Below, one piece after another: positions 1-64,000 of a DNA stretch of 64,000 nucleotides. The notes beneath the pieces were generated by a model. The model saw only the letters and a program-made list of their open reading frames with translations. It had not been told where the DNA came from and did not search any database. Position numbers and translations under genes: made by a program. Numbering within the stretch: position 1 is the first letter of the stretch; every line of letters begins with the position of its first letter. This stretch comes from Rhizobiaceae bacterium (GTDB lineage: Bacteria > Pseudomonadota > Alphaproteobacteria > Rhizobiales > Rhizobiaceae). The DNA lies in the NCBI GenBank assembly GCA_019635775.1, contig JAHBYU010000001.1, forward strand, positions 930,001 through 994,000, in the 5' to 3' direction.

Positions 1-94
1 GGTGAATGCCTCTGACTAGGGGCCAATAGCGCTTTAACCCACGATCTCGCATGCGAACATAGTCGGAACATCCGGTGTGCATCTCGGTGTGCAT
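1..94 (-). CDS. Possible partial reading frame running off the left edge
   Basis: On the minus strand a frame stays open from an ATG at 94-92 to the window edge (31 codons). It begins Met-His-Thr-Glu-Met-His-Thr-Gly; the repeated HT pairs come from a 12-base tandem repeat. The frame is also open upstream of this ATG, so the start is uncertain. I recognise no family. It could be the 5' end of a gene outside the window, or chance. Confidence 0.25.
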   Translation of the reverse strand, partial: MHTEMHTGCSDYVRMRDRGLKRYWPLVRGIH

Positions 95-119
95 TTGGGT
101 CACGAAATGCACACCGAGA
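82..119. repeat. 15-bp perfect inverted repeat with 8-nt loop
   Basis: Arms at 82-96 and 105-119 are perfect reverse complements (core CTCGGTGTGCATTT) around an 8-base loop. The ten bases CGGTGTGCAT also occur twice in tandem, at 73-82 and 85-94. It lies about 80 bases before tRNA-Pro. It could be a terminator stem without a clear T-run, a protein-binding site, or a recombinase arm site. Confidence 0.7.
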
Positions 120-201
120 CCCCATTTGTTCCCTTTTCACCGAAACCCGTTATTTTCGCCCTTGCGCTCAAACGCCCACTCTTCTAAGGCTCTCCGCGGT
201 C

Positions 202-278
<77 letters not shown>

Positions 279-481
279 TCAACTATCCTGATCCCCATCA
301 TCTCAGACAATCGGACTAAGCAGCAGGTGCCGTGCTTGGGTCAACTGCGACCAAGCGTTGTCACGCCGGTGGTTCTTTGCCGTACCCGGGCGATCAGTAG
401 TCGGCTCCTGATACCTTGCCTGCTGGAATTCAGGTAGGGCAGGTGGGCTCTGCGTCCTGTTCATGTGGACGGCAAACGCTT

Positions 482-556
482 TGGTGGGCGATGCAGGGAT
501 TGAACCTGCGACCCCACCCGTGTGAAGGGTGTGCTCTCCCGCTGAGCTAATCGCCC
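482..556 (-). tRNA. tRNA-Val (anticodon CAC)
   Basis: Read on the minus strand, the acceptor GGGCGAT (556-550) pairs with ATCGCCC, the D stem is GCTC/GAGC, and the anticodon stem CACCC/GGGTG holds the loop TTCACAC, giving anticodon CAC for the Val codon GUG. The T-loop is TTCAATC and CCA is encoded (484-482). Total length is 75 nt. It faces tRNA-Pro tail to tail. Confidence 0.97.
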
Positions 557-611
557 GCATATGACTTCTGGCCAAAGCGAAGCGCGATATAGTCCGCAGC
601 CGTCTTTGAAG

Positions 612-1304
612 TCAAGAACGCAAACCACCGGCAGAGGCCACGAGTTCGACCGCCAACGAAACGGTCAGCTCGTCGAAATGCGAGATGATCCGGGACGGTT
701 CGAATTCGCGCACGTGCCTATCCGTATAGCCAAAGTCGACTGCGACAACGGGTATTCCCGCCGCCTTGGCCGTGTCTATGTCCGTTCGGGAGTCGCCGAT
801 CATCACCGCTGAAGAGGCATCGCCGCCAGCCAGAGCGATCGTCTCCGTGAGATGTCGCGGGTCCGGTTTCCTGAAGGCGAAGGTGTCCTGTCCGCATATC
901 GCGGAGAAGTACGTGTTCAGACCTACGCCCTGAAGCAGACGGTTTGAAAGCTCCTCTGTCTTGTTCGTGCAGACCGCGAGACGAAAGTTGGCTGCGCGGA
1001 ACCGTTCCAGCGCCTCGACAACGCCGGGATAGGGTTTCGACAAGCCCGGAATGTTCGCTCCATAATGTTCCAGGAACAGCGCGAAAAGCCTGTCGTGTTC
1101 TTCGGAAGACAGGGGCTGTCGTTGCGCCTGGTATGCGCGCTCGATCATGACGCGTCCGCCGTGGCCGACGAAGCTGCGGAAACCCGCCCCGTCCGTTTGG
1201 GCTGCGCCGCCGGCCTGCAGCGTGTGATTCAGGCTGGCGAGCAGATCCGGTGCGGTATCGACCAATGTCCCGTCGAGATCGAAAACGATTGTCGGCTGGC
1301 TCAT
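612..1304 (-). CDS. gph: Phosphoglycolate phosphatase-like HAD hydrolase
   Basis: A 230-residue HAD-superfamily phosphatase of the Gph group, which hydrolyses 2-phosphoglycolate to glycolate and phosphate in the cytoplasm. All four HAD motifs are visible: DLDGTLVDT with nucleophile Asp9 and acid/base Asp11, T113-N114 (motif II), Lys146 in RKPDP (motif III), and GDSRTDI with Asp171/Asp175 (motif IV). The stretch between motifs I and II is the size of an alpha-helical cap. Length fits the family. It is divergent from rpiA, 128 bases away. Related HAD enzymes such as pyrophosphatase PpaX share these motifs, so the exact substrate is inferred; in rhizobia the gph-rpiA neighbourhood supports Gph. 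Confidence 0.85.
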   Translation of the reverse strand: MSQPTIVFDLDGTLVDTAPDLLASLNHTLQAGGAAQTDGAGFRSFVGHGGRVMIERAYQAQRQPLSSEEHDRLFALFLEHYGANIPGLSKPYPGVVEALERFRAANFRLAVCTNKTEELSNRLLQGVGLNTYFSAICGQDTFAFRKPDPRHLTETIALAGGDASSAVMIGDSRTDIDTAKAAGIPVVAVDFGYTDRHVREFEPSRIISHFDELTVSLAVELVASAGGLRS

Positions 1305-1432
1305 GCCCTGCTGCCCTCATGCTTTCGTTGCTGCTGCCGATATCCTGCTAAGTGGCGACATGCAACCGAGGCAGCCCGGTTTGCCTCTTGCTGCAAAGAT
1401 GCTAGGAGCGCGGCTCGACAACGGACTTACGC

Positions 1433-2137
1433 ATGGAACAGAAAGCACTCAAGATCGAGGCGGCGCGCGCCGCGCTGGGCCACGTCGAGGATGGGATGCG
1501 GCTTGGCATCGGGACTGGTAGCACCGCTGCTGAGTTCGTCAAGCTCCTGGCCGAGAAGGTGGCTGCTGGAATGCGTGTGATTGGTGTGCCGACGTCCGAG
1601 CGTACGGCAGCGCAGTGCCTCGAACTGGGGATACCTCTTTCGACGCTCGATGAGACGCCCGAACTCGACCTGACGATTGACGGGGCAGACGAGTTCGATC
1701 GTCACCTCGATCTCATCAAGGGAGGTGGCGGCGCCTTGCTGCGCGAAAAGATTGTGGCCGCGGCATCTGCCCGGATGATCGTGATTGCCGATGAGAGCAA
1801 GCGTGTCGATACGCTTGGCCGCTTCCCCTTACCCATTGAAGTGAACAGGTTCGGGTTTAAGGCGACCGTATTGGCGATCGGCCGGGCCGCTGACCAGCTT
1901 GGCCTGTCCGGGCCGGTCACATTGCGGATGACGGACGAACATCCTTTTGTTACAGACGGCGGGCATTTGATCTTGGATGCATCTTTTGGCCGCATTCCGG
2001 ATACAAGAGCGCTGTCCAGTGCCTTGCACGCTATTCCAGGGGTTGTCGAGCATGGATTGTTTCTGGATATGGCAAGGCTGGTGATCGTTGCCGGCCAGCA
2101 TGGTGTCGAGTCGGTTCATGCAGACCAGGAAATCTAA
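1433..2137 (+). CDS. rpiA: Ribose-5-phosphate isomerase A
   Basis: A 234-residue cytosolic enzyme that interconverts ribose-5-phosphate and ribulose-5-phosphate in the non-oxidative pentose phosphate pathway. Family signatures are all present: the phosphate loop GTGSTA (27-32), DGADE (83-87, with catalytic Asp) and [11 protein letters not shown] (96-106, with catalytic Glu and Lys). Length is as expected for RpiA. The start ATG has only a weak ribosome site. It is followed after 17 bases by the DUF2059 gene, probably on one transcript that ends at the hairpin near 2800. Placement beside gph, whose product feeds the same carbon pool, is common in rhizobia. Confidence 0.95.
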
Positions 2138-2154
2138 GGGGAGTCCCTCTGCTC

Positions 2155-2775
2155 ATGTTTAGAAATCGCATTCGCCAGACTGTAGCGGTCTTGGCTGCTT
2201 CCACTTTCGTAGCCTTGGCTTCGCAGGCGTTTGCGCAGGAGGTGTCCGAAGCGCATCTGAAAGCAGCCCGTGCGGCGGTTGCCTCAGTAAAGGCTACCGA
2301 TTCCTATGATCTGCTCCTGCCGGCCGCAGCGCAGATGCTGAAGACGGAGCTCATCCAGCAGAATCCGGACCTCACCGACGCGATCAGTTCAACGGTTGAT
2401 GAAAAGGCTCTGGCGCTGGCGGCGCGACGCGCCGATCTGGAGCGTGAGGTTGCCATGATCTATGCGAGGGCCTTCTCCGAACCCGAACTGAATTCGATTT
2501 CCACTTTTTACGGCAGCGAGGCTGGCAAGAAGCTTCTGTCTCAAGGGCCGCTGATCGCCCGCGAGGTGACCCGGGCTGCCGATATATGGCAGCGCGGCAT
2601 CCAGCGCGACCTGGCGACGGCGGTAGGCGAGCAACTTTCCAAGATCGTCGACGCTCAGGTCAAGGCCAACCCGGCTGCGGGCGGTGGCGAAGCTGTCCCT
2701 GCGCCGCAGGCCGAAGAGGCTGCCCCGCAGGACGAAGCACCCGCGTTGCAGGGGCTTGATCAACCCATCGAGTGA
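2155..2775 (+). CDS. DUF2059 domain secreted protein
   Basis: A 206-residue protein with a typical Sec signal peptide (positive N-region, hydrophobic core, cleavage after AFA near residue 27), so probably periplasmic. The middle part (about 75-135) resembles DUF2059: a helical segment containing the pattern FSEPELNSISTFYGSEAGKK. The last 45 residues are an Ala/Pro/Glu/Gln-rich acidic tail. No enzymatic motif is visible and the molecular function is unknown. It follows rpiA closely and a strong terminator follows it, which suggests it is the last gene of a two-gene unit. Confidence 0.8.
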   Translation: MFRNRIRQTVAVLAASTFVALASQAFAQEVSEAHLKAARAAVASVKATDSYDLLLPAAAQMLKTELIQQNPDLTDAISSTVDEKALALAARRADLEREVAMIYARAFSEPELNSISTFYGSEAGKKLLSQGPLIAREVTRAADIWQRGIQRDLATAVGEQLSKIVDAQVKANPAAGGGEAVPAPQAEEAAPQDEAPALQGLDQPIE

Positions 2776-2798
2776 CGGTGCCCGGATAGAATCGAGCT

Positions 2799-2829
2799 AA
2801 AGCCCGGCCAGCGGCCGGGCTTTTCTTTT
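2799..2829 (+). terminator. Rho-independent terminator after the DUF2059 gene
   Basis: An 11-bp GC-rich stem (2799-2809 with 2813-2823, core GCCCGGCC/GGCCGGGC) with loop AGC is followed by TTTTCTTTT. It closes the rpiA/DUF2059 unit ahead of the glutathione reductase gene. Confidence 0.9.
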
Positions 2830-2878
2830 GGTTCCGCGGCTCCTAAGTGTAAATTCAAAGTTATCGGGATTTTGAAGC

Positions 2879-4270
2879 ATGCCTCACTATGATTACGACC
2901 TGTTCGTCATCGGTGGAGGCTCTGGTGGCGTACGGGCGGCACGTGTCTCCGCAGCACTTGGCAAGCGGGTCGCCGTCGCTGAAGAGTATCGCTACGGCGG
3001 CACTTGCGTCATACGTGGCTGTGTCCCAAAGAAGCTGTTTGTGTATGCCTCCCAGTTTCCCGAGCACTTTGCCGATGCGGCGGGCTATGGCTGGACCGTG
3101 CCGGAAAGCAAATTCGACTGGTCAAGGCTGGTGGCAAACAAGGACCGTGAGATCGCAAGGCTTTCCGGGCTGTATCAAAGTGGCGTCGAGAGTTCCGGCG
3201 GCGAAGCCTTCCACAGCCGCGCCACTCTGGTCGATGCGCATACGGTACGGATCGAGGCCGAAGGCCGTCACGTCACTGCCGAACACATATTGATCGCCAC
3301 TGGAGGACGTCCGAATCCGCACGCGGCGCTGCCCGGCCACGAACATTGCATCTTCTCCAACGAGGCTTTCGATCTTCCTGATCTGCCCCGGTCGATCGTG
3401 ATCGCGGGGGGCGGATATATCGCTGTGGAGTTTGCCAACATTTTCCACGGTCTGGGCGTGGATACGACCCTGGTGTACCGGGGAATGGAGATACTACAGC
3501 GCTTCGACATGGACCTGCGCCACAGGTTGCACGAGGAAATGGCGGCCAAGGGGATCCGTATCCGTTGCCATACGATATTGGAGGAGATCGAGAAGAGGCA
3601 GGATGGGCGGCTTGCGGCAGTGATCACAGGTGGCGACGTCCTCATCACCGATCAGATACTCCTTGCCATCGGACGCATACCGAATACGGAAGAACTCGGG
3701 CTAGCGGCTGCCGGGGTGGCGACCGGCGTGCGAGGAGAAATCCTCGTCGACGCCTATTCCCGCACCAACATCGACAACATCTGGGCAATCGGGGATGTAA
3801 CGGATCGCGTCCAGCTTACGCCTGTGGCGATCCACGAGGCCATGTGTTTTGTGGAGACTGCGTTCAAGGACAACCCGACGCAGCCGGATCATGATTGCAT
3901 TGCGACGGCGGTCTTTTCCCAGCCAGAGATTGGGACCGTTGGCCTCTCGGAGGACGAGGCTGGCAAGCGCTTCAACAATGTCGAAATCTATAGCGCGAGC
4001 TTCAGGCCGATGCGGCATACCCTGTCCGGCCGTCAGGAAAGGATGCTTACCAAGCTGGTTGTCGATGGTGACAGCCGCCGGGTTGTTGGCGCTCACGTTC
4101 TTGGGCCGGACGCTGGTGAGATGGCTCAGTTGCTCGGCATTTCCCTCAAGGCCGGTCTGACCAAGGACGACTTTGATCGCACGATGGCCGTACATCCAAC
4201 GGCGGCCGAAGAACTCGTCACGATGTACAAGCCGACTTACCTTGTGAAGGATGGCGTTCGCGTTGCCTAG
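2879..4270 (+). CDS. gor: Glutathione-disulfide reductase
   Basis: A 463-residue FAD flavoenzyme that reduces GSSG to GSH with NADPH, keeping the cytosol reduced. The FAD fold starts with GGGSGGVRAAR (residues 12-22). The redox-active disulfide is in GGTCVIRGCVPKK. The NADPH fold carries GGGYIAVEF, and the second FAD motif is AIGDV. The dimerisation domain ends with HPTAAEELV, whose His-Glu pair is the active-site base of the partner subunit. Length and motifs match GOR rather than lipoamide dehydrogenase or mercuric reductase. It converges on the sugar transporter operon with three bases between stop codons. Confidence 0.95.
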   Translation: MPHYDYDLFVIGGGSGGVRAARVSAALGKRVAVAEEYRYGGTCVIRGCVPKKLFVYASQFPEHFADAAGYGWTVPESKFDWSRLVANKDREIARLSGLYQSGVESSGGEAFHSRATLVDAHTVRIEAEGRHVTAEHILIATGGRPNPHAALPGHEHCIFSNEAFDLPDLPRSIVIAGGGYIAVEFANIFHGLGVDTTLVYRGMEILQRFDMDLRHRLHEEMAAKGIRIRCHTILEEIEKRQDGRLAAVITGGDVLITDQILLAIGRIPNTEELGLAAAGVATGVRGEILVDAYSRTNIDNIWAIGDVTDRVQLTPVAIHEAMCFVETAFKDNPTQPDHDCIATAVFSQPEIGTVGLSEDEAGKRFNNVEIYSASFRPMRHTLSGRQERMLTKLVVDGDSRRVVGAHVLGPDAGEMAQLLGISLKAGLTKDDFDRTMAVHPTAAEELVTMYKPTYLVKDGVRVA

Positions 4271-4273
4271 CCT

Positions 4274-5245
4274 TTACGCCAGAGTCGCCGGCGTTCGTTT
4301 TCGCATTGAACGGCGAGATATCTGCTGGTCGGCCAGCACGCCGATCAGAATGACCGACCCCATCACCGCGAAATTCAGGGAACTCGGAATGCCGAGCAGA
4401 TTCACAAGGTTTTGCAGGACTTGAAGCAGAACCGTCCCGAGCACGACCCCGAGGATAGAACCCTCACCGCCACGAAGCGAACATCCGCCTAGAACCGCAG
4501 CTGCGATGGCATACAGCTCATAGAAGTTGCCATGCGAGGAGGGCGAGATGGAGCGCGTATACATAGCGATGAAAATAGCCGCCACGGCGGTAAGCCCCGC
4601 GCATATGACGTAGGCCGCGATCACGACGCGAGAGGTATTGATGCCGCTGTAGCGTGCCGCTTCTTCGTTCTTTCCTACCGCGAAAAGATAACGGCCGAAC
4701 ACCGACTTGTGCAGCACGACCGCCATTATGATGGTGATGATGATGAAGGCGATCAGGCTATGTGGAACGCCATAGAAGCGCCCGGCCGTCAGCCATTCGA
4801 GCATCGGGAAGCTCGCCCCGAAAGGAAATCCTGCGGTGGCGTCTTCCGTGTAATACCGGGCAATACCGCGATATATGAGCAGGCCGCAAAGGGTCACCAC
4901 GAAAGGTTGAAGCCCTAATTTGGCGATCAGGGCGCCATGCAGAAGGCCTATCAGGCAACCGATCCCAACGACGATGATGCAGGCGAGGCCGGGGCTTATG
5001 GTTTCGCCGGCCACGAGATCGATGAAGATCACGCCGAGCAGGGCGATTACGGACCCTACCGAAAGTTCAATGCCGCCGGAGATGATCACAAAGGCCTGCG
5101 CCACGGCGAATATGCCGAACAGTCCAATCAGATTTGCCGTGTTCGAGAGATTGATCGGTGACAGAAACCGCGGATTTATGATCGCGACCACCGTGCCCAC
5201 CACGATGATCAGTATGAGAAGCCAGAGATCCTTGCGATTGATCAT
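4274..5245 (-). CDS. CUT2-family sugar ABC transporter permease
   Basis: A 323-residue inner-membrane permease of the ribose/xylose (RbsC) type, with about eight to ten hydrophobic segments. The family-typical block AAVLGGCSLRGGEGSILG lies near residues 253-270. It forms the channel for the sugar delivered by the binding protein encoded at 6865-7815 and powered by the ATPase at 5271-6776. It is the last gene of the operon, 25 bases after the ATPase stop. The substrate cannot be told from the permease alone. Confidence 0.9.
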   Translation of the reverse strand: MINRKDLWLLILIIVVGTVVAIINPRFLSPINLSNTANLIGLFGIFAVAQAFVIISGGIELSVGSVIALLGVIFIDLVAGETISPGLACIIVVGIGCLIGLLHGALIAKLGLQPFVVTLCGLLIYRGIARYYTEDATAGFPFGASFPMLEWLTAGRFYGVPHSLIAFIIITIIMAVVLHKSVFGRYLFAVGKNEEAARYSGINTSRVVIAAYVICAGLTAVAAIFIAMYTRSISPSSHGNFYELYAIAAAVLGGCSLRGGEGSILGVVLGTVLLQVLQNLVNLLGIPSSLNFAVMGSVILIGVLADQQISRRSMRKRTPATLA

Positions 5246-5270
5246 CGATGTTTCTTCCGCTGCAAAGGCT

Positions 5271-6776
5271 TCATGCCGCTACCCTGCCTACAGCCAGCGA
5301 CAATATCGCTTGCTCGCTTAGCTCCTCACGCGCGAGGAAACCTGAGATACGCCCTTCGTGCATGACTGCAACCCTGTCGCTGACACCGATGACCTCTTCC
5401 ATGTCGGACGAGATCATCAGTATTCCGACACCCTGGTCGGAAAGCTCGCGCATCAAACGATAAATCTCGCTCTTTGCTCCCACATCCACGCCCCGGGTAG
5501 GCTCATCGAAAATGAGCACCTTCGGAGACATGGAAAGCCACTTCGCGAGCACGACCTTCTGCTGATTCCCACCCGATAGCGCGCCGGCAGGCGTCGAGAG
5601 GTTTCCAACGCGAATATCGAGCTGTTCCCGTTGCTGCTGGGCCGCGTCCTCTTCGCCGCGCACGTCTATGATGCCGTGCCGGGAGTATGCGTCGAGATTC
5701 GGGAGCGTGATGTTGTCGCGAATTGGGAAGTCGAGGATCAGGCCAGAGCGCTTTCTGTCCTCTGGCACGAGATAGAGCCCCTTGCTGATGGCTGACGCCG
5801 GGGCTGCGATATCTTCCCTTTCGCCCTTGATCCGGATCTCGCCGCCCTTTAGCTGATCAAGGCCAAAAATCGTGCGAGCGAGTTCTGTTCGGCCAGACCC
5901 TACCAGGCCTGCAAGTCCCAGGATCTCGCCTTGCATCACGGCAAGATTGACCTGCTGTTCCGGGTGATAGGATGTCCTGACGTCCACAAGTTCAAGAACG
6001 GCGCTGCCGGCGGTTTGCCGGGGAGGGCGGTAGAGCGTCTTGAGGTCGCGCCCGATCATGTGCCGGATCATCGTCTCGGCGTGAATTTCCCCTTTTGCGA
6101 GTTCTGCGACTCGTTTGCCGTCACGCAGAACCACCACGCGGTCAGCGGAATGTTCAATCTCCGCCAGCCGATGGGAAATCAGGATGACGGAAACGCCATC
6201 CTCCTTGAGTTTGCGGATGATTATGAGGAGTCGCTCGGTCTCCGACGCCGTCAGGCTCGAAGTGGGCTCGTCCATGATAACAAGCCTTGCGTTGAGTGAA
6301 AGCGCCTTTGCGATCTCTACCAGCTGCATCTGGGCCAAGGAGAGTTCACCGACCAGCGTATTCGGTCCGAAATCTGCTCCAAGCTGGTTCAGATAGGGCA
6401 GGGCTCGGCGATGCAGTTCCTGTTCGTCGATAAGGCGCAGCGGGCCGCCTTTAAGCGGCTCGCGGCCGATAAAGATGTTGGCGGCCACACTCAGATTTTC
6501 GAAGAGGTTAAGCTCCTGGTGAACAAAAGCGATACCGCCCCGCAGCGATCCGGCAACGGTCAATCGTTCAGCGGCGACGCCATCGAGCGCCACCGAGCCC
6601 GTGCTCGGCGCGATCACGCCCCCAAGTATTTTCATCAATGTCGATTTTCCAGCGCCGTTCTCGCCGACGAGGCCGACCACCTCACCGTGGTCGATGGAAA
6701 AACTTACATTGTCCAACGCCCTGATGCCGGGATAATCCTTGGAGATTCCCGTCACCTTCAGGAAAGTCTTTTGCAT
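5271..6776 (-). CDS. CUT2-family sugar ABC transporter ATPase (tandem domain)
   Basis: A 501-residue RbsA/XylG/MglA-type ATPase with two nucleotide-binding domains in one chain. The first has Walker A GENGAGKST (residues 39-47), the signature ELSLAQMQ and Walker B VIMDEPTSSL. The second has a degenerate Walker A (GLVGSGRTE), the canonical signature ALSGGNQQK and Walker B LIFDEPTRGVD. An imperfect second P-loop is normal for this family. It couples ATP hydrolysis to sugar uptake at the inner membrane. It lies between binding protein and permease genes on the same strand, after a gap holding a strong hairpin. Confidence 0.93.
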   Translation of the reverse strand: MQKTFLKVTGISKDYPGIRALDNVSFSIDHGEVVGLVGENGAGKSTLMKILGGVIAPSTGSVALDGVAAERLTVAGSLRGGIAFVHQELNLFENLSVAANIFIGREPLKGGPLRLIDEQELHRRALPYLNQLGADFGPNTLVGELSLAQMQLVEIAKALSLNARLVIMDEPTSSLTASETERLLIIIRKLKEDGVSVILISHRLAEIEHSADRVVVLRDGKRVAELAKGEIHAETMIRHMIGRDLKTLYRPPRQTAGSAVLELVDVRTSYHPEQQVNLAVMQGEILGLAGLVGSGRTELARTIFGLDQLKGGEIRIKGEREDIAAPASAISKGLYLVPEDRKRSGLILDFPIRDNITLPNLDAYSRHGIIDVRGEEDAAQQQREQLDIRVGNLSTPAGALSGGNQQKVVLAKWLSMSPKVLIFDEPTRGVDVGAKSEIYRLMRELSDQGVGILMISSDMEEVIGVSDRVAVMHEGRISGFLAREELSEQAILSLAVGRVAA

Positions 6777-6807
6777 CGGCGAACTGTGCTGAGGGTTCGT
6801 CGGAAGG

Positions 6808-6850
6808 GTTCAGTACTGAACAGGCCGGCTGGGAGATCTAGCCGGCCTGT
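6808..6850 (-). repeat. Intergenic hairpin and palindrome between binding-protein and ATPase genes
   Basis: Right after the binding-protein stop, 11-bp arms at 6820-6830 and 6840-6850 (ACAGGCCGGCT and its complement) form a GC-rich stem with a 9-base loop. Overlapping its end is a perfect 14-base palindrome, GTTCAGTACTGAAC (6808-6821). There is no T-run, so it looks less like a full terminator than like an mRNA-stabilising or partial termination element, as often seen after binding-protein genes in ABC operons. Confidence 0.65.
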
Positions 6851-6864
6851 CCCGCTCCGAGGGG

Positions 6865-7815
6865 TCAGCCGCCGCTGATGCGCGACTTAAGTTCCGCCTC
6901 GAACGCGTCGACGTTGCCCTTGTCGATCATCTTCGTAGGAACGATGATGAGCTTGTTTTCCGGAATGACCGACTTATCGCCTTCGAGATAGCTCGCCATC
7001 AGCTTCATGCCCTGATAGCCCCATTCGAACGGGTCCTGTACGACGGTGCCGGCTATCGTGCCCTCGCGAACGCCACCAAGGGTGATCGGGTCTTCATCGA
7101 AGGCGATCACGGTGACCTGCCCAAGCTTGCCCGACTCTTTCAGCACTTCGTAAATGCGAGGCGGGTTGTACGAGTAGAAGCCAACCATGCAGTCGATGTC
7201 GGGATTGGCAGCCAGCGCGTCCTCGACATTGCGCTTGGCGCGCGTCTGGTCGATGTCGTCGCCACGCACGTCGATCAGTTCGACCTTTGAGCCGGCGATC
7301 ACCGATTTCATGCCTTCGATGCGCTCGCGCGCATTGTCTGCACCTGGCAGACCGACAAACCCGATGCACTTGCCTCCGTCCGGCAGGGCCTTCAGCGCGA
7401 TCTCGCCAGCCTGCTTCCCGGCTTCGGTGTTGGAGGAGCCGATGTAGGCGATGCGGTTCGTATCGGGGGCGTCGGAGTCGGTCGTGAACAGCGGGACCTG
7501 CGAACCGATCTTGTTGAGCGAGTCGGTGGAAGACTTTGGATCAACCGCGCTGACCATGATTGCCGACACACCTCCGGCGACGAGGTCTTCCATCAGGCGC
7601 TGCTGCACAGCGGCTGCGGCCTGTTCAGGATATTTCAGGGACAGGTCGTAGTTCGGCAGTTCGCCCTGAGCCTTCTTGACGCCGGCTTCGGCGAGTTTCC
7701 AGAAGTCCGATGCGCCGTTAACGACAAAGGCCAGTTGCTTCTTTTCCTGCGCCATCGCACCGGTCGCAAGCAGTGCGCCGGTCACCAGAAGGGCGCTCGC
7801 AAGTCCTAGTTTCAT
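6865..7815 (-). CDS. CUT2-family periplasmic sugar-binding protein
   Basis: The start at 7815 is chosen because GGGAGG lies just upstream and the protein then begins with a clean signal peptide (cleavage after AMA, near residue 21); an upstream in-frame start would bury it. The mature part is a Peripla_BP_4 two-lobe fold with family blocks such as PLFTTDSDAP and GFVGLPGADNARERIEGM. Length 316 residues is normal. It captures a monosaccharide in the periplasm and hands it to the permease. It is the first gene of the operon, which suits its need for high expression. The ligand is not determined; pentoses, hexoses and sugar alcohols all occur in this family. Confidence 0.9.
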   Translation of the reverse strand: MKLGLASALLVTGALLATGAMAQEKKQLAFVVNGASDFWKLAEAGVKKAQGELPNYDLSLKYPEQAAAAVQQRLMEDLVAGGVSAIMVSAVDPKSSTDSLNKIGSQVPLFTTDSDAPDTNRIAYIGSSNTEAGKQAGEIALKALPDGGKCIGFVGLPGADNARERIEGMKSVIAGSKVELIDVRGDDIDQTRAKRNVEDALAANPDIDCMVGFYSYNPPRIYEVLKESGKLGQVTVIAFDEDPITLGGVREGTIAGTVVQDPFEWGYQGMKLMASYLEGDKSVIPENKLIIVPTKMIDKGNVDAFEAELKSRISGG

Positions 7816-7991
7816 GAATTCCTCCCATACGTGTTGAGTTAAGGAAACACGGCCAATGTCAGGGCAGGGATCGCAAGGATAAACAGATGAGCCCTTTGAA
7901 ACCCGCTTCACGCCCTCCAACGTGTAGTCGCCGGCATTGACCAGAAATCCAGTTTCCGGGCGGCAGCTAAGCGGACCTCCAGAATGGAGTC

Positions 7992-8028
7992 AATCTGTTA
8001 TTGTCTGACAAATCCTATAAAACAGATT
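7992..8028. promoter_or_regulatory. Nested palindromes upstream of the sugar ABC operon, operator candidate
   Basis: TTGTCTGACAA at 8001-8011 is a perfect 11-base palindrome around a central T. It sits inside a second inverted repeat, AATCTGTT (7992-7999) and AACAGATT (8021-8028). The inner motif resembles operators of FadR-type GntR regulators. It lies about 185 bases upstream of the binding-protein start. No regulator gene is nearby. Confidence 0.45.
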
Positions 8029-8089
8029 CAATGCATCGATGAACCGGTTGAGCAGGGCTCAGGAGCCTTAGACGACAAGGCGTGGATCG

Positions 8090-8476
8090 TCAGATGTATA
8101 TGCCTCGACCGTGGCATGCTCCCTGGACGGCTATGGTCCTCTCGGAGGTTCCTCCAAGATCGGAAACGACAAAAGTTCCGGCGCCAAGCGTTCCTATGAA
8201 AGGCGTGTCTCCCGAACCGGCGTTGAAATATCCGCACACCGTGACGGCGCCATTCGGGTCGCGATGTCCAATCATCGTTCTGAAGGAGGTGGATGGCTGT
8301 CCGAGACTGGCGCGCACTGCCGTTTCAACGCTGGCCCGGTCGGCGTCGGTCAGCTTCACTTCGCCACTCGGCGCGCGTGCGGCCGGCGCAGCGGCTCCGG
8401 GTGGGCTCTGCCCGCTCGACGAGCAGGCGGCTACGATCGCCACAAGTAACAAGGCAGGCACAGAAGTCTTCTTCAA
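8090..8476 (-). CDS. Small putative lipoprotein, function unknown
   Basis: A 128-residue protein starting at TTG (8476) with a good ribosome site, AGGAGG, 7 bases upstream. The N-terminus is a lipoprotein signal: two lysines, a hydrophobic stretch and the lipobox VAAC at about residue 18, so it should be lipid-anchored in the envelope. A short Ala/Pro/Gly linker follows, then a compact domain of about 90 residues with two cysteines. I recognise no family. It stands alone between the sugar operon and dgkA. Confidence 0.7.
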   Translation of the reverse strand: MKKTSVPALLLVAIVAACSSSGQSPPGAAAPAARAPSGEVKLTDADRASVETAVRASLGQPSTSFRTMIGHRDPNGAVTVCGYFNAGSGDTPFIGTLGAGTFVVSDLGGTSERTIAVQGACHGRGIYI

Positions 8477-8556
8477 GTGTTCCTCCTACAAACGTCAGTA
8501 CCTTGCGCCTTCCACATAAAGCCGGCGCAACCTTAACAGTCTATTGCCTGACCTTG

Positions 8557-8916
8557 CTAGAGAGGAGTTCCGCCGAAGGTTTCTGCGATTGCCAGGCCCC
8601 AGACGATCAGCGCCAGCAAGATGGAAATCAGAACCGCGAGCGAACCGCAGTCCTTGGCAAGCTGGATATCGATATCGAACTCGCGGGAAACGGCATCGCA
8701 TGCCGCCTCGATGCCGGTATTCAGGACCTCGACAATCATCAGGAGCAAGATCGAGCCGACGAGGAGCCAATAGCCTCGCCACGTCGTGGAAAGGAACCAC
8801 GCGACGGGCACCGATGCGGCCAGCAGAACAAGCTCTTGCTGGAAGGCCTTTTCCGACGTGGCCAGACGCTTGAAGGCGCGCAACGAATTCTGCCAAGCCT
8901 TGATGAGGCGTTCCAT
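8557..8916 (-). CDS. dgkA: Diacylglycerol kinase
   Basis: A 119-residue integral membrane kinase with three transmembrane helices and an amphipathic N-terminus; it phosphorylates diacylglycerol to phosphatidic acid, recycling lipid released by membrane-derived glucan synthesis. The active-site block EVLNTGIEAACDAVS and the following AKDCGSLAV are the family signature (E. coli has NTAIE and AKDMGSAAV in the same places). Length is typical. It is a single gene between the small lipoprotein and the GFA-family gene, all on the minus strand. Confidence 0.92.
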   Translation of the reverse strand: MERLIKAWQNSLRAFKRLATSEKAFQQELVLLAASVPVAWFLSTTWRGYWLLVGSILLLMIVEVLNTGIEAACDAVSREFDIDIQLAKDCGSLAVLISILLALIVWGLAIAETFGGTPL

Positions 8917-8975
8917 GGAGTCACCGAGAGTATCAAAGAGGAGTGACGCTTACAGGAGAAATCCCGAAAAAGCGA

Positions 8976-9389
8976 TCAATCTCCGGCAACCTTTAGGTCA
9001 GGCGACGAGCGTTCGTATTGGGGTAGGCCGTCGGTGATTTCATAATAGTCACCCTTGTCGGGGACGAATATGTGGGCTTCGCCCCTAAGGTCGCTCGGTG
9101 TGTCAAAAGCGCCCGCCAACACGGATATTTCGCTGGAGTCATTAAGTTTCCAGAACAGAACGGAGCCGCATGTGCTGCAAAAACCGCGCCTTGCGTATTG
9201 CGAAGCCATGTACCAGCTGATTTTTTCGGAGCCGTGGATCGATAGATCCTGATCCGAAACATTGGTGGCCGCATAATAGTGTCCGCTCTGCTTGCGGCAT
9301 TGCGAGCAGTGACAATAAATAACGCCACGCAACGGTCCCGTTGCGGTGAAACGGACAGAGCCGCAAAGACAGGACCCGGAATGTATCAC
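8976..9389 (-). CDS. GFA-family zinc-binding protein
   Basis: A 137-residue protein of the glutathione-dependent formaldehyde-activating (Gfa, formerly DUF636) family. The zinc-binding cysteines are visible: GSCLCGSV at the N-terminus, CHCSQCRK near residue 32 and FCSTCGS near residue 70. The founding member helps form S-hydroxymethylglutathione; most homologues, including small ones like this, have no proven substrate. The fold is compact, cytosolic and without membrane segments. It is divergent from the diguanylate cyclase gene, separated by a 325-base gap. Confidence 0.85.
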   Translation of the reverse strand: MIHSGSCLCGSVRFTATGPLRGVIYCHCSQCRKQSGHYYAATNVSDQDLSIHGSEKISWYMASQYARRGFCSTCGSVLFWKLNDSSEISVLAGAFDTPSDLRGEAHIFVPDKGDYYEITDGLPQYERSSPDLKVAGD

Positions 9390-9714
9390 GATGAAAAATA
9401 CTCCTCACGGTTTCATAAGCCACGGCGGTGACTTGCGAAGAGATAACCTGACCTTCATCCCGGGCAATTGGATGATCCAAAATCAGGCAGCTAGTGGCGC
9501 AGCGATTCCAGACCGAATTGGTGTCGGCGCGAGACAGCGGAATTAAGGAAAATTTAGCGCGACTTTCCCTATAGTCACAACATGCGACGGTGTGCTGGGG
9601 GCGCCGTTGACATTATCGGGCTCGATTTCTGCTTCGTTTGCATTTTGCCGATATCCAAAGCCCTTACCACTGACCGCACCTGTGAGGCTGCGGCAAGATT
9701 TAGGTTGAACGAGA
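9390..9714. other. 325-base intergenic region
   Basis: This gap separates the divergent GFA-family and diguanylate cyclase genes and should hold promoters for both. TTGACA occurs at about 9606 on the plus strand, but no convincing -10 box follows at 17 bases. I find no reading frame with a ribosome site, no hairpin terminator and no RNA gene. Confidence 0.5.
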
Positions 9715-10782
9715 ATGCAGCCTGCAAGTGCTCCGGTTGATCGGGCGACAGATTTGGCGAGTTCGGTTCTCCTTACCATGAAGCAGCTTGGCGTGGTCGC
9801 GCTTCCGCGCAACTACGAGATCTTTTACGAGGCCTTGTCAGGGTCAAATCATGAATTGAGTCTGGAAGTCGTCGGGCTCGGCAAACGTCCCGCGCAGGAT
9901 GAACTTGATCGCATCGGAAGGAAGTTTTTCGGCAGCCACGCCGGAAACGCTGTCGTCGAGCATGCCAGGGAAACCGTTGCTCGGGAGTTGGAGGAGATCG
10001 CCTCGATCCTGCGCAAGGAGCGAAACCACGTCGAGAAATTCGGCCGTGTCCTCGACCAGACGGCTGAGGGGCTAAGCGGGCGGTTGGTCAGCAAGGACCT
10101 GTTGCAGAAGATCGTCGAGGTCATGTCGGTGGCGACATCTTCAACGATCGACCACGGCAGGCAGGTGGCGAACGTGCTGTCGGACAAGTCTAACGAACTG
10201 GAGAGCGTCAAATCCAAGCTTGAGGAGTACAAGCGGCTCGCCAACACCGATCCTCTGACGCAGATGTGGAACAGGCGCGCGTTCGACCGCGAAATCGCCG
10301 ACATCTACAACAGCAATCGTGGAATCCTGTTCAAGGCGTTGATTCTCGCAGATATCGACAGGTTCAAGGAAATCAACGATCGCTTCGGACATCCGGTGGG
10401 CGACAAGGTACTCCAGAGCATCGCGGATATCTTCCGCTCATCAATCCGGGCCGACATGTTTGTCGCCCGCACGGGAGGTGAAGAGTTCGCCTTGATCGTC
10501 GACGGCGCCAGCGAGGAAGCAACTTTCGAGATAGCTGACCGCATTCGGCTCCTGATCGAGCAGACGCCTTTCCTGAATCCGAAGACCAAGGCAAGCTATG
10601 GATCGGTGACCATTTCGATGGGCATCTGCATGGCTTCGGAGGCTGAAAGCCCGGAAGATCTGTACTCCAGATGCGATCGGGCTCTCTATCGATCGAAGGT
10701 TTCAGGCCGTAACCGCGTTACACGGTTCTCCACCCTCTCCGAGCGTGTCGGCAAGAGCTGGATGCTTTACAGCAAAGACTAG
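9715..10782 (+). CDS. Diguanylate cyclase (GGDEF domain)
   Basis: A 355-residue soluble protein. The C-terminal GGDEF domain (about residues 175-340) has the active-site signature GGEEF at 254-258 and the metal-binding block LADIDRFKEIND at about 211-222, so it should make cyclic di-GMP from two GTP. The RxxD product-inhibition site expected five residues before GGEEF is not present (the four residues there are R-A-D-M), so feedback inhibition is probably weak. The first 170 residues are helical, with the pattern GVVALPRNYEIFYEALSG, a non-PAS input region I do not recognise. No transmembrane segment is seen. A bidirectional hairpin follows the gene. Confidence 0.88.
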   Translation: MQPASAPVDRATDLASSVLLTMKQLGVVALPRNYEIFYEALSGSNHELSLEVVGLGKRPAQDELDRIGRKFFGSHAGNAVVEHARETVARELEEIASILRKERNHVEKFGRVLDQTAEGLSGRLVSKDLLQKIVEVMSVATSSTIDHGRQVANVLSDKSNELESVKSKLEEYKRLANTDPLTQMWNRRAFDREIADIYNSNRGILFKALILADIDRFKEINDRFGHPVGDKVLQSIADIFRSSIRADMFVARTGGEEFALIVDGASEEATFEIADRIRLLIEQTPFLNPKTKASYGSVTISMGICMASEAESPEDLYSRCDRALYRSKVSGRNRVTRFSTLSERVGKSWMLYSKD

Positions 10783-10801
10783 TCGCCTGATTTCAGCGGT
10801 C

Positions 10802-10828
10802 GAAAAAATGGCGCCCGAAGGCGCCATT
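10802..10828 (-). terminator. Terminator of the DAHP synthase gene, probably bidirectional
   Basis: AATGGCGCC (10807-10815) and GGCGCCATT (10820-10828) form a 9-bp stem. On the minus strand the loop is TTCG, an extra-stable tetraloop, followed by a run of six T. This ends the minus-strand aro gene and could also stop plus-strand transcription from the diguanylate cyclase gene. Confidence 0.88.
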
Positions 10829-10847
10829 GCTGTTTTGTGGTCTTACC

Positions 10848-12221
10848 TTATTCCGCAGCGACCGTATGGACCTGCGTGGAGCTCTTTTTCAGCAACTCGG
10901 ACACCAGGAAAGCAAGCTCGATAGCCTGCTCCGCGTTGAGGCGCGGGTCGCAATGCGTGTGATAGCGATCCTGCAGCTCGTCATCACGGATGGCTCGCGC
11001 GCCGCCTGTGCATTCGGTCACGTTCTTGCCGGTCATCTCGATGTGGATGCCGCCCGGATGGGTCCCTTCGGCCCTGTGTACCTCGAAGAAGGTCTGGACT
11101 TCCTTCAGGATGCGGTCGAACGGTCGCGTCTTGTAACCAGCCGGCGATGTGACAGTGTTGCCGTGCATCGGATCGGACGACCATACGACCTCGCGTCCTT
11201 CCTTCTTCACGGCACGAACCAGTTTGGGCAGGTGCTCGGCGACCTTGTCGGAGCCAAAGCGCGCGATCAGGGTCAGCCGACCCGGCTCGTTTTCCGGGTT
11301 AAGCGCGTCGATCAATTGAAGCAGACCGTCCGGCGTAAGGGACGGACCGCATTTGAGGCCGAGCGGATTCTTGATGCCACGGCAATATTCGATATGCGCG
11401 TGATCGGGCTGACGAGTCCGGTCGCCGATCCAGATCATGTGGCCTGACGTTGCGTACCAGTCGCCAGAAGTGGAATCGATGCGGGTCAGCGCTTCCTCGT
11501 AGCCGAGGAGCAGCGCCTCGTGGCTGGTGTAGAAATCGGTTTCGCGCAGAGCGTAGTTGGATTCCGAGGTGATGCCGACGGCTTTCATGAAGTCCATCGT
11601 CTCGGAAATGCGGCTTGCCAACGCCTCATAGCGCTCGGACTGAGGGCTGTCTGCAACGAAGCCGAGCATCCACTTGTGCACGTTCTCGAGGCTGGCATAA
11701 CCACCCTGAGCGAAGGCGCGCAGCAGGTTCAGCGTGGCGGCCGACTGCCTGTAGGCCATTTCCTGCCGCGCGGGGTCTGGCACACGTGACTTTTCGTCGA
11801 ACTCGATGCCGTTGATGATGTCGCCGCGATAGGACGGCAAGGTCACGCCATTCTTCGTCTCGCTGTCGGACGATCGCGGCTTGGCGAACTGCCCGGCCAC
11901 TCGACCGACTTTCACTACCGGTTGTGCGCCAGCGTACGTCAGCACGACGGCCATCTGGAGGAAAACGCGGAAGAAGTCGCGGATGTTGTCCGCTCCATGT
12001 TCAGCGAAGCTTTCCGCGCAATCTCCGCCCTGAAGCAGAAACGCGTTGCCCGCGGCGACCTGGGCGAGCTGCTTCTTCAGCTTGCGCGCCTCGCCTGCAA
12101 AAACGAGTGGCGGAAAGGTAGCGAGCCTCGCCTCGACATCCTTCAGCGCTGCGGCGTCCGGATAAGCCGGGACCTGCTGGATGGGCATTGCTCTCCAAGA
12201 ATTCGGCGACCACTTCGTCAT
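10848..12221 (-). CDS. aroG: 3-deoxy-7-phosphoheptulonate synthase, class II
   Basis: Class II DAHP synthase, the first step of the shikimate pathway: it condenses phosphoenolpyruvate and erythrose-4-phosphate. It is the plant/Mycobacterium/rhizobial type, unrelated in sequence to E. coli AroFGH. Signatures include [24 protein letters not shown], the central [18 protein letters not shown] region and [11 protein letters not shown] place the start at the ATG at 12221 ([10 protein letters not shown], typical for the family; 457 residues); an in-frame ATG at 12254 would add 11 residues. Symbol usage varies (aroF, aroG or aroH). It is monocistronic with its own terminator. Confidence 0.93.
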
Positions 12222-12561
12222 CGTTTTGGTTCCAGTACTTGCCGGGGTCTTCATGATCCGGCTTCCATCGCTCTCCCGATATGGGGACCGCGGCTCCTAA
12301 CATAAAGTCGGATTGCTATTCTAGCCTGCTTTCCAAAGGAAATCGAATGGCAAGAGCGTAGCGTTCGCTCTCAACCTCGTGATTGACGTTGAACCGACCC
12401 ACCACTGAGAAAGGCTTGATTAACCTTATCTGGATACCAGTCGTTTACGGTATATGCGGCCTAACGGCCACTCGCCAATCGCCCTGGGTGCAGAGGAAAA
12501 TGGGAGAGGCTTCGCAGTGACTGCGATTGTGGGAAGGGATGGAAGGCGTCTCAGACACGCC
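12222..12561. other. 340-base divergent promoter region
   Basis: This gap lies between the divergent aroG and amidase genes. It is more AT-rich around 12300-12450 than its flanks and should hold both promoters, but I cannot place -35/-10 boxes with confidence. If either longer start is used (aroG 12254, amidase 12454), the gap shrinks. No RNA gene or terminator is seen. Confidence 0.5.
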
Positions 12562-13755
12562 ATGAGCGTCCGGATTTTCCTCTTTCTGGCCGGTGCGTTT
12601 CTTCTTTTTCCGTCTACCCTGGCACTGGCCCTGGAAGCCCACGGATACAAGATGGCCGGCGATGCGACCCGTACCCGCATCGTCGTGAACTTCGACCGCG
12701 AGCCGGAACCCAGATGGTTTTTGCTGCGGGCGCCCTACCGACTTGTCATTGACCTTCCGACCACAAAATTTGCCATAGATCCAAAGGCTTTGGAGGCAAC
12801 GGGCCTCGTCTCGCATGTCCGATATGGCCAACTCAACGACAAGGCGTCGCGCCTGATGCTTGAGGCAAAGGGGCCGTTCACGATTGAGCGGCTGGAGATA
12901 CTGCCGAACGAAGGCGGGGCTGGGTATCGTCTTGTAGTCGATCTTGAAGCTTCGTCCCAGAAGGCTTTCAACGCCGCCCTGGCTGAGCAGTCGGCAATAA
13001 CCGGATCTACCCAGACAACGCCCAAGGATGAGCGCCTGGGGCTCCGGACAGGGCGCGAGGGCCAGCGCTTTACCATCGTCATCGATCCTGGACATGGCGG
13101 GATAGATGGTGGTGCAGCGGGCCCGAGCGGCGTAGCCGAAAAGGATATCACTCTCACTTTTGCCAATGAATTGCGTGACAAACTTCTTGCGGACGGGCGC
13201 TACACCGTCTTCATGACACGCGAGAAAGACGAGTTTCTTCGCCTGGACGAGCGGGTAAGGATCGCCCGCGAGCACGATGCCGACCTGTTTATCTCAATCC
13301 ATGCCGACACGATCCGGCTGAAGCGGGTGAGGGGAGCGACAGTCTATACGGTGTCGGAAAAGGCTTCCGATGCCGATGCGCAGGCTCTCGCGGACCGTGA
13401 AAACCTCTCCGATCAATTGTCCGGCATCGCCATCGAGGAAGAAAACCACGAAGTCGCGGATATCCTTGTCGATCTTATCAAGCGGGAAACGCACAGTTTT
13501 TCGGTCCGGTTCGCTCGCACTCTGGTGGGTGAGCTGTCGCCGACCATCGGCCTGATAAACAATCCTCACCGGTTCGCGGGCTTCAAGGTACTCAAGGCGC
13601 CTGATGTCCCGTCAGTGTTGCTCGAACTCGGCTATCTGTCCAATGCCAAGGACGAGGAACAGCTAAAGAGCGCGGAATGGCGTGAAAAGGCTGCGGGCAG
13701 CATATCCAAGGCGATCGAGATGTTCGCCACCTCCACGGGCAATGCGGGCGGATGA
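12562..13755 (+). CDS. amiC: N-acetylmuramoyl-L-alanine amidase with AMIN domain
   Basis: A periplasmic zinc amidase that cuts the bond between MurNAc and the stem peptide, used in daughter-cell separation. The start at 12562 gives a signal peptide directly (cleavage near ALALA); an in-frame ATG at 12454 would add 36 non-signal residues. An AMIN targeting domain spans about residues 30-130. The Amidase_3 domain spans about 170-390 with zinc ligands in DPGHGGIDGGA (His), EKDITL (Glu) and FISIHADT (His), and catalytic Glu in LLELGYLSN. Length is 397 residues. It is followed by PBP1a, 214 bases downstream, an arrangement that pairs peptidoglycan cleavage with synthesis. The symbol is by similarity. 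Confidence 0.9.
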   Translation: MSVRIFLFLAGAFLLFPSTLALALEAHGYKMAGDATRTRIVVNFDREPEPRWFLLRAPYRLVIDLPTTKFAIDPKALEATGLVSHVRYGQLNDKASRLMLEAKGPFTIERLEILPNEGGAGYRLVVDLEASSQKAFNAALAEQSAITGSTQTTPKDERLGLRTGREGQRFTIVIDPGHGGIDGGAAGPSGVAEKDITLTFANELRDKLLADGRYTVFMTREKDEFLRLDERVRIAREHDADLFISIHADTIRLKRVRGATVYTVSEKASDADAQALADRENLSDQLSGIAIEEENHEVADILVDLIKRETHSFSVRFARTLVGELSPTIGLINNPHRFAGFKVLKAPDVPSVLLELGYLSNAKDEEQLKSAEWREKAAGSISKAIEMFATSTGNAGG

Positions 13756-13969
13756 GGTCGTCCGCGCGCTCGGGTTTCAGGCTGTCGAGTGGCGCATCGA
13801 CCACAAATATCGTAATAATTTCCCAGAACGAGACATGTAGCGTCCGCCTGCCGCAATTTGCACACATCGCCGGATCAAGGCTTGGCCAATTCGGAATGGA
13901 CCGTTCCCGGCGTTTTGTGCATGCCAGCGCTGTTGTGCGGAGGGCCTCCGATCTGGCATTGGAGCGGGT

Positions 13970-16402
13970 ATGATTCGACTGATAGGCTATTTTTTCGGCA
14001 TAGGTACCGCGCTTGCTCTGCTTGTTGCAGCGGGCGTGTGGGTCGTCGTCGGCGGCATTACCAAGGATCTTCCTGACTACGAGGTTCTGTCGAAATACGA
14101 GCCTCCGGTGACGACGCGCGTGCACGCGTCCGACGGGGCGTTGATGGGTGAATTTGCGCGCCAGCGAAGGCTTTATCTCCCGATCCAGGCGGTACCTGAT
14201 CGGGTCAAGGCCGCTTTCCTCTCCGCCGAGGACAAGAATTTCTACAAGCATCCCGGCATTGATGTCGCCGGCCTCTTCAGGGCGGTCGTGAACAACCTGC
14301 AGACCGGCGGACGGCAGGGTGCGTCCACCATCACCCAACAGGTCGCCAAGAACTTTCTGCTGAGCAAGGACCAGACCTACGAACGCAAGATCAAGGAAGC
14401 GATCCTGTCCTTCAGGATCGAGCAGGCGTTCTCCAAGGACCGAATCCTGGAACTGTATCTGAACGAAATCTTCTTTGGCTTGAACGCTTATGGCGTGGCA
14501 GGCGCGGCGTTGACCTATTTCGACAAGTCGGTCAACGAGTTGACGGTTTCGGAAGCCGCCTATCTTGCGGCCTTGCCCAAGGGGCCCTCGAACTACCATC
14601 CGTTCCGGCACACCGAGCGCGCCATCGAGCGGCGCAACTGGGTCATCCAGCAGATGATCGACAATGGCTACGTCTCGCGCGAAGAGGGCGAAAAGGCGAA
14701 GGCCGAGCCGCTCGGCGTGAAGCCCCGTCGATCCGGTAACTACCTGTTCGCCGGCGAATACTTCACCGAGGAGGTGCGGCGCGAGATCATCTCTCGATAT
14801 GGCGAGAACGCGCTCTATGAAGGCGGCCTTTCCGTCCGGACCACGCTCGACCCGCACCTCCAGCTCATCGCTCGCAAGGCGATGCAGAACGGCCTGATCA
14901 AGTACGACACTCTGCGCGGCTATCGTGGTCCCGTGAAGCAGATTGATTTGGGTGACGACTGGGGCGTGGCGCTCGGCGAGGTCAAGGGATTGGACGACAT
15001 CCCGGAATGGCGCCTTGCAGTAGTGCTCGAAAGCTCGGCGGAAGGCCTGAAGATTGGCGTGCAGCCCAAGCGCGAGGTTTCTGGCGCGCTGTCGACTGAT
15101 CGGGAGACAGGAACGGTGTCAGCCGAAGACATGAGCTTCGCCATGCGGCATTTCGTGAATGGCGAGCGCGTCCGCGCGAAGTCACCGGCCGATGTCCTCA
15201 AGCCGGGGGATGTCGTCTACGTCGAGCCGAAGGGTGGCGACGCCTACGAGTTGCGGCAGGTTCCTGCGGTTTCCGGCGGCATGGTAGCGATGGACCCGCA
15301 CACGGGCCGCGTTCTGGCAATGGTGGGCGGTTTCTCATTCGCGCAGTCGGAGTTCAACCGCGCGACCCAGGCGATGAGACAGCCGGGCTCGTCGTTCAAA
15401 CCAATCGTCTACGCCGCGGCGTTGGACAACGGTTATACGCCTGCTTCGGTCATCATGGATGGTCCCATCACGATCACCTCGGGCAACACCACATGGTCGC
15501 CGAAGAACTACGATGGCAAGCCGGCAGGTCCTTCGACGCTGCGCGCAGGCATCGAGCGTTCGCGTAACCTGATGACGGTTCGGCTCGCCCACGACATGGG
15601 CATGAAGATCGTCGCCGAATATGCCGAACGATTTGGTGTCTACGATCGCCTGGCGCCTTATCTGCCCATGGCGCTCGGCTCAGGCGAAACGACCGTCATG
15701 CGAATGGTCTCGGCCTATTCGGTGATGGCCAATGGGGGCCGGCAGATCAAGCCGTCGATGATCGACCGCATACAGGATCGTTACGGCAAGACCGTTTACA
15801 AGCACGACGAGCGCGGTTGCGAGGGTTGCGTCGCGACGGAGTGGAACAACCAGTCCGAGCCTGAACTGATCGACAATGCGGACCAAGTGCTCGATCCCAT
15901 GACCGCTTATCAGATCACCTCGATGATGGAAGGCGTCGTCCAGCGCGGTACCGCAACCACCCTGCAGGAGCTCGGCCGGCCGATCGCCGGCAAGACAGGT
16001 ACGACCAATGATGAAAAGGACGCGTGGTTCATCGGCTTTACGCCGAACCTTGTCGTTGGTCTCTATGTAGGCTTCGACCAGCCGCGGACACTCGGTAAGG
16101 GAACTACGGGCGGTGGGTTAGCCGCTCCGATTTTCAAGGAGTTCATGGCTGAAGCGCTGAAGGATACGCCGCCGACCGAGTTTCAGGTTCCCGAAGGCAT
16201 GACGCTGATTGCCATCAATCGCAAGACTGGAATGCGCGCAAGCGAGGGCGAGGCAGGCACGATCATGGAGGCGTTCAAGCCTGGCACGGGCCCGGCCGAC
16301 AGCTACTGGGTCATCGGCATGGATTCCGGCGGTGCGGTCGGCGAGGAGCTGTCTCCATCGGCAAACAGGGCGATTCAGACCGGCGGCGGTGGGCTTTACT
16401 GA
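13970..16402 (+). CDS. mrcA: Penicillin-binding protein 1A (bifunctional)
   Basis: An 810-residue class A PBP that polymerises glycan strands and cross-links peptides. There is one N-terminal membrane helix (residues 4-27). The GT51 glycosyltransferase domain has SAEDKNFYKHPGID (catalytic Glu), GASTITQQVAKN, RKIKEAILSFRIEQ and NEIFFGLNAYG. An OB-like insert (about 330-425) precedes the transpeptidase domain with SxxK in PGSSFKP, SxN in RSRNL and KTG in AGKTGTT. Length is typical of PBP1a. In polar-growing rhizobia PBP1a is the main elongation synthase, which fits the GPR-like protein further along this window. Confidence 0.95.
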   Translation: MIRLIGYFFGIGTALALLVAAGVWVVVGGITKDLPDYEVLSKYEPPVTTRVHASDGALMGEFARQRRLYLPIQAVPDRVKAAFLSAEDKNFYKHPGIDVAGLFRAVVNNLQTGGRQGASTITQQVAKNFLLSKDQTYERKIKEAILSFRIEQAFSKDRILELYLNEIFFGLNAYGVAGAALTYFDKSVNELTVSEAAYLAALPKGPSNYHPFRHTERAIERRNWVIQQMIDNGYVSREEGEKAKAEPLGVKPRRSGNYLFAGEYFTEEVRREIISRYGENALYEGGLSVRTTLDPHLQLIARKAMQNGLIKYDTLRGYRGPVKQIDLGDDWGVALGEVKGLDDIPEWRLAVVLESSAEGLKIGVQPKREVSGALSTDRETGTVSAEDMSFAMRHFVNGERVRAKSPADVLKPGDVVYVEPKGGDAYELRQVPAVSGGMVAMDPHTGRVLAMVGGFSFAQSEFNRATQAMRQPGSSFKPIVYAAALDNGYTPASVIMDGPITITSGNTTWSPKNYDGKPAGPSTLRAGIERSRNLMTVRLAHDMGMKIVAEYAERFGVYDRLAPYLPMALGSGETTVMRMVSAYSVMANGGRQIKPSMIDRIQDRYGKTVYKHDERGCEGCVATEWNNQSEPELIDNADQVLDPMTAYQITSMMEGVVQRGTATTLQELGRPIAGKTGTTNDEKDAWFIGFTPNLVVGLYVGFDQPRTLGKGTTGGGLAAPIFKEFMAEALKDTPPTEFQVPEGMTLIAINRKTGMRASEGEAGTIMEAFKPGTGPADSYWVIGMDSGGAVGEELSPSANRAIQTGGGGLY

Positions 16403-16584
16403 TGCGGACGCCCTCCATCCGCGAGCTGGCGTAAAGCGGATCTGACGCGGTTCGGGCCATTTCTGGCCTGAGCCTCGCGTTCAGCCCATTTCTCGGTTTC
16501 GCCGCTTTACAGCCTCATCCCTCCTCCCTATGTTCCGCGCCGACTCGTTACCCCATTCCCTCCAAGAGGAAGTTGGCTGCAGCC

Positions 16585-17716
16585 ATGCGCGCTGAAACAG
16601 AAAAGCTCGTCGATGAAATCAGGCAGGCCATAAGCCTGCTGAGGAGGCATCTTTGACTGGGATCAGGCGCTGAAGCGACTTGATTACCTGAACATGCGCG
16701 CGGAAGATTCCTCCCTCTGGAACGACGCGCAGGAAGCTCAGAAACTGATGCGGGAGCGTCAGATGCTGGAAGACGGCGTAAGCGCCGTCCGTGGCGTCTC
16801 GCAGGCGCTTGAGGACAACATCGGCCTGATCGAGCTCGGTGAGGAAGAAGGCGACAGCGGCGTTGTCGAAGAGGCTGAGGCCGCCCTTCGGTCGCTTGGG
16901 GGCGAAGTGAAGGCCCGACAGGTAGAGTCGATGCTTTCCGGCGAGGCGGACTCGAACGACACCTATCTTGAAATCCACGCCGGCGCAGGTGGCACAGAGA
17001 GCCAGGATTGGGCGTCGATGCTTCTGCGTATGTACACGCGCTGGGCAGAGCGCAAGCGCTTCAAGGTCGAGGTGCTTGAGGTGCATGACGGGGAAGAGGC
17101 AGGGATCAAGTCCGCAACCGTGCTCATCAAGGGCCACAATGGCTATGGCTGGCTGAAAACCGAATCCGGCGTTCACCGGCTTGTCCGTATCTCGCCCTAC
17201 GACAGCAATGCGCGGCGGCACACCTCTTTCGCCAGTGTATGGGTTTATCCGGTCATCGATGACTCCATCGAAATCGTGATCCCGGAGTCGGAGGTTCGCA
17301 TAGACACCTATCGATCCTCGGGAGCGGGCGGACAGCACGTCAATACGACCGACTCGGCGGTCCGCATCACCCACATACCGACCGGGATAGCCGTCGCGTG
17401 TCAGGCGGAACGGTCGCAGCACAAGAACCGAGCAAAGGCTTGGGAGATGTTGCGCTCACGTCTCTACGAAGAGGAACTCAAGAAGCGAGAGGCTGCGGCC
17501 AGCGCTACGGAGTCCGCCAAGTCGGACATCGGATGGGGGCATCAGATACGGTCCTATGTCCTTCAGCCGTATCAGCTTGTGAAGGATTTGCGGACAGGGC
17601 TGGAGAATACGAGCCCTTCCGACGTGCTTGACGGAGACCTCGATGAATTCATGGAGGCTTCCCTCTCGCAGCGCATCGAAGGCGGGGTTGGGCAGCCGAT
17701 TTCCGACATCGACTGA
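16585..17716 (+). CDS. prfB: Peptide chain release factor 2, with programmed +1 frameshift
   Basis: RF2 ends translation at UAA and UGA. The gene starts at ATG 16585; after 23 codons the frame meets an in-frame TGA (16654-16656). A +1 shift, skipping T16654, continues the protein to 17716, giving 376 residues, the usual size. The shift site CTTTGAC and an upstream AGGAGG at 16642-16647 match the classic RF2 autoregulatory element. Downstream are the peptidyl-hydrolysis motif GGQ ([10 protein letters not shown]) and the recognition tripeptide region, here SPY where E. coli has SPF. Without the shift, a start at 16694 would lose the first third of the coiled-coil domain. It is followed by the OmpA-type lipoprotein gene. 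Confidence 0.96.
16641..16657 (+). promoter_or_regulatory. prfB programmed frameshift site
   Basis: GAGGAGGCATCTTTGAC holds a Shine-Dalgarno-like AGGAGG three bases before the slippery CTT, then the UGA stop with C as the next base. When RF2 is scarce, the ribosome pauses at UGA, pairs with AGGAGG and slips +1, raising RF2 synthesis. The spacing agrees with the E. coli element. Confidence 0.95.
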
Positions 17717-17914
17717 TGGTTGGCGGCACCAGACTTGTTCGTTCTGCCGCGTGGACGTCAAACTGGCGATCCGGCATCGCGCCGCAAGAAGGTTGCTGGT
17801 AGCCGGAGTTCATCGCTTTCGACCGCGGCAGCGGTCGGCTTTTTGCCTCATTTCGTGTTACAACAAAAACACGGCGAGCGGAGGGTTTCGCTGCAAGTTG
17901 GAAGGGGACACCGG

Positions 17915-18571
17915 GTGAATAGAAAACTGATAGCGACATTAGCCGCCCTGGCGCTGTTAAGCGCTTGCTCGACGGACCCTTTTACTGGGCAGCAGAAGGT
18001 TTCCAATACCGCAGGTGGCGCCGCTCTCGGCGCCGGCCTTGGTGCTTTGGCTGGCATGGCCGTCGGCGGCAGCAGCAATGCCCAGCGCAATGCGGTCCTT
18101 ATCGGTGCAGGTATCGGCGCCCTGACAGGCGGCGCCATCGGTGCGACGATGGACCGAAACGAGGCGGAGCTTCGTCGGCAGCTCCAGGGTACAGGTGTGA
18201 GCGTTACGCGCGTCGGCGATCAGGTCGTGTTGAACATGCCGTCCGACATCACTTTCGACGTCGACAAGGATGCGATCAAGCCTGGCTTCCGCCAGACGCT
18301 TAATTCGGTGGCAATCGTCCTCAATCGCTATCAGCAGACCATCGTCGATGTGTTCGGCCATACCGACTCCACGGGAAGCGCAGCGCACAACATGGACCTG
18401 TCGCAGCGGCGTGCCCTGTCCGTGGCAAACTATCTGGCGCAGCAGGGGGTCGACTCGCGTCGCTTTGCGGTGACAGGCTTTGGCGCCACCAGGCCTATCG
18501 CAACAAATTCCACAGCGGAGGGCAGGGCGCTCAACCGCCGTGTCGAGATCCAGCTTTCGCCGCTCACCTGA
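17915..18571 (+). CDS. OmpA-family lipoprotein with glycine-zipper domain
   Basis: The start GTG at 17915 is chosen because AAGGGG lies upstream and the product then begins with a lipoprotein signal with lipobox LSAC (about residues 16-19). Length is 218 residues. Next comes a glycine-rich zipper (about 30-75, GGAALGAGLGALAG and GAGIGALTGGAIG), likely membrane-inserting. The C-terminal OmpA domain (about 105-215) has the peptidoglycan-binding pattern with DVFGHTDSTG, NMDLSQRRA and NRRVEIQL. It should anchor the outer membrane to the cell wall. The layout matches the YiaD type rather than Pal, since no tol genes are nearby. Confidence 0.88.
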   Translation: MNRKLIATLAALALLSACSTDPFTGQQKVSNTAGGAALGAGLGALAGMAVGGSSNAQRNAVLIGAGIGALTGGAIGATMDRNEAELRRQLQGTGVSVTRVGDQVVLNMPSDITFDVDKDAIKPGFRQTLNSVAIVLNRYQQTIVDVFGHTDSTGSAAHNMDLSQRRALSVANYLAQQGVDSRRFAVTGFGATRPIATNSTAEGRALNRRVEIQLSPLT

Positions 18572-18589
18572 TCGGCTGGCAGACAAAAG

Positions 18590-18617
18590 AAAATGGCCCC
18601 GATCGGGGCCATTTTTC
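18590..18617. terminator. Bidirectional terminator between lipoprotein and helicase genes
   Basis: AAATGGCCCC (18591-18600) and GGGGCCATTT (18605-18614) form a perfect 10-bp stem with loop GATC, with T-runs on both strands (TTTTT at 18612-18616; the upstream A-run on the other strand). It serves the convergent lipoprotein and DEAD-box genes. Confidence 0.9.
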
Positions 18618-18632
18618 GTTCATGAATAAGGT

Positions 18633-20237
18633 TCAGACTTTCACGGCTATCTTCATGAATGCCGGCACATCATCGCCGAAACCAACAGTGCCGTCGTTCA
18701 GATTTTCATCATGACGGCTGTGGCGTTTTTCGTCACGCCGATTCTGGTCGCCTTCGCGCTTCGGTTTCGCGTTGTTGGAACCGCGGTTGGCATTGTCCGA
18801 TTTGATCGCATCCTTGCGCGAACGACGCTCGTCCGGAACATCGGGAACGATGCTGTTCGCCGCGTTGTCATCATTGGCCGGGGTAGTGCTGGCTACCTCA
18901 GGGCGCTCCCGCTTGCGGTCGCCCTTGCGCGCAGAGCCGTCCTTGCCGGCACGGCGCGGCGCACCGCGTCCACGGCGCGGAGCCTCGTCCTCCTCGGTCG
19001 AGGGCGCCAGCGTGGTGAGGTCGCCGTCATGCCACTCGATCTTCTGGCCGGTCAGCTTTTCGATCGCGTCGAGATGCTTGGCGTCGGAGCGGGTCACGAT
19101 GGTGAACGACTTGCCGGAGCGGCCGGCTCGACCCGTACGGCCGATGCGGTGGACATAGTCTTCGGCGTGAATGGGCACGTCGAAATTGAAGACGTGGCTG
19201 ACGTCCGGAATGTCCAGGCCACGCGCTGCGACGTCGGATGCGACAAGCAGCTTGAGACGGCCTGCGCGGAAGTTGTCGAGCATGGCCATGCGTGCTCGCT
19301 GATCCATATCGCCGTGCAGCGCGCCAGCCTCGAAGTCATGCTTCAGCAGGGACTTGAACAGGTCGGACACTTCGACCTTCCGGTTACAGAAGATGATGGC
19401 GTTCTTCAGAGCGTCACCCTCGGCCCGGATCAGGCGGCGCAGCGTATCGCGCTTGTCCCAAGGCTTAGCGCCCGACTTCACCAGCCGTTGCGTTATGCTG
19501 CTGTTGGTGCTGGCAGCCTTCGAGACCTCGATGCGAACAGGCGCATGCAGGAACTGTTCCGTCAGCTTGGTGATCTCCGGCGGCATCGTCGCCGAGAAGA
19601 ACAGGGTCTGCCGGGTGAATGGGATCAGCTTGCAGATGCGCTCGATGTCGGGAATGAAACCCATGTCGAGCATGCGATCGGCTTCGTCGATCACGAGGAT
19701 GTCGACACCGGTAAGTAGCAGCTTGCCGCGCTCGAAATGGTCAAGCAGGCGGCCGGGCGTTGCGATAAGCACGTCGACACCGCGCTCGAGCTTCTTTTCC
19801 TGCTCATCGAAGGACACGCCCCCTATAAGGAGCGCGACCGTCAGGCGAAGGTTCTTGCCATACTTGACGAAGTTTTCCTCGACCTGCGCAGCGAGTTCGC
19901 GGGTAGGTTCGAGGATTAGCGTGCGCGGCATGCGCGCCCTGGCACGGCCCTTTTCCAGGCGTGTGATCATCGGAAGCACGAAGGCGGCGGTCTTTCCCGT
20001 TCCCGTTTGCGCGATCCCGAGAACGTCCTTTCCTTGGAGCGCATGTGGAATGGCGCCCGCCTGGATCGGCGTGGGCGTCGTATAGCCTGCGTCGGTTACG
20101 GCTGAAAGAACCTTGGGCGAGAGGCCTAGGTCTGCGAATGTCAACGCGTCTTGAGCGGTCGTGATGTCTTCTGACAATTGCCTGGCTGCTTTTGGATGGT
20201 TCGACGCCGTTCCCCAGCGAACAGCGGCAAGCGCCAC
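18633..20237 (-). CDS. rhlE: DEAD-box RNA helicase, RhlE-like
   Basis: An ATP-dependent RNA helicase of 534 residues. Motifs in order: the Q motif region GYTTPTPIQ, Walker A AQTGTGKT, Ia PTRELA, Ib TPGRL, DEAD (VIDEADRMLDMGF), SAT, then in domain 2 GDMDQRAR, VASDVAARGLDIP and HRIGRTGRAG. The last 140 residues are a basic/acidic disordered tail rich in Arg, Lys and Asp, as in proteins that bind rRNA or act in the degradosome. The annotated GTG start (20237) has a poor ribosome site; a TTG 20 codons in (about 20177) is an alternative that would remove a non-conserved extension. A second helicase of this type lies at 54337. Confidence 0.9.
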   Translation of the reverse strand: MALAAVRWGTASNHPKAARQLSEDITTAQDALTFADLGLSPKVLSAVTDAGYTTPTPIQAGAIPHALQGKDVLGIAQTGTGKTAAFVLPMITRLEKGRARARMPRTLILEPTRELAAQVEENFVKYGKNLRLTVALLIGGVSFDEQEKKLERGVDVLIATPGRLLDHFERGKLLLTGVDILVIDEADRMLDMGFIPDIERICKLIPFTRQTLFFSATMPPEITKLTEQFLHAPVRIEVSKAASTNSSITQRLVKSGAKPWDKRDTLRRLIRAEGDALKNAIIFCNRKVEVSDLFKSLLKHDFEAGALHGDMDQRARMAMLDNFRAGRLKLLVASDVAARGLDIPDVSHVFNFDVPIHAEDYVHRIGRTGRAGRSGKSFTIVTRSDAKHLDAIEKLTGQKIEWHDGDLTTLAPSTEEDEAPRRGRGAPRRAGKDGSARKGDRKRERPEVASTTPANDDNAANSIVPDVPDERRSRKDAIKSDNANRGSNNAKPKREGDQNRRDEKRHSRHDENLNDGTVGFGDDVPAFMKIAVKV

Positions 20238-20357
20238 GCGCCTGCTATTTTGTGCATTGCGATATGCCCAACCCTGCGAAATGTCAACTTAAATGCCGGT
20301 AATGTTGGGATTTCGAGGCGTTTATGATTATCGGATAACCTTAATCGGGCAGATTGC

Positions 20358-21131
20358 TCAGTAGCGGAACTGCTCGGCCAGAATGCGCTCGTTCCAGGAA
20401 TAGCCAGGATCAAAAAGCAGGGTTGCCGTCTTCGTCTTCGATTCCCGGACTGTTACGGAGACGACCGACTTGACCTCCACATGATCGGCAGCGGCGTTCA
20501 CGGGTCGCTTCTCGGGTTCCAGCATATCGAACCGGACTGTAGCCTTGTTGGAGATCAGCGCTCCGCGCCAGCGACGCGGACGAAAAGGACTGACGGGTGT
20601 CAGGGCCAGCAGCGGGGCGTCGAGGGGCAAAATGGGGCCATAGGCCGAGAGGTTATATGCTGTCGAGCCCGCCGGCGTCGCCACCATGACGCCGTCGCAG
20701 TGCAATTCGTCGAGCCGCACCTTGCCGTCGATTGTAATTCTTATCTTGGCCGTCTGGTAGGACTGGCGCCAAAGCGAGACTTCGTTGATGGCGAGCGCCG
20801 TGGATTGCCTGCCGTCGCGAGTCTCTGTTTCCATTTCCAGCGGACGAATGGTTTCCGATTCGGCGGCGGCGACGCGTTCGCGCAGGCCTTCTTCCCGAAA
20901 CTCGTTCATCAGGAAGCCTACCGTGCCGCGGTTCATGCCGTATACAAGCTTGCCAGTGCTCATCGTCTCGCGCAGCGTCTCGAGCAGAAAGCCATCGCCG
21001 CCGAGCGCAACCACCACGTCGGCGTCACTCACGCTGGCCTGTCCGTATCTGGCAACAAGCGTTGCCGCAGCGTTTCGCGCATCTTCGGTTTCCGAGGATA
21101 CGAAAGCGAGTTTGTTCCGAGGCTTGCTCAT
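20358..21131 (-). CDS. nadK: NAD kinase
   Basis: Phosphorylates NAD to NADP, the only route to NADP. The protein from ATG 21131 has 257 residues, normal for the compact rhizobial form; an upstream in-frame start adds 29 residues with no similarity. Motifs: ALGGDGFLLETL (GGDG, ATP and catalytic Asp), NRGTVGFLMNEF and TPAGSTAYNLSAYGPILPL (NAD site). It is divergent from the metallophosphoesterase gene. Confidence 0.93.
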   Translation of the reverse strand: MSKPRNKLAFVSSETEDARNAAATLVARYGQASVSDADVVVALGGDGFLLETLRETMSTGKLVYGMNRGTVGFLMNEFREEGLRERVAAAESETIRPLEMETETRDGRQSTALAINEVSLWRQSYQTAKIRITIDGKVRLDELHCDGVMVATPAGSTAYNLSAYGPILPLDAPLLALTPVSPFRPRRWRGALISNKATVRFDMLEPEKRPVNAAADHVEVKSVVSVTVRESKTKTATLLFDPGYSWNERILAEQFRY

Positions 21132-21282
21132 TGTTTCTGCCGGGCATCCATTTCGGGGTGACGGGTAACACGGGCAAATGGGTTCCGCAAAGGGAGGCAG
21201 GTGCGGCCACCAGGGCAACCGTCACACTGCTGTTGCATGAATCGGGGCATAGGGTCGCGTAGACGCAACGGATGGACCGACC

Positions 21283-22128
21283 ATGCCGAGCCACGCCGCC
21301 AAGCAGTACCGCACGCTGTTCATCTCCGACGTGCATCTCGGATCGAAGGCAGCAAAGGCCGAATTCCTCATCGATTTCCTTCGCCACCACGAGGCGGAAA
21401 CGATCTTTCTTGTCGGCGATATCGTCGACGGCTGGAGGCTGCGCCGTTCCTGGCATTGGCCGCAACTCCACAACGACGTTGTCCAGAAACTGTTGAGACA
21501 GGCGCGCAAAGGCACGAGAATCACCTACATCGCGGGTAACCACGACGAATTTTTGAGGATGTTTCAGGGCACGCACTTCGGTGGCATCGTCGTTGCCGAC
21601 AGGGCCATTCATGTCGGCGCCGACGGCAAGCGCTATCTCATCATCCACGGCGACCAGTTCGACACGGTTGTCATGAACGCGCGCTGGCTGGCCTATCTCG
21701 GGGACCGCGCCTACGAACTGGCCATGTTCGCCAACCGTGCGGTTGCGCGCGCGAGGAAGGCGATGGGGCTGCCCTATTGGTCGCTGTCGTCTTGGGCCAA
21801 GGTCAAGGTCAAGCAGGCGGTCAACTTCATCGGTGCGTTTCAGGACGTCCTGACCGAAGAAGCGCGCCGGTCGGAAGTCGATGGCGTCATCTGCGGTCAC
21901 ATCCATCACGCGACAATGGAGAGCTTCGGGACGGTCGATTACATCAACACCGGCGATTGGGTCGAAAGCTGCACCGCCGTGGTCGAGCATTTCGATGGAC
22001 GCATGGAGATCATCCATTGGCCGCACACGAAGTCGGCGACACCTCCGGCTCCTGAAGTGTTCGTTCCCCTCGTCATCAACGGGCACTTGCTGAACCAGGG
22101 AAAGGGCCGGACGTTCGAGGCCGCCTGA
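21283..22128 (+). CDS. Calcineurin-like metallophosphoesterase, LpxH-like
   Basis: A 281-residue two-metal phosphoesterase of the UDP-2,3-diacylglucosamine hydrolase (COG2908) type. Metal ligands appear in order: SDVHLG, GDIVDGW, GNHDEF, IHGDQFD and GHIHHA. LpxH makes lipid X in lipid A synthesis, but many alphaproteobacteria use the unrelated LpxI for that step and keep a COG2908 protein of unsettled role, so the substrate is left open. The 40 or so extra residues compared with E. coli LpxH include a basic helical insert (residues about 145-165). It stands alone on the plus strand. Confidence 0.82.
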   Translation: MPSHAAKQYRTLFISDVHLGSKAAKAEFLIDFLRHHEAETIFLVGDIVDGWRLRRSWHWPQLHNDVVQKLLRQARKGTRITYIAGNHDEFLRMFQGTHFGGIVVADRAIHVGADGKRYLIIHGDQFDTVVMNARWLAYLGDRAYELAMFANRAVARARKAMGLPYWSLSSWAKVKVKQAVNFIGAFQDVLTEEARRSEVDGVICGHIHHATMESFGTVDYINTGDWVESCTAVVEHFDGRMEIIHWPHTKSATPPAPEVFVPLVINGHLLNQGKGRTFEAA

Positions 22129-22361
22129 CCATCGCATGCACAAGCTGGCTTCAAGGGCGATGCGGCGCATCGTCGAATCTGGGCGCGAGCCACGTCCCGC
22201 CGACCGGCGAGCGGGAAGGCTCGGGATACTGGGCTGCATTGAATTGGGTGTGACAAAGGCAGTCTTGGGTCCAGACAGTTCCGTCACAGCCCCCGGCATG
22301 GTAGTGGCAGCTGTTGCCCGGCGGTCGATCCGAGGCGCCCAAGCCGGATCGCCTGTCCCTC

Positions 22362-23606
22362 ATGTCCCCAACACCGCCGCAGACTGACCAGTTCGCCAAA
22401 CCGCCCGGTTTCGAACTGAGAATGTCACTCCTGTTCGGCGCCATTTTCCTGCCGCTTGGCGTCCATCTTCCCTATTTTCCGCTCTGGCTGGAAGGCAAGG
22501 GGTTCAACGCCGAGCAGATTGGCGTGATCCTGGCAGTCCCCATGTTCGTGAGGGTTTTCACGACACCGCTCATCACCTCCATGGCGGACCGCGCCAGCGA
22601 CCGGACCCACGTGTTGATCGCAGCCAGTCTTGCCGCACTTGTCCTGTCCTTTGGCTACTATCTCCCGCCGAGCTATGCTGGTGTGCTTGCCGTGTCAGTC
22701 CTCTTGGCGATTTGCTGGACGCCGCAGTCGCCCCTTGCGGACGCGCTCGCGCTTTCGGGGGTCAGGCGGTTTCGCTCAAGCTATCCCCGGATGCGGATCT
22801 GGGGGTCGCTTTCGTTTCTTTCGGCGAGTTTCGCCTGCGGCTTGATCCTCTCGAAGACCGGGACGGATGCGGTGCCGGTGATGATCACCATTGGTCTGGC
22901 GGGCGTGACCTTCGCGGTCTACCTGGCTCCCCGCCTGGGGCCTCCGCGAAGGGCTTCACCGCTTTCTGCAACCAACCTGATCGAGGCTGGGCCAAAGCTC
23001 TTCAACGCCTATTTCCTGCTGTTCGTAGCCGGCACCGGCATCATCAACGCCAGTCACGGTTTCCTGTTCGGGTTCGTCTCGATCTACTGGAAGAGCATAG
23101 GCATCAGCGACAGCGTCATCGGGGCCTTCTGGGCCTGGGCGGTCGTGGCGGAGGTGATCGCTTTCATGATGTTCAACCGCGTGCTGGGCAGGGCTTCTGC
23201 AACCAAGGTGCTGGGAATAGCAGGCGTTGCCGCAATCGTTCGTTGGGTTGCCTACCCGCTGATCGAACCTGCAGGGCTGGGGATCGCCGGCTTCTTCGCG
23301 GTTCAAAGCCTGCACGCGCTCTCGACGGGCATTCTCTTGATCGGGCTGCAGAAGATGATCGCGGAAACTGCGCCGGAGGAGCGAACGGGCGCGGCCCAGG
23401 GTGTCGCCTTCTTTGCAGTCGGCCTCACGATGGCGACCGTCACCCTTTTGTCAGGCCAACTCTACGAGCGGCTGGGCACCAACGGTTTCTACGTTATGGC
23501 GCTCATAGCGGCCACGGGACTGGCGCTTATCGGCGTTGCTGCACTCAATCTTCGAAATCAGCCCCATAGCGCGGGATCGGGCGGCGAAACCATAGATCCA
23601 CGATAG
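22362..23606 (+). CDS. MFS transporter, HcaT/LacY-like
   Basis: An inner-membrane carrier with twelve hydrophobic helices, 414 residues from the ATG at 22362 (a TTG at 22314 gives a longer, less likely start). The pattern PYFPLWLEGKGFNAEQIGVI near the N-terminus and the DRASDR loop between helices 2 and 3 match the MFS_1-like group that includes the phenylpropionate carrier HcaT and nucleoside carriers. Substrate unknown. Its 3' end overlaps that of the dipeptide epimerase gene on the other strand by 49 bases. Facing the epimerase suggests, weakly, a role in peptide or aromatic acid uptake. Confidence 0.82.
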   Translation: MSPTPPQTDQFAKPPGFELRMSLLFGAIFLPLGVHLPYFPLWLEGKGFNAEQIGVILAVPMFVRVFTTPLITSMADRASDRTHVLIAASLAALVLSFGYYLPPSYAGVLAVSVLLAICWTPQSPLADALALSGVRRFRSSYPRMRIWGSLSFLSASFACGLILSKTGTDAVPVMITIGLAGVTFAVYLAPRLGPPRRASPLSATNLIEAGPKLFNAYFLLFVAGTGIINASHGFLFGFVSIYWKSIGISDSVIGAFWAWAVVAEVIAFMMFNRVLGRASATKVLGIAGVAAIVRWVAYPLIEPAGLGIAGFFAVQSLHALSTGILLIGLQKMIAETAPEERTGAAQGVAFFAVGLTMATVTLLSGQLYERLGTNGFYVMALIAATGLALIGVAALNLRNQPHSAGSGGETIDPR

Positions 23607-24541
23607 ACGAGGCCCGGTTGGCGATCGCGCGCAAGCAGAAGCGGTCCGTCAAGATCGACGAACTCGGCGCCTTGGGCGAGCAGCACTGCGGGCGCCATGG
23701 CTAGCGACGTGCCGACCATGCAGCCAACCATGATGGAGAATCCAAGTTCGAGGGCGCGGTCGCGAAGATCGAGGGCTGCCGTCAGTCCGCCTGCCTTGTC
23801 GAGCTTGATGTTGATCGCATCGTAGCGGCCAACAAGCTTGTCCAGTCCGTCGACCGTGTGGACGCTTTCGTCGGCGCATATGGGAACCGGGCGAGGGATT
23901 TCAGCCAGTATCGCGTCGCCGCCGGCGGGCAGGGGCTGTTCGATCAAGGCCACACCGAGCTCTGCCGCAACGGTAAGGTTTTCAGCGATGTTGTCTTCGT
24001 TCCACCCCTCATTGGCATCGAGAATCAGGCGGCTGTCGGGAGCGGCGCTGCGCACCGCCCGTATGCGCTCCATATCTCCTTCGCCACCAATCTTGACCTT
24101 CAGAAGCGGCCGCATGCGGTTCTCGAGCGCCTGCACGGCCATGGCCTCCGGCGTGGACATGGACAGGGTGAAGGCCGTTTCCAGAGCAGATGGCGATTTC
24201 AGCCCGAGCCTGTCGGCAACACGAATTCCGCTCTGTTTGGCATCAAGGTCCCAAAGAGCGCAGTCCAGGGCATTGCGCGCCGCGCCCGGTTTCATGAGTC
24301 CCATCAACTGGTTGCGTCCAATTCCTGATGTGATTGCATCAGAAATGGCTTCTATCTCGCTACGGACGCCCTCAAGGGTTTCGCCATAACGCTTGTAGGG
24401 AACGCATTCGCCTCGACCGTTATGGCCATCGGCGGAGATGGTACAGGTGATGACCTCAGCCTCGGTTTTCGATCCCCTTGAGATCGTGAATGTGCCGGCA
24501 ATGGGAAAACGTTCCTCGGCGACCGAAAGGACACGGTTCAT
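23558..24541 (-). CDS. Dipeptide epimerase / enolase-superfamily racemase
   Basis: A 327-residue enolase-superfamily enzyme of the muconate-lactonising subgroup, closest to L-Ala-D/L-Glu epimerase (YcjG) and N-acyl-glutamate racemase (DgcA). Start at 24541 has GGAG ten bases upstream. Acid/base lysines lie in LLKVKIGG (first Lys pair) and INIKLDKAGG (second), and metal ligands in LILDANEGW (Asp), LIEQPLP (Glu) and PICADESV (Asp). In the murein-recycling version, it converts L-Ala-D-Glu released from peptidoglycan to L-Ala-L-Glu. The envelope-rich setting is compatible with that, but substrate needs biochemical proof. Confidence 0.85.
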   Translation of the reverse strand: MNRVLSVAEERFPIAGTFTISRGSKTEAEVITCTISADGHNGRGECVPYKRYGETLEGVRSEIEAISDAITSGIGRNQLMGLMKPGAARNALDCALWDLDAKQSGIRVADRLGLKSPSALETAFTLSMSTPEAMAVQALENRMRPLLKVKIGGEGDMERIRAVRSAAPDSRLILDANEGWNEDNIAENLTVAAELGVALIEQPLPAGGDAILAEIPRPVPICADESVHTVDGLDKLVGRYDAINIKLDKAGGLTAALDLRDRALELGFSIMVGCMVGTSLAMAPAVLLAQGAEFVDLDGPLLLARDRQPGLVYRGSMVSPPDPALWG

Positions 24542-24619
24542 GTATAAACGCTCCGGATTGTCCTCTACGCGCTGCTGCAAAATCGACAGTCGCTACGCAA
24601 GCGGTTAAGACGATTCATC

Positions 24620-25795
24620 ATGCTTATCAACGCCAAACGGAAAGCGAGCGCTGGCGATGGTCTCGATCCCAGGATCGAAACCATCGAGCAAGACGGCGCT
24701 TACGTTTGCCGGCTCACCGGTAACTGGACGACGCGAAGGGTCGCGGTGGTAGACAAGGAGATGCGGGGCCTTGCCGGCAAAAAGAGGGCGTCAGGCCTGG
24801 TGCTCGACATGTCCGGCATCGGCAGACTCGACACGGCCGGCGCCTGGCTGATCCAGCGTCTCCTGGTGGAAGCCCGCGCGAACGGAATGGAGGCACGCGT
24901 TCAGGGGCAGACCGACGTGGCGGACATCCTGCTGGCCGCGGTGGCCGACGCAACCGACCATCCGGGGGAATCCGGAAAGCAAAAGCGCCCGAATGTGATC
25001 ATCTCGTTCCTCGAGAAGTTCGGCATCGGCGTCTATGAGATGCGTGACGACTTCCTGGCGGCGATGAACATACTGGGTGCCACGATTCGCGGCGGCCAGA
25101 TGAAGCTGGGACGCGGGCACGGAATCAACCTTGCCGCGATATTCTCGCAGATCGATCGCATGGGCGTAGGGGCTATCCCGGTCGTTGTGCTGATGTCAGT
25201 GATCGTTGGCGCAATCATTGCCCAGCAGGGCGCCTATCAGCTTTCCTATTTCGGCGCAGATATCTTCGTCGTCGATCTCGTTGGCATCCTGGTCCTTCGC
25301 GAACTTGGCGTGCTGATGACCGCGATCATGATCGCCGGACGATCAGGAAGCGCCATCACCGCCGAGATAGGCTCGATGAAGATGCGCGAGGAGGTGGATG
25401 CCCTGACCGTCATCGGGCTCAATCCGGTGGGGGTTCTCGTGTTTCCCCGGCTTGTGGCTCTGGTCGTCGCATTGCCGTGCCTCACCATTCTTGCGAATTT
25501 TGCGGCGCTTGGCGGCGGCATCGTGATTTCCTGGTTCTATTCGGACATACCGCCGATCCAGTTCATAGACAGGCTCCGCCTTGCCGTCGACGTTTCAACA
25601 ATTTTCGCCGGTCTCATAAAGGCACCCTTCATGGCGCTGATCATCGGGATAATCGGGGCGGTTGAGGGACTGAAGGTCGGGGGCAGTGCGGAGTCGCTCG
25701 GTCAGCGCGTCACGGCTTCCGTCGTCAAGTCGATCTTCGTCGTCATCATTCTCGACGGCGCCTTTGCCGTATTTTACGCGGCAATCGACTTCTAG
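24620..25795 (+). CDS. mlaE: STAS-MlaE fusion: MCE-system permease
   Basis: A 391-residue inner-membrane permease of the MlaE/Mce (YrbE) family with an N-terminal STAS domain (about residues 18-115, with LVLDMSGIGRLDTAGAWL). The MlaE part (about 140-388) has family blocks such as RELGVLMTAIMIAGRSGSAITAEIGSM (quoted in part: RELGVLMTAI, GRSGSAITAE) and MKMREEVDALTVIGLNP. In E. coli the STAS protein MlaB is separate and docks on the ATPase; here it is fused. It is the first gene of the operon mlaE-mlaF-mlaD-lipoprotein, 10 bases before mlaF. The system moves phospholipids or other lipids across the periplasm. Confidence 0.92.
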   Translation: MLINAKRKASAGDGLDPRIETIEQDGAYVCRLTGNWTTRRVAVVDKEMRGLAGKKRASGLVLDMSGIGRLDTAGAWLIQRLLVEARANGMEARVQGQTDVADILLAAVADATDHPGESGKQKRPNVIISFLEKFGIGVYEMRDDFLAAMNILGATIRGGQMKLGRGHGINLAAIFSQIDRMGVGAIPVVVLMSVIVGAIIAQQGAYQLSYFGADIFVVDLVGILVLRELGVLMTAIMIAGRSGSAITAEIGSMKMREEVDALTVIGLNPVGVLVFPRLVALVVALPCLTILANFAALGGGIVISWFYSDIPPIQFIDRLRLAVDVSTIFAGLIKAPFMALIIGIIGAVEGLKVGGSAESLGQRVTASVVKSIFVVIILDGAFAVFYAAIDF

Positions 25796-25805
25796 GATCG
25801 GCAAA

Positions 25806-26621
25806 ATGGGCGAGGCAGCAGAGATAGAATCGCGCGCGGAAACCTCGAACCAGCCCGAGGTCGTGCTGTCCGTGCGTGACGTGACGGTGGCGTTCGGTGA
25901 AAAGGTTATCCTCGACAAGCTCTCGCTCGATGTGAAGCGGGGCGAAATAATGGGATTCGTCGGCGCATCGGGCTCAGGCAAATCGGTGCTGCTGCGCACC
26001 GTACTCGGCCTCAACAAGAAGCAGCACGGATCGATCAGCCTGTTCGGCGTCGATCTCGACAAGGCAAACGAGGCAGAGCGCATGCGCCTCGACATGCGCG
26101 TCGGAGTGCTTTTCCAGTTCGGGGCGCTGTTTTCCGCCCTGACGGTGATGGAAAACATCCAGGTTCCGATGCGTGAGTATCTCGATCTGCCGCAGAAGCT
26201 GATGGACGAACTGGCGCTGCTCAAGATCGAACTCGTGGGTCTGCCGGCTGACGCGGCCCGCAAATTTCCGAGCGAATTGTCGGGCGGCATGATCAAGCGC
26301 GCCGCGTTGGCCCGGGCCTTGGCGCTGGATCCGGAGATCGTTTTCCTCGACGAGCCCACATCTGGGCTGGACCCGATAGGCGCTGCCGAATTCGACGAGC
26401 TCGTCGCCAAGATGCGAGACACGATGGGTCTGACTGTCTACATGGTGACCCACGACCTCGACAGCCTCTTCTCGATCTGCGATCGGGTTGCCGTTCTGGG
26501 CAAGAAGCGGGTGCTGGTGCAGGGTACGATCAAGGAAATGCTGGCCAGCGAAGAACCCTGGGTAAAATCGTATTTCAGGGGCAAACGTGCGAGGCAACTG
26601 GACCTCGCTTCGAGAGACTAA
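25806..26621 (+). CDS. mlaF: MCE-system ATPase
   Basis: A 271-residue ABC ATPase energising MlaE. Walker A is GASGSGKSVLL, the Q-loop region is LFQFGALFSALTV (typical of MlaF/Mkl proteins), the signature is SGGMIKRAALARAL and Walker B is IVFLDEPTSGLDP, followed by the H-loop in VTHDLDS. The start at 25806 was chosen over an out-of-context upstream start that would overlap mlaE by 110 bases. The first 22 residues are extra compared with E. coli MlaF. Ends 13 bases before mlaD. Confidence 0.94.
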   Translation: MGEAAEIESRAETSNQPEVVLSVRDVTVAFGEKVILDKLSLDVKRGEIMGFVGASGSGKSVLLRTVLGLNKKQHGSISLFGVDLDKANEAERMRLDMRVGVLFQFGALFSALTVMENIQVPMREYLDLPQKLMDELALLKIELVGLPADAARKFPSELSGGMIKRAALARALALDPEIVFLDEPTSGLDPIGAAEFDELVAKMRDTMGLTVYMVTHDLDSLFSICDRVAVLGKKRVLVQGTIKEMLASEEPWVKSYFRGKRARQLDLASRD

Positions 26622-26634
26622 CGACAGGGACGGA

Positions 26635-28008
26635 ATGGAAACCAGAGCCAACTACGTCATCGTCGGTATTTTCACGCTGATAGCGATCGTATCCGCGTTC
26701 CTCTTCGTCTACTGGGCATCCGGGATAGGCGACCGGGGCGAGACGACCTTGCTGCGCATCCGCATTCCGGGATCGGCGGCAGGCCTCGGCCGCGGAAGCG
26801 CGGTGCTCTTCAACGGCGTCAAGGTGGGCGACGTCCGGCGGGTCTATATCGACGTGCTAAACCCAACTGTCGCCATCGCAGACGCTGAAGTGGATCGATT
26901 GACCCCGATCACCAAGTCCACGCAGGCCGATGTGGGCATTGCCGGCCTGACCGGGCAGGCCAACATCGAGTTGCGCGGCGCTGGCCCCACGGAAGCCAAT
27001 CTTCTGGATGAAGCCGAGCAGAACGGCACCGTGGCCGAGATAACGGCCAATCCCTCGGCCGTGACCAACCTGTTGCAAACCGCGCAGGATATCTTCAAGC
27101 GGGCCGACAATGTGCTGAACGACCTTGAAACCTTCACGCGGGATGTTCGCGGGCCGCTCACGCAGACAGCCCAGAACGTCGAAAAATTCTCGCAGGCGCT
27201 GGCGGACAATTCCGCAGGGATCGACAAGTTTCTGTCCAGCGTGTCGGCGCTTGCCGAGGAATTGCAGGGCGTGTCCGGCAAGCTGGATGGCACGCTCAAG
27301 GCTGCCGAGAATCTTCTGAATTCGATCGATACGCAGAAGATCCAGACGATTGTTGGCAATGTGGAAGCCTTCACAGGCGACCTCAAGGAGCAGGGCGCGC
27401 GCCTCGACGGGATCGTGACCGGCGTCGACAAGGCAGTCGCGACGATCACCGATTTCGCCAAGAAGGGCAACGACACACTCACACGAGTGGACGGCATCCT
27501 CGACAGCGTGAACAAGGAGGCAGTTCGCGTTGCGATCGACAATATCGCCAAGGCAAGCGCCAGCGCAGACAAGGCGGCCAGCGATATCGCCAACTTCACG
27601 GGCAAGATCAGTCCACGCGCTGATGACATCAACAAGGTCATCAGCGACGCCAAGGAGATTTCCAACCGGCTCAACGCCGCATCGACACGCGTTGACGGCA
27701 TTCTCGCCAAGGTGGACAGCCTTCTCGGATCCGGGGAGGCCGAGGGCGTCATGGCTGAGGCGAGCTCAACGCTGAAATCCTTCAAGCAGGTTGCAGATAC
27801 GCTGAACTCACGTCTCGGCACGATCATGGACGGGCTTGCGCGCTTTTCCGGACCGGGCCTCCAGGATGTTGACTCGCTGGTTCAGGATGCTCGACGGTCA
27901 ATCAATCGCATCGAGCGGGCGGTCACCGATCTTGAACGTAATCCGCAGCGCATCATAACCGGGGGAGACGGCAGCGTTCGACAGTACGATGGGCGGATGC
28001 GGCGTTGA
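26635..28008 (+). CDS. mlaD: MCE-domain protein with long helical C-terminus
   Basis: A 457-residue protein anchored by one N-terminal membrane helix (residues 7-29), with a single MCE domain (about 38-118, PGSAAGLGRGSAVLFNGVKVG and ADVGIAGLTGQANIEL in part). The remaining 340 residues are almost purely helical, with coiled-coil patterns (for example NVLNDLETFTRDVRG, LDGTLKAAENLLNSI). E. coli MlaD has about 183 residues and lacks this. Long helices after an MCE domain form a hexameric needle in PqiB and in mycobacterial Mce1, so a periplasm-spanning tube is inferred here. RBS GGGACGGA precedes the ATG. Third gene in the operon. Confidence 0.9.
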   Translation: METRANYVIVGIFTLIAIVSAFLFVYWASGIGDRGETTLLRIRIPGSAAGLGRGSAVLFNGVKVGDVRRVYIDVLNPTVAIADAEVDRLTPITKSTQADVGIAGLTGQANIELRGAGPTEANLLDEAEQNGTVAEITANPSAVTNLLQTAQDIFKRADNVLNDLETFTRDVRGPLTQTAQNVEKFSQALADNSAGIDKFLSSVSALAEELQGVSGKLDGTLKAAENLLNSIDTQKIQTIVGNVEAFTGDLKEQGARLDGIVTGVDKAVATITDFAKKGNDTLTRVDGILDSVNKEAVRVAIDNIAKASASADKAASDIANFTGKISPRADDINKVISDAKEISNRLNAASTRVDGILAKVDSLLGSGEAEGVMAEASSTLKSFKQVADTLNSRLGTIMDGLARFSGPGLQDVDSLVQDARRSINRIERAVTDLERNPQRIITGGDGSVRQYDGRMRR

Positions 28009-28084
28009 CATTGGAGGTTGGGGTCCGCATGACTTGGGATGAGGGAAGGCCTGCCACGGCACAGCGTGGTTGCGGGGACGCGGC

Positions 28085-28678
28085 TTGAGACTGGTGAATG
28101 CGATATCGGCAGCTCTGGCTGTTTCTCTTCTTCTGCCGGGCTGTGCACTGCTCGGTGGTTCGAAGCCTCTCGATACCTATGAACTGACTGCTCCGAGCGC
28201 CGGCGACGGACGCGGACGAAGCTATCGGCAGATACTGATCGCCGAGCCTTCGGCGCTCAAGGCGCTGGACGGGCAGAACATCGTGATCACGCCGGCTCCG
28301 GGGAATATCCAGTACCTCAAGGGCGCGCAGTGGGCGGATCGGCTGCCAAAGATCGTGCAGGCACGGCTGGCAGAGACGTTCCAGCGGTCCGGCGAGTTCC
28401 GTGGCGTCGGCAGGCCTGGCGAAGGGCTCGCGATCGACTATCAGGTGATCATCGACATCCGCTCCTTCCAGGTTGACGTAAACGGCGCGGCGCGGGCCGA
28501 CGTGGAACTGTTCGTGCGGCTGCTGAATGATCGCAACGGCGTGGTTCGTGCCGAGAAGGTATTCACGACGACAGCGCCAGTGGCCGGGACCGGCAACGCG
28601 GCCTATGTCGGCGCGCTGGATGCCGCTTTCGGCCAGGCGGCAGTCGAGATCGTGGACTGGACCAGCAAGCTGCTTTGA
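28085..28678 (+). CDS. ABC-type transport auxiliary lipoprotein, PqiC-like
   Basis: About 197 residues from a TTG at 28085 with GGGGA six bases upstream; other starts (TTG 28070, GTG 28094) are possible. A lipoprotein signal ends with lipobox LPGC. The mature domain matches the ABC-type transport auxiliary lipoprotein family (DUF330), including YLKGAQWADRLPKIVQARL near the middle and the C-terminal Ala-rich helix. E. coli PqiC of this family forms a ring in the outer membrane where the PqiB needle docks. Here it follows the MCE protein by 76 bases and would be its outer-membrane partner. Confidence 0.85.
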   Translation: MRLVNAISAALAVSLLLPGCALLGGSKPLDTYELTAPSAGDGRGRSYRQILIAEPSALKALDGQNIVITPAPGNIQYLKGAQWADRLPKIVQARLAETFQRSGEFRGVGRPGEGLAIDYQVIIDIRSFQVDVNGAARADVELFVRLLNDRNGVVRAEKVFTTTAPVAGTGNAAYVGALDAAFGQAAVEIVDWTSKLL

Positions 28679-28698
28679 GCGCAGTCAGACGGCTTCGC

Positions 28699-29439
28699 TC
28701 AGACCGTCGTTGAAAGTCCGAGAGACTTCTGATGCACGACGATAGGCGCATGGTAGGGAACCCGCCTGTAGAGATCGATCACGTCCTGATTGACCAGCCT
28801 CACGCAGCCGGAGGAAACGGCCTTCCCGATGGACTGCCATTCAGGCGTGCCGTGAAGGCGATAGAGCGTATCCTGACCGTTCTGGAATATGTAGAGCGCC
28901 CGCGCGCCGAGCGGGTTCCTGATGCCGGGCTCCATTCCCCCGTTCTCGACTGAATACTTGGCCAGTTCGGGCTGGCGCGCGATCATCTCGGCCGGCGGCT
29001 TCCAGCGAGGCCACGCCTGACGCCAGTGAATTATGCCCTGACCCTGCCAGGCGAATCCGTCGCGGCCGATGCCGACGCCATAGCGCATCGCGGTGCCTCC
29101 GGGCTCCGTGAGATACAGGAACCTGCCGACCGTATCGACCACCACGGTGCCTGGTTTCTCGCCGGTCGGGTCGATGACCCTCTGGCGGTAGAACTTGGAG
29201 TTCATCTGCCTGAACGGCACGGCGGGAATTAGATGTCCCCCATCCTGTAGCGCGGCATAGCGGGCTTCCAGCTCGCTTTCAGGGGCAAGGCCCACCGGCT
29301 TGCGAGGCGCTACTGGACGCGGTGTTTTGGGAGTATCCGAACCGCTTGTGGTTGTGCAGCCGGCTGCGAAGAGGGAGGCTGAAACGGATAAGGAAATAAA
29401 GCCCCGGCGGCTCAGTGGCCGGGCGGTATAGTCATGCAT
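28699..29439 (-). CDS. L,D-transpeptidase lipoprotein
   Basis: A 246-residue YkuD-family enzyme that makes 3-3 peptidoglycan cross-links or attaches proteins to the wall. The N-terminus has a twin-arginine motif (LSRRGF) and a lipobox (AAGC at about residue 28), so it is probably exported folded by Tat and lipid-anchored. The catalytic block reads HGTPEWQSIGKAVSSGCVRL, with the nucleophile Cys near residue 210. Substrate-side motif GVGIGRDGFAWQG is also typical. It lies directly downstream of the giant GPR-like gene on the same strand, although a terminator separates them. Rhizobia rich in 3-3 links encode many such enzymes. Confidence 0.92.
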   Translation of the reverse strand: MHDYTARPLSRRGFISLSVSASLFAAGCTTTSGSDTPKTPRPVAPRKPVGLAPESELEARYAALQDGGHLIPAVPFRQMNSKFYRQRVIDPTGEKPGTVVVDTVGRFLYLTEPGGTAMRYGVGIGRDGFAWQGQGIIHWRQAWPRWKPPAEMIARQPELAKYSVENGGMEPGIRNPLGARALYIFQNGQDTLYRLHGTPEWQSIGKAVSSGCVRLVNQDVIDLYRRVPYHAPIVVHQKSLGLSTTV

Positions 29440-29546
29440 TAGAAATTCTTCATGTCATTCAAGGGAGTACGGGGAGTGGATAGCGGCGCCAGGCGATTCG
29501 CGCCAATCGCGATAACGTGAACGTCTTCGGCCTTGGCTCGAATGCG

Positions 29547-29575
29547 AAAAAGGGCGGGAATTTCCCGCCCTTTTC
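29547..29575 (-). terminator. Terminator of the giant coiled-coil gene
   Basis: A stem of 11 bp with GGGCGGG core (29548-29558 with 29564-29574) and a short AT loop is flanked by A and T runs. On the minus strand it ends in TTTTT, 20 bases after the stop codon at 29594. Shape is close to symmetric, so it may act both ways. Confidence 0.88.
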
Positions 29576-29593
29576 GGTGTCGGCCTCGTTGCG

Positions 29594-32500
29594 TTAGCGC
29601 AATCGACCGGCCGCGTGCGCCAGCATGGTGTAAACCTTGCCGGTGTCCGAGGTAAGGTAGGTGCGCGTCATCGTCTTGTCCCGATCGTTGCGCGCGACAT
29701 CGTTCAGCAGTTTTTCGAAATCCTCGCAGTAGCGGTTCACCGCTGCCCGGAATTCGGAATCCGACTGATACTTGCGCCGGATCTCGTCGAAAGTCTGCTG
29801 TCCCTTGAGCGTGTAGAGGCGCCGTGTAAACACGTCACGCTCACCACGCCGATAGCGGTCCCAAAGCTCGATCGATGCATCGTGGTCAATCGCCCGGGCG
29901 ATATCGACGGACAGCGAATTCAGCGACTCCACGACCTGAAGAGGCGAACGCTGGGTCGGCGCCGGGCGAGGGGCGTCTGCCACCTTTGCCTGCGTGTCTT
30001 CGCGCGAGGCACCCTGCAGCAGATCGCTCACCCAGCCACCCTGAGGTGTAGCTGCACCCTCGCGGCCCTGTGTCGAAGTCTCGGCCGGACGCTCGGTGGT
30101 CAACGTTGCGGCCCGAGCCGGTGCTGCCGGAGCAGCAGGGGCTGGACGGCGCGGCGCAGTTGCCTGCGGAGCTGCAGGCTGCTGCGGGGCGGGGGCTGCC
30201 GGACGGGGAGCCTGAGGCGCTGGCGCTGCCGCACGAGGAGCAGCCGGCGCGGCGCGTGAAGCGGACACGTCGGAGTTGCGACCGGACTTCGCGACGATCG
30301 CGGACAGTTCCTTGAGCGCGTTGATCTGCTCGCTGACGGCCCGGCGGATGGCCGTGGTCGATTCCTTTGCCTCCATAGGAAGCTCGAAAACGCCCTTCTT
30401 GATCTCTGCGCGCGTTTCCTCGAGCTCGCTACGGATGCCCTGAGCAGCACGGCGCATGTCTTCCGTTGCCCCGCTGAAGCGGGTTGTGGCCGACTCGATG
30501 AGATCCGCGAATGCGTTGCGCATCTTCTCTGTCGATTCGAGCGTCCGGCCTTCGGCCTTCTGCATCGCGTTGCCGACAAGGTTCTCGAAGGAGCGCATGA
30601 CGCGTTCGAGGTCCTCCGACTTCTTGACCAGTCCGACAGCAAGGTCCTCCAGCGAAGACTGGCGCTCGAGCGTCTGCTCCAGATTGTTCTGGGCCGAGCT
30701 GAGCAGGTCGGATGCACTGGCAAGAAGCTTGCTGTGGGCTTCGAACTTGGTCGCGATGGAGGCGACCTCACGCAGCGTGTTCGAGGACAGTTCGGTGAGC
30801 CGGTTGGTGTTCTGGTCCACAAGGCGTGCGCTGCTCGCGAAGGTCTGGGCCGCCCGCTCCGTGCTCGCAGCAAAGTTTTGCGTGCTGCTGGTGAGATGCT
30901 CGTCGACATTGGTGAGGTTTGTTGCCGCCGCCTCGATCAGGCCGTTGAGCTGGCTGCTCGACTCGGCCAGACGCCCGATCAGGTCGCTTACGCCTTCCGA
31001 CAGGCTGTTGCGCGCTCCATGAACGGCAGACAGGGTTTCGGCTGTGCGGTTTGCCAAGGCCTCGACCAATGTCTGGTTTTCCGCACGCAACCGCTCGGCC
31101 GTACGTGCCGAAACTCCCTCCACTGCGTTGACGGTTTCGGTGGTGCGATGCGCAAGCGTGTCGACGAGTTCCTGGCTTCCAAGGTTCAGACGCTCGGTCG
31201 AACGGGCAGTGACTTCCTCGACAGCCTGCAGCGTCTCGGCAGTGCGGCTTGCCAGAGTATCAACAAATTCCCGGCTACCGAGATGCAGCCGCTCGGTGGA
31301 GCGGGCAGTGACGTCCTCGACAGCCTGCAGGGTCTGAGCGGTGCGGCTTGCCAGCGTGTCGACGAGTTCCTGGCTTCCAAGGTTCAGACGCTCGGTTGAA
31401 CGGGCGGTTACTTCCTCGACAGCCTGCAGCGTTTCGGCGGTGCGGTTTGCAAGCGCGTCGACAAGCGTCTGGCTCTCCATGCGCATCCGTTCGGTCGAAC
31501 GGGCAGTCACGTCTTCCAGCGTCTGGGCGAGCTCATTGCCGGTCTGGCCGAACCGATCGACCAGCGGACGCGCCGTCTCATCGAGAATACGGGTGATCTC
31601 CGCCGAGCGTTCGGCCAGCATGGCGTTGAGTTCGCGTGTGTTTACCCCGATCGTGCGCGCCGCTTCGTTGGTGCTCTGGCCGATGTGCTGGCCCACCGCA
31701 GCGAAGGTCTCGGAAATGACGTTCGCACGGTCAATCAGCTGCTGTTCGGCGTGCGCTACCTGCTCGCCGAGCTTTTCGCCCATCGTGACGGCTCCGGCCG
31801 CGAGGCGGTTCTCGGCATCCTCGACATGGGCGTTGACGCGGGCCGCCACGGCCTGGGCTCCCGATGCCAACCTTTCGTCGGCAATGGCCAGCGTCTCGTC
31901 TATGGCGCGTACGCGTTCGTCCAGTTCGGCCGAGGTCTGCTGGGTCCGCGCGGCGATCCGCTTTTCGGTATCCGCGAAGGCGCTGACGATACCCTCGGCA
32001 TGTTCGCCAATTGCCATCGCGCTCTCGCCGATCTTCGCTGCGAGACGCTGTTCTGCCTCATCGAAGAGGTTTGAAACTTCCAGTGCCCGGTTCGAAAGGA
32101 CCTGCGTCGTGTCGTCCACGCGGGTCGCAACCTGCCGGTCGACGGTCGCAAAGATATTGCCGATCTCGGCCGCGCGGCCCGAAAGGGTGCTGGCCGTTTC
32201 TGCGACGCGGTTGGAAAGGCGTTTGTCGGCTTCCTCGAAATTGAAGATGATTTCGCCAGCCTTGGTTCCAAGCGCGGCCGCGCTGTCCGCGACGCGATCG
32301 GCCAGGCGCTGGTCGGCCTCGTCAAAAATGCGTCCCAGTTCGCCAGCGCGCGCTTCCAGCTTTTCGGCGCCGTCGGCTATACGGGCAACCAGCTTTTCGT
32401 CGGCACGGTCGAAGATGCTGCCAAGCTCGGACGCTCGGGATGCCAATGCATCGGCGGACTCGCTGATACGCATGCCGAGCCGCTGGTCGGCATCATCGAA

Positions 32501-35500
32501 ATTGCGGACGATGTCGCCGGCGCGCGCAGCCAGTGAACCGACGGTCTCCATTGCGCGCGCCACCAGTTTCTGATCGGCCTCGCTGAAGACTTCGGCTATC
32601 TGATCGGCCTTTCTGGCGAGCACGTTGCCGATCTCTTCGGTGTGGCCGAGCAGTGCGCCCGACGTTTCCTGAGCGCGGGCGGCGAGGCGGGCATCCGCTT
32701 CGTCGAAGGCCTGCGAAATCTGCTCGGCCCTATTGGCCATCCGGTTTGCGATCTCGTCGCCGTGATTGACCAGCGCGACAGACGTTTCCTTGGCACGGGC
32801 GGCAAGACGCTGGTCTGCTTCGTCCATGACCTTCGCGATCTCGCCGGCACGTTCCGTCATCAGGCTTGCAACCTCTTCGCCGCGCGCCAGAAGCGCGCTG
32901 GAGGTAGCCTCTGTGCGGGCTGCAATCTTGCTGTCGGCTTCACCGAACGCCTTGGCGATGTCCTCGACGCGAGCGAAAAGGGCGCTCGACGTCTGTTCGG
33001 CACGCTCAGCCATGCGCTTATCGGCTTCCGCGAACGCGTTTCCTGCTTCCTCGTTCAGCGTATTGGTGACTTCCAGAACCTTGTCCCGCAGGGCGCCGGC
33101 AACCGTCACGGCGCTCTTTTCGAGAACGGAGCGTACGTTGTCGACGCCGAGGTTCAGCGCGCGCTCCATTGTGCTGGTGCGCTCCTCGATGACGCCGGTC
33201 TGGCGGCGGAAGGCTTCCTCAATCTTCTCGACATCTGCCGCCACGGCCTGGGAGATGTCGACCCGCTTGCCGGCTATGGTGTCGATGTGGGCGGCAATGG
33301 CTGCGTCTATCTCACGACGGGCCTCTGCCAGCTTGCCGAGATCCTCATCAAGGGCACGCGCCATCGTATCGCGGCCTTCTGCGAGGCGGGCGACGTGAAT
33401 ATTGACCACATCGTCGAATGCCGCGCGGCCTTCAGCGACCTTCTCAAGGTCTGCCTGAAGGGCCTTCGACAGCGTCTCGCGGCCATCGGCGATCTTTTGC
33501 ACCTGGGCGGCCACGAGGCCATCCACGACGTCGCGGGCCTCGGTGAGCTTGTCGAGGTCTGCCTGCAGGGCACGGGTAAGGATGTCGCGGCCCTGCGCAA
33601 GCTTCTCGACCTGGCCGGCAACAAGGCCGTCAATGTTGGAGCGGCTTTCGGCAAGCTTGGAAAGATCGTCCTCAAGCGCCTTTGTAAGCATGTCGCGGCC
33701 TTCGGCGAACTTCTGGACCTGGCCCGAGATGAAGCCATCGATGGTGGCGCGTGTGTTGTCTAGCTTTTCGAGGTCGGATTTGAGCGCCTCGGAAAGGACG
33801 CCGCGGCCCTCGGCGATCTTCTCGACGTGGCTGGCTACCAGCGCATCGACTTCGCCGCGCGCTTCGGAAATCTTGGTGAGGTCAACCTCCAGTGCGCGCT
33901 TCAGGATGTCGCGTCCTTCGGCTAGCTTCTCGACCTGGCTGGCCACGATCGTATCGATGTTGGCACGGCTCTCAGCCAGCTTGCTGAGGTCGGTTTCAAG
34001 GGCCTTCGTCAGCCCTGCGCGTCCTTCTGCAAACTTCTCCACATGCGTCTCGAGCAGGCCGTTGATTCCCGCGATGTCAGCCTCGAGCGCCTGAGCGAGG
34101 GTTTCACGGCCGCGATCCAGCCGCTTCAGCTGCTCACCGACCATATCCTCGACGACCTGACGGCCTTCCTTGAGCTTCTCGACATCTGTCTCCAGCACCT
34201 TGGCGATGGAGTTGCGGCCGTCCGCGAACTTCTGGATCTGGCTCTCTACGAGATTATCTATCGCTGAAAGATCGGCTTTCAGGGCACGCGATAGAATGTC
34301 GCGACCTTCTGCAAGCTTCTCAACCTGCGCAGCGACGATGCCGTCGATGCTGCTGCGAGCCTCGGAGAGCTTGCCGAGGTCGGCTTCGAGGGCACGAGAC
34401 AGGATATTGCGACCTTCGGCGAGTTTCCCAACGTGGCCGGCGACCATTTCATCAATAGTAATACGGGTTTGTGCCAACTTCTGCGAGTCTTCGGTCAGGA
34501 TCTTCGACAGGCTGTCCCGGCTCTGCGAGAGCCTTTCCAACTGGCTTCCCAGGGCCGCGTCGATCGACGCGCGCTGATCGTTGATCTTGCGCAGGTCTTC
34601 CTCAAGGGCGCGCGAGAGCATGTTGCGGCCTTCGGCAAGCTTCTGGACCTGAGATCCGACCGCTGCATCAATGGACGCCCGGCCTTCTGCGAAACGCTGA
34701 AGATCCGACTGCAGTGCGGCCGCCATGCGGTCGCGGCTTTCGGAAAGCTTGCGGGTGTGGTTCTCGACAGCCTGCTCGATGCCGCTGCGGGCCTCTGTTA
34801 GCCGCTGGATATCAGCATCGAAAGCGCGCGACACCACGTGGCGTGCATGATCGAGGCGCCCGGCAAAGTCGGCCGCACGTCCTTCAAGCATGGAGGAGGT
34901 TGACTCGACGATATCGGACATCTCGGCCCCGATGCGGGACTTGCCCTCGTCGATCATGCCAAACAGGGTTTCCTTGCCTTCGATGAAGGTGGTGGCGATC
35001 TCCCTTGCGCGCTCGACCAGCGTTTCGTTGATCTGGCGTGCGCGCGCTTCAAGCGCGGCATTGAGCTTGGCCGTACCGGTGTCGAGCGCATGGGCCCGTG
35101 TCTCGAACTCGCTGATAAGGCCCTGACCGCGCTCGGACAGAGTGCGTTCGATGCTGTTCAGGCTCGCTTCGAATTCCGAGCTGAGAGTACGTGCCGCGCC
35201 GCCCAGCAGCGACACCATTCCAGACGTGCGGTCGTCTAGGAGGTCCGTCAGCGAACGTGTGAGGTTGTCGGTCGAATCGGTAAGCTTGGCGATGCGCGTG
35301 TCGAGCAGGCTGGCGAATGCCTCGCCGGAAGTGGTCAGCCGGTCGGTGATCGAATCGACGCGCGAATCCAGCGAATCGAAGAGATTCATGCCGCTTTCGT
35401 TGATGCGGTCGATCAGCGTGTCGCCCGAATTCGTTATCGTCATCGACAGGTTGGTCGATGCGTTGAGGATGGAATCGCGGATGATGTCGGACGCCTGTCC

Positions 35501-36439
35501 GATTTCGTCACGCAGCGTCTCATGGGCTCCGGTGATGGAGGCGCGGACGCGTTCTGCGTGGGTCACAACAGCTTCGCGCTCGCTGCCAAGGCCATCGACG
35601 AGCGCCCTGATACGGGCGGCATTTTCCGAATAGGACCGCTCGATCTGATTGACCTCGGTGTGGACCAGGGTCTCAAGCTCAACGGCGCGCGCAAGCGTCC
35701 GCTCAATGCCTTCGCCCATGGCCGCAACCTCGCGGCGGACGGCCTGGCCGACCATCATGACGCGGTCCTGCGCAAGGTTTTCCGGCTCGGCAAGCCGGAA
35801 CGCCACCTCTGTCATGGACTGCGCTGCAAGCCGCATTTCCTGAGCCCTGCGAACCATCGCGGCGAAAGCCCAGATCAAAACGACCGGCAAAAATACGCCG
35901 ATGCCGAACATGACGAGTTCGGGGCGGGACAAGGCGCTCGATCCGGACTGCCAAAGTCCCGGGAACATGCGATCGGCGATGAAAGCGGATGCGCCGAGCC
36001 AGACGACTGAAAGGGCTGCAGCAATCCAGTATACAGTACCGGAAGCGCGCTTGTTCAAGCTGTTCAGCGCGCTGCGAAAATCTTTCTGCCGGTCATCGTT
36101 GGCGGGCGCGAACGATGCCGGTTGGGCGGCGACGACGGGACGCTCGACGGGACGGTCCACCGGCCGCTCAAGGGCCGCTGGCCTATCGGCAGACCTTTCA
36201 ACCACAGGTTCGACGGCTCGCAGATCGTCGTTTCGGCGGGAGGAGGAAACGTGCTGGTTGCCGCGTCCTTCCCGAACCAACTCATCCGCGGCTTGGGAAA
36301 TCTGGGCTTCCAGGTCGTCCATGCTTGCGGTGGGTTCCGCCGTGACGCGCGCTTCCGCGAAGTCGAGGTCGAGCGCGTTTTCCAGTTCCCGGGATACGTC
36401 GCTTTCGATTGTCCTGGTGGTGGTCGTATGTTTCGCCAT
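29594..36439 (-). CDS. Giant coiled-coil membrane protein, GPR/RgsE-like polar growth organiser
   Basis: A 2281-residue protein. The N-terminus (1-130) is acidic then Pro/Arg-rich and probably cytosolic. Two membrane helices follow at about 135-155 and 175-195. About 1750 residues of coiled coil come next, containing three repeat arrays (residues about 564-1076, 1136-1526 and 1644-1808). Then come more helices, an Ala/Pro-rich linker (about 2020-2120) and a conserved-looking C-terminal domain with LWDRYRRGERDVFTRRLY. Size, two N-terminal helices and Apolipoprotein-like repeats match the growth-pole-ring protein GPR of Agrobacterium and RgsE of Sinorhizobium, which form a ring at the growing pole. 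Such proteins are often mislabelled kinesin-like. Homology is by architecture, so the role is a strong inference. Confidence 0.85.
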   Translation of the reverse strand: MAKHTTTTRTIESDVSRELENALDLDFAEARVTAEPTASMDDLEAQISQAADELVREGRGNQHVSSSRRNDDLRAVEPVVERSADRPAALERPVDRPVERPVVAAQPASFAPANDDRQKDFRSALNSLNKRASGTVYWIAAALSVVWLGASAFIADRMFPGLWQSGSSALSRPELVMFGIGVFLPVVLIWAFAAMVRRAQEMRLAAQSMTEVAFRLAEPENLAQDRVMMVGQAVRREVAAMGEGIERTLARAVELETLVHTEVNQIERSYSENAARIRALVDGLGSEREAVVTHAERVRASITGAHETLRDEIGQASDIIRDSILNASTNLSMTITNSGDTLIDRINESGMNLFDSLDSRVDSITDRLTTSGEAFASLLDTRIAKLTDSTDNLTRSLTDLLDDRTSGMVSLLGGAARTLSSEFEASLNSIERTLSERGQGLISEFETRAHALDTGTAKLNAALEARARQINETLVERAREIATTFIEGKETLFGMIDEGKSRIGAEMSDIVESTSSMLEGRAADFAGRLDHARHVVSRAFDADIQRLTEARSGIEQAVENHTRKLSESRDRMAAALQSDLQRFAEGRASIDAAVGSQVQKLAEGRNMLSRALEEDLRKINDQRASIDAALGSQLERLSQSRDSLSKILTEDSQKLAQTRITIDEMVAGHVGKLAEGRNILSRALEADLGKLSEARSSIDGIVAAQVEKLAEGRDILSRALKADLSAIDNLVESQIQKFADGRNSIAKVLETDVEKLKEGRQVVEDMVGEQLKRLDRGRETLAQALEADIAGINGLLETHVEKFAEGRAGLTKALETDLSKLAESRANIDTIVASQVEKLAEGRDILKRALEVDLTKISEARGEVDALVASHVEKIAEGRGVLSEALKSDLEKLDNTRATIDGFISGQVQKFAEGRDMLTKALEDDLSKLAESRSNIDGLVAGQVEKLAQGRDILTRALQADLDKLTEARDVVDGLVAAQVQKIADGRETLSKALQADLEKVAEGRAAFDDVVNIHVARLAEGRDTMARALDEDLGKLAEARREIDAAIAAHIDTIAGKRVDISQAVAADVEKIEEAFRRQTGVIEERTSTMERALNLGVDNVRSVLEKSAVTVAGALRDKVLEVTNTLNEEAGNAFAEADKRMAERAEQTSSALFARVEDIAKAFGEADSKIAARTEATSSALLARGEEVASLMTERAGEIAKVMDEADQRLAARAKETSVALVNHGDEIANRMANRAEQISQAFDEADARLAARAQETSGALLGHTEEIGNVLARKADQIAEVFSEADQKLVARAMETVGSLAARAGDIVRNFDDADQRLGMRISESADALASRASELGSIFDRADEKLVARIADGAEKLEARAGELGRIFDEADQRLADRVADSAAALGTKAGEIIFNFEEADKRLSNRVAETASTLSGRAAEIGNIFATVDRQVATRVDDTTQVLSNRALEVSNLFDEAEQRLAAKIGESAMAIGEHAEGIVSAFADTEKRIAARTQQTSAELDERVRAIDETLAIADERLASGAQAVAARVNAHVEDAENRLAAGAVTMGEKLGEQVAHAEQQLIDRANVISETFAAVGQHIGQSTNEAARTIGVNTRELNAMLAERSAEITRILDETARPLVDRFGQTGNELAQTLEDVTARSTERMRMESQTLVDALANRTAETLQAVEEVTARSTERLNLGSQELVDTLASRTAQTLQAVEDVTARSTERLHLGSREFVDTLASRTAETLQAVEEVTARSTERLNLGSQELVDTLAHRTTETVNAVEGVSARTAERLRAENQTLVEALANRTAETLSAVHGARNSLSEGVSDLIGRLAESSSQLNGLIEAAATNLTNVDEHLTSSTQNFAASTERAAQTFASSARLVDQNTNRLTELSSNTLREVASIATKFEAHSKLLASASDLLSSAQNNLEQTLERQSSLEDLAVGLVKKSEDLERVMRSFENLVGNAMQKAEGRTLESTEKMRNAFADLIESATTRFSGATEDMRRAAQGIRSELEETRAEIKKGVFELPMEAKESTTAIRRAVSEQINALKELSAIVAKSGRNSDVSASRAAPAAPRAAAPAPQAPRPAAPAPQQPAAPQATAPRRPAPAAPAAPARAATLTTERPAETSTQGREGAATPQGGWVSDLLQGASREDTQAKVADAPRPAPTQRSPLQVVESLNSLSVDIARAIDHDASIELWDRYRRGERDVFTRRLYTLKGQQTFDEIRRKYQSDSEFRAAVNRYCEDFEKLLNDVARNDRDKTMTRTYLTSDTGKVYTMLAHAAGRLR
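31016..31510 (-). repeat. 33-residue (99-bp) repeat array, five units, in the giant protein
   Basis: Five consecutive 33-residue units start with V(T/S)AR(S/T)(T/A)ER and contain (L/F)V(D/E)(T/A)LA and RT(A/T)(E/Q)T. Thirty-three is three hendecads. Units two and four share 43 identical bases (31354-31396 and 31156-31198), exactly 198 bases apart, which points to recent duplication or gene conversion. Confidence 0.9.
31860..33028 (-). repeat. 29/40-residue repeat array, twelve units, in the giant protein
   Basis: Twelve units begin with (E/D)AD(Q/K)(R/K)L or a variant and end in a FD/FE/FA/FS-type pair. Nine have 29 residues and three (units 2-4) have 40, the difference being an 11-residue insert at one place. 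Only the protein level is regular; codons have diverged. Confidence 0.85.
33210..34750 (-). repeat. 36-residue repeat array, about fifteen units, in the giant protein
   Basis: About fifteen units start with K(L/F/I)AEGR and continue with (L/I)...AL..DL.KL.E.R..ID..V..QV. Thirteen are 36 residues; two (units five and seven) are 29, both lacking the same 7-residue segment after the DL/DI position. The DNA spacing is 108 bp. Confidence 0.88.
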
Positions 36440-36709
36440 GCCGCCTTTACCCTCTACTTACAGCGTGCGAATGCCTTGTACTGGCACAATAATAATCGCA
36501 CACGAGGCATTTTATGGACCCGCCGTATCGTAGTGACACAGACTGGTAAAGGAAACATCCAATCCGGGTGATATGTAAAAGTTTAAACATAAGGTTAATA
36601 CCGGGAGGCTTTGCGGCGAATTTATGCCGGTTTTTAGGCGTTTCCCCGGTTAACGCCTTGTCCACTCGTGGCACTTATCGTTCCTGCACTGCGAGGACGG
36701 GGGAGAAGT
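36440..36709. promoter_or_regulatory. Divergent intergenic region between giant-protein and Hpt genes
   Basis: A relatively AT-rich gap that must carry the promoters of both genes. TTAA occurs at 36583-36586 and 36595-36598 (8 bases between) and GTTAAC at 36651-36656. These recall the CtrA half-site TTAA, but the spacing is one base longer than the usual seven. No terminator or RNA gene is seen. Confidence 0.4.
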
Positions 36710-37093
36710 TTGTTGGCTATTTTGCGTAATGGTTACGAGAATGTGGCCTTCTCCATGCCCGGAGGGGAGCCGTCAGGGACGCGGCGGTCGCGTCCGGTGG
36801 ATCTGTCTCACCTCTCATTGCAGACAATGGGCGACCGCGATCTCGAACGCGAAGTGCTGGGAATGTTTGTCGAGCAGGCACAGACGGTGCGCAGGCAAAT
36901 GGCCAATGCGGGTGCCAAGGAGCGTCTCTTCCTTGCCCATTCTCTGAAAGGGTCTGCACGGGGGATCGGGGCCTTTCCGATCGCGGAATGCGCGGAGGCG
37001 GTCGAAGCGCAACCCTCGGACGCGTTGACGCTGAAACGTCTATCTAAGCTCATAGACGAGGCCTGTGACTTCATCGCTTCGATCGATCGATAG
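36710..37093 (+). CDS. Hpt domain phosphotransfer protein
   Basis: About 127 residues from a TTG at 36710, preceded by GGGGGAGAAG; a GTG at 36668 would add 14 residues but lacks a ribosome site. The Hpt helix bundle spans about residues 50-125 with the phospho-accepting His in AHSLKGSARGIGA, followed by the family Gly and a helix with ECAEAVEAQ. There is no kinase or receiver domain in the protein, so it should relay phosphate between other proteins. No cognate kinase is adjacent; the hybrid kinase CckA is 12 kb away, but its usual partner ChpT is a different fold. Divergent from the GPR-like gene. Confidence 0.82.
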   Translation: MLAILRNGYENVAFSMPGGEPSGTRRSRPVDLSHLSLQTMGDRDLEREVLGMFVEQAQTVRRQMANAGAKERLFLAHSLKGSARGIGAFPIAECAEAVEAQPSDALTLKRLSKLIDEACDFIASIDR

Positions 37094-37195
37094 GTCGCAT
37101 ATGGCGGTTTCATGCCGGAGGGTGGCGCTTTTGCGCCGCAGTTGACTCATGTCGCGGAGTCATTATCTCGGAAGCTCCACTGCCCGGGACTGCAT

Positions 37196-37516
37196 ATGAC
37201 CAAGCTCACCTACATTGCATTTGATGGCACGCGCTTCGAAGTCGAGGCCGAAAACGGCTCGACCGTCATGGAGAACGCAATCCGCAATGCCGTGCCGGGC
37301 ATTGAGGCCGAGTGCGGCGGCGCGTGCGCCTGCGCAACCTGTCATGTCTATGTTGATGAGGCATGGACCGGCGTTGTCGGGCAGCCTGAGGCGATGGAAG
37401 AGGACATGCTGGATTTTGCCTACGACGTCAGGCCGACTTCACGCCTTTCGTGCCAGATCAGGGTCCGTGACGAACTCGACGGCCTCGTGGTGAGCATACC
37501 AGAGCGTCAGGGTTGA
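37196..37516 (+). CDS. [2Fe-2S] ferredoxin, adrenodoxin type
   Basis: A 106-residue ferredoxin. The ATG at 37196 is chosen for the ribosome site GGGA and because the fold begins there ([11 protein letters not shown]). Cluster ligands are in CGGACACATC (Cys-x5-Cys-x2-Cys) and a fourth Cys in LSCQIRV about 35 residues on, the layout of vertebrate-type ferredoxins such as FdxB and Rhodobacter FdVI. These feed iron-sulfur assembly or cytochrome P450s. The gene is 100 bases upstream of a ferredoxin-NADP reductase on the same strand, a probable electron-donor pair. Confidence 0.93.
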
Positions 37517-37598
37517 ACAGCCTTTCGTCTGTTTGCCCATTTAAGCTGAACGAAGGGAATGCCATGTCGCCAGCGCGTGCTAGGATAGCACTCGCTGA

Positions 37599-38642
<1,044 letters not shown>

Positions 38643-38667
38643 GCCCCAGTCTTAAAGCCGCTAGCGA

Positions 38668-39282
38668 CTATCCGGCAATCTTGCCTGCCTCAATGAGCTT
38701 CACGCGCTGTCGCATCAGCTTGAGCAGGCGCCTTTCGAAATTGGCAGCTTCATCAACATCGAACTGAGCCTGTGCTTCGTCGTGCCGGCGCAGCACCGCA
38801 TCGGCGGTGGCTTCGGCCTTGCTCGCCGCGATCTTGCAATCCTTCTGACGTCCAAGGCGCATAAGCTTGCGTTCAAGCTGGCGCGCATATTTCTGGGCGA
38901 TGGCGACGTGTTGTTCCTCATGGCGCTTGATGTCGCCTGACAGTGTGTCCCAGACAAGTCGCGTGTCGGCATCCGCCGCGTTGCGCTGGCGCCATCTGGG
39001 AAGAATGACCTTGGCCTTGACGGTTACCTTGGCCTCGGTGACCCTGCAGTTTCCATTTTTCTCCGTATAGGCCAGCCTTGTATTGAACTGCATCCGTGTC
39101 GCGCCTGGGTGGCGCTGGCCCGTCGTTTTCACTTTCGGGCCGCGTTTGTTGAGCTGGCTTTCCAGCTCTTCGAGGGTCCTGCCGCCAACAGAGAAATAGC
39201 TGTAGGTTTTGTTCAAGGTCTCTGCCGTCGCCGGCAGCGCGAACTGGCTGATGAGGAAAGCTGTCAGAAGGACGCGGATCAT
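38668..39282 (-). CDS. DUF922 secreted metalloprotease-like protein
   Basis: A 204-residue protein from ATG 39282; the longer open frame upstream is not coding-like. A signal peptide ends near ALPATA (residue 20). The domain matches DUF922, predicted secreted Zn-dependent proteases: the HEEQH motif (HExxH) sits in KRHEEQHVAIAQ, which would bind zinc. The last 60 residues are a basic helical tail. No cleavage target is known. It is divergent from folP by 156 bases and probably separate from the folate genes. Confidence 0.8.
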   Translation of the reverse strand: MIRVLLTAFLISQFALPATAETLNKTYSYFSVGGRTLEELESQLNKRGPKVKTTGQRHPGATRMQFNTRLAYTEKNGNCRVTEAKVTVKAKVILPRWRQRNAADADTRLVWDTLSGDIKRHEEQHVAIAQKYARQLERKLMRLGRQKDCKIAASKAEATADAVLRRHDEAQAQFDVDEAANFERRLLKLMRQRVKLIEAGKIAG

Positions 39283-39438
39283 CGATGGGCCCCGTTTTCT
39301 CGACCTTGCGCCACGGCGCTCCGGTGTGCAACGCCAAATTCCGTGGTTGACGTTTTCGTGTCGCGTTGGCGTCCTCGCGAAAACTCCATTGATTTTCCAC
39401 TGCGTTGGTCGCATGCAGCGGCAAATCGGTAATGGGCG

Positions 39439-40284
39439 ATGACGCAACGATACTGGAATCTGGCACATGGTTGCCAACTGACCCTCGGGACGAAGGCTCA
39501 GGTCATGGGCGTGCTGAACGTAACGCCCGACAGCTTTTCCGATGGTGGAAAGTTCGAGGCGCTGGAATCGGCCGTTGCGCAAGCGCATCGCATGATTGGC
39601 GATGGTGCTGTCATCGTCGATGTCGGGGGAGAATCGACCCGGCCAGGAGCAGAACCACTAACTGCGCTCGAAGAGCAGCGCCGCATTCTTCCTGTCATTG
39701 AGGTTCTGTCTGCGGAAAACGCGTGTCTTCTATCGGTGGATACTTACCGCGAGGAAACCGCGCGCATGGCAGTGGCCGCAGGTGCGCACATCGTCAATGA
39801 CGTGTGGGGACTGCAGCGCGAGCCAGGAATAGCGCGCGTGGCCGCGGAGACCGGCGCTGGTCTGGTCATCATGCATACAGGGCGAGATCGTCAAAAGTTG
39901 AGCGACGTTATCGCAGACCAACTCGTCTTCCTTACCCGCTCGCTTGAGATTGCAGAAGCCGCTGGCGTCAGCCGCGACCGCATCGTGCTCGACCCCGGAT
40001 TCGGGTTCGCCAAGGAGGCGGACGAGAATCTCGACCTCATGGCCAGGTTCGAGGAACTGCGCGTCTTCCAGTTGCCGCTCATGGTAGGCACCTCGAGAAA
40101 GCGCTTCGTGGGTCACGTTACGGGCAGGGATGCGCAGAACCGGGGTGCCGGAACCGCTGCCACGAGTGTCATTCTGCGGCTGAAGGGTGCCGACCTGTTC
40201 CGCGTCCATGACGTCGCAATCAACATGGACGCGCTGGCCTTCGCGGATGCTATGCTTGCCCGCGACCAATCGAAAGTCGAATGA
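39439..40284 (+). CDS. folP: Dihydropteroate synthase
   Basis: A 281-residue TIM-barrel enzyme joining p-aminobenzoate to dihydropterin pyrophosphate in folate synthesis; the sulfonamide target. Signatures: MGVLNVTPDSFSDGG (residues 23-37), VDVGGESTRPGA, NDVWGLQ, LDPGFGFAKEADEN and SRKRFVG. It is the first gene of folP-folB-folK; its stop overlaps the folB start (ATGA), so the enzymes are translationally coupled. Confidence 0.96.
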   Translation: MTQRYWNLAHGCQLTLGTKAQVMGVLNVTPDSFSDGGKFEALESAVAQAHRMIGDGAVIVDVGGESTRPGAEPLTALEEQRRILPVIEVLSAENACLLSVDTYREETARMAVAAGAHIVNDVWGLQREPGIARVAAETGAGLVIMHTGRDRQKLSDVIADQLVFLTRSLEIAEAAGVSRDRIVLDPGFGFAKEADENLDLMARFEELRVFQLPLMVGTSRKRFVGHVTGRDAQNRGAGTAATSVILRLKGADLFRVHDVAINMDALAFADAMLARDQSKVE

Positions 40285-40646
40285 GTATGTACCAGATACG
40301 CATGAAGAACTGCGCCTTTTTTGCGCGTCACGGCGTGTTCGACGAAGAGGAGTTGCTGGGCCAGCGCTTCTATGTAGACGCAACGCTGACCGTCGATCCG
40401 GGGCGTGCGCTTGAGGATGACGCAATCGAGGGTACCGTCGACTACGGCGTCGCCTTCCAGGTGATCGAGCAGATCATCACCGGACAGCGACGCTTCCTGA
40501 TCGAGGCGCTTGCGCTGGAGGTCGGCAAGGCGTTGACGCAGCGTTATCCGCAGATCAAGCGCGCGGAGATCACTGTACGCAAGCCGAACGCACCGGTGCC
40601 GGGTGTTCTTGATCATGTAGAGGTGACCGTTGCGTGGCCCCAGTAA
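40281..40646 (+). CDS. folB: Dihydroneopterin aldolase
   Basis: A 121-residue enzyme that makes 6-hydroxymethyl-dihydropterin, the substrate of FolK. Family patterns: the N-terminal FFARHGVFDEEELLGQRF (residues 14-31, including the substrate-contact Glu), the VDYG segment and the C-terminal VRKPNAPVPG with the catalytic Lys. Start overlaps folP by four bases and its end overlaps folK by 17. Confidence 0.94.
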   Translation: MSMYQIRMKNCAFFARHGVFDEEELLGQRFYVDATLTVDPGRALEDDAIEGTVDYGVAFQVIEQIITGQRRFLIEALALEVGKALTQRYPQIKRAEITVRKPNAPVPGVLDHVEVTVAWPQ

Positions 40647-41160
40647 GCAGACCGGCCCTAAGGATACCGCCTATCTAAGCCTCGGGGGCAACCTGGGGGA
40701 GCCGGACAAGGCGATGGGCGCGGCTCTGAGGATGCTGGATGAAGATGCCCGCATCGAGGTCGTCTCTGTCTCGTCGCTTTACCGGACGCCTCCGTGGGGC
40801 AAGACCGACCAGCCGGACTTCCTCAATGCGGCGGCAGAATTGCGTACCACTCTCTCGCCTCGCGCTTTCCTGGATACCTGCCTTGAGGCGGAGCGAACAT
40901 TGAAGCGGGTTCGGCAGGAACGGTGGGGCCCGAGGCTAATCGACCTGGATATTCTGGTCTTCGGCGAATTTGAGGTCCACGAAAGAGGACTGGAGATACC
41001 TCATCCGCGCATGCTGGAGCGCGCCTTCGTGCTGGCCCCGCTGGCAGAGATCGCGCCTGGCTTCATCATGAAGGGCAGAAGGCTTGATGACTGGTTGTCA
41101 CTCCTGGATACAACGGGGATAGAGCGGCAAGCTTCCGGTCGGGATTGGTGGCGGGGGTGA
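40630..41160 (+). CDS. folK: 2-amino-4-hydroxy-6-hydroxymethyldihydropteridine pyrophosphokinase
   Basis: A 176-residue kinase that pyrophosphorylates 6-hydroxymethyl-dihydropterin. Start TTG at 40630 lies inside folB and has AGGTGA just upstream. Signatures: SLGGNLGEP near residue 17, SLYRTPPWG with the pterin contacts, and RWGPRLIDLDILVFG, whose two Asp bind magnesium, then HPRMLERAFVL. The product feeds FolP, encoded upstream, so the operon contains three consecutive steps. Confidence 0.95.
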   Translation: MRGPSKQTGPKDTAYLSLGGNLGEPDKAMGAALRMLDEDARIEVVSVSSLYRTPPWGKTDQPDFLNAAAELRTTLSPRAFLDTCLEAERTLKRVRQERWGPRLIDLDILVFGEFEVHERGLEIPHPRMLERAFVLAPLAEIAPGFIMKGRRLDDWLSLLDTTGIERQASGRDWWRG

Positions 41161-41165
41161 GGCGA

Positions 41166-41714
41166 TCAGCCTGAAAAGCCGCCACTGTCAAGGAATTCCT
41201 GCTCCTCAAGCGTCGTCTCGCGACCGAGCGCAGCGTTGCGATGAGGGAAGCGTCCAAATCTCGCGATGATGTCGCGATGCACGACCGCGTAGCGCAGATA
41301 TTCTTCTCCGTGTGGCGGCGCCAGTTCAACGGAAAGTTCCTGGTCAGCCATGTCCTCGGAATGCTCGAAGGGCAGCAGGAAGAAAATCTTGAGCGCATCT
41401 GCGACTTTGTCGAGATGTCCGGCGTCGAGTGCGGCTCGGGCGAAATGCCGGGCCAGCGGATCGGTCGCGAACATGTGCCCCGTATTGCGAAAGCAGTTTC
41501 GCGGAAACTGGTCGAGCAGGATCATCAAAGCCAGCGCGCTTTGCGGATGTTCCATCCAGTGATCGAGTTCTCGCGCAGCGGCCGCATAGTGCAGGTCGAG
41601 GAAGCGTGAATGAAACTCGGCATCAAAGGCCGGGTTCTTGCTGAACCACGCTTCATAGCCGGCATCATGCCAGAACTTGACCACTTCTGCGGCGCGGGGA
41701 TCGATATCGGACAT
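41166..41714 (-). CDS. DUF924 family protein
   Basis: A 182-residue soluble protein of the DUF924 family, a TPR-like helical fold of unknown function widespread in Proteobacteria. Recognisable blocks: VVKFWHDAGYEAWFSKNPAFD (in part), LALMILLDQFPRN, MFATDPLARHFA and LPFEHSED. No catalytic site is described. It converges with folK (five bases apart) and lies just downstream of the CPA2 antiporter gene, 19 bases away, probably co-transcribed. Confidence 0.88.
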   Translation of the reverse strand: MSDIDPRAAEVVKFWHDAGYEAWFSKNPAFDAEFHSRFLDLHYAAAARELDHWMEHPQSALALMILLDQFPRNCFRNTGHMFATDPLARHFARAALDAGHLDKVADALKIFFLLPFEHSEDMADQELSVELAPPHGEEYLRYAVVHRDIIARFGRFPHRNAALGRETTLEEQEFLDSGGFSG

Positions 41715-41733
41715 GGTTTCCTCCGTGAGCGGA

Positions 41734-43572
41734 TCAGTTGTGGTCGCGTGAAGCCTTGTTCAAGGCATCGGCAGCTTCCTCGTTCATGGCCTGGCCCGCC
41801 CGCCTTGGCGGAGCGAGCGGTGTGGGGGTGGGCTCGGGTATGTTGCCTTTCATGAGGCGGCGGCCGGCCTGTAGCCCTCCGGCGATCTGCAATTGCAGCC
41901 GCTCGTCGTCCCTGCGGCGGACGTCTTCGATCACCTCGGCCACCTCTTCTCCGGGAATTCCCAGTTGCTCGAGCGTGTGGCCGCCGAAGACAAGAGCGGA
42001 TTCGAACGTCTCGCGTATCTGATAGTCGACCCCGGCGTCGATCAGGCCGATGGCTGCGCCCCTGTCGTAGGCGCGTGCCAGTACGGGAACAAGCGGGAAT
42101 TCCTCCTTCATGTTTTCTGCGATGCGTATGGCCGCTTCCGCCTTGTCGACGCAGATCAGAACGGCGCGCGCGCGTCCGGCACCCGCCGCATGCAGGATAT
42201 CCAGCCGTGTTCCGTCGCCGTAATAGACCTTGAAGCCGAAATCGGCGGCCGCCTGGATCATCTCGACGTCATTGTCGATGATGGACACCTCGACGCCGCG
42301 CAGCAGCAGTGGCTGGCTGGCGATCTGGCCGAACCGGCCAAACCCGATGATCAGCACGCTGCCGTTCAGACCGTCGGCTACCTCGATGCCATCAAGTGTT
42401 TGCTGTTCCTCAGGCATGAACGCCCGAAGCAGTATGATGGCGAACGGCGTTAGCACCATCGAGACGATGATGATTGCCGTAAGTGTCGCATTCTCCGCGC
42501 CATTGATGATGCCGACGGACGTCGCAGCGGCATAGAGGACGAAAGCGAACTCCCCACCCTGAGCCATGATGACGGCTCGTTCCAGTGCATCTGCATGCGT
42601 TGCCTTGAGGAACCGGGCGACCGCGTAAATGCCAATGCCTTTTGCAATCATGTAGAGGACCACATAGATCGCGATCGTCTGCCAATTTGCCGCGACCACG
42701 GAGAGATCCAGAGACATACCCACGGCCATGAAAAACAGGCCGAGCAGGATGCCACGGAACGGCTCTATGTCCGCTTCGAGCTGATGACGGAAGGTGGATT
42801 CCGAGAGCAGGACGCCCGCAAGGAAGGCACCCATTGCCATTGACAGTCCGCCGAGCTGCATAACGAGTGCTGACCCAAGGACGACGAGCAGGGCAGCGGC
42901 CGTCATGACCTCGCGGGCATGCGAGTTCGCCAGAACCCTGAAAAGCGGGTTGAGCAGATAGCGCCCGGCAACGATGAGGCCGACGATGCACGCCATTCCG
43001 ATGGCTACGTCTGTCAGACGCTCTGAGAGTGTCACCTCTTCACCCGTCGGGGCGAGGAAGACAACGAGCGCGAGCAGCGGAACGATGGCAAGGTCCTCGA
43101 GCAGAAGGATCGAAACCATGCGCTGGCCACGGGTAGAGGACACCTCGCCGCGTTCTTCCAGAACCTGCATAACCACTGCTGTCGAGGTCAGGACGAAGCC
43201 CGCGCCGGCCACGAAGGAAACCGCCACTGGGAAGCCGCCTAGGACGCCGACACAGGTCAGCAGAAATGCACACACGCCGACCTGCAGAGCGCCGAGCCCG
43301 AAGATTTCCTTGCGTAACCCCCAAAGCCGCGAGGGCTGCATCTCGAGGCCTATGATGAACAGGAACATCACGACGCCGAGTTCGGCGACATGCAGGATGG
43401 CTTCTGGTTCAGAGAAGATGCCAAGGCCGAAAGGGCCGATGACCAGGCCAGCGGACAGATAACCAAGGATGGATCCCAGTCCGGCCCGTCTGAAGATTGG
43501 TACGGCAACGACGGCGGCTGTCAGCAGCGCAACGACCTGGACGAGTTCCACACCTGAAGATTCTGCAGCCAT
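41734..43572 (-). CDS. CPA2-family cation/proton antiporter with TrkA-N domain
   Basis: A 612-residue KefB/YbaL-type transporter. Twelve or thirteen hydrophobic helices fill residues 1-390 with family motifs FLFIIGLEMQPSRLW and GGEFAFVLYAA. A TrkA-N/RCK NAD-binding domain follows (about 405-525, IIGFGRFGQIASQ), which senses NAD(H) or glutathione conjugates. The tail is short, proline-rich and charged. The start is placed at ATG 43572; a GTG at 43605 would add 11 residues. It probably exchanges potassium or sodium for protons; the exact ion is not readable from sequence. Confidence 0.88.
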   Translation of the reverse strand: MAAESSGVELVQVVALLTAAVVAVPIFRRAGLGSILGYLSAGLVIGPFGLGIFSEPEAILHVAELGVVMFLFIIGLEMQPSRLWGLRKEIFGLGALQVGVCAFLLTCVGVLGGFPVAVSFVAGAGFVLTSTAVVMQVLEERGEVSSTRGQRMVSILLLEDLAIVPLLALVVFLAPTGEEVTLSERLTDVAIGMACIVGLIVAGRYLLNPLFRVLANSHAREVMTAAALLVVLGSALVMQLGGLSMAMGAFLAGVLLSESTFRHQLEADIEPFRGILLGLFFMAVGMSLDLSVVAANWQTIAIYVVLYMIAKGIGIYAVARFLKATHADALERAVIMAQGGEFAFVLYAAATSVGIINGAENATLTAIIIVSMVLTPFAIILLRAFMPEEQQTLDGIEVADGLNGSVLIIGFGRFGQIASQPLLLRGVEVSIIDNDVEMIQAAADFGFKVYYGDGTRLDILHAAGAGRARAVLICVDKAEAAIRIAENMKEEFPLVPVLARAYDRGAAIGLIDAGVDYQIRETFESALVFGGHTLEQLGIPGEEVAEVIEDVRRRDDERLQLQIAGGLQAGRRLMKGNIPEPTPTPLAPPRRAGQAMNEEAADALNKASRDHN

Positions 43573-43695
43573 ACCTTGTCCCGATGCATGTCCGACAGCG
43601 GGCACGCTGTCGAGAAGCGGCCAAGATAGGTTCTGCTTGGCTAGTCCACCAGCCCCTGCGAGAAGAGGCTGCTTACGGGCCAGAAGCTGGAAGGG

Positions 43696-44250
43696 CTATT
43701 GACGCGCGATCGCTCCAACCGCGGTGTCGTCGACGCGCTGCAGGCTCATTCCGATAACCGGGACCATCGAGTTTTCGACTCGCACGGAAATGGTCACGTT
43801 CATAGTGTCGTCACTCGCCATGCGGGCCTGCATCACGCCGCGCAGGTCGTTGCGGTGGATCGAGAAGACCACCTTGCGGTCATTGACGACGTTGCCGGCG
43901 ACGATGTCCAGTCCGGAGCCTGCCGCGCCGTCCTGAAACTGTCCCTTGTAGCCAACGGAACTGCTCTGGATCACGCTGGCAGACATCTTCTGTGTGAACA
44001 CGCCGACACGGCATCCGCCATCGAGCGCCATGCCGAGCTTCTTGGTAGGCGTTGAGCCCGCAAAGGTGCAGTTGAACTTGGTGCCCTTGTACTTGCCGGC
44101 GACGATCTCGCCAGCACCGGTCCACGTGCCTTCTATCGATTTGAAGAACAGGCTGTCGCGCTCGGCCGACAGCGCCGGCGCAACGGCGCTCGAAGCGATC
44201 ATCGCTGATGCGCCAAACGCCAGGATTTTCGAGAAGATAGAACGCTTCAT
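43696..44250 (-). CDS. Secreted protein of unknown function
   Basis: A 184-residue product starting at ATG 44250, which gives a signal peptide cleaved near ALSA (residue 29). The mature part seems a beta-rich domain: SIEGTWTGAGEIVAGKYKGTK, FNCTFAG, GGCRVGVFTQK and VVFSIHRNDL suggest a lipocalin- or DUF1579-like barrel, with a cysteine pair (in NCTF and GCRV). I recognise no defined family. It stands alone upstream of the antiporter on the same strand. Confidence 0.7.
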   Translation of the reverse strand: MKRSIFSKILAFGASAMIASSAVAPALSAERDSLFFKSIEGTWTGAGEIVAGKYKGTKFNCTFAGSTPTKKLGMALDGGCRVGVFTQKMSASVIQSSSVGYKGQFQDGAAGSGLDIVAGNVVNDRKVVFSIHRNDLRGVMQARMASDDTMNVTISVRVENSMVPVIGMSLQRVDDTAVGAIARQ

Positions 44251-44359
44251 TACAAGGCACCCGGCAACGCGAAAGTGGAATTGAACCTGGCGGAACCATG
44301 CCGAGAAATGGTTAATGGAGTGTCTACGCGGCGCTCCGATCAATCTGCTAGAAGCTCTT

Positions 44360-45415
44360 TCAGCCAGGTTTTCCGGATGCCTTTTCACGTGTGAAATTGG
44401 CCAGCGCCGCAAGGAAATCCGTCATTCCCGGACGTTTCAGTGCATTGAAGGGAAGGGGCCGCGTGACCTCCATCGCGGCGACCCCGATCCGGGCGGTCAT
44501 CATCCCGTTGACGACACCTTCGCCAAGCTTGGCGGAAAGCCGCGCCGCGAGGCCTTGCCCGACGATCTGATGGACGAAGTCGTCTCCTGCGGCAATTGCG
44601 CCGGTGACAGCCAGGTGGGCAAGCACGCTACGCGCCAGACGGAAGAAACCAAGCGTCCCCGGTCGACCGCCATAGAGTTCGGACAGGCGTCGGATGAGCC
44701 GTCCCGACTCGAAGAGGACATAGGCAAGGTCAACGAGGGCGCGGGGGCTTACAGCCGTTACGATAGAGACACGCTTGGCTGCGTCCAGGATGAGCTGCCG
44801 TGCGCGCGCATCGAGCGGCGTCATGAGCTCCGTCTCGGCGATACGAACAAGATTTGCGCCGTCGATGATGTCGTTTTCCAATGTCTTTAGAGACCTGCGC
44901 CCCGCCGCGGTTTCGGGCTTCGAGGAAACGAAATCGACCACTTCGGCAACGACTTTGCGAGCGCTTTTGGGATCATCCGTTCTGATCGCCTCCAGCGCTG
45001 ATGTGCGCAGCTTTTCGACCGAGGCCAGACGCATGATTGCCAGCAGTTCCCGGCTCAGGATGATCAGCAGGGCGAGCGCTGCGAGCGCGGCCAGGCCCGC
45101 CGCCAGCCAGCCCAGCCACTCCGCGCGGCTGAACAATTCGCGCACCAGCTGATCGACCCAGAGCCCGAGCGCGAGCGACACGAGCGCGCCGAAGGCAGAT
45201 ACGAAGACGACACTGACAAGGGAGCGTCTCCTGGGTGCTGTGGGTGGAGGCGGAATGTCGTTGTCAGGGCTGTCGAACACGTCGATTTCCGCTGGCGTGA
45301 CCACAACGGTCGCCGTGTCCAGGGCGCGCGGTCGACGTTGCGGCTCCTGCGGCTCGGCAGGTTGTGCGTCGACGGGATCAATCCGGAACGCCGATGGCTG
45401 CCGTGGGGCCTTCAT
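44360..45415 (-). CDS. TIGR01620/YcjF-family membrane protein
   Basis: A 351-residue inner-membrane protein of the YcjF (DUF697, TIGR01620) family. After about 75 disordered residues come two membrane helices (about 80-105 and 115-137) and then a helical domain with LARSVLAHLAVTGAIAAGDDF near the C-terminus. It always travels with YcjX, whose gene overlaps it by four bases (ATGA). In E. coli both are phage-shock associated. Molecular action is unknown. Confidence 0.9.
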   Translation of the reverse strand: MKAPRQPSAFRIDPVDAQPAEPQEPQRRPRALDTATVVVTPAEIDVFDSPDNDIPPPPTAPRRRSLVSVVFVSAFGALVSLALGLWVDQLVRELFSRAEWLGWLAAGLAALAALALLIILSRELLAIMRLASVEKLRTSALEAIRTDDPKSARKVVAEVVDFVSSKPETAAGRRSLKTLENDIIDGANLVRIAETELMTPLDARARQLILDAAKRVSIVTAVSPRALVDLAYVLFESGRLIRRLSELYGGRPGTLGFFRLARSVLAHLAVTGAIAAGDDFVHQIVGQGLAARLSAKLGEGVVNGMMTARIGVAAMEVTRPLPFNALKRPGMTDFLAALANFTREKASGKPG

Positions 45416-46881
45416 GCGAGGCGATCTCCGATCAGAAACTGCACGGCCCGGTCAAGCCGGATATGCGGCAGGGAGAGCTTGAGACCGCCGGCATCGCGCT
45501 CCAGCTTCGGCGGGCGGAAGCGCACGAACCGAACCGGTGCAGGTGTGTCGTCCGCTTTTCCGTCATCGTTGAATATGCCCTCGATGCTTGCCGGCAAGTC
45601 GCCCGGAAACACGGCGGTTTCGGTCTTTCCGTCAAAGGTCTCGCCACCGATGGTTTCGCCCTTGAGCGGGGTGCCGATTATGACCGGAAGCGTCTCGCGT
45701 CCCTGCTTGACGCTCCCCTCGCGCGTCGCCCGCACGGCTGCCATTGCCAGCACCTCTACGGCAGCTCCAGAGAAGTCGGCGCGCTTGATCGCCCTGTCTG
45801 AGAGGCGGCGCACGATGGACTGAAGCCGGTCGTGGCTTTGATGGTGCAGGTGGTCAGCCTTGGTGGCGGCGACAAGGATTCGGTCGATGCGACGCGTGAA
45901 GAAGTCGGTCATGAAATTTCCCCGCCCTGGCCTGAAGCAGGCAAGGATTTCGGTCAGGGCACGCTCGAGGTCAGCCACGGCGCCTGGCCCGGCATTCATC
46001 GCTTGCATGGCGTCTATGAGCACAATCTGGCGGTCCAGCCGCGTGATATGCTCGCGAAAGAACGGCTTGATGACGTGCGTCTTGTAGGCTTCGTACCGGC
46101 GCTCCATCATGGCGTGAAGGGAGCCTCCACGTGCACGTCCCGAAAGTTTGGGCAGCGGCGCGAAGGTCAGGGCGGGCGAGCCGTCGAGATCGCCCGGCAT
46201 CAGAAAGCGGCCGGGGGGAAGCGTTGAGAGCGCGCGATCGTCATGCTTGCATGACCTGAGATATGCCGAGAAGGATTCGGCCAGTCTGCGCGCCGTCATT
46301 TCGTCAGCGCTGTCGCGCGCGTCGATCGTATCGGCCAGCCGTCGCCATTCTTCGGACAGGTTTGCCCGCACCGGCAGGGACGCCAGCTCGAAGGCGTCGG
46401 CGGAGAACTCCGCATAGTCTTTGCCGAGGAGCGGCAGGTCGAGCAGCCATTCGCCGGGATAGTCCACGATATCCACGGAAAGCCGACCACTGGAAAACAG
46501 GCGGTTCCAGCCTGAAGCGGACTCAAACTCGATGGTCAGCCGCAGCTCGGAAATCGCCCGCGTCGAGTCGGGCCATACCCTTTCGTCGACAAGCGCTGCG
46601 ATGTGGTCTTCGTACTGGAAGCGTGGAACCGCGTCATCGGGTTGTTCTTCGAGGATGGCGCGCGCGATACGCCCGGATTTCTGCGCCTCGAAAAGCGGCA
46701 GGCGTCCGCCATGGATAAGGTTGTGGACGAGCGCCGAGATGAACACCGTCTTGCCTGCGCGCGAAAGGCCGGTGACGCCCAGCCGCAGCGAAGGGGAGGA
46801 AAACATGGACGTTGCACGCCCCGACAGCGTGTCGAATGCGATCCGTGCCTCGTCCGTAAAAGTGGTAATCGAAGTCGACAA
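45412..46881 (-). CDS. ycjX: YcjX-family GTPase
   Basis: A 489-residue member of the YcjX (DUF463) family of predicted stress GTPases. The P-loop GLSRAGKT is at residues 38-45 and the switch-II-like DYPGEWLLDLP near 135. The LVAATKADHLH block near 340 supplies the base-specificity motif TKAD. The start is TTG at 46881 with GAGGGC upstream. YcjX proteins share structural traits with dynamin-like GTPases, so a membrane-stress role with the neighbouring YcjF-type protein is likely. Confidence 0.92.
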   Translation of the reverse strand: MSTSITTFTDEARIAFDTLSGRATSMFSSPSLRLGVTGLSRAGKTVFISALVHNLIHGGRLPLFEAQKSGRIARAILEEQPDDAVPRFQYEDHIAALVDERVWPDSTRAISELRLTIEFESASGWNRLFSSGRLSVDIVDYPGEWLLDLPLLGKDYAEFSADAFELASLPVRANLSEEWRRLADTIDARDSADEMTARRLAESFSAYLRSCKHDDRALSTLPPGRFLMPGDLDGSPALTFAPLPKLSGRARGGSLHAMMERRYEAYKTHVIKPFFREHITRLDRQIVLIDAMQAMNAGPGAVADLERALTEILACFRPGRGNFMTDFFTRRIDRILVAATKADHLHHQSHDRLQSIVRRLSDRAIKRADFSGAAVEVLAMAAVRATREGSVKQGRETLPVIIGTPLKGETIGGETFDGKTETAVFPGDLPASIEGIFNDDGKADDTPAPVRFVRFRPPKLERDAGGLKLSLPHIRLDRAVQFLIGDRLA

Positions 46882-46946
46882 GCTTTGCCCTCGGCATGTG
46901 AGGCAGGATATAGGGGACGCTGACCGGCATTGAAATGGCGGCGGCG

Positions 46947-47450
46947 TCAGTCAGCTGCCGGAACAAGAAAGGCCTCAAGATAGCCCGAGCCGGGTTTGGC
47001 TGTCGCAAGGCCGTCGCGAAACGATATGACGGCGAGCCCGGCGGTCGGAAACCCCAGGCCGAGCAGCGCAAGCGCGGAAGGATCGCCATCGCCAGAGACT
47101 GCGGTGGCCAGATCCTCCATCATCGGATTGTGTCCGACAACAAGAATGGACCCGCTGCGGCCATGATCCTGGACCATTTTCAAATAGCCTGCGGCATCCT
47201 CGCTGTAGAGCTTTTCGCAGAATACGATTCGGCCTGTGTCCGCCTGGCTTGCGACACCCTGCAGAGTCTGCCTCGCGCGCAGCGCGCTAGAGCAGAGCGT
47301 CACATCCGGAACGTATCCACTGAAGGTCATCTGGCTGCCGACCTTTTCCGAATCGTCCTGTCCCCGGTCATCGAGGGGACGGTCGAAGTCGCGCATTCCC
47401 GGTGATGCCCAGCGCGCCTTGGCGTGCCGCAGCAGATAAAGTCTGCTCAC
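46947..47450 (-). CDS. SixA-like histidine phosphatase
   Basis: A 167-residue histidine-phosphatase superfamily protein. The catalytic RHAK motif is LYLLRHAKARW (His at about residue 9, after RLYLLR), the second Arg is in SALRARQT, and a further catalytic His lies in VVGHNPMMEDL. The SixA group removes phosphate from phospho-histidine of Hpt domains in E. coli ArcB. This window also encodes an Hpt protein at 36710 and a hybrid kinase at 49327, but no direct link is shown. The GTG start has GGGAGGAA upstream. Confidence 0.85.
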   Translation of the reverse strand: MSRLYLLRHAKARWASPGMRDFDRPLDDRGQDDSEKVGSQMTFSGYVPDVTLCSSALRARQTLQGVASQADTGRIVFCEKLYSEDAAGYLKMVQDHGRSGSILVVGHNPMMEDLATAVSGDGDPSALALLGLGFPTAGLAVISFRDGLATAKPGSGYLEAFLVPAAD

Positions 47451-47686
47451 GAGGTTCCTCCCGGCTGCTTTCCTGCCCTTTGCAAGCTTTTAGTCATTGA
47501 CGGTGGGGAGGGGCAACCACCGCTCTGGATGGGCTCCATCACGGATTCAGATACCCTTTCCGGGACACCCGGAGTGGCATGGGGCTTGCTTGTGACAAAT
47601 GCGTGAGACCTTGACCAATTAAGCTTGTGCCGCTTTTTGACCCCGAATATATAGGCGCCGAAAAGTGGGTAATGTGGGTGAGTCGA

Positions 47687-48103
47687 ATGAACGATTTCGT
47701 TACTTCCGATTACGTGCCCTCCGAGGACGAACCGTTCATGAATGAACGGCAGAAGTCATACTTTCGGGCAAAGCTGATTGCCTGGAAAAACGACATTCTG
47801 AGAGAAGCCCGCGAAACCCTTGAGATCCTGCAGCAGGAAAATGCCAATCATCCCGACCTTGCCGACCGGGCGTCGTCGGAAACGGATCGCGCGATTGAAC
47901 TGCGCGCCCGCGACAGGCAGCGCAAGTTGATTGCGAAGATCGATTCGGCATTGCAGCGGATCGAGGAAGGGACGTACGGCTATTGCGAGGAAACCGGCGA
48001 ACCGATCGCCCTGAAGCGCCTTGACGCGCGTCCCATCGCGACGCTCTCCATCGAAGCGCAGGAGCGCCACGAACGCCGCGAAAAGGTTTACCGGGACGAT
48101 TGA
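47687..48103 (+). CDS. dksA: DksA-type RNA polymerase-binding factor, single-cysteine
   Basis: A 138-residue DksA, which binds the RNA polymerase secondary channel and works with ppGpp. The start at 47687 (MNDFVTSD) has GGTGAG upstream and agrees with rhizobial DksA. The coiled coil is residues 25-105 with the acidic tip. The zinc-finger region has YGYCEETGEP and LDARPIATLSIEA: only one of the four cysteines of E. coli DksA remains. This resembles zinc-independent DksA homologues such as Pseudomonas DksA2 and seems usual in rhizobia. A terminator follows. Confidence 0.93.
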   Translation: MNDFVTSDYVPSEDEPFMNERQKSYFRAKLIAWKNDILREARETLEILQQENANHPDLADRASSETDRAIELRARDRQRKLIAKIDSALQRIEEGTYGYCEETGEPIALKRLDARPIATLSIEAQERHERREKVYRDD

Positions 48104-48124
48104 GCGGGCTGCAAGCAAGTGACC

Positions 48125-48150
48125 AAAAAGCGGCCATTGGCCGCTTTTTT
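48125..48150 (+). terminator. Terminator of dksA
   Basis: An 11-bp stem (48125-48135 with 48139-48149; GCGGCC/GGCCGC core) with a 3-base loop ends in TTTTTT. It sits 22 bases after the dksA stop and may also serve the convergent FliO-like gene. Confidence 0.9.
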
Positions 48151-48184
48151 ATTTGGCTGACGCAACGTCCTTTGGAATGTTCCC

Positions 48185-49075
48185 TCAACGCTGGTTGCTG
48201 GACAGCTCTCCAAGCAACTTGGTCATCTCGTCGTCGAGCGTCATTTCCACTGGCTTGGCCGGCGTTTTTGCTGGCGGCGGGTCGAAGACACTCTCATCAA
48301 AAGAACTCGGGTCGAACGGGGGAGGCGACGCACTCGCTTCGAATGTGACTTCGAGTTCGTGAAGCAGGTCGTCGTCGAGGTTGTGCGAGGGTCCCATCGC
48401 AGGAGACCTGCCGGAACCACCCGACGAGATTGCTGCGGGGATCGGCGGCAGTGAAGCGGGTGGCAACCGTGAAGGGGCAACTCGCTGAGGCATGGGATCA
48501 CGGGTCGGCGGACGCGATCCCGTCTGGCGCATGGGCCTCGGCGGGGGCGAAGTCCGTTCCGGCTGACGCTGGGGCAGGGGACGTTCCGGCTGTCTCGCCG
48601 GTTGCGGTGGCAATGTGGATCGCGCGGCTGGCTGCGACTGCATCGGTTCAGGCGCTCGGGGACGAGGAGGTGGTTGCTGCGCCGGTGGCTGGATTGGAAG
48701 GCCGGGTATTTGGGCCTGCTGAGCCTCGGCGTCGGTGTCCTCGCCGAAGACCGATTGTGTCCTGCGTGCACCGGATACCCGGATTTCGCGCTCAACAACC
48801 ACGTCGGTCGGGCCACCTATCAGAAGAAGATGCTCGATGTCGTCGCGACGGACAAGAACCAGGCGGCGGTGGCTGTCAACCGCCGTGGCGTCCATGACCG
48901 CGAGGCGCGTCTTGCGATTGCGGCCACCCGCCACGAAGGTGCCAGACGTCATGTTGCGGACAAGGCGGACCACGATAAGCACGATCACCAAGAGGACCAG
49001 CGCCGCAAGCGTCCAGATAACTGCCGTAGCGAACTCCGCTCCGCCCAGGCCCGCGAACCAATTGCTCATCGACAA
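48185..49075 (-). CDS. fliO: FliO-like flagellar biosynthesis protein, rhizobial type
   Basis: A 296-residue protein with one membrane helix (about residues 16-39). A FliO-like domain follows (about 45-100), with TRLAVMDATAVDSHRRLVLV and RRDDIEHLLLIGGPTDVVV (in part). The rest is proline-rich and disordered, ending in an acidic helix. FliO helps assemble the FliPQR export gate of the flagellar secretion system. The gene is not next to other flagellar genes, as in other rhizobia. It may instead have a separate role, and the family call rests on the short conserved domain. Confidence 0.75.
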   Translation of the reverse strand: MSMSNWFAGLGGAEFATAVIWTLAALVLLVIVLIVVRLVRNMTSGTFVAGGRNRKTRLAVMDATAVDSHRRLVLVRRDDIEHLLLIGGPTDVVVEREIRVSGARRTQSVFGEDTDAEAQQAQIPGLPIQPPAQQPPPRPRAPEPMQSQPAARSTLPPQPARQPERPLPQRQPERTSPPPRPMRQTGSRPPTRDPMPQRVAPSRLPPASLPPIPAAISSGGSGRSPAMGPSHNLDDDLLHELEVTFEASASPPPFDPSSFDESVFDPPPAKTPAKPVEMTLDDEMTKLLGELSSNQR

Positions 49076-49326
49076 CCCCGTAGCTACAACGAAAGCGGCA
49101 GGATTCCACCGGAATCGCCGCTACGTTCCATTCATTTGTCCGCACATCGGGTTGCCGTGAAAGAAGATTTGCGTCTTTCCGACCGATGCATTCAATGCGT
49201 TAGAGTAAACCTTGACCGCACAGGTCCGCAAGTTGCCTTTCTGAAAGCATTTTTTCCGCTCAAGCCCCTAGCAGGCCATTTTTCCTTGTGCTTTTGGGCC
49301 GCAGACCTTTTCCAGCCGGAGAGAAT

Positions 49327-51972
49327 ATGATTCAACCGGTCGGCGACGGGGGAGCCGTCTTTCGGGAATCACTTTTGATGGCACGAGAGCCGCGCGGCGA
49401 CTTCTATCCTTCTCCAATAGTGGACCAGAACACCCGTCCTGGCGCCGTCGCACGGCTCATCATCTTCGTTGTGGTGCTGACGGGCTCGGCGATCGTCTTC
49501 GGCATTTTCCGGGAGCGCCTCGGCGATCCTTTCCTGCTCGGCATGCTGGGTGTGCTGGCGATGATCGGGGTCGGGTATCTTTTCGCCACGGCCATCGGCT
49601 TCGTACAGATAGCGCCCCGTTCCACGACCGACGAATTGTCGAAATCCTTCGTGGATTCGACGCCGCAGGGGCTCGTCGTAACCGATTCAAAGGGACGGAT
49701 CGTTTACGCGAACAAGGCCTATGGCGAGATGACAGGCGCATCGTCGGCGGCGGACATACGATCGATCGAAAATCTCTTGTCGGACGTGCCGGAGGCTTCC
49801 GGGATCGTCTACCGTATCGGCATGGGGTTGCGCGACGGTATCGCCGGCGATGGCGAGTTCAGGCTGTCTCAGGCGCTTCGACCGGGAGGCGAACCGGGTG
49901 CCCGCTGGTATCGTGTGAGCGCGCGCACGTTCAAGGCGCCTGGCAGGCGTCAACCGCTGCTTGCTTGGCAGTTGGAGGACATTTCGCGCGAACGTGCTGA
50001 ACAGGAGCGCTTCTTTCTTGATCTCCAGAAGGCGATTGATCACCTGGATCATGCGCCCGCAGGCTTCCTGGCTGCGGATCAGGAAGGTCGGGTCACCTAC
50101 ATAAATGCCACTCTCGCCGAATGGCTTGGCATAGACCTCGCCAGTTTTACGCCGGGCGCCATGACGCTGCCCGAGATCGTTGCAGGCGATGGGATGGCGC
50201 TGATCCGTTCCGTGAAGGCCGATCCCGGTACCACGAGAAACGCGGTCGTCGATCTCGATCTGGCGACAGTCACCGGCGAAGTGCTTCCCGTGCGCTTCAT
50301 GCATCGGGTTTCTGCAAGCCGCGACGGCGTGATGGGCCCCAGCCGAACGATAGTCCTCAACAGGACACAGGGTTCTGACGCGTCGGCGGAACTGAGGGCT
50401 TCGGAAATCCGCTTCACGCGCTTCTTCAATTCAACGCCGATGGCAATCGCAGGCGTCGATCTGCAGGGCCGAATCGTCCGAACCAACGCGCCGTTCCTTT
50501 CGCTGTTCGCTGGCGTGGTCGACCGCGATGCCATCGATCACAAGATCCGCCTCGACACGGTTATCCACGAGCGCGACCGCCCGGCCTTTGCCGCGGCCCT
50601 TGAGAAGGCGAGGCAGAGGCAAGCCGACATCGAACCGATCGACACGGTCCTGCCCAATGACGAGGAGCGCCATATCCGCTTCTATGTGAACGCGGTTGCA
50701 GAAGGGACCGGCGGCGAGGAGGCCGAGGAGGCTTCGATCGTCTATGCCGTGGACACGACCGAGCAGAAGGCCCTCGAGGCGCAGATGGCGCAGAGCCAGA
50801 AGATGCAGGCGGTTGGCCAGTTGGCGGGCGGAATCGCGCATGACTTCAACAATGTGCTGACTGCCATCATCATGGCGTCTGATCTGCTGCTGACCAATCA
50901 TCGGCCGTCCGACCCGTCCTTCCCGGATATCATCAACATCAAGCAGAACGCCAATCGGGCAGCTTCGCTGGTCAGGCAGTTGCTGGCCTTCTCCCGCAAA
51001 CAGACGCTGCGACCCGAAGTCCTGAACCTGACCGATGTGCTGGCGGATCTGCGCATGCTTCTGGCGCGGCTCGTGGGCAACCAGATCAAACTGAAGGTGG
51101 ATCACGGGCGCGACCTCTGGCCGGTCAGGGTCGATATTGGCCAGTTCGAGCAGGTCATCGTCAATTTGGCGGTGAACGCGCGCGACGCCATGCCCGACGG
51201 CGGCGAACTGACTGTCCGGACCTCGAACGTAACGGCCGAGGAGACAAGGGCGTTCGGATATCGTGAACTGGTGCCGGCGGACTACGTCGAGATCGAAGTC
51301 GAGGATTCCGGCACCGGAATTCCTCCAGATGTACTGAAGAAAATTTTCGAGCCCTTTTTCACGACCAAGGAAGTCGGCAAGGGCACCGGGCTTGGGCTGT
51401 CGATGGTCTACGGCATCATCAAGCAGACTGGTGGCTTCATCTATTGCGATTCCGAGGTTGGCCAGGGCACCGTCTTCCGAATATTCCTTCCACGCCACAT
51501 TCCGGAAGTTCAGCCTCAACCCGCCATCCCTTCATCCGCAGAAGCGCCGGTGCAGCAGGCAAGTGCACCAAAGCCTGCGGATCAGGTTCGCGACCTGTCG
51601 GGATCCGCGACGGTCCTTCTTGTCGAGGACGAGGACGCGGTTCGCATGGGTGGCATGAGGGCGCTTACCTCGCGCGGCTATACTGTGCATGAGGCTTCGT
51701 CGGGCGTCGAAGCACTCGAGATCTACGACGAGCTGGAGGGGCGTGTTGATATCGTCGTCTCGGATGTGGTCATGCCGGAGATGGACGGCCCGACGCTTCT
51801 TGGCGAGTTGCGTAAGCTGCAGCCCGACATCAAGTTTGTCTTCGTGTCCGGATATGCTGAAGATGCCTTCGCCAAGAACCTGCCCGCGGACGCCAAGTTC
51901 GGTTTCCTGCCGAAGCCCTTTTCGCTCAAGCAATTGGCTACGGTAGTGAAGGAAGTACTCGAGGCCGAATAA
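49327..51972 (+). CDS. cckA: CckA-type hybrid sensor histidine kinase
   Basis: An 881-residue membrane kinase/phosphatase that controls the CtrA cell-cycle relay through ChpT. The ATG at 49327 has GGAGAG upstream. Two helices (about 45-64 and 70-92) anchor it. Three PAS-like domains follow (about 105-225, 235-345 and 350-480). The HisKA domain has the phospho-acceptor His505 in GGIAHDFNN. The HATPase has [28 protein letters not shown] and [12 protein letters not shown]-terminal receiver has Asp813 in [12 protein letters not shown]. CckA of Caulobacter has two PAS domains; the third here is inferred from [21 protein letters not shown] (in part). Confidence 0.94.
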
Positions 51973-52023
51973 CTGTTGTGTGTCCAGTATAGAGTCCGTT
52001 GGCAAAGACAGTTGCTGGCGTGG

Positions 52024-52038
52024 TTAAGATAATTTTAG
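52024..52038 (+). promoter_or_regulatory. CtrA-like half-site pair, weak
   Basis: TTAAGATAATTTTAG fits TTAA-N7-TTAA with one mismatch (TTAG). It lies about 175 bases upstream of the 59-residue gene and 50 bases after cckA. Such short sites arise by chance often. Confidence 0.3.
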
Positions 52039-52214
52039 CACAAATTGATATACTTGAAGCCGTTGAGTTGAGTCGGTTGTCGTGCATTCCCGGGTGCCGT
52101 TCCGCGTAGCGGGGTGTGGCTGTCGTGTGGCGGCAAGTTTCACGCAAGCGCAGCCCCCCAAAGTGTTCCTGAAATCTTTCGTTGCAGCGGTGAGCCAGCG
52201 AAGAGGGGCAACTT

Positions 52215-52394
52215 ATGGACCAATATGCAGAAGACATTACGAAGCAACGTCTGACGGACCGTCTGGATATAGTCATGGCCATCAACATCCTGCGCGGGCA
52301 GGGGTACGACCATGAAGATCTGATCCAGGAAATCACGCGCATTTTCTACATCGACCTTGACGAGTACAACGACATCGTCAGCAAGGCCGCCTGA
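52215..52394 (+). CDS. Small conserved-looking protein, 59 residues
   Basis: An ATG at 52215 with GAGGGG upstream (good ribosome site) opens a 59-codon frame to TGA at 52394. The product begins MDQYAEDITKQRLTDRLDIV and continues as one mostly helical domain with a Y-D-H-E-D-L pattern, then IFYIDLDEYNDIV. It has no signal or membrane segment and is acidic. I recognise no family. The reading frame is coding-like in its use of third-position G/C. It is the only gene between cckA and pccB, preceded by an AT-rich 240-base leader. Confidence 0.75.
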   Translation: MDQYAEDITKQRLTDRLDIVMAINILRGQGYDHEDLIQEITRIFYIDLDEYNDIVSKAA

Positions 52395-52421
52395 GATAGG
52401 GCCCGGCCTTACAGCCGCTCC

Positions 52422-53954
<1,533 letters not shown>

Positions 53955-54336
53955 CGTGTGTCTCCCTCTCGCCAATGTCGTATCACGACAGAAGGGGCGC
54001 GCAAGCGCGGCGACGAGCACAACCCAATGCATTGCTGCAATGCAGCAGGGCACTTGCTATTTCCTGCGAACTGGACCATATGCCGTCACATAGGCGCGTG
54101 GGCCGGCATGCTGTCCGGCTTTCCCGATCGAACGGGACTGGTTGCGTCTGTTTCCCTGCAAATCCGTTTTTGGAAGCGTGGCGGAAAAGTCCTGCGGATA
54201 ATCTGCAGGCGCGACAGCGCAGCCGAACGGATGGAAGAGCATCCGTCGCCTTGTCGTTCACAAACAATACCGACCAACGCAGGTTGCGCCCTGCGTGTGG
54301 GCGTTTGCGGCATAGCCGCCTGAAAGAAGAATAAAA
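53955..54336. other. 382-base divergent intergenic region
   Basis: This region between pccB and the second helicase gene holds both promoters and the helicase leader. Short hairpins occur: CGCAGG..CCTGCG around 54279-54296 and GCGGC..GCCGC at 54308-54320, just before the start codon. Long structured leaders are common in cold-inducible helicase mRNAs, so a regulatory leader is possible. No RNA gene or open frame with a ribosome site was found. Confidence 0.4.
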
Positions 54337-55872
54337 TTGACCAACGAACTCAATGCGGGACCGACCGGTTTCGCGAAACTCGGCATCACCGGCGCGCTTC
54401 TCAAGGCCACTGCTTCGGCAGGCTTCGACAATCCCAAGCCCGTGCAGGAACAGGCCATTCCGCCATTCCTGGCCGGCAATGACGTGCTCGGCGTGGCCCA
54501 GACCGGCTCAGGCAAGACGGCTGCCTTCGCGTTGCCGATCCTGACGAAGATCGTGGCGCTGGGCAGCAAGCGTGTGCCCAAGACGGCGCGTGCGCTGATC
54601 CTGGCCCCGACGCGCGAACTCGCAGTCCAGATCGAGGAAACCGTCAAGGTTCTCTCCAAGGGACTGCATATTTCTACAGCCCTGGTGCTCGGCGGCGTTT
54701 CCCGCTTCAGCCAGGTCAAGAAGATCGCGCCGGGCGTCGACGTGCTCGTGGCGACCCCCGGCAGGCTCACCGACCTTGTGCGGGAGCGGGACGTAAACCT
54801 GTCGGAGACGCGCTGGCTCGTGCTTGATGAGGCAGACCGCATGCTCGACATGGGTTTCATCAACGATGTCCGCCGGATCGCCAAGGCAACGCATCGTGAT
54901 CGCCAGACCGCTCTCTTCTCTGCGACGATGCCTGCGGAGATCGAGGAGCTCGCGCGGGGGATCATGAAGGATCCGGTGCATGTCGAGGTCTCTCCGCAGG
55001 GTACGACGGCTTCCGAAATCCATCAGAGTGTCGTGCTGGCCCGCCTCAAGCAGAAGCGTAAGATCCTCTCGGATATGCTCGCCAACCCCGACATGAGCTC
55101 CGTCATCGTGTTTGCACGTACGAAGCATGGCGCTGACCGCGTTGTCCGCGATCTGGAGCGCGACGGTTTCCAGGCAGCCGTCATTCACGGCAACAAGAGC
55201 CAGAACGCCCGCCAGAAGGCTCTGAACGGTTTTCGCGACGGTTCCGTCCGGATTCTTGTGGCGACGGACATCGCGGCGCGGGGCATCGACGTACCCGGCA
55301 TCAGCCATGTCGTGAATTTCGACCTGCCAGACGAGGCCGAAAGCTACGTGCACCGGATTGGCCGCACAGGACGAAATGGAGCGGATGGCATTGCCATTAC
55401 GCTGGTCGACCCCTCCGAGAACGGCAAGTTGCGTCAGGTGGAGAGGATCATCCGCATGAAGCTGCCGGTCTCGGCGGATCATACCGGCGAGGCGGACCCG
55501 CCGCGGCCGGCCGGCGAGCGCCAGGCAACGTTCGCTTCGGCGAATGACCGCGGCCAGCCTGCCCGCCCACGCAAGCCGCATCATCGCGGCCAGGGGCCGA
55601 AGCGGGATGAACGGGGACAGCAGCTCGAGCGCAACGGCGAGAAGCGGAATCATGGTCAGCGCAATGCCGAGGACGTGACTGTGAACGGTGCTGGCCGCAA
55701 CAGCCCTGCGCCGCGTTCGGGCTTTGGCCATAAAAATCACGCTGGAAAGGCCGAGGATGGCCGCCACGAAGCCGGGCGCCCAAATCAGGGCAAGCCTGCC
55801 GGCAAGAAGCCTTTCCGCAAGAAGCGGCGTAGCGGCAGCTTCGGTGGAGGCAGGCCCGCGCGCGCCGCATAG
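54337..55872 (+). CDS. rhlE: DEAD-box RNA helicase, RhlE-like (second copy)
   Basis: A 511-residue RNA helicase from TTG 54337 with AGAAGA upstream. Motifs: the Q motif near NPKPVQEQA, AQTGSGKT, PTRELA, TPGRL, DEAD in VLDEADRMLDMGF, SAT, then KSQNARQKAL, VATDIAARGID and HRIGRTGRNG. The last 130 residues are Arg/Gly/Asn/His-rich and disordered, suited to RNA binding. Its core differs enough from the helicase at 18633 to be a paralogue rather than a recent copy. Probable work is ribosome assembly or cold adaptation. Two inverted repeats follow the gene. Confidence 0.9.
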   Translation: MTNELNAGPTGFAKLGITGALLKATASAGFDNPKPVQEQAIPPFLAGNDVLGVAQTGSGKTAAFALPILTKIVALGSKRVPKTARALILAPTRELAVQIEETVKVLSKGLHISTALVLGGVSRFSQVKKIAPGVDVLVATPGRLTDLVRERDVNLSETRWLVLDEADRMLDMGFINDVRRIAKATHRDRQTALFSATMPAEIEELARGIMKDPVHVEVSPQGTTASEIHQSVVLARLKQKRKILSDMLANPDMSSVIVFARTKHGADRVVRDLERDGFQAAVIHGNKSQNARQKALNGFRDGSVRILVATDIAARGIDVPGISHVVNFDLPDEAESYVHRIGRTGRNGADGIAITLVDPSENGKLRQVERIIRMKLPVSADHTGEADPPRPAGERQATFASANDRGQPARPRKPHHRGQGPKRDERGQQLERNGEKRNHGQRNAEDVTVNGAGRNSPAPRSGFGHKNHAGKAEDGRHEAGRPNQGKPAGKKPFRKKRRSGSFGGGRPARAA

Positions 55873-55879
55873 CGCTGCG

Positions 55880-55897
55880 GGTGGCCGATCGGCCACC
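55880..55897. repeat. 18-base perfect palindrome after the helicase gene
   Basis: GGTGGCCGATCGGCCACC is fully self-complementary and lies 8 bases after the stop codon at 55872. No T-run follows, so if it ends transcription it would do so with help (Rho), or it protects the 3' end. Confidence 0.7.
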
Positions 55898-55929
55898 ATA
55901 CCTGGTCCAATTGCCTGTTGGGGATCAAT

Positions 55930-55970
55930 GAGATAGGGCGGTCGGGATGATGTCCCGGCCGCCCTATCTC
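55930..55970. repeat. Long 18-bp stem hairpin between helicase and MFS genes
   Basis: Arms 55930-55947 and 55953-55970 pair over 18 positions with one G-T pair and a 5-base loop (TGATG). The outer arms read GAGATAGGGCGG and CCGCCCTATCTC. There is no T-run. It ends 31 bases before the MFS start. Confidence 0.8.
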
Positions 55971-56001
55971 ATGTCGGACGTCTCACACGGGGAGGAACAG
56001 C

Positions 56002-57204
56002 ATGGCGGGAATCGCAGCGCTCGCGGTCGCCTATGTTCTGTCGCAATTCTACCGTTCGTTTCTGGCCGTTCTTACGCCTGCGTTGTCGACCGATCTCGGC
56101 ATGACGAAAGCCGATCTTTCGATGGCGTCGGGAATATGGTTCGCCGTCTTTGCATTGGCACAATTCGCCGTGGGAGTGTCGCTCGACAGGTTCGGCCCTC
56201 GCATGACCGCGTCTGTGATGCTGGGTGTATTCGGCGGCGCCGGCGCCTTCCTCTTCACGGTGGCCATGACTCCCTGGATGGTCATCGCGGCAATGGCCCT
56301 GATCGGGTTGGGGTGCGCCCCGGTCCTCATGGCGATGCTTTTCATCTTTGCGCGGACCTACTCGGCAGCCCGTTTCGCCGTGCTTGCGTCATGGACCATA
56401 GCCTTCGGCACGGCCGGAAACGTGATTGGCGCCGCACCGATGGCAGCGGCCGTCGAGATGGTTGGCTGGCGAAACGCGATGGCGTTTCTCGGGCTCGTCA
56501 CCGTTCTGGTGGCCGTGATGATAGCGCTCGCCGCGCGCGATCCGGCAAGGCCGGCGACCCGAGAAGGTCAAAGGACAGGCCTGTCCGGTTATGTCGATCT
56601 TCTCCGCATGCGCGTTCTGTGGCCGATCATTCCGCTTGCTGCCATCAATGCCGCTCCGATGAACGGCATAAGGGGTCTCTGGGCCGGGCCCTACCTTGAG
56701 GATGTCTATGGGTTGGACGCGCTGTCGATCGGCGAGGTGACAACCTTCATGGCTCTTGCGATGGTCGCGGGATCGTTCCTATACGGTCCGCTCGACACGA
56801 TTTTCCGGACACGCAAATGGGTTGCCACAGGCGGCACCACCATCACCCTGCTGACGCTGCTTTTTCTTGCTATGAATCCGGTGCAGGAAGTTTTCTTCGT
56901 CACCGTCATCTTCATCGTCATTGGGCTGTCGGGCAGTGGTTTCGGGCTGATCATGGCGCATGCGCGCGCTTTCTTCCCCGATCACCTGACAGGTCGCGGG
57001 GTGACGCTCATGAACTTTTTCTCCATCGGCGGCGTCGGGGTCATGCAATTCGCAACTGGCGCGGTATTCACTGCCCGCTCCGTTCCCGGCGATCCGGTGT
57101 CGGGATATGTCGCGCTGTTCTCCTTCTATGCGATCATGGTGGGCCTGACGCTGGCGATATATCTCTTCTCGAAAGACGCCAGGCCGGAAATGATCACACG
57201 ATAG
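56002..57204 (+). CDS. MFS transporter
   Basis: A 400-residue carrier with twelve hydrophobic helices. The DRFGPRMTAS segment after helix 2 is the MFS loop signature. The FYRSFLAVLTPALSTDLG N-terminus is typical of the nitrate/organic-anion-like MFS carriers (related to the oxalate/formate group). Substrate unknown. GAGGAA precedes the ATG. It converges on the YCII gene with three bases between the stop codons. Confidence 0.85.
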   Translation: MAGIAALAVAYVLSQFYRSFLAVLTPALSTDLGMTKADLSMASGIWFAVFALAQFAVGVSLDRFGPRMTASVMLGVFGGAGAFLFTVAMTPWMVIAAMALIGLGCAPVLMAMLFIFARTYSAARFAVLASWTIAFGTAGNVIGAAPMAAAVEMVGWRNAMAFLGLVTVLVAVMIALAARDPARPATREGQRTGLSGYVDLLRMRVLWPIIPLAAINAAPMNGIRGLWAGPYLEDVYGLDALSIGEVTTFMALAMVAGSFLYGPLDTIFRTRKWVATGGTTITLLTLLFLAMNPVQEVFFVTVIFIVIGLSGSGFGLIMAHARAFFPDHLTGRGVTLMNFFSIGGVGVMQFATGAVFTARSVPGDPVSGYVALFSFYAIMVGLTLAIYLFSKDARPEMITR

Positions 57205-57207
57205 GCG

Positions 57208-57642
57208 TCAGGCGTTGGTCGCAAGCCTGTCGGCTTCGGCCTGCACTCTGTTAGCCTGCTCGCGAACCTCCTGCGTAAGGTTGTCGCCAAAATCATCCAT
57301 CTCGAAGATCGGTCGAATCTCGATTTCCGACGGACCTGGCATTGGGTTGGGGCATCGCTTGACCCATTCGATGGCTTCTTCCAGCGAGCCAACCTGCCAG
57401 ATCCAGTATCCCGCTATGAGCTCACTGGTTTGCGCGAACGGACCATCAATGACGGTCCGGTCCGTGCCGTCGAAGCTGACGCGCACGCCGTGCGCGCTGG
57501 GACGCAGGCCATCACCCGCCAGCATGATCCCAGCCTTAACCAGTTCTTCGTTGTAGTTCATCATCGCGGTCAGCAATTCCTCGCTCGGCATGAAGCCGGC
57601 TTCACTATCTTGCGTAGCCTTGACGATCACCATGCATCGCAT
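57208..57642 (-). CDS. YCII-related protein
   Basis: A 144-residue member of the YCII/DGPF family (PhnB-like small alpha/beta dimers). Recognisable parts: MRCMVIVKATQDSEAG at the start, LVKAGIMLAGDGLRPS and VIDGPFAQTSELIAGYWIWQV. The YCII His-Asp pair is not evident, so this is the DGPF branch. These proteins often travel with ECF sigma factors, but none is beside it here. ATG 57642 has GAGGAA upstream. Function unknown. Confidence 0.85.
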   Translation of the reverse strand: MRCMVIVKATQDSEAGFMPSEELLTAMMNYNEELVKAGIMLAGDGLRPSAHGVRVSFDGTDRTVIDGPFAQTSELIAGYWIWQVGSLEEAIEWVKRCPNPMPGPSEIEIRPIFEMDDFGDNLTQEVREQANRVQAEADRLATNA

Positions 57643-57814
57643 CGGAATTTCCTCACTCGTGTTCGTGTTGCAGCATTGTATCCATGACGAATGCTGCTCG
57701 TCCGATCCGACATGATGCTCCGGCTTTTTTTGACAAGACCCTTCGCGCCCAGCTTGACCGGCGTTTGGCCGGCTGTAGGCTGCACTGGTCGCGAAACCGT
57801 GCGGGAGGAAACGC

Positions 57815-59512
57815 ATGCCGTGGTTCACCTGGAAATCCAGCATGGTCGCGGCAGTAGCGATCCTGCTTCCGCTTCAGGCTGCATTGGCCGAAACGATCGT
57901 TTTGCGCGGTGCGCGCGTGCTTACGATGGAGGAAGGGAAGCCCTACGCGCAAGCCATTGCTCTCGTGGACGGCAAGATCGCGGCCGTCGGGTCCGCCGCC
58001 GACATGGAGCCCTATCTCGAAGGCGCCACTGTGTATGATCTTCCGCCTGAGATGCTGGTCATGCCGGCCTTCCAGGATTCTCACAACCATCTGATCTGGA
58101 GTGCGGCGCAGGCCGAGGACATCAGCCTGTCCGAAGTGTCGGATGAGGCGGGCCTCAGGGCAGCCATTGAGCCGGTGATGGGCACGCTGCCTGACGGTGC
58201 ATGGCTTCGTGGGGGCGGCTGGAGCGTCGCGGTCTACAAGGAGCCAAGTGCCGCGGCTCTCGACAAGATCACCGGCGACCGGCCCGCCTATTTCGAGGAC
58301 GTCGACGGTCATTCCGGCTGGGCGAACTCGGCGGCCCTGAAGGCTGCCGGCATCGATTCCAGCACCAAGGATCCTGAAGGTGGCCGGATCGAAAGGGACT
58401 CGCAGGGCAATCCCACCGGGCTGCTTCGTGAGAATGCCATGGCATTGGTCGCCGACCTGCTGCCCGACTATCCTGACAGTCAGGTTGATACAGGTTTCGA
58501 CAAGGCCCAGGCCGAGGCTATCAGCTACGGCGTGGCCGCGATGATCGATCCAAGCGCAAAGGACTGGATGCTGAAGGGCTACCAGCGGGCAGACGGCGAA
58601 GGCCGGATGAAACTGCGCGTCAAGGCGGCAGTTCAGGTCGATGCAGCCGAGGGCGTTGCGGGCGTGCAGCGTACGCTCGACCTGCAGAAGCGGTATGCTT
58701 CGCCACATTTGCAGATCAATTCTGTCAAGCTCTTCGTGGATGGTGTGATCGAGACTGGCACTGCTGCGCTTCTGGCGGCCTATGTCGGCTCGAACTCTTC
58801 AGGCGACCTTCTTTTCACGCCCGAGCAGATCAACGAGATTGCTGTCGCGGGCGACAAGGCCGGGCTGCAGCTGCATGCGCATGCGATTGGCGACCGTGCC
58901 GTGCGCGTCGCGCTGGACGTCTATGAAGCCGCTCAGAAGGTTAACGGAAAGCGCGACAGCCGGCATCAGATCACGCATCTGGAACTCATCGATCCCGCGG
59001 ACATTGCCCGTTTCGGGCAGCTTGGCGTCATCGCCAACATACAGGCCCTGTGGGCCTATCCGGAGACCTACATCGAGGACCTCACCGAGCCGGTCATCGG
59101 GCCGGAGAGATCGGAATGGCTTTACCCCTTCGGTGCATTGAACGAGGCAGGCGCGACCATCGCGGGAGCCAGCGACTGGAGCGTATCGTCGATGAATCCG
59201 CTGGAAGCGATCCAGATCGGGGTGACGCGTCAGGATCCGGCCACGCCTGAGGGGCGCGTGCTGACGCCGCAGCATCGGCTGGGCGTCATGGATATGCTGG
59301 AGGCCTACACTGTGAACGGCGCTTATGCCGCGTTCGACGAAGCCAACTCAGGAACGCTGACGGTCGGCAAGCGTGCCGATGTCATCGTTCTCGACAAGGA
59401 CCTGACCAGGATAGCGCCGACCGAAATATCGTCTTCGAAGGTTCTGCTCACCCTGATAGACGGCGAGCTGGCCTATAAGGCCGACGCATTGCCTGCGCCG
59501 GCCACGCCTTAG
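57815..59512 (+). CDS. Secreted amidohydrolase family 3 protein
   Basis: A 565-residue YtcJ-type metal-dependent hydrolase with a signal peptide (cleaved near AALA, residue 25), so periplasmic. The amidohydrolase fold has the first metal motif DSHNHL (His-Asn-His), HAHAIGDRAVR (two His), HQITHLELID (His) and the closing AGASDWSVSSMNP (Asp). The beta-sandwich at both ends (ETIVLRGARVLTM and VGKRADVIVLDKDL) is typical. Substrate unknown; relatives act on N-substituted formamides. It is divergent from the YCII gene and converges on the SDR gene. Confidence 0.88.
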   Translation: MPWFTWKSSMVAAVAILLPLQAALAETIVLRGARVLTMEEGKPYAQAIALVDGKIAAVGSAADMEPYLEGATVYDLPPEMLVMPAFQDSHNHLIWSAAQAEDISLSEVSDEAGLRAAIEPVMGTLPDGAWLRGGGWSVAVYKEPSAAALDKITGDRPAYFEDVDGHSGWANSAALKAAGIDSSTKDPEGGRIERDSQGNPTGLLRENAMALVADLLPDYPDSQVDTGFDKAQAEAISYGVAAMIDPSAKDWMLKGYQRADGEGRMKLRVKAAVQVDAAEGVAGVQRTLDLQKRYASPHLQINSVKLFVDGVIETGTAALLAAYVGSNSSGDLLFTPEQINEIAVAGDKAGLQLHAHAIGDRAVRVALDVYEAAQKVNGKRDSRHQITHLELIDPADIARFGQLGVIANIQALWAYPETYIEDLTEPVIGPERSEWLYPFGALNEAGATIAGASDWSVSSMNPLEAIQIGVTRQDPATPEGRVLTPQHRLGVMDMLEAYTVNGAYAAFDEANSGTLTVGKRADVIVLDKDLTRIAPTEISSSKVLLTLIDGELAYKADALPAPATP

Positions 59513-59515
59513 GCC

Positions 59516-60331
59516 TCAATCGCGGAAACGGCCGGGCATCAGTGGACGCCCGCGCCACCGCGCCACCGCGTTTATGAAGCTGAAGACTGCCCGATGCGGC
59601 AGGATGCTCAGGAACTTGATCGTCCAGGTAAACCGACGCGGGAAGGTGGTTTCGAAACCTCCTGAGCGGATCGCCTTCAGGATCCGGCGCGAAGCCTCTT
59701 CCACCGGCACGAGCGCCGGCATCAGGATTTTGTTCTTGGCGGCAAGGGGGGTATCCACGAAGCCAGGGTTCACTACCTGGATACGGATGTTCATTTTCGG
59801 AAGGTCGTATTGGAGTGCTTCCGCCATGTTGTTCAGCGCCGCCTTGGTGGCGCCATAGGCGGCCAGCGTGGGCCATCCGAAATAGGCGGCCACGGAACCC
59901 ATCAACACGATCTGGCCGCGGCCTCGAGAGCGCATGCGCTCGATCAGAGGTACCAGGGCATTCAGCACCCCGAAGAGGTTCACGTCGTATGTTTTGCGGA
60001 ATGTCTCGACAGTCAGGTTTTCCGAATGCACCGGGAGGTAAACGCCGGCATTGAGCACCGCGAGGACAATAGCCCCCGCCTGGTTTTCGATTTCGCCAAC
60101 CGTTGCTGTCATCCCGGCTTCGTCCGTGACGTCGCAGTAAAACGCGAGTATCTTTCCCGGCAGGTTACGCGCGTCGTCGATGACGGGTTCGATGCGATCC
60201 TGTTCGCGCGACGTTATGGCGACGGTCCAGCCTTCCGCGGCAAGATCAAGCGCCAACTGACGGCCGATCCCGGTAGCGCCGCCCGTAATCCACGCCACGC
60301 CATGTTGCCTGTTGGCCCTGTAGATCGCCAT
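59516..60331 (-). CDS. Short-chain dehydrogenase/reductase
   Basis: A 271-residue NAD(P)-dependent oxidoreductase. From ATG 60331 (GGGGA upstream) the Rossmann motif is TGGATGIG (residues 16-23), NAG is in LNAGVYL, the catalytic Ser is in MGSVAAYFGW and YxxxK is YGATK. The C-terminal hydrophobic segment (FLSILPHRAVFSFINAV) may contact membrane. The 414-residue open frame includes a spurious upstream part. Substrate not inferable; the extended C-terminus resembles lipid-acting SDRs. Confidence 0.88.
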   Translation of the reverse strand: MAIYRANRQHGVAWITGGATGIGRQLALDLAAEGWTVAITSREQDRIEPVIDDARNLPGKILAFYCDVTDEAGMTATVGEIENQAGAIVLAVLNAGVYLPVHSENLTVETFRKTYDVNLFGVLNALVPLIERMRSRGRGQIVLMGSVAAYFGWPTLAAYGATKAALNNMAEALQYDLPKMNIRIQVVNPGFVDTPLAAKNKILMPALVPVEEASRRILKAIRSGGFETTFPRRFTWTIKFLSILPHRAVFSFINAVARWRGRPLMPGRFRD

Positions 60332-60545
60332 TCGTCCCCTGCCTTGCGCTGCAGCCATCGTTTCGCCGAATAGGCCTCGGAAGGCAAGAGGCTGAAGATT
60401 GCCGGCGCAACCTGTGATTGTCAGGCGGCGGGTTTCGAAAAACAAGCTCCTGTCATATGTCCGGTTCAGGAAATTTCTTTGCTTGAAAGGCATGATTGCG
60501 GTTTCTAGAACCGGGCGGCACCTGCCCGAAGCCGAGGAAAGCCAC

Positions 60546-61580
60546 ATGAACCGTTCCGTGATTGATGTCATAGGCAACACGCCGCTGATCCGGCTGAAGC
60601 GCGCATCAGAGGAAACAGGCTGCGAAATTCTCGGCAAGGCCGAGTTCATGAACCCGGGCCAGTCGGTCAAGGATCGCGCAGGCCTTTTCATCATACGGGA
60701 TGCTGAAGCGAAAGGCCTGCTGCGGCCGGGCGGTGTGATCGTGGAAGGCACCGCCGGCAATACGGGAATCGGTCTGACCGTTGTCGCAAAGGCATTGGGC
60801 TACCGGACGGTCATTGTCATCCCGGACACCCAAAGCCAGGAAAAGAAGGACGCGCTTCGAGTGCTGGGGGCGGAGCTGATAGAGGTCCCGGCCGTGCCCT
60901 ACAAGAATCCGAACAACTATGTGAAGGTTTCCGGACGGCTGGCGGAACAGCTTGCGAAAACCGAACCCGATGGTGCCATCTGGGCCAACCAGTTCGACAA
61001 CGTGGCCAACAGGGAAGGCCATATCCGCACGACGGCGACGGAAATCTGGGAGCAGACTGGTGGCAAGGTCGATGGCTTCGTTTCGGCCGTGGGTACTGGC
61101 GGAACGCTCGCTGGCGTCGCAATGGGGCTTCGGGACAAGAACCGGGGGGTCAAGGTTGCGCTTGCCGACCCCCTTGGTGCGGCCCTTTACAGCTTCTACA
61201 CGGAAGGGGTTCTCAAGTCTGAGGGCTCCTCGATCACCGAAGGCATCGGCCAGGGGCGCATTACGGCTAATCTGGAAGGTTTTGTACCAGACTTCTCCTA
61301 TCAGGTTCCCGACGATGAGGCGTTGCCGATCGTGTTCGACCTCGTGCAGGAGGAGGGCATGTGTCTCGGTGGATCGAGCGGGATCAACATTGCCGGCGCG
61401 GTGCGCCTGGCAAAGGACCTTGGTCCCGGGCATACCATCGTCACCATTCTTTGCGACTATGGGACGCGCTATCAGTCAAAGCTCTTCAATCCTCAGTTCC
61501 TGCGAGAAAAGCACCTGCCTGTGCCGGTATGGATGGACCTGCGTTCGCAGATTGCTGTCCCGTTTGAAAAGGTCGACTGA
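60546..61580 (+). CDS. cysK: Cysteine synthase A
   Basis: A 344-residue PLP enzyme that makes cysteine from O-acetylserine and sulfide. The ATG at 60546 has GAGGAA upstream. The PLP Lys is in PGQSVKDRAG; the substrate loop is EGTAGNTGIG; the phosphate site is GTGGT; and a GGSSGIN motif closes the site. It is about 30 residues longer than E. coli CysK at the C-terminus, as in the rhizobial long form. It overlaps the next gene by one base (TGATG), so alaX is translationally coupled. Cystathionine beta-synthase-like roles are less likely but possible. Confidence 0.9.
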   Translation: MNRSVIDVIGNTPLIRLKRASEETGCEILGKAEFMNPGQSVKDRAGLFIIRDAEAKGLLRPGGVIVEGTAGNTGIGLTVVAKALGYRTVIVIPDTQSQEKKDALRVLGAELIEVPAVPYKNPNNYVKVSGRLAEQLAKTEPDGAIWANQFDNVANREGHIRTTATEIWEQTGGKVDGFVSAVGTGGTLAGVAMGLRDKNRGVKVALADPLGAALYSFYTEGVLKSEGSSITEGIGQGRITANLEGFVPDFSYQVPDDEALPIVFDLVQEEGMCLGGSSGINIAGAVRLAKDLGPGHTIVTILCDYGTRYQSKLFNPQFLREKHLPVPVWMDLRSQIAVPFEKVD

Positions 61581-62317
61581 TGGCGTTTGTGACGCAGGCT
61601 CTGTTCCGTGAGGATGGCTATCTAACCGAGTCGGAAGCGAAGGTCGTCCACATCAACGAGCGCGGCGGCATCATACTCGACCGCACAGTGTTCTATGCCA
61701 CTTCAGGTGGCCAGCCAGGGGATACCGGGAGGCTGACAACTGCCGATGGACGCATTATCGAGGTTGCCGCCACGGTGACTGGCGAAACGAAGGAAGAGAT
61801 CATCCACGTTCCGTCTGCGGCTTCAGGGCTGCGCCCGGGCGATCGCGTTGGAGTTTCTATCGACTGGGAACGGCGACACAAGCTGATGCGGATGCACACG
61901 GCCTGCCATCTGCTGACCGTTGTCTGCCCGTTTCCGATTACCGGCGCTGCGGTTGCCGAAGACGACTCCCGTGTGGACTTCGACATACCCGACACCGGAT
62001 TCACAAAAGAGGACGTGACGGCCCGCCTTATGGAACTGGTCCGTGCCGACCACCCGATATCGACGCGCTTGATCACTGATGAGGAACTGGCGGCCAATCC
62101 GACCCTGGTCAAGTCGAAGAACGTGCGTCCGCCGACCGGAACAGGCCACATCCGGCTGGTGCTGATCGGTGCGAACGGCGCTGTGGACAGCCAGCCATGC
62201 GGAGGTACGCATGTCATGTCTACGGGCGAGGTGGGCGAGATTCACATAGGCAAGATCGAGAAGAAGGGACGCGAGAACCGTCGCTTCCGCATTCGGTTCG
62301 GATCGCCCGGGGCATAG
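61580..62317 (+). CDS. alaX: Alanyl-tRNA editing protein (AlaX family)
   Basis: A 245-residue free-standing editing domain related to that of alanyl-tRNA synthetase. The zinc ligands are in MRMHTACHLL (His-x3-His) and SQPCGGTHV (Cys-x3-His). The N-terminal FYATSGGQPGDTG is the family beta domain that binds mischarged substrate. Such proteins deacylate Ser- or Gly-tRNA(Ala). Here it shares one base with cysK and is followed by sseA after 66 bases. A link between tRNA proofreading and cysteine metabolism is suggested by this coupling but not proven. Confidence 0.92.
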   Translation: MAFVTQALFREDGYLTESEAKVVHINERGGIILDRTVFYATSGGQPGDTGRLTTADGRIIEVAATVTGETKEEIIHVPSAASGLRPGDRVGVSIDWERRHKLMRMHTACHLLTVVCPFPITGAAVAEDDSRVDFDIPDTGFTKEDVTARLMELVRADHPISTRLITDEELAANPTLVKSKNVRPPTGTGHIRLVLIGANGAVDSQPCGGTHVMSTGEVGEIHIGKIEKKGRENRRFRIRFGSPGA

Positions 62318-62383
62318 ATCGGCCATTCCCGTTTCACGCGCGGCGCGCTATTTGAGTACGCTTTCAGCGTTTCGGAGGAAGAG

Positions 62384-63235
62384 ATGGCGGAGACCGGTGC
62401 CTTCACTGTCGATGCAGACTGGCTGCAGGAGAAGCTTGGGTCGCCAGGTGTCTCTATCGTGGATGCGTCGTGGTACCTGCCCGCCCAGGGCCGGAACGCC
62501 CGGGCCGAGTATGATCTGGCTCACATCCCGGGCGCGATCTTTTTCGATCAGGATGCAGTCGTGGCGACGGATGCGGTACTACCGCATACGCTCCCGGAAC
62601 CCGCCACCTTCGCGCGTCATGCCGGATCGATGGGCATATCCGCCGACGACACCATTATCGTCTATGACGGTCCCGGGATGTTCTCGGCGCCTCGTGTCTG
62701 GTGGATGTTCCGGATCATGGGAGTGTACCAGGTCTATGTGCTCGACGGCGGGTTTGATCGCTGGAAGGCGGAGGGAAGACCCGTCACGTCGGTGAAGACG
62801 AAAATCGCGCCCAACTTCTTCCATGTCGATTTCGATGCGGTCCGTGTGGCCTCCATCGAGGACATGCTCAAAGTCGTTGGCACGGGCGAAAGCCAGATAG
62901 CCGATGCAAGACCCGCAGGCCGGTTTACCGGCGACGACCCTGAACCTCGTTCTGGGGTCCGCGGAGGCCATATGCCGGGGGCGAAAAATCTGCCTGCCTC
63001 CTCGTTGTCCAAGGATGGCCGACTGCTGCCCCCCGACGAGTTGAAGAAGCGCTTCGATGAGGCGGGCATAGACCTGTCAAAGCCCGTCGTCACGACGTGC
63101 GGTTCGGGCATAACCGCCGCTGTCATCACGCTTGCGCTTGAGACGCTCGGGCATTCCGCCAATCGTCTCTACGACGGCTCATGGACAGAGTGGGGCAGCA
63201 GGCCGGACACGCCGGTCGTCAAGGGCAGGGAATAA
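62384..63235 (+). CDS. sseA: 3-mercaptopyruvate sulfurtransferase
   Basis: A 283-residue enzyme with two rhodanese domains. The first (about 15-140) is inactive; the second (about 160-275) holds the active-site loop CGSGIT, the mercaptopyruvate type rather than the thiosulfate type (which has a basic residue in this loop). It transfers sulfur from 3-mercaptopyruvate, a cysteine breakdown product. Together with cysK upstream, it forms a cysteine synthesis and breakdown pair. The final TAATG joins it to the GNAT gene. Confidence 0.92.
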   Translation: MAETGAFTVDADWLQEKLGSPGVSIVDASWYLPAQGRNARAEYDLAHIPGAIFFDQDAVVATDAVLPHTLPEPATFARHAGSMGISADDTIIVYDGPGMFSAPRVWWMFRIMGVYQVYVLDGGFDRWKAEGRPVTSVKTKIAPNFFHVDFDAVRVASIEDMLKVVGTGESQIADARPAGRFTGDDPEPRSGVRGGHMPGAKNLPASSLSKDGRLLPPDELKKRFDEAGIDLSKPVVTTCGSGITAAVITLALETLGHSANRLYDGSWTEWGSRPDTPVVKGRE

Positions 63236-63819
63236 TGATGAAGGTTGAAGCCGCAAACGGCGCCGAACGGCTGGCCCCCATTTCGGTGACGGTGACGTTT
63301 CTGGAGATGCAGCGGCCGCCGTCGCATTATCCGCATCCACCGTCGAACCTGAACATAGCACTGATGAAAACGCGCGACATGCCGCTCCATTTCTATCGCT
63401 ATCTAATGGATCGCGTCGGCCGCAAATGGCATTGGGTCAACGTACTGCGGCTCGGTGATGAGGAACTCGAGGCAAAGATCCACAAGCCCGAGCGCGATAT
63501 CCGCGTCCTCTATCTGGACGGTGCGCCTGCGGGCTTCTTCGACATCAACCCCATTAGCGCCGACGAAACAGAGATCGCCTATTTCGGCATGATGGAGCAT
63601 GCGACCGGGCTCGGGTTGGGACGCTGGTTTCTCGGCGCCGCCATCGAGGCTGCATGGGCGACAGACCCGAAGCAGATCGTGGTTCAGACGTGCACGCTGG
63701 ACCATCCGGCGGCGCTGCCGCTCTACCAGAAGCTGGGTTTTTCGCCGGTTGGCCAGAAGCGCGAGGAGGTGCTGCCCTTGCCCTTCAATGAACGGTCGGC
63801 CAGCGTGATGCGGGCCTGA
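63235..63819 (+). CDS. GNAT-family acetyltransferase
   Basis: A 194-residue N-acetyltransferase whose ATG overlaps the sseA stop (TAATG), so it is in the same operon. The acetyl-CoA binding motif is GLGLGRWFL near residue 125 and the C-terminal pattern is LYQKLGFSPVGQ. Residues 1-60 carry an unusual Pro/His-rich loop. Substrate unknown; acetyltransferases in cysteine operons are not common, so no function is assigned. Confidence 0.85.
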   Translation: MMKVEAANGAERLAPISVTVTFLEMQRPPSHYPHPPSNLNIALMKTRDMPLHFYRYLMDRVGRKWHWVNVLRLGDEELEAKIHKPERDIRVLYLDGAPAGFFDINPISADETEIAYFGMMEHATGLGLGRWFLGAAIEAAWATDPKQIVVQTCTLDHPAALPLYQKLGFSPVGQKREEVLPLPFNERSASVMRA

Positions 63820-63831
63820 CAGCGCTGCTGT

Positions 63832-63861
63832 ACTGAACCGGGCGTTCAGCGCGGGTTCAGT
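63832..63861. repeat. Short inverted repeat after the GNAT gene
   Basis: ACTGAACC at 63832-63839 and GGTTCAGT at 63854-63861 form an 8-bp stem with a 14-base loop, after the GNAT stop and before the last gene. GTTCAG is also repeated in direct orientation between them. T-run is weak, so it may be a partial terminator or a binding site. Confidence 0.45.
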
Positions 63862-63924
63862 TTATCTGCGCCACATTCGAAATGAGTTTGGCGCGGGCGA
63901 ACCGCATGTACCAGGAGGCTAAAG

Positions 63925-64000
63925 ATGTTGAATCGCCGCCAATTTGCCGGGGCTGCAATCTCGTTTCTGGCATTTCCGACGATTGCCAGCGCTCAGGACG
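63925..64000 (+). CDS. Partial gene, secreted protein with twin-arginine-like signal, cut by window edge
   Basis: ATG at 63925 with AGGAGG upstream opens a frame to the window edge (25 codons). The first residues are LNRRQFAGAA, then hydrophobic residues and ASAQD, where cleavage would follow. It has a twin-arginine-like pattern. The mature product lies outside the window; its identity cannot be told. Confidence 0.75.
   Translation, partial: MLNRRQFAGAAISFLAFPTIASAQD

Follow-up and report, generated by a model that had tools for sequence, protein, structure and literature searches.

The window, the whole 64,000-nucleotide stretch of DNA that was analyzed, encodes an orthologue of the polar-growth protein RgsE/GPR. 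The conserved ends of this protein flank a giant helical rod, all of which can be tiled by a single grammar of 7- and 11-residue blocks. Among close homologues, indels in the rod preserve the phase of its hydrophobic stripe, and the length of the rod is variable. We put a probability of about 75% on the reading that RgsE/GPR is a membrane-anchored polar-growth scaffold in which a helical cable, phase-locked but tolerant of length changes, connects the conserved ends. The literature describes GPR/RgsE well, and there it is a leading scaffold candidate for the single growing tip of Hyphomicrobiales. The block grammar and the phase rule give a defined register to an otherwise shapeless 1,800-residue "coiled coil", and the phase rule makes the comparison of in-phase with out-of-phase deletions a decisive test.

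The RgsE/GPR orthologue and its conserved ends

The gene was identified by its open reading frame and BLASTP. An exact open reading frame at 29594..36439 on the minus strand encodes a product of 2,281 aa. The initial annotation had reported this product without its strand and had proposed GPR/RgsE homology, which is borne out by sequence, architecture, gene order, and near-universal single occurrence. BLASTP between Sinorhizobium meliloti RgsE (2,089 aa) and the window protein aligned aa 1062-2280 with an E value of 3e-109, and another alignment (E 2e-73) starts at aa 7; the rod portion is largely low-identity coil. The homologue used as RgsE is from S. meliloti strain Ak57, in a record of a plasmid collection (L178:4085-10354) that annotates it as "kinesin"; its 2,089 aa equal the published length of RgsE (PMC7327166). 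The 3.7-Mb record that contains it, along with cytochrome bc1 genes, is labelled plasmid pSymB and looks like a mislabelled or fused replicon.

Similarity to RgsE was found along the window protein, together with the two N-terminal membrane helices, the giant helical rod, and the shared neighbourhood. The whole protein has a single place in its own genome. Among the matches listed, its closest named relatives belong to Mesorhizobium, Aminobacter, and related genera. Judged by its sequence, the gene is the RgsE orthologue of a Mesorhizobium-like Hyphomicrobiales bacterium, and it is also a GPR orthologue because of the published relation between RgsE and GPR. S. meliloti RgsE (SMc00190) shares the two N-terminal membrane helices, the rod, a Pro/Ala linker, and a C-terminal domain that is 83% identical to that of the window protein. 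Agrobacterium tumefaciens GPR (Atu1348), which we liken to the window protein by published layout and not residue by residue, is described as a 2,115-aa protein with two membrane helices, a 1,700-aa helical region, low-complexity segments near the C-terminus, and a ring at the growing pole (PMC8262873).

All of the following features lie on the minus strand. Hydropathy places the first membrane helix at about aa 136-154 (35978..36034) and the second at about aa 175-193 (35861..35917), in agreement with the two N-terminal membrane helices noted before. The conserved start of the rod, or N-cap, was delimited by identity and tiling and covers aa 202-330 (35450..35836). Writing h for a 7-residue and N for an 11-residue tile, its pattern is hNhhNhhNhh, which is seen in 73 of 74 rods of the window's own clade (the Mesorhizobium side, hereafter near-clade) and in 78 of 99 other rods, a group that includes L221, which belongs to a Mesorhizobium-side genus. 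At the far end of the rod lies a conserved pre-linker helix, or C-cap, at aa 1960-2053 (30281..30562). A linker follows at aa 2054-2164 (29948..30280), Pro/Ala-rich in sequence from about aa 2059, and then the C-terminal domain of 117 aa (aa 2165-2281; 29597..29947), defined by conservation and a seven-helix model. Median identity over 101 homologues was 0.46 for aa 120-330 (membrane part and N-cap), 0.43 for the pre-linker helix, 0.62 for the C-terminal domain, and 0.26-0.28 for three rod samples; this set counts RgsE twice (L178) and includes L221 and a Sphingomonas protein (L179).

The strong conservation of the C-terminal domain, which the initial annotation had anticipated, is also evident from its distribution. 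It was present in 190 of the 199 genomes of the order searched and absent from nine; among good-quality genomes, 170 of 174 had it. Each genome had one place for it except G002, which had two. The model of the domain has seven helices (pLDDT 82.4, pTM 0.79). No known fold could be assigned to it: Pfam matches were weak and scattered, with no family above cut-off, a PDB sequence search gave a best E value of 0.078, and Foldseek of the model against the PDB found no match at E ≤ 0.001. In A. tumefaciens, loss of a region including this domain blocks complementation (PMC8262873). A conserved domain without a Pfam family, together with the conserved Hpt neighbour described below, provides two further entry points into polar growth.

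Block structure of the helical rod

Self-comparison of the rod against shuffles recovered the periodicities of 36, 29/40, and 33 residues that had been reported, in the reported order. The z values reached 24.7 for offset 36, 16.3 for 29, 12.7 for 40, and 19.9 for 33. Features of the rod are again on the minus strand. The three arrays are preceded by a stretch of 11-residue repeats (hendecads) at about aa 310-535 (34835..35512), seen by self-comparison, stripe, and tiling and absent from the initial annotation. The 18/36-residue array, which is (7+11)n with a few extra hendecads and has a stripe period of 3.60, spans about aa 536-1060 (33260..34834). Its 26 anchor positions lie between aa 547 and 1037, and 22 of the 25 steps between them are 18 residues, two are 29, and one is 36. 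The 29/40-residue array, 7+11+11(+11) with a stripe period of 3.63, runs from about aa 1136 to 1545 (31805..33034); its steps from aa 1136 are 29, 40, 40, and 40, then eight of 29, and a closing step of 22. The 33-residue array, 3 × 11, consists of five units at about aa 1641-1805 (31025..31519), with anchors from aa 1646. The earlier counts of twelve 29/40 steps and five 33-residue units hold, but there are about 13-14 units of 36 rather than fifteen.

These arrays had been taken for three different repeat families. They are instead three mixtures of the same 7- and 11-residue blocks, since 18 is 7+11, 29 is 7+11+11, 40 is 7+11+11+11, 36 is 2 × 18, and 33 is 3 × 11. Dynamic programming was used to tile aa 236-2052 with 7- and 11-residue tiles, and a tile start was scored as hydrophobic if it was Leu, Ile, Val, Met, or Phe. 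With the (7,11) set, 96% of the tile starts were hydrophobic, compared to 60% for shuffles in a matched test and 28-72% for eight other tile sets. Three independent repeat families were therefore replaced by a single 7/11 tiling. The resulting barcode of the window rod reads hNhhNhhNhh at the start, a hendecad run, hNhNhN..., then hNNNhNNNhNNN hNNhNN..., hendecads again, and the conserved end. The S. meliloti RgsE rod differs in composition. Hendecads predominate there and heptad tiles make up 21%, while the window rod has 35% heptad tiles plus the 18/36 and 29/40 arrays; by eye, the RgsE rod has long internal duplications in contrast to these arrays.

The hydrophobic stripe has a period of 3.60 residues per turn in the 36 array, 3.63 in the 29/40 array, and 3.66-3.675 (3.67) around the 33 array. 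A straight stripe has a period of about 3.63 residues per turn, so the three sections would be slightly left-handed, straight, and slightly right-handed, respectively. Such differences would give a quantitative basis to the "mechanically different sections" suggested before. The window rod contains no Trp or Cys and only 0.1% Tyr, and its stripe is narrow. The 18-residue register has four invariably hydrophobic positions, along with a fixed Arg and a fixed Lys/Arg position. From this composition we infer a stripe that would serve assembly, as opposed to a wide face that binds lipids. An AlphaFold model of aa 202-716 was helical with two breaks, at low confidence (pLDDT 65.8, pTM 0.22).

Rod variation across Hyphomicrobiales and its possible causes

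We compared 75 near-clade rods with 98 other rods from 32 families. The Mesorhizobium-side set is the best 80 of at least 561 confirmed matches and is biased towards near relatives. Rod limits were set automatically, and family counts are also given since the homologues are phylogenetically non-independent. The rod statistics leave out L167 (a 10-base placeholder), L097 (881 aa), and nine partial frames (L043, L074, L088, L094, L100, L101, L108, L118, and L120). L084 and L168, with no detected membrane helix, are in the pair and tile counts and outside the length ranges, and L182, a truncated frame without membrane helices, was kept out of the length examples. The group of other rods includes L221 in the stripe, identity, array-motif, and some tile counts, and Sphingomonas L179 in the stripe, identity, and array-motif counts; the counts for 75 and 98 rods were repeated without these two.

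The tiling with at least 85% hydrophobic starts applied to 74 of 75 near-clade rods and 96 of 98 others. The two groups differed in how the tiles were arranged. The pattern hNhNhNhN was found in 71/75 near-clade rods and in 6/98 others (all one family), and hNNhNNhNN in 71/75 and 8/98 (4 families), respectively. Runs of at least 30 consecutive hendecads occurred in none of the 75 near-clade rods and in 87 of the 98 others (27 families). This contrast in tile patterns makes the heptad-rich rod characteristic of the window's clade. The median stripe period was 3.62 in the near-clade and 3.66 in the others, with L221 and L179 among the latter. The longest hendecad run, in homologues L133 and L188, has about 164 tiles; its 1,804 residues would extend roughly 265 nm if fully helical. 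It is possible, although we say so tentatively, that the Hyphomicrobiales rods form a class of phase-locked, length-free helical cables in which the hendecad run leans right-handed and the heptads of the Mesorhizobium clade have retuned the stripe from 3.66 to 3.62, nearly straight. If this were true, the geometry of the growth-pole ring would depend on twist, not length.

Indels were read from pairwise alignments of close homologues, and well-matched flanks were required. In 30 disjoint near-clade pairs of at least 75% identity, all 34 rod indels had whole-turn lengths at 3.60-3.63 residues per turn, and none was of 1-6 aa. Their lengths were 11, 22, 29, 36, 40, 51, 58, 65, 72, 87, 94, and 137 residues. 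For the 33 indels of 4-120 aa, the mean cosine was 0.93 at a period of 3.625; long indels such as that of 137 residues are too long for a test of phase. Outside the rod, 49 of 50 indels in these pairs were of 1-6 aa. Similar results were obtained with 20 disjoint pairs from other families (at least 70% identity), where 20 of 22 rod indels were of 11, 22, 33, 40, 44, 55, or 66 residues (mean cosine of these whole-turn indels 0.99 at period 3.667) and 19 of 21 non-rod indels were of 1-6 aa. Both exceptional rod indels (1 residue and 2 residues) are located near the Pro-rich linker, some 30 residues away from it. Across all 46 other-family pairs at 75% identity or more, 4 of 86 rod indels were of 1-2 aa, all near the rod's end. 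The near-clade set at 70% identity or more, which is non-independent, had no indels of 1-6 residues among 749 distinct rod indels.

One alternative explanation is that the quantized lengths come from the mutation process alone, through unequal recombination between tandem repeats or short-read repeat collapse, with no selection on phase. In the near-clade, most indels have the length of the local array unit (29, 36, 58, 65, 72). The inspected indels of 11 residues copy similar hendecads next to them, so repeat recombination explains much of the quantization. However, indels of 1-6 aa are common in the flanks of the same genes and nearly absent in the rods. When rod deletions of 1-6 aa were simulated, 38-43 of 48 trials at each size recovered them, which argues that this lack is not due to blindness of the method. 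Collapse as the sole source is contradicted by pairs of single-contig or complete replicon records, which still show rod indels of 29, 36, 44, 62, 65, and 80 residues and one of 2 aa near the rod's end. We consider mutation alone to be somewhat unlikely, and we infer selection on the stripe phase because small rod indels are missing. Another possible explanation starts from the ruler-like protein suggested in the initial annotation: at the growing pole, a fixed distance would be set by the total length of the rod and by its three sections. The conserved ends connected by a long helical middle and the sections with differing stripe periods would suit a ruler, but length is not conserved. Rods ranged over 2.6-fold in the near-clade (920-2,407 aa in 74 rods) and from 563 to 2,439 aa in 96 other rods with a detected membrane helix, and the rods of homologues that are 97-98% identical can differ in length by whole blocks of 33 or 40 residues (L127/L183, L131/L186, and L185/L186). 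Apart from the window protein itself, L046 alone carries the motif of the window's 33-residue array (2 of 74 near-clade proteins), and among the alignments listed, the site lacks 132 residues (four units) in all 13 relatives besides L046. Other, weaker 33-residue self-matches appeared at a looser threshold in 5/75 near-clade and 32/98 other proteins. The window's array has a DNA period of 99 and is a recent expansion. A partial contrast is provided by the neighbouring MpcD-like coiled coil, in which 31 disjoint pairs had just 3 indels (1, 2, and 80 aa). Its length does vary over the order, where 56 of 75 MpcD-like ORFs are of 450-479 aa and the rest of 270-690. A conserved three-section ruler was thus rejected, and we regard a ruler of any kind as quite improbable.

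A published proposal for GPR gives the rod apolipoprotein homology and a role in sorting or holding polar lipids. The window protein matches the apolipoprotein A1/A4/E family PF01442 with 98.3 bits, above the curated cut-off of 90, and S. meliloti RgsE with 257.8 bits. In addition, published deletions of the apolipoprotein-like regions disturb growth (PMC8262873). In a reversed-sequence control, however, a 501-residue segment of the window rod scored higher reversed than forward (67.9 versus 64.7 bits; one segment), as did a 501-residue segment of the RgsE rod (128 versus 117.4 bits; one segment). PF01442 matches below cut-off occurred in 7 of 14 control genomes, and a genome scan gave six places, each below cut-off, the best with 34.6 bits. 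Since reversed segments match equally well, the match reflects the 11/22-residue amphipathic helical periodicity that the family and the window rod have in common, and it is no evidence of common descent. A narrow stripe almost without Trp and Tyr also counts against a lipid binder. The homology published for GPR fails this control on both RgsE and the window protein, which removes the main sequence argument for an apolipoprotein. The control bears on homology and not on lipid binding as a function. We find the apolipoprotein reading very doubtful.

Polar growth and the gene neighbourhood

In the proposed scaffold with its phase-locked cable, the two N-terminal helices would anchor the protein in the inner membrane and leave nearly all of it cytoplasmic. 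About 1,840 residues would form a helical rod with a single continuous narrow hydrophobic stripe, and the 7/11 blocks would make every unit length (18, 29, 36, 40, and 33) a whole number of helical turns. Through the stripe, copies may associate side by side and form a cable where the pole grows. The elongation machinery could be docked by the conserved ends of the rod, and by the C-terminal domain past the Pro/Ala linker. Selection would hold the phase of the stripe and free its length, so that rods gain and lose whole blocks.

Several of these steps have been described for relatives. Membrane anchoring, location at the new pole, ring formation, and a scaffold role are published, as are misshapen cells on loss of the protein and interactions of RgsE with TolQ, RgsA, and RgsS (PMC7327166; PMC8262873; PMC7822825; PMC9938171). 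RgsE is anchored in the inner membrane with its bulk in the cytoplasm (PMC7327166), and GPR forms a ring of six foci in A. tumefaciens (PMC8262873). The published GPR deletions are of 20 residues (21 in the abstract). One 20-aa deletion caused the strongest interference and another largely complemented, and both forms showed paired foci when replacing the wild type (PMC8262873). A deletion of 20 residues is about 5.5 turns and out of phase. In view of these mixed outcomes, the assay shows no strict dependence on phase. The foci are 50 nm across, and the authors, who quote 600 nm for the extended 1,700-residue region, conclude that the chain must fold (PMC8262873). By our arithmetic, 1,700 residues as a continuous alpha-helix would span about 250 nm. 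A straight single rod is hard to reconcile with foci of 50 nm. In its main text, PMC8262873 does not use the words "repeat", "ruler", "periodic", "heptad", or "hendecad". Among the matches listed from the open-licence literature, no paper was found that links the growth pole ring with hendecads, heptads, or Hpt. An open-licence paper on coiled-coil indels with hendecads or length conservation was likewise not found, and a term search of the accessible text of a 2015 paper on coiled-coil evolution (PMC4350178) gave no "indel", "insertion", or "deletion".

The neighbours of the gene are conserved on one side. An Hpt-domain gene (36668..37093, plus strand; PF01627, 32.2 bits, cut-off 24.6) is divergently oriented and is followed by a 2Fe-2S ferredoxin gene (37112..37516, plus strand; tblastn). 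In 151 of 174 loci, an Hpt-related ORF lies upstream of the RgsE/GPR gene at a distance of up to 3 kb, and in 148 of these it is divergent. The ferredoxin has a tblastn match in 61/61 near-clade loci and in 93/103 other loci, which include three Mesorhizobium-like ones (L118, L119, and L221). A phosphorelay link between the Hpt gene and polar growth is a candidate. The Hpt, ferredoxin, DUF922, and FolP genes are shared with S. meliloti SMc00190, while the other side differs, with bc1 genes in S. meliloti and Mpc-like genes in the window.

These Mpc-like genes (24620-28678, plus strand) encode MlaE with a STAS domain, an MlaF-like ABC ATPase, an MlaD-like coiled-coil protein, and an ABC-transport auxiliary lipoprotein, a layout that equals the Mpc inter-membrane lipid transport system (PMC12436622). 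Such genes lie near RgsE/GPR in 54-55 of 61 near-clade loci. Like RgsE/GPR, the MpcD-type MCE proteins encoded nearby are membrane-anchored with a long coiled coil; unlike it, they are described as a periplasmic needle and proposed lipid channel with different domains (PMC12436622). Directly downstream of the RgsE/GPR gene is an L,D-transpeptidase (YkuD) gene (28699-29439, minus strand). A tblastn search of the flanks retrieved for 61 near-clade and 103 other loci gave no relatives of it, which suggests that it was inserted in the window's lineage. Outside Hyphomicrobiales, Sphingomonas parapaucimobilis (L179) has a short version of 774 aa with a related C-terminal domain (39.8% identity). It adjoins a gene annotated as Hpt, whose similarity to the window's Hpt is weak (E 0.002).
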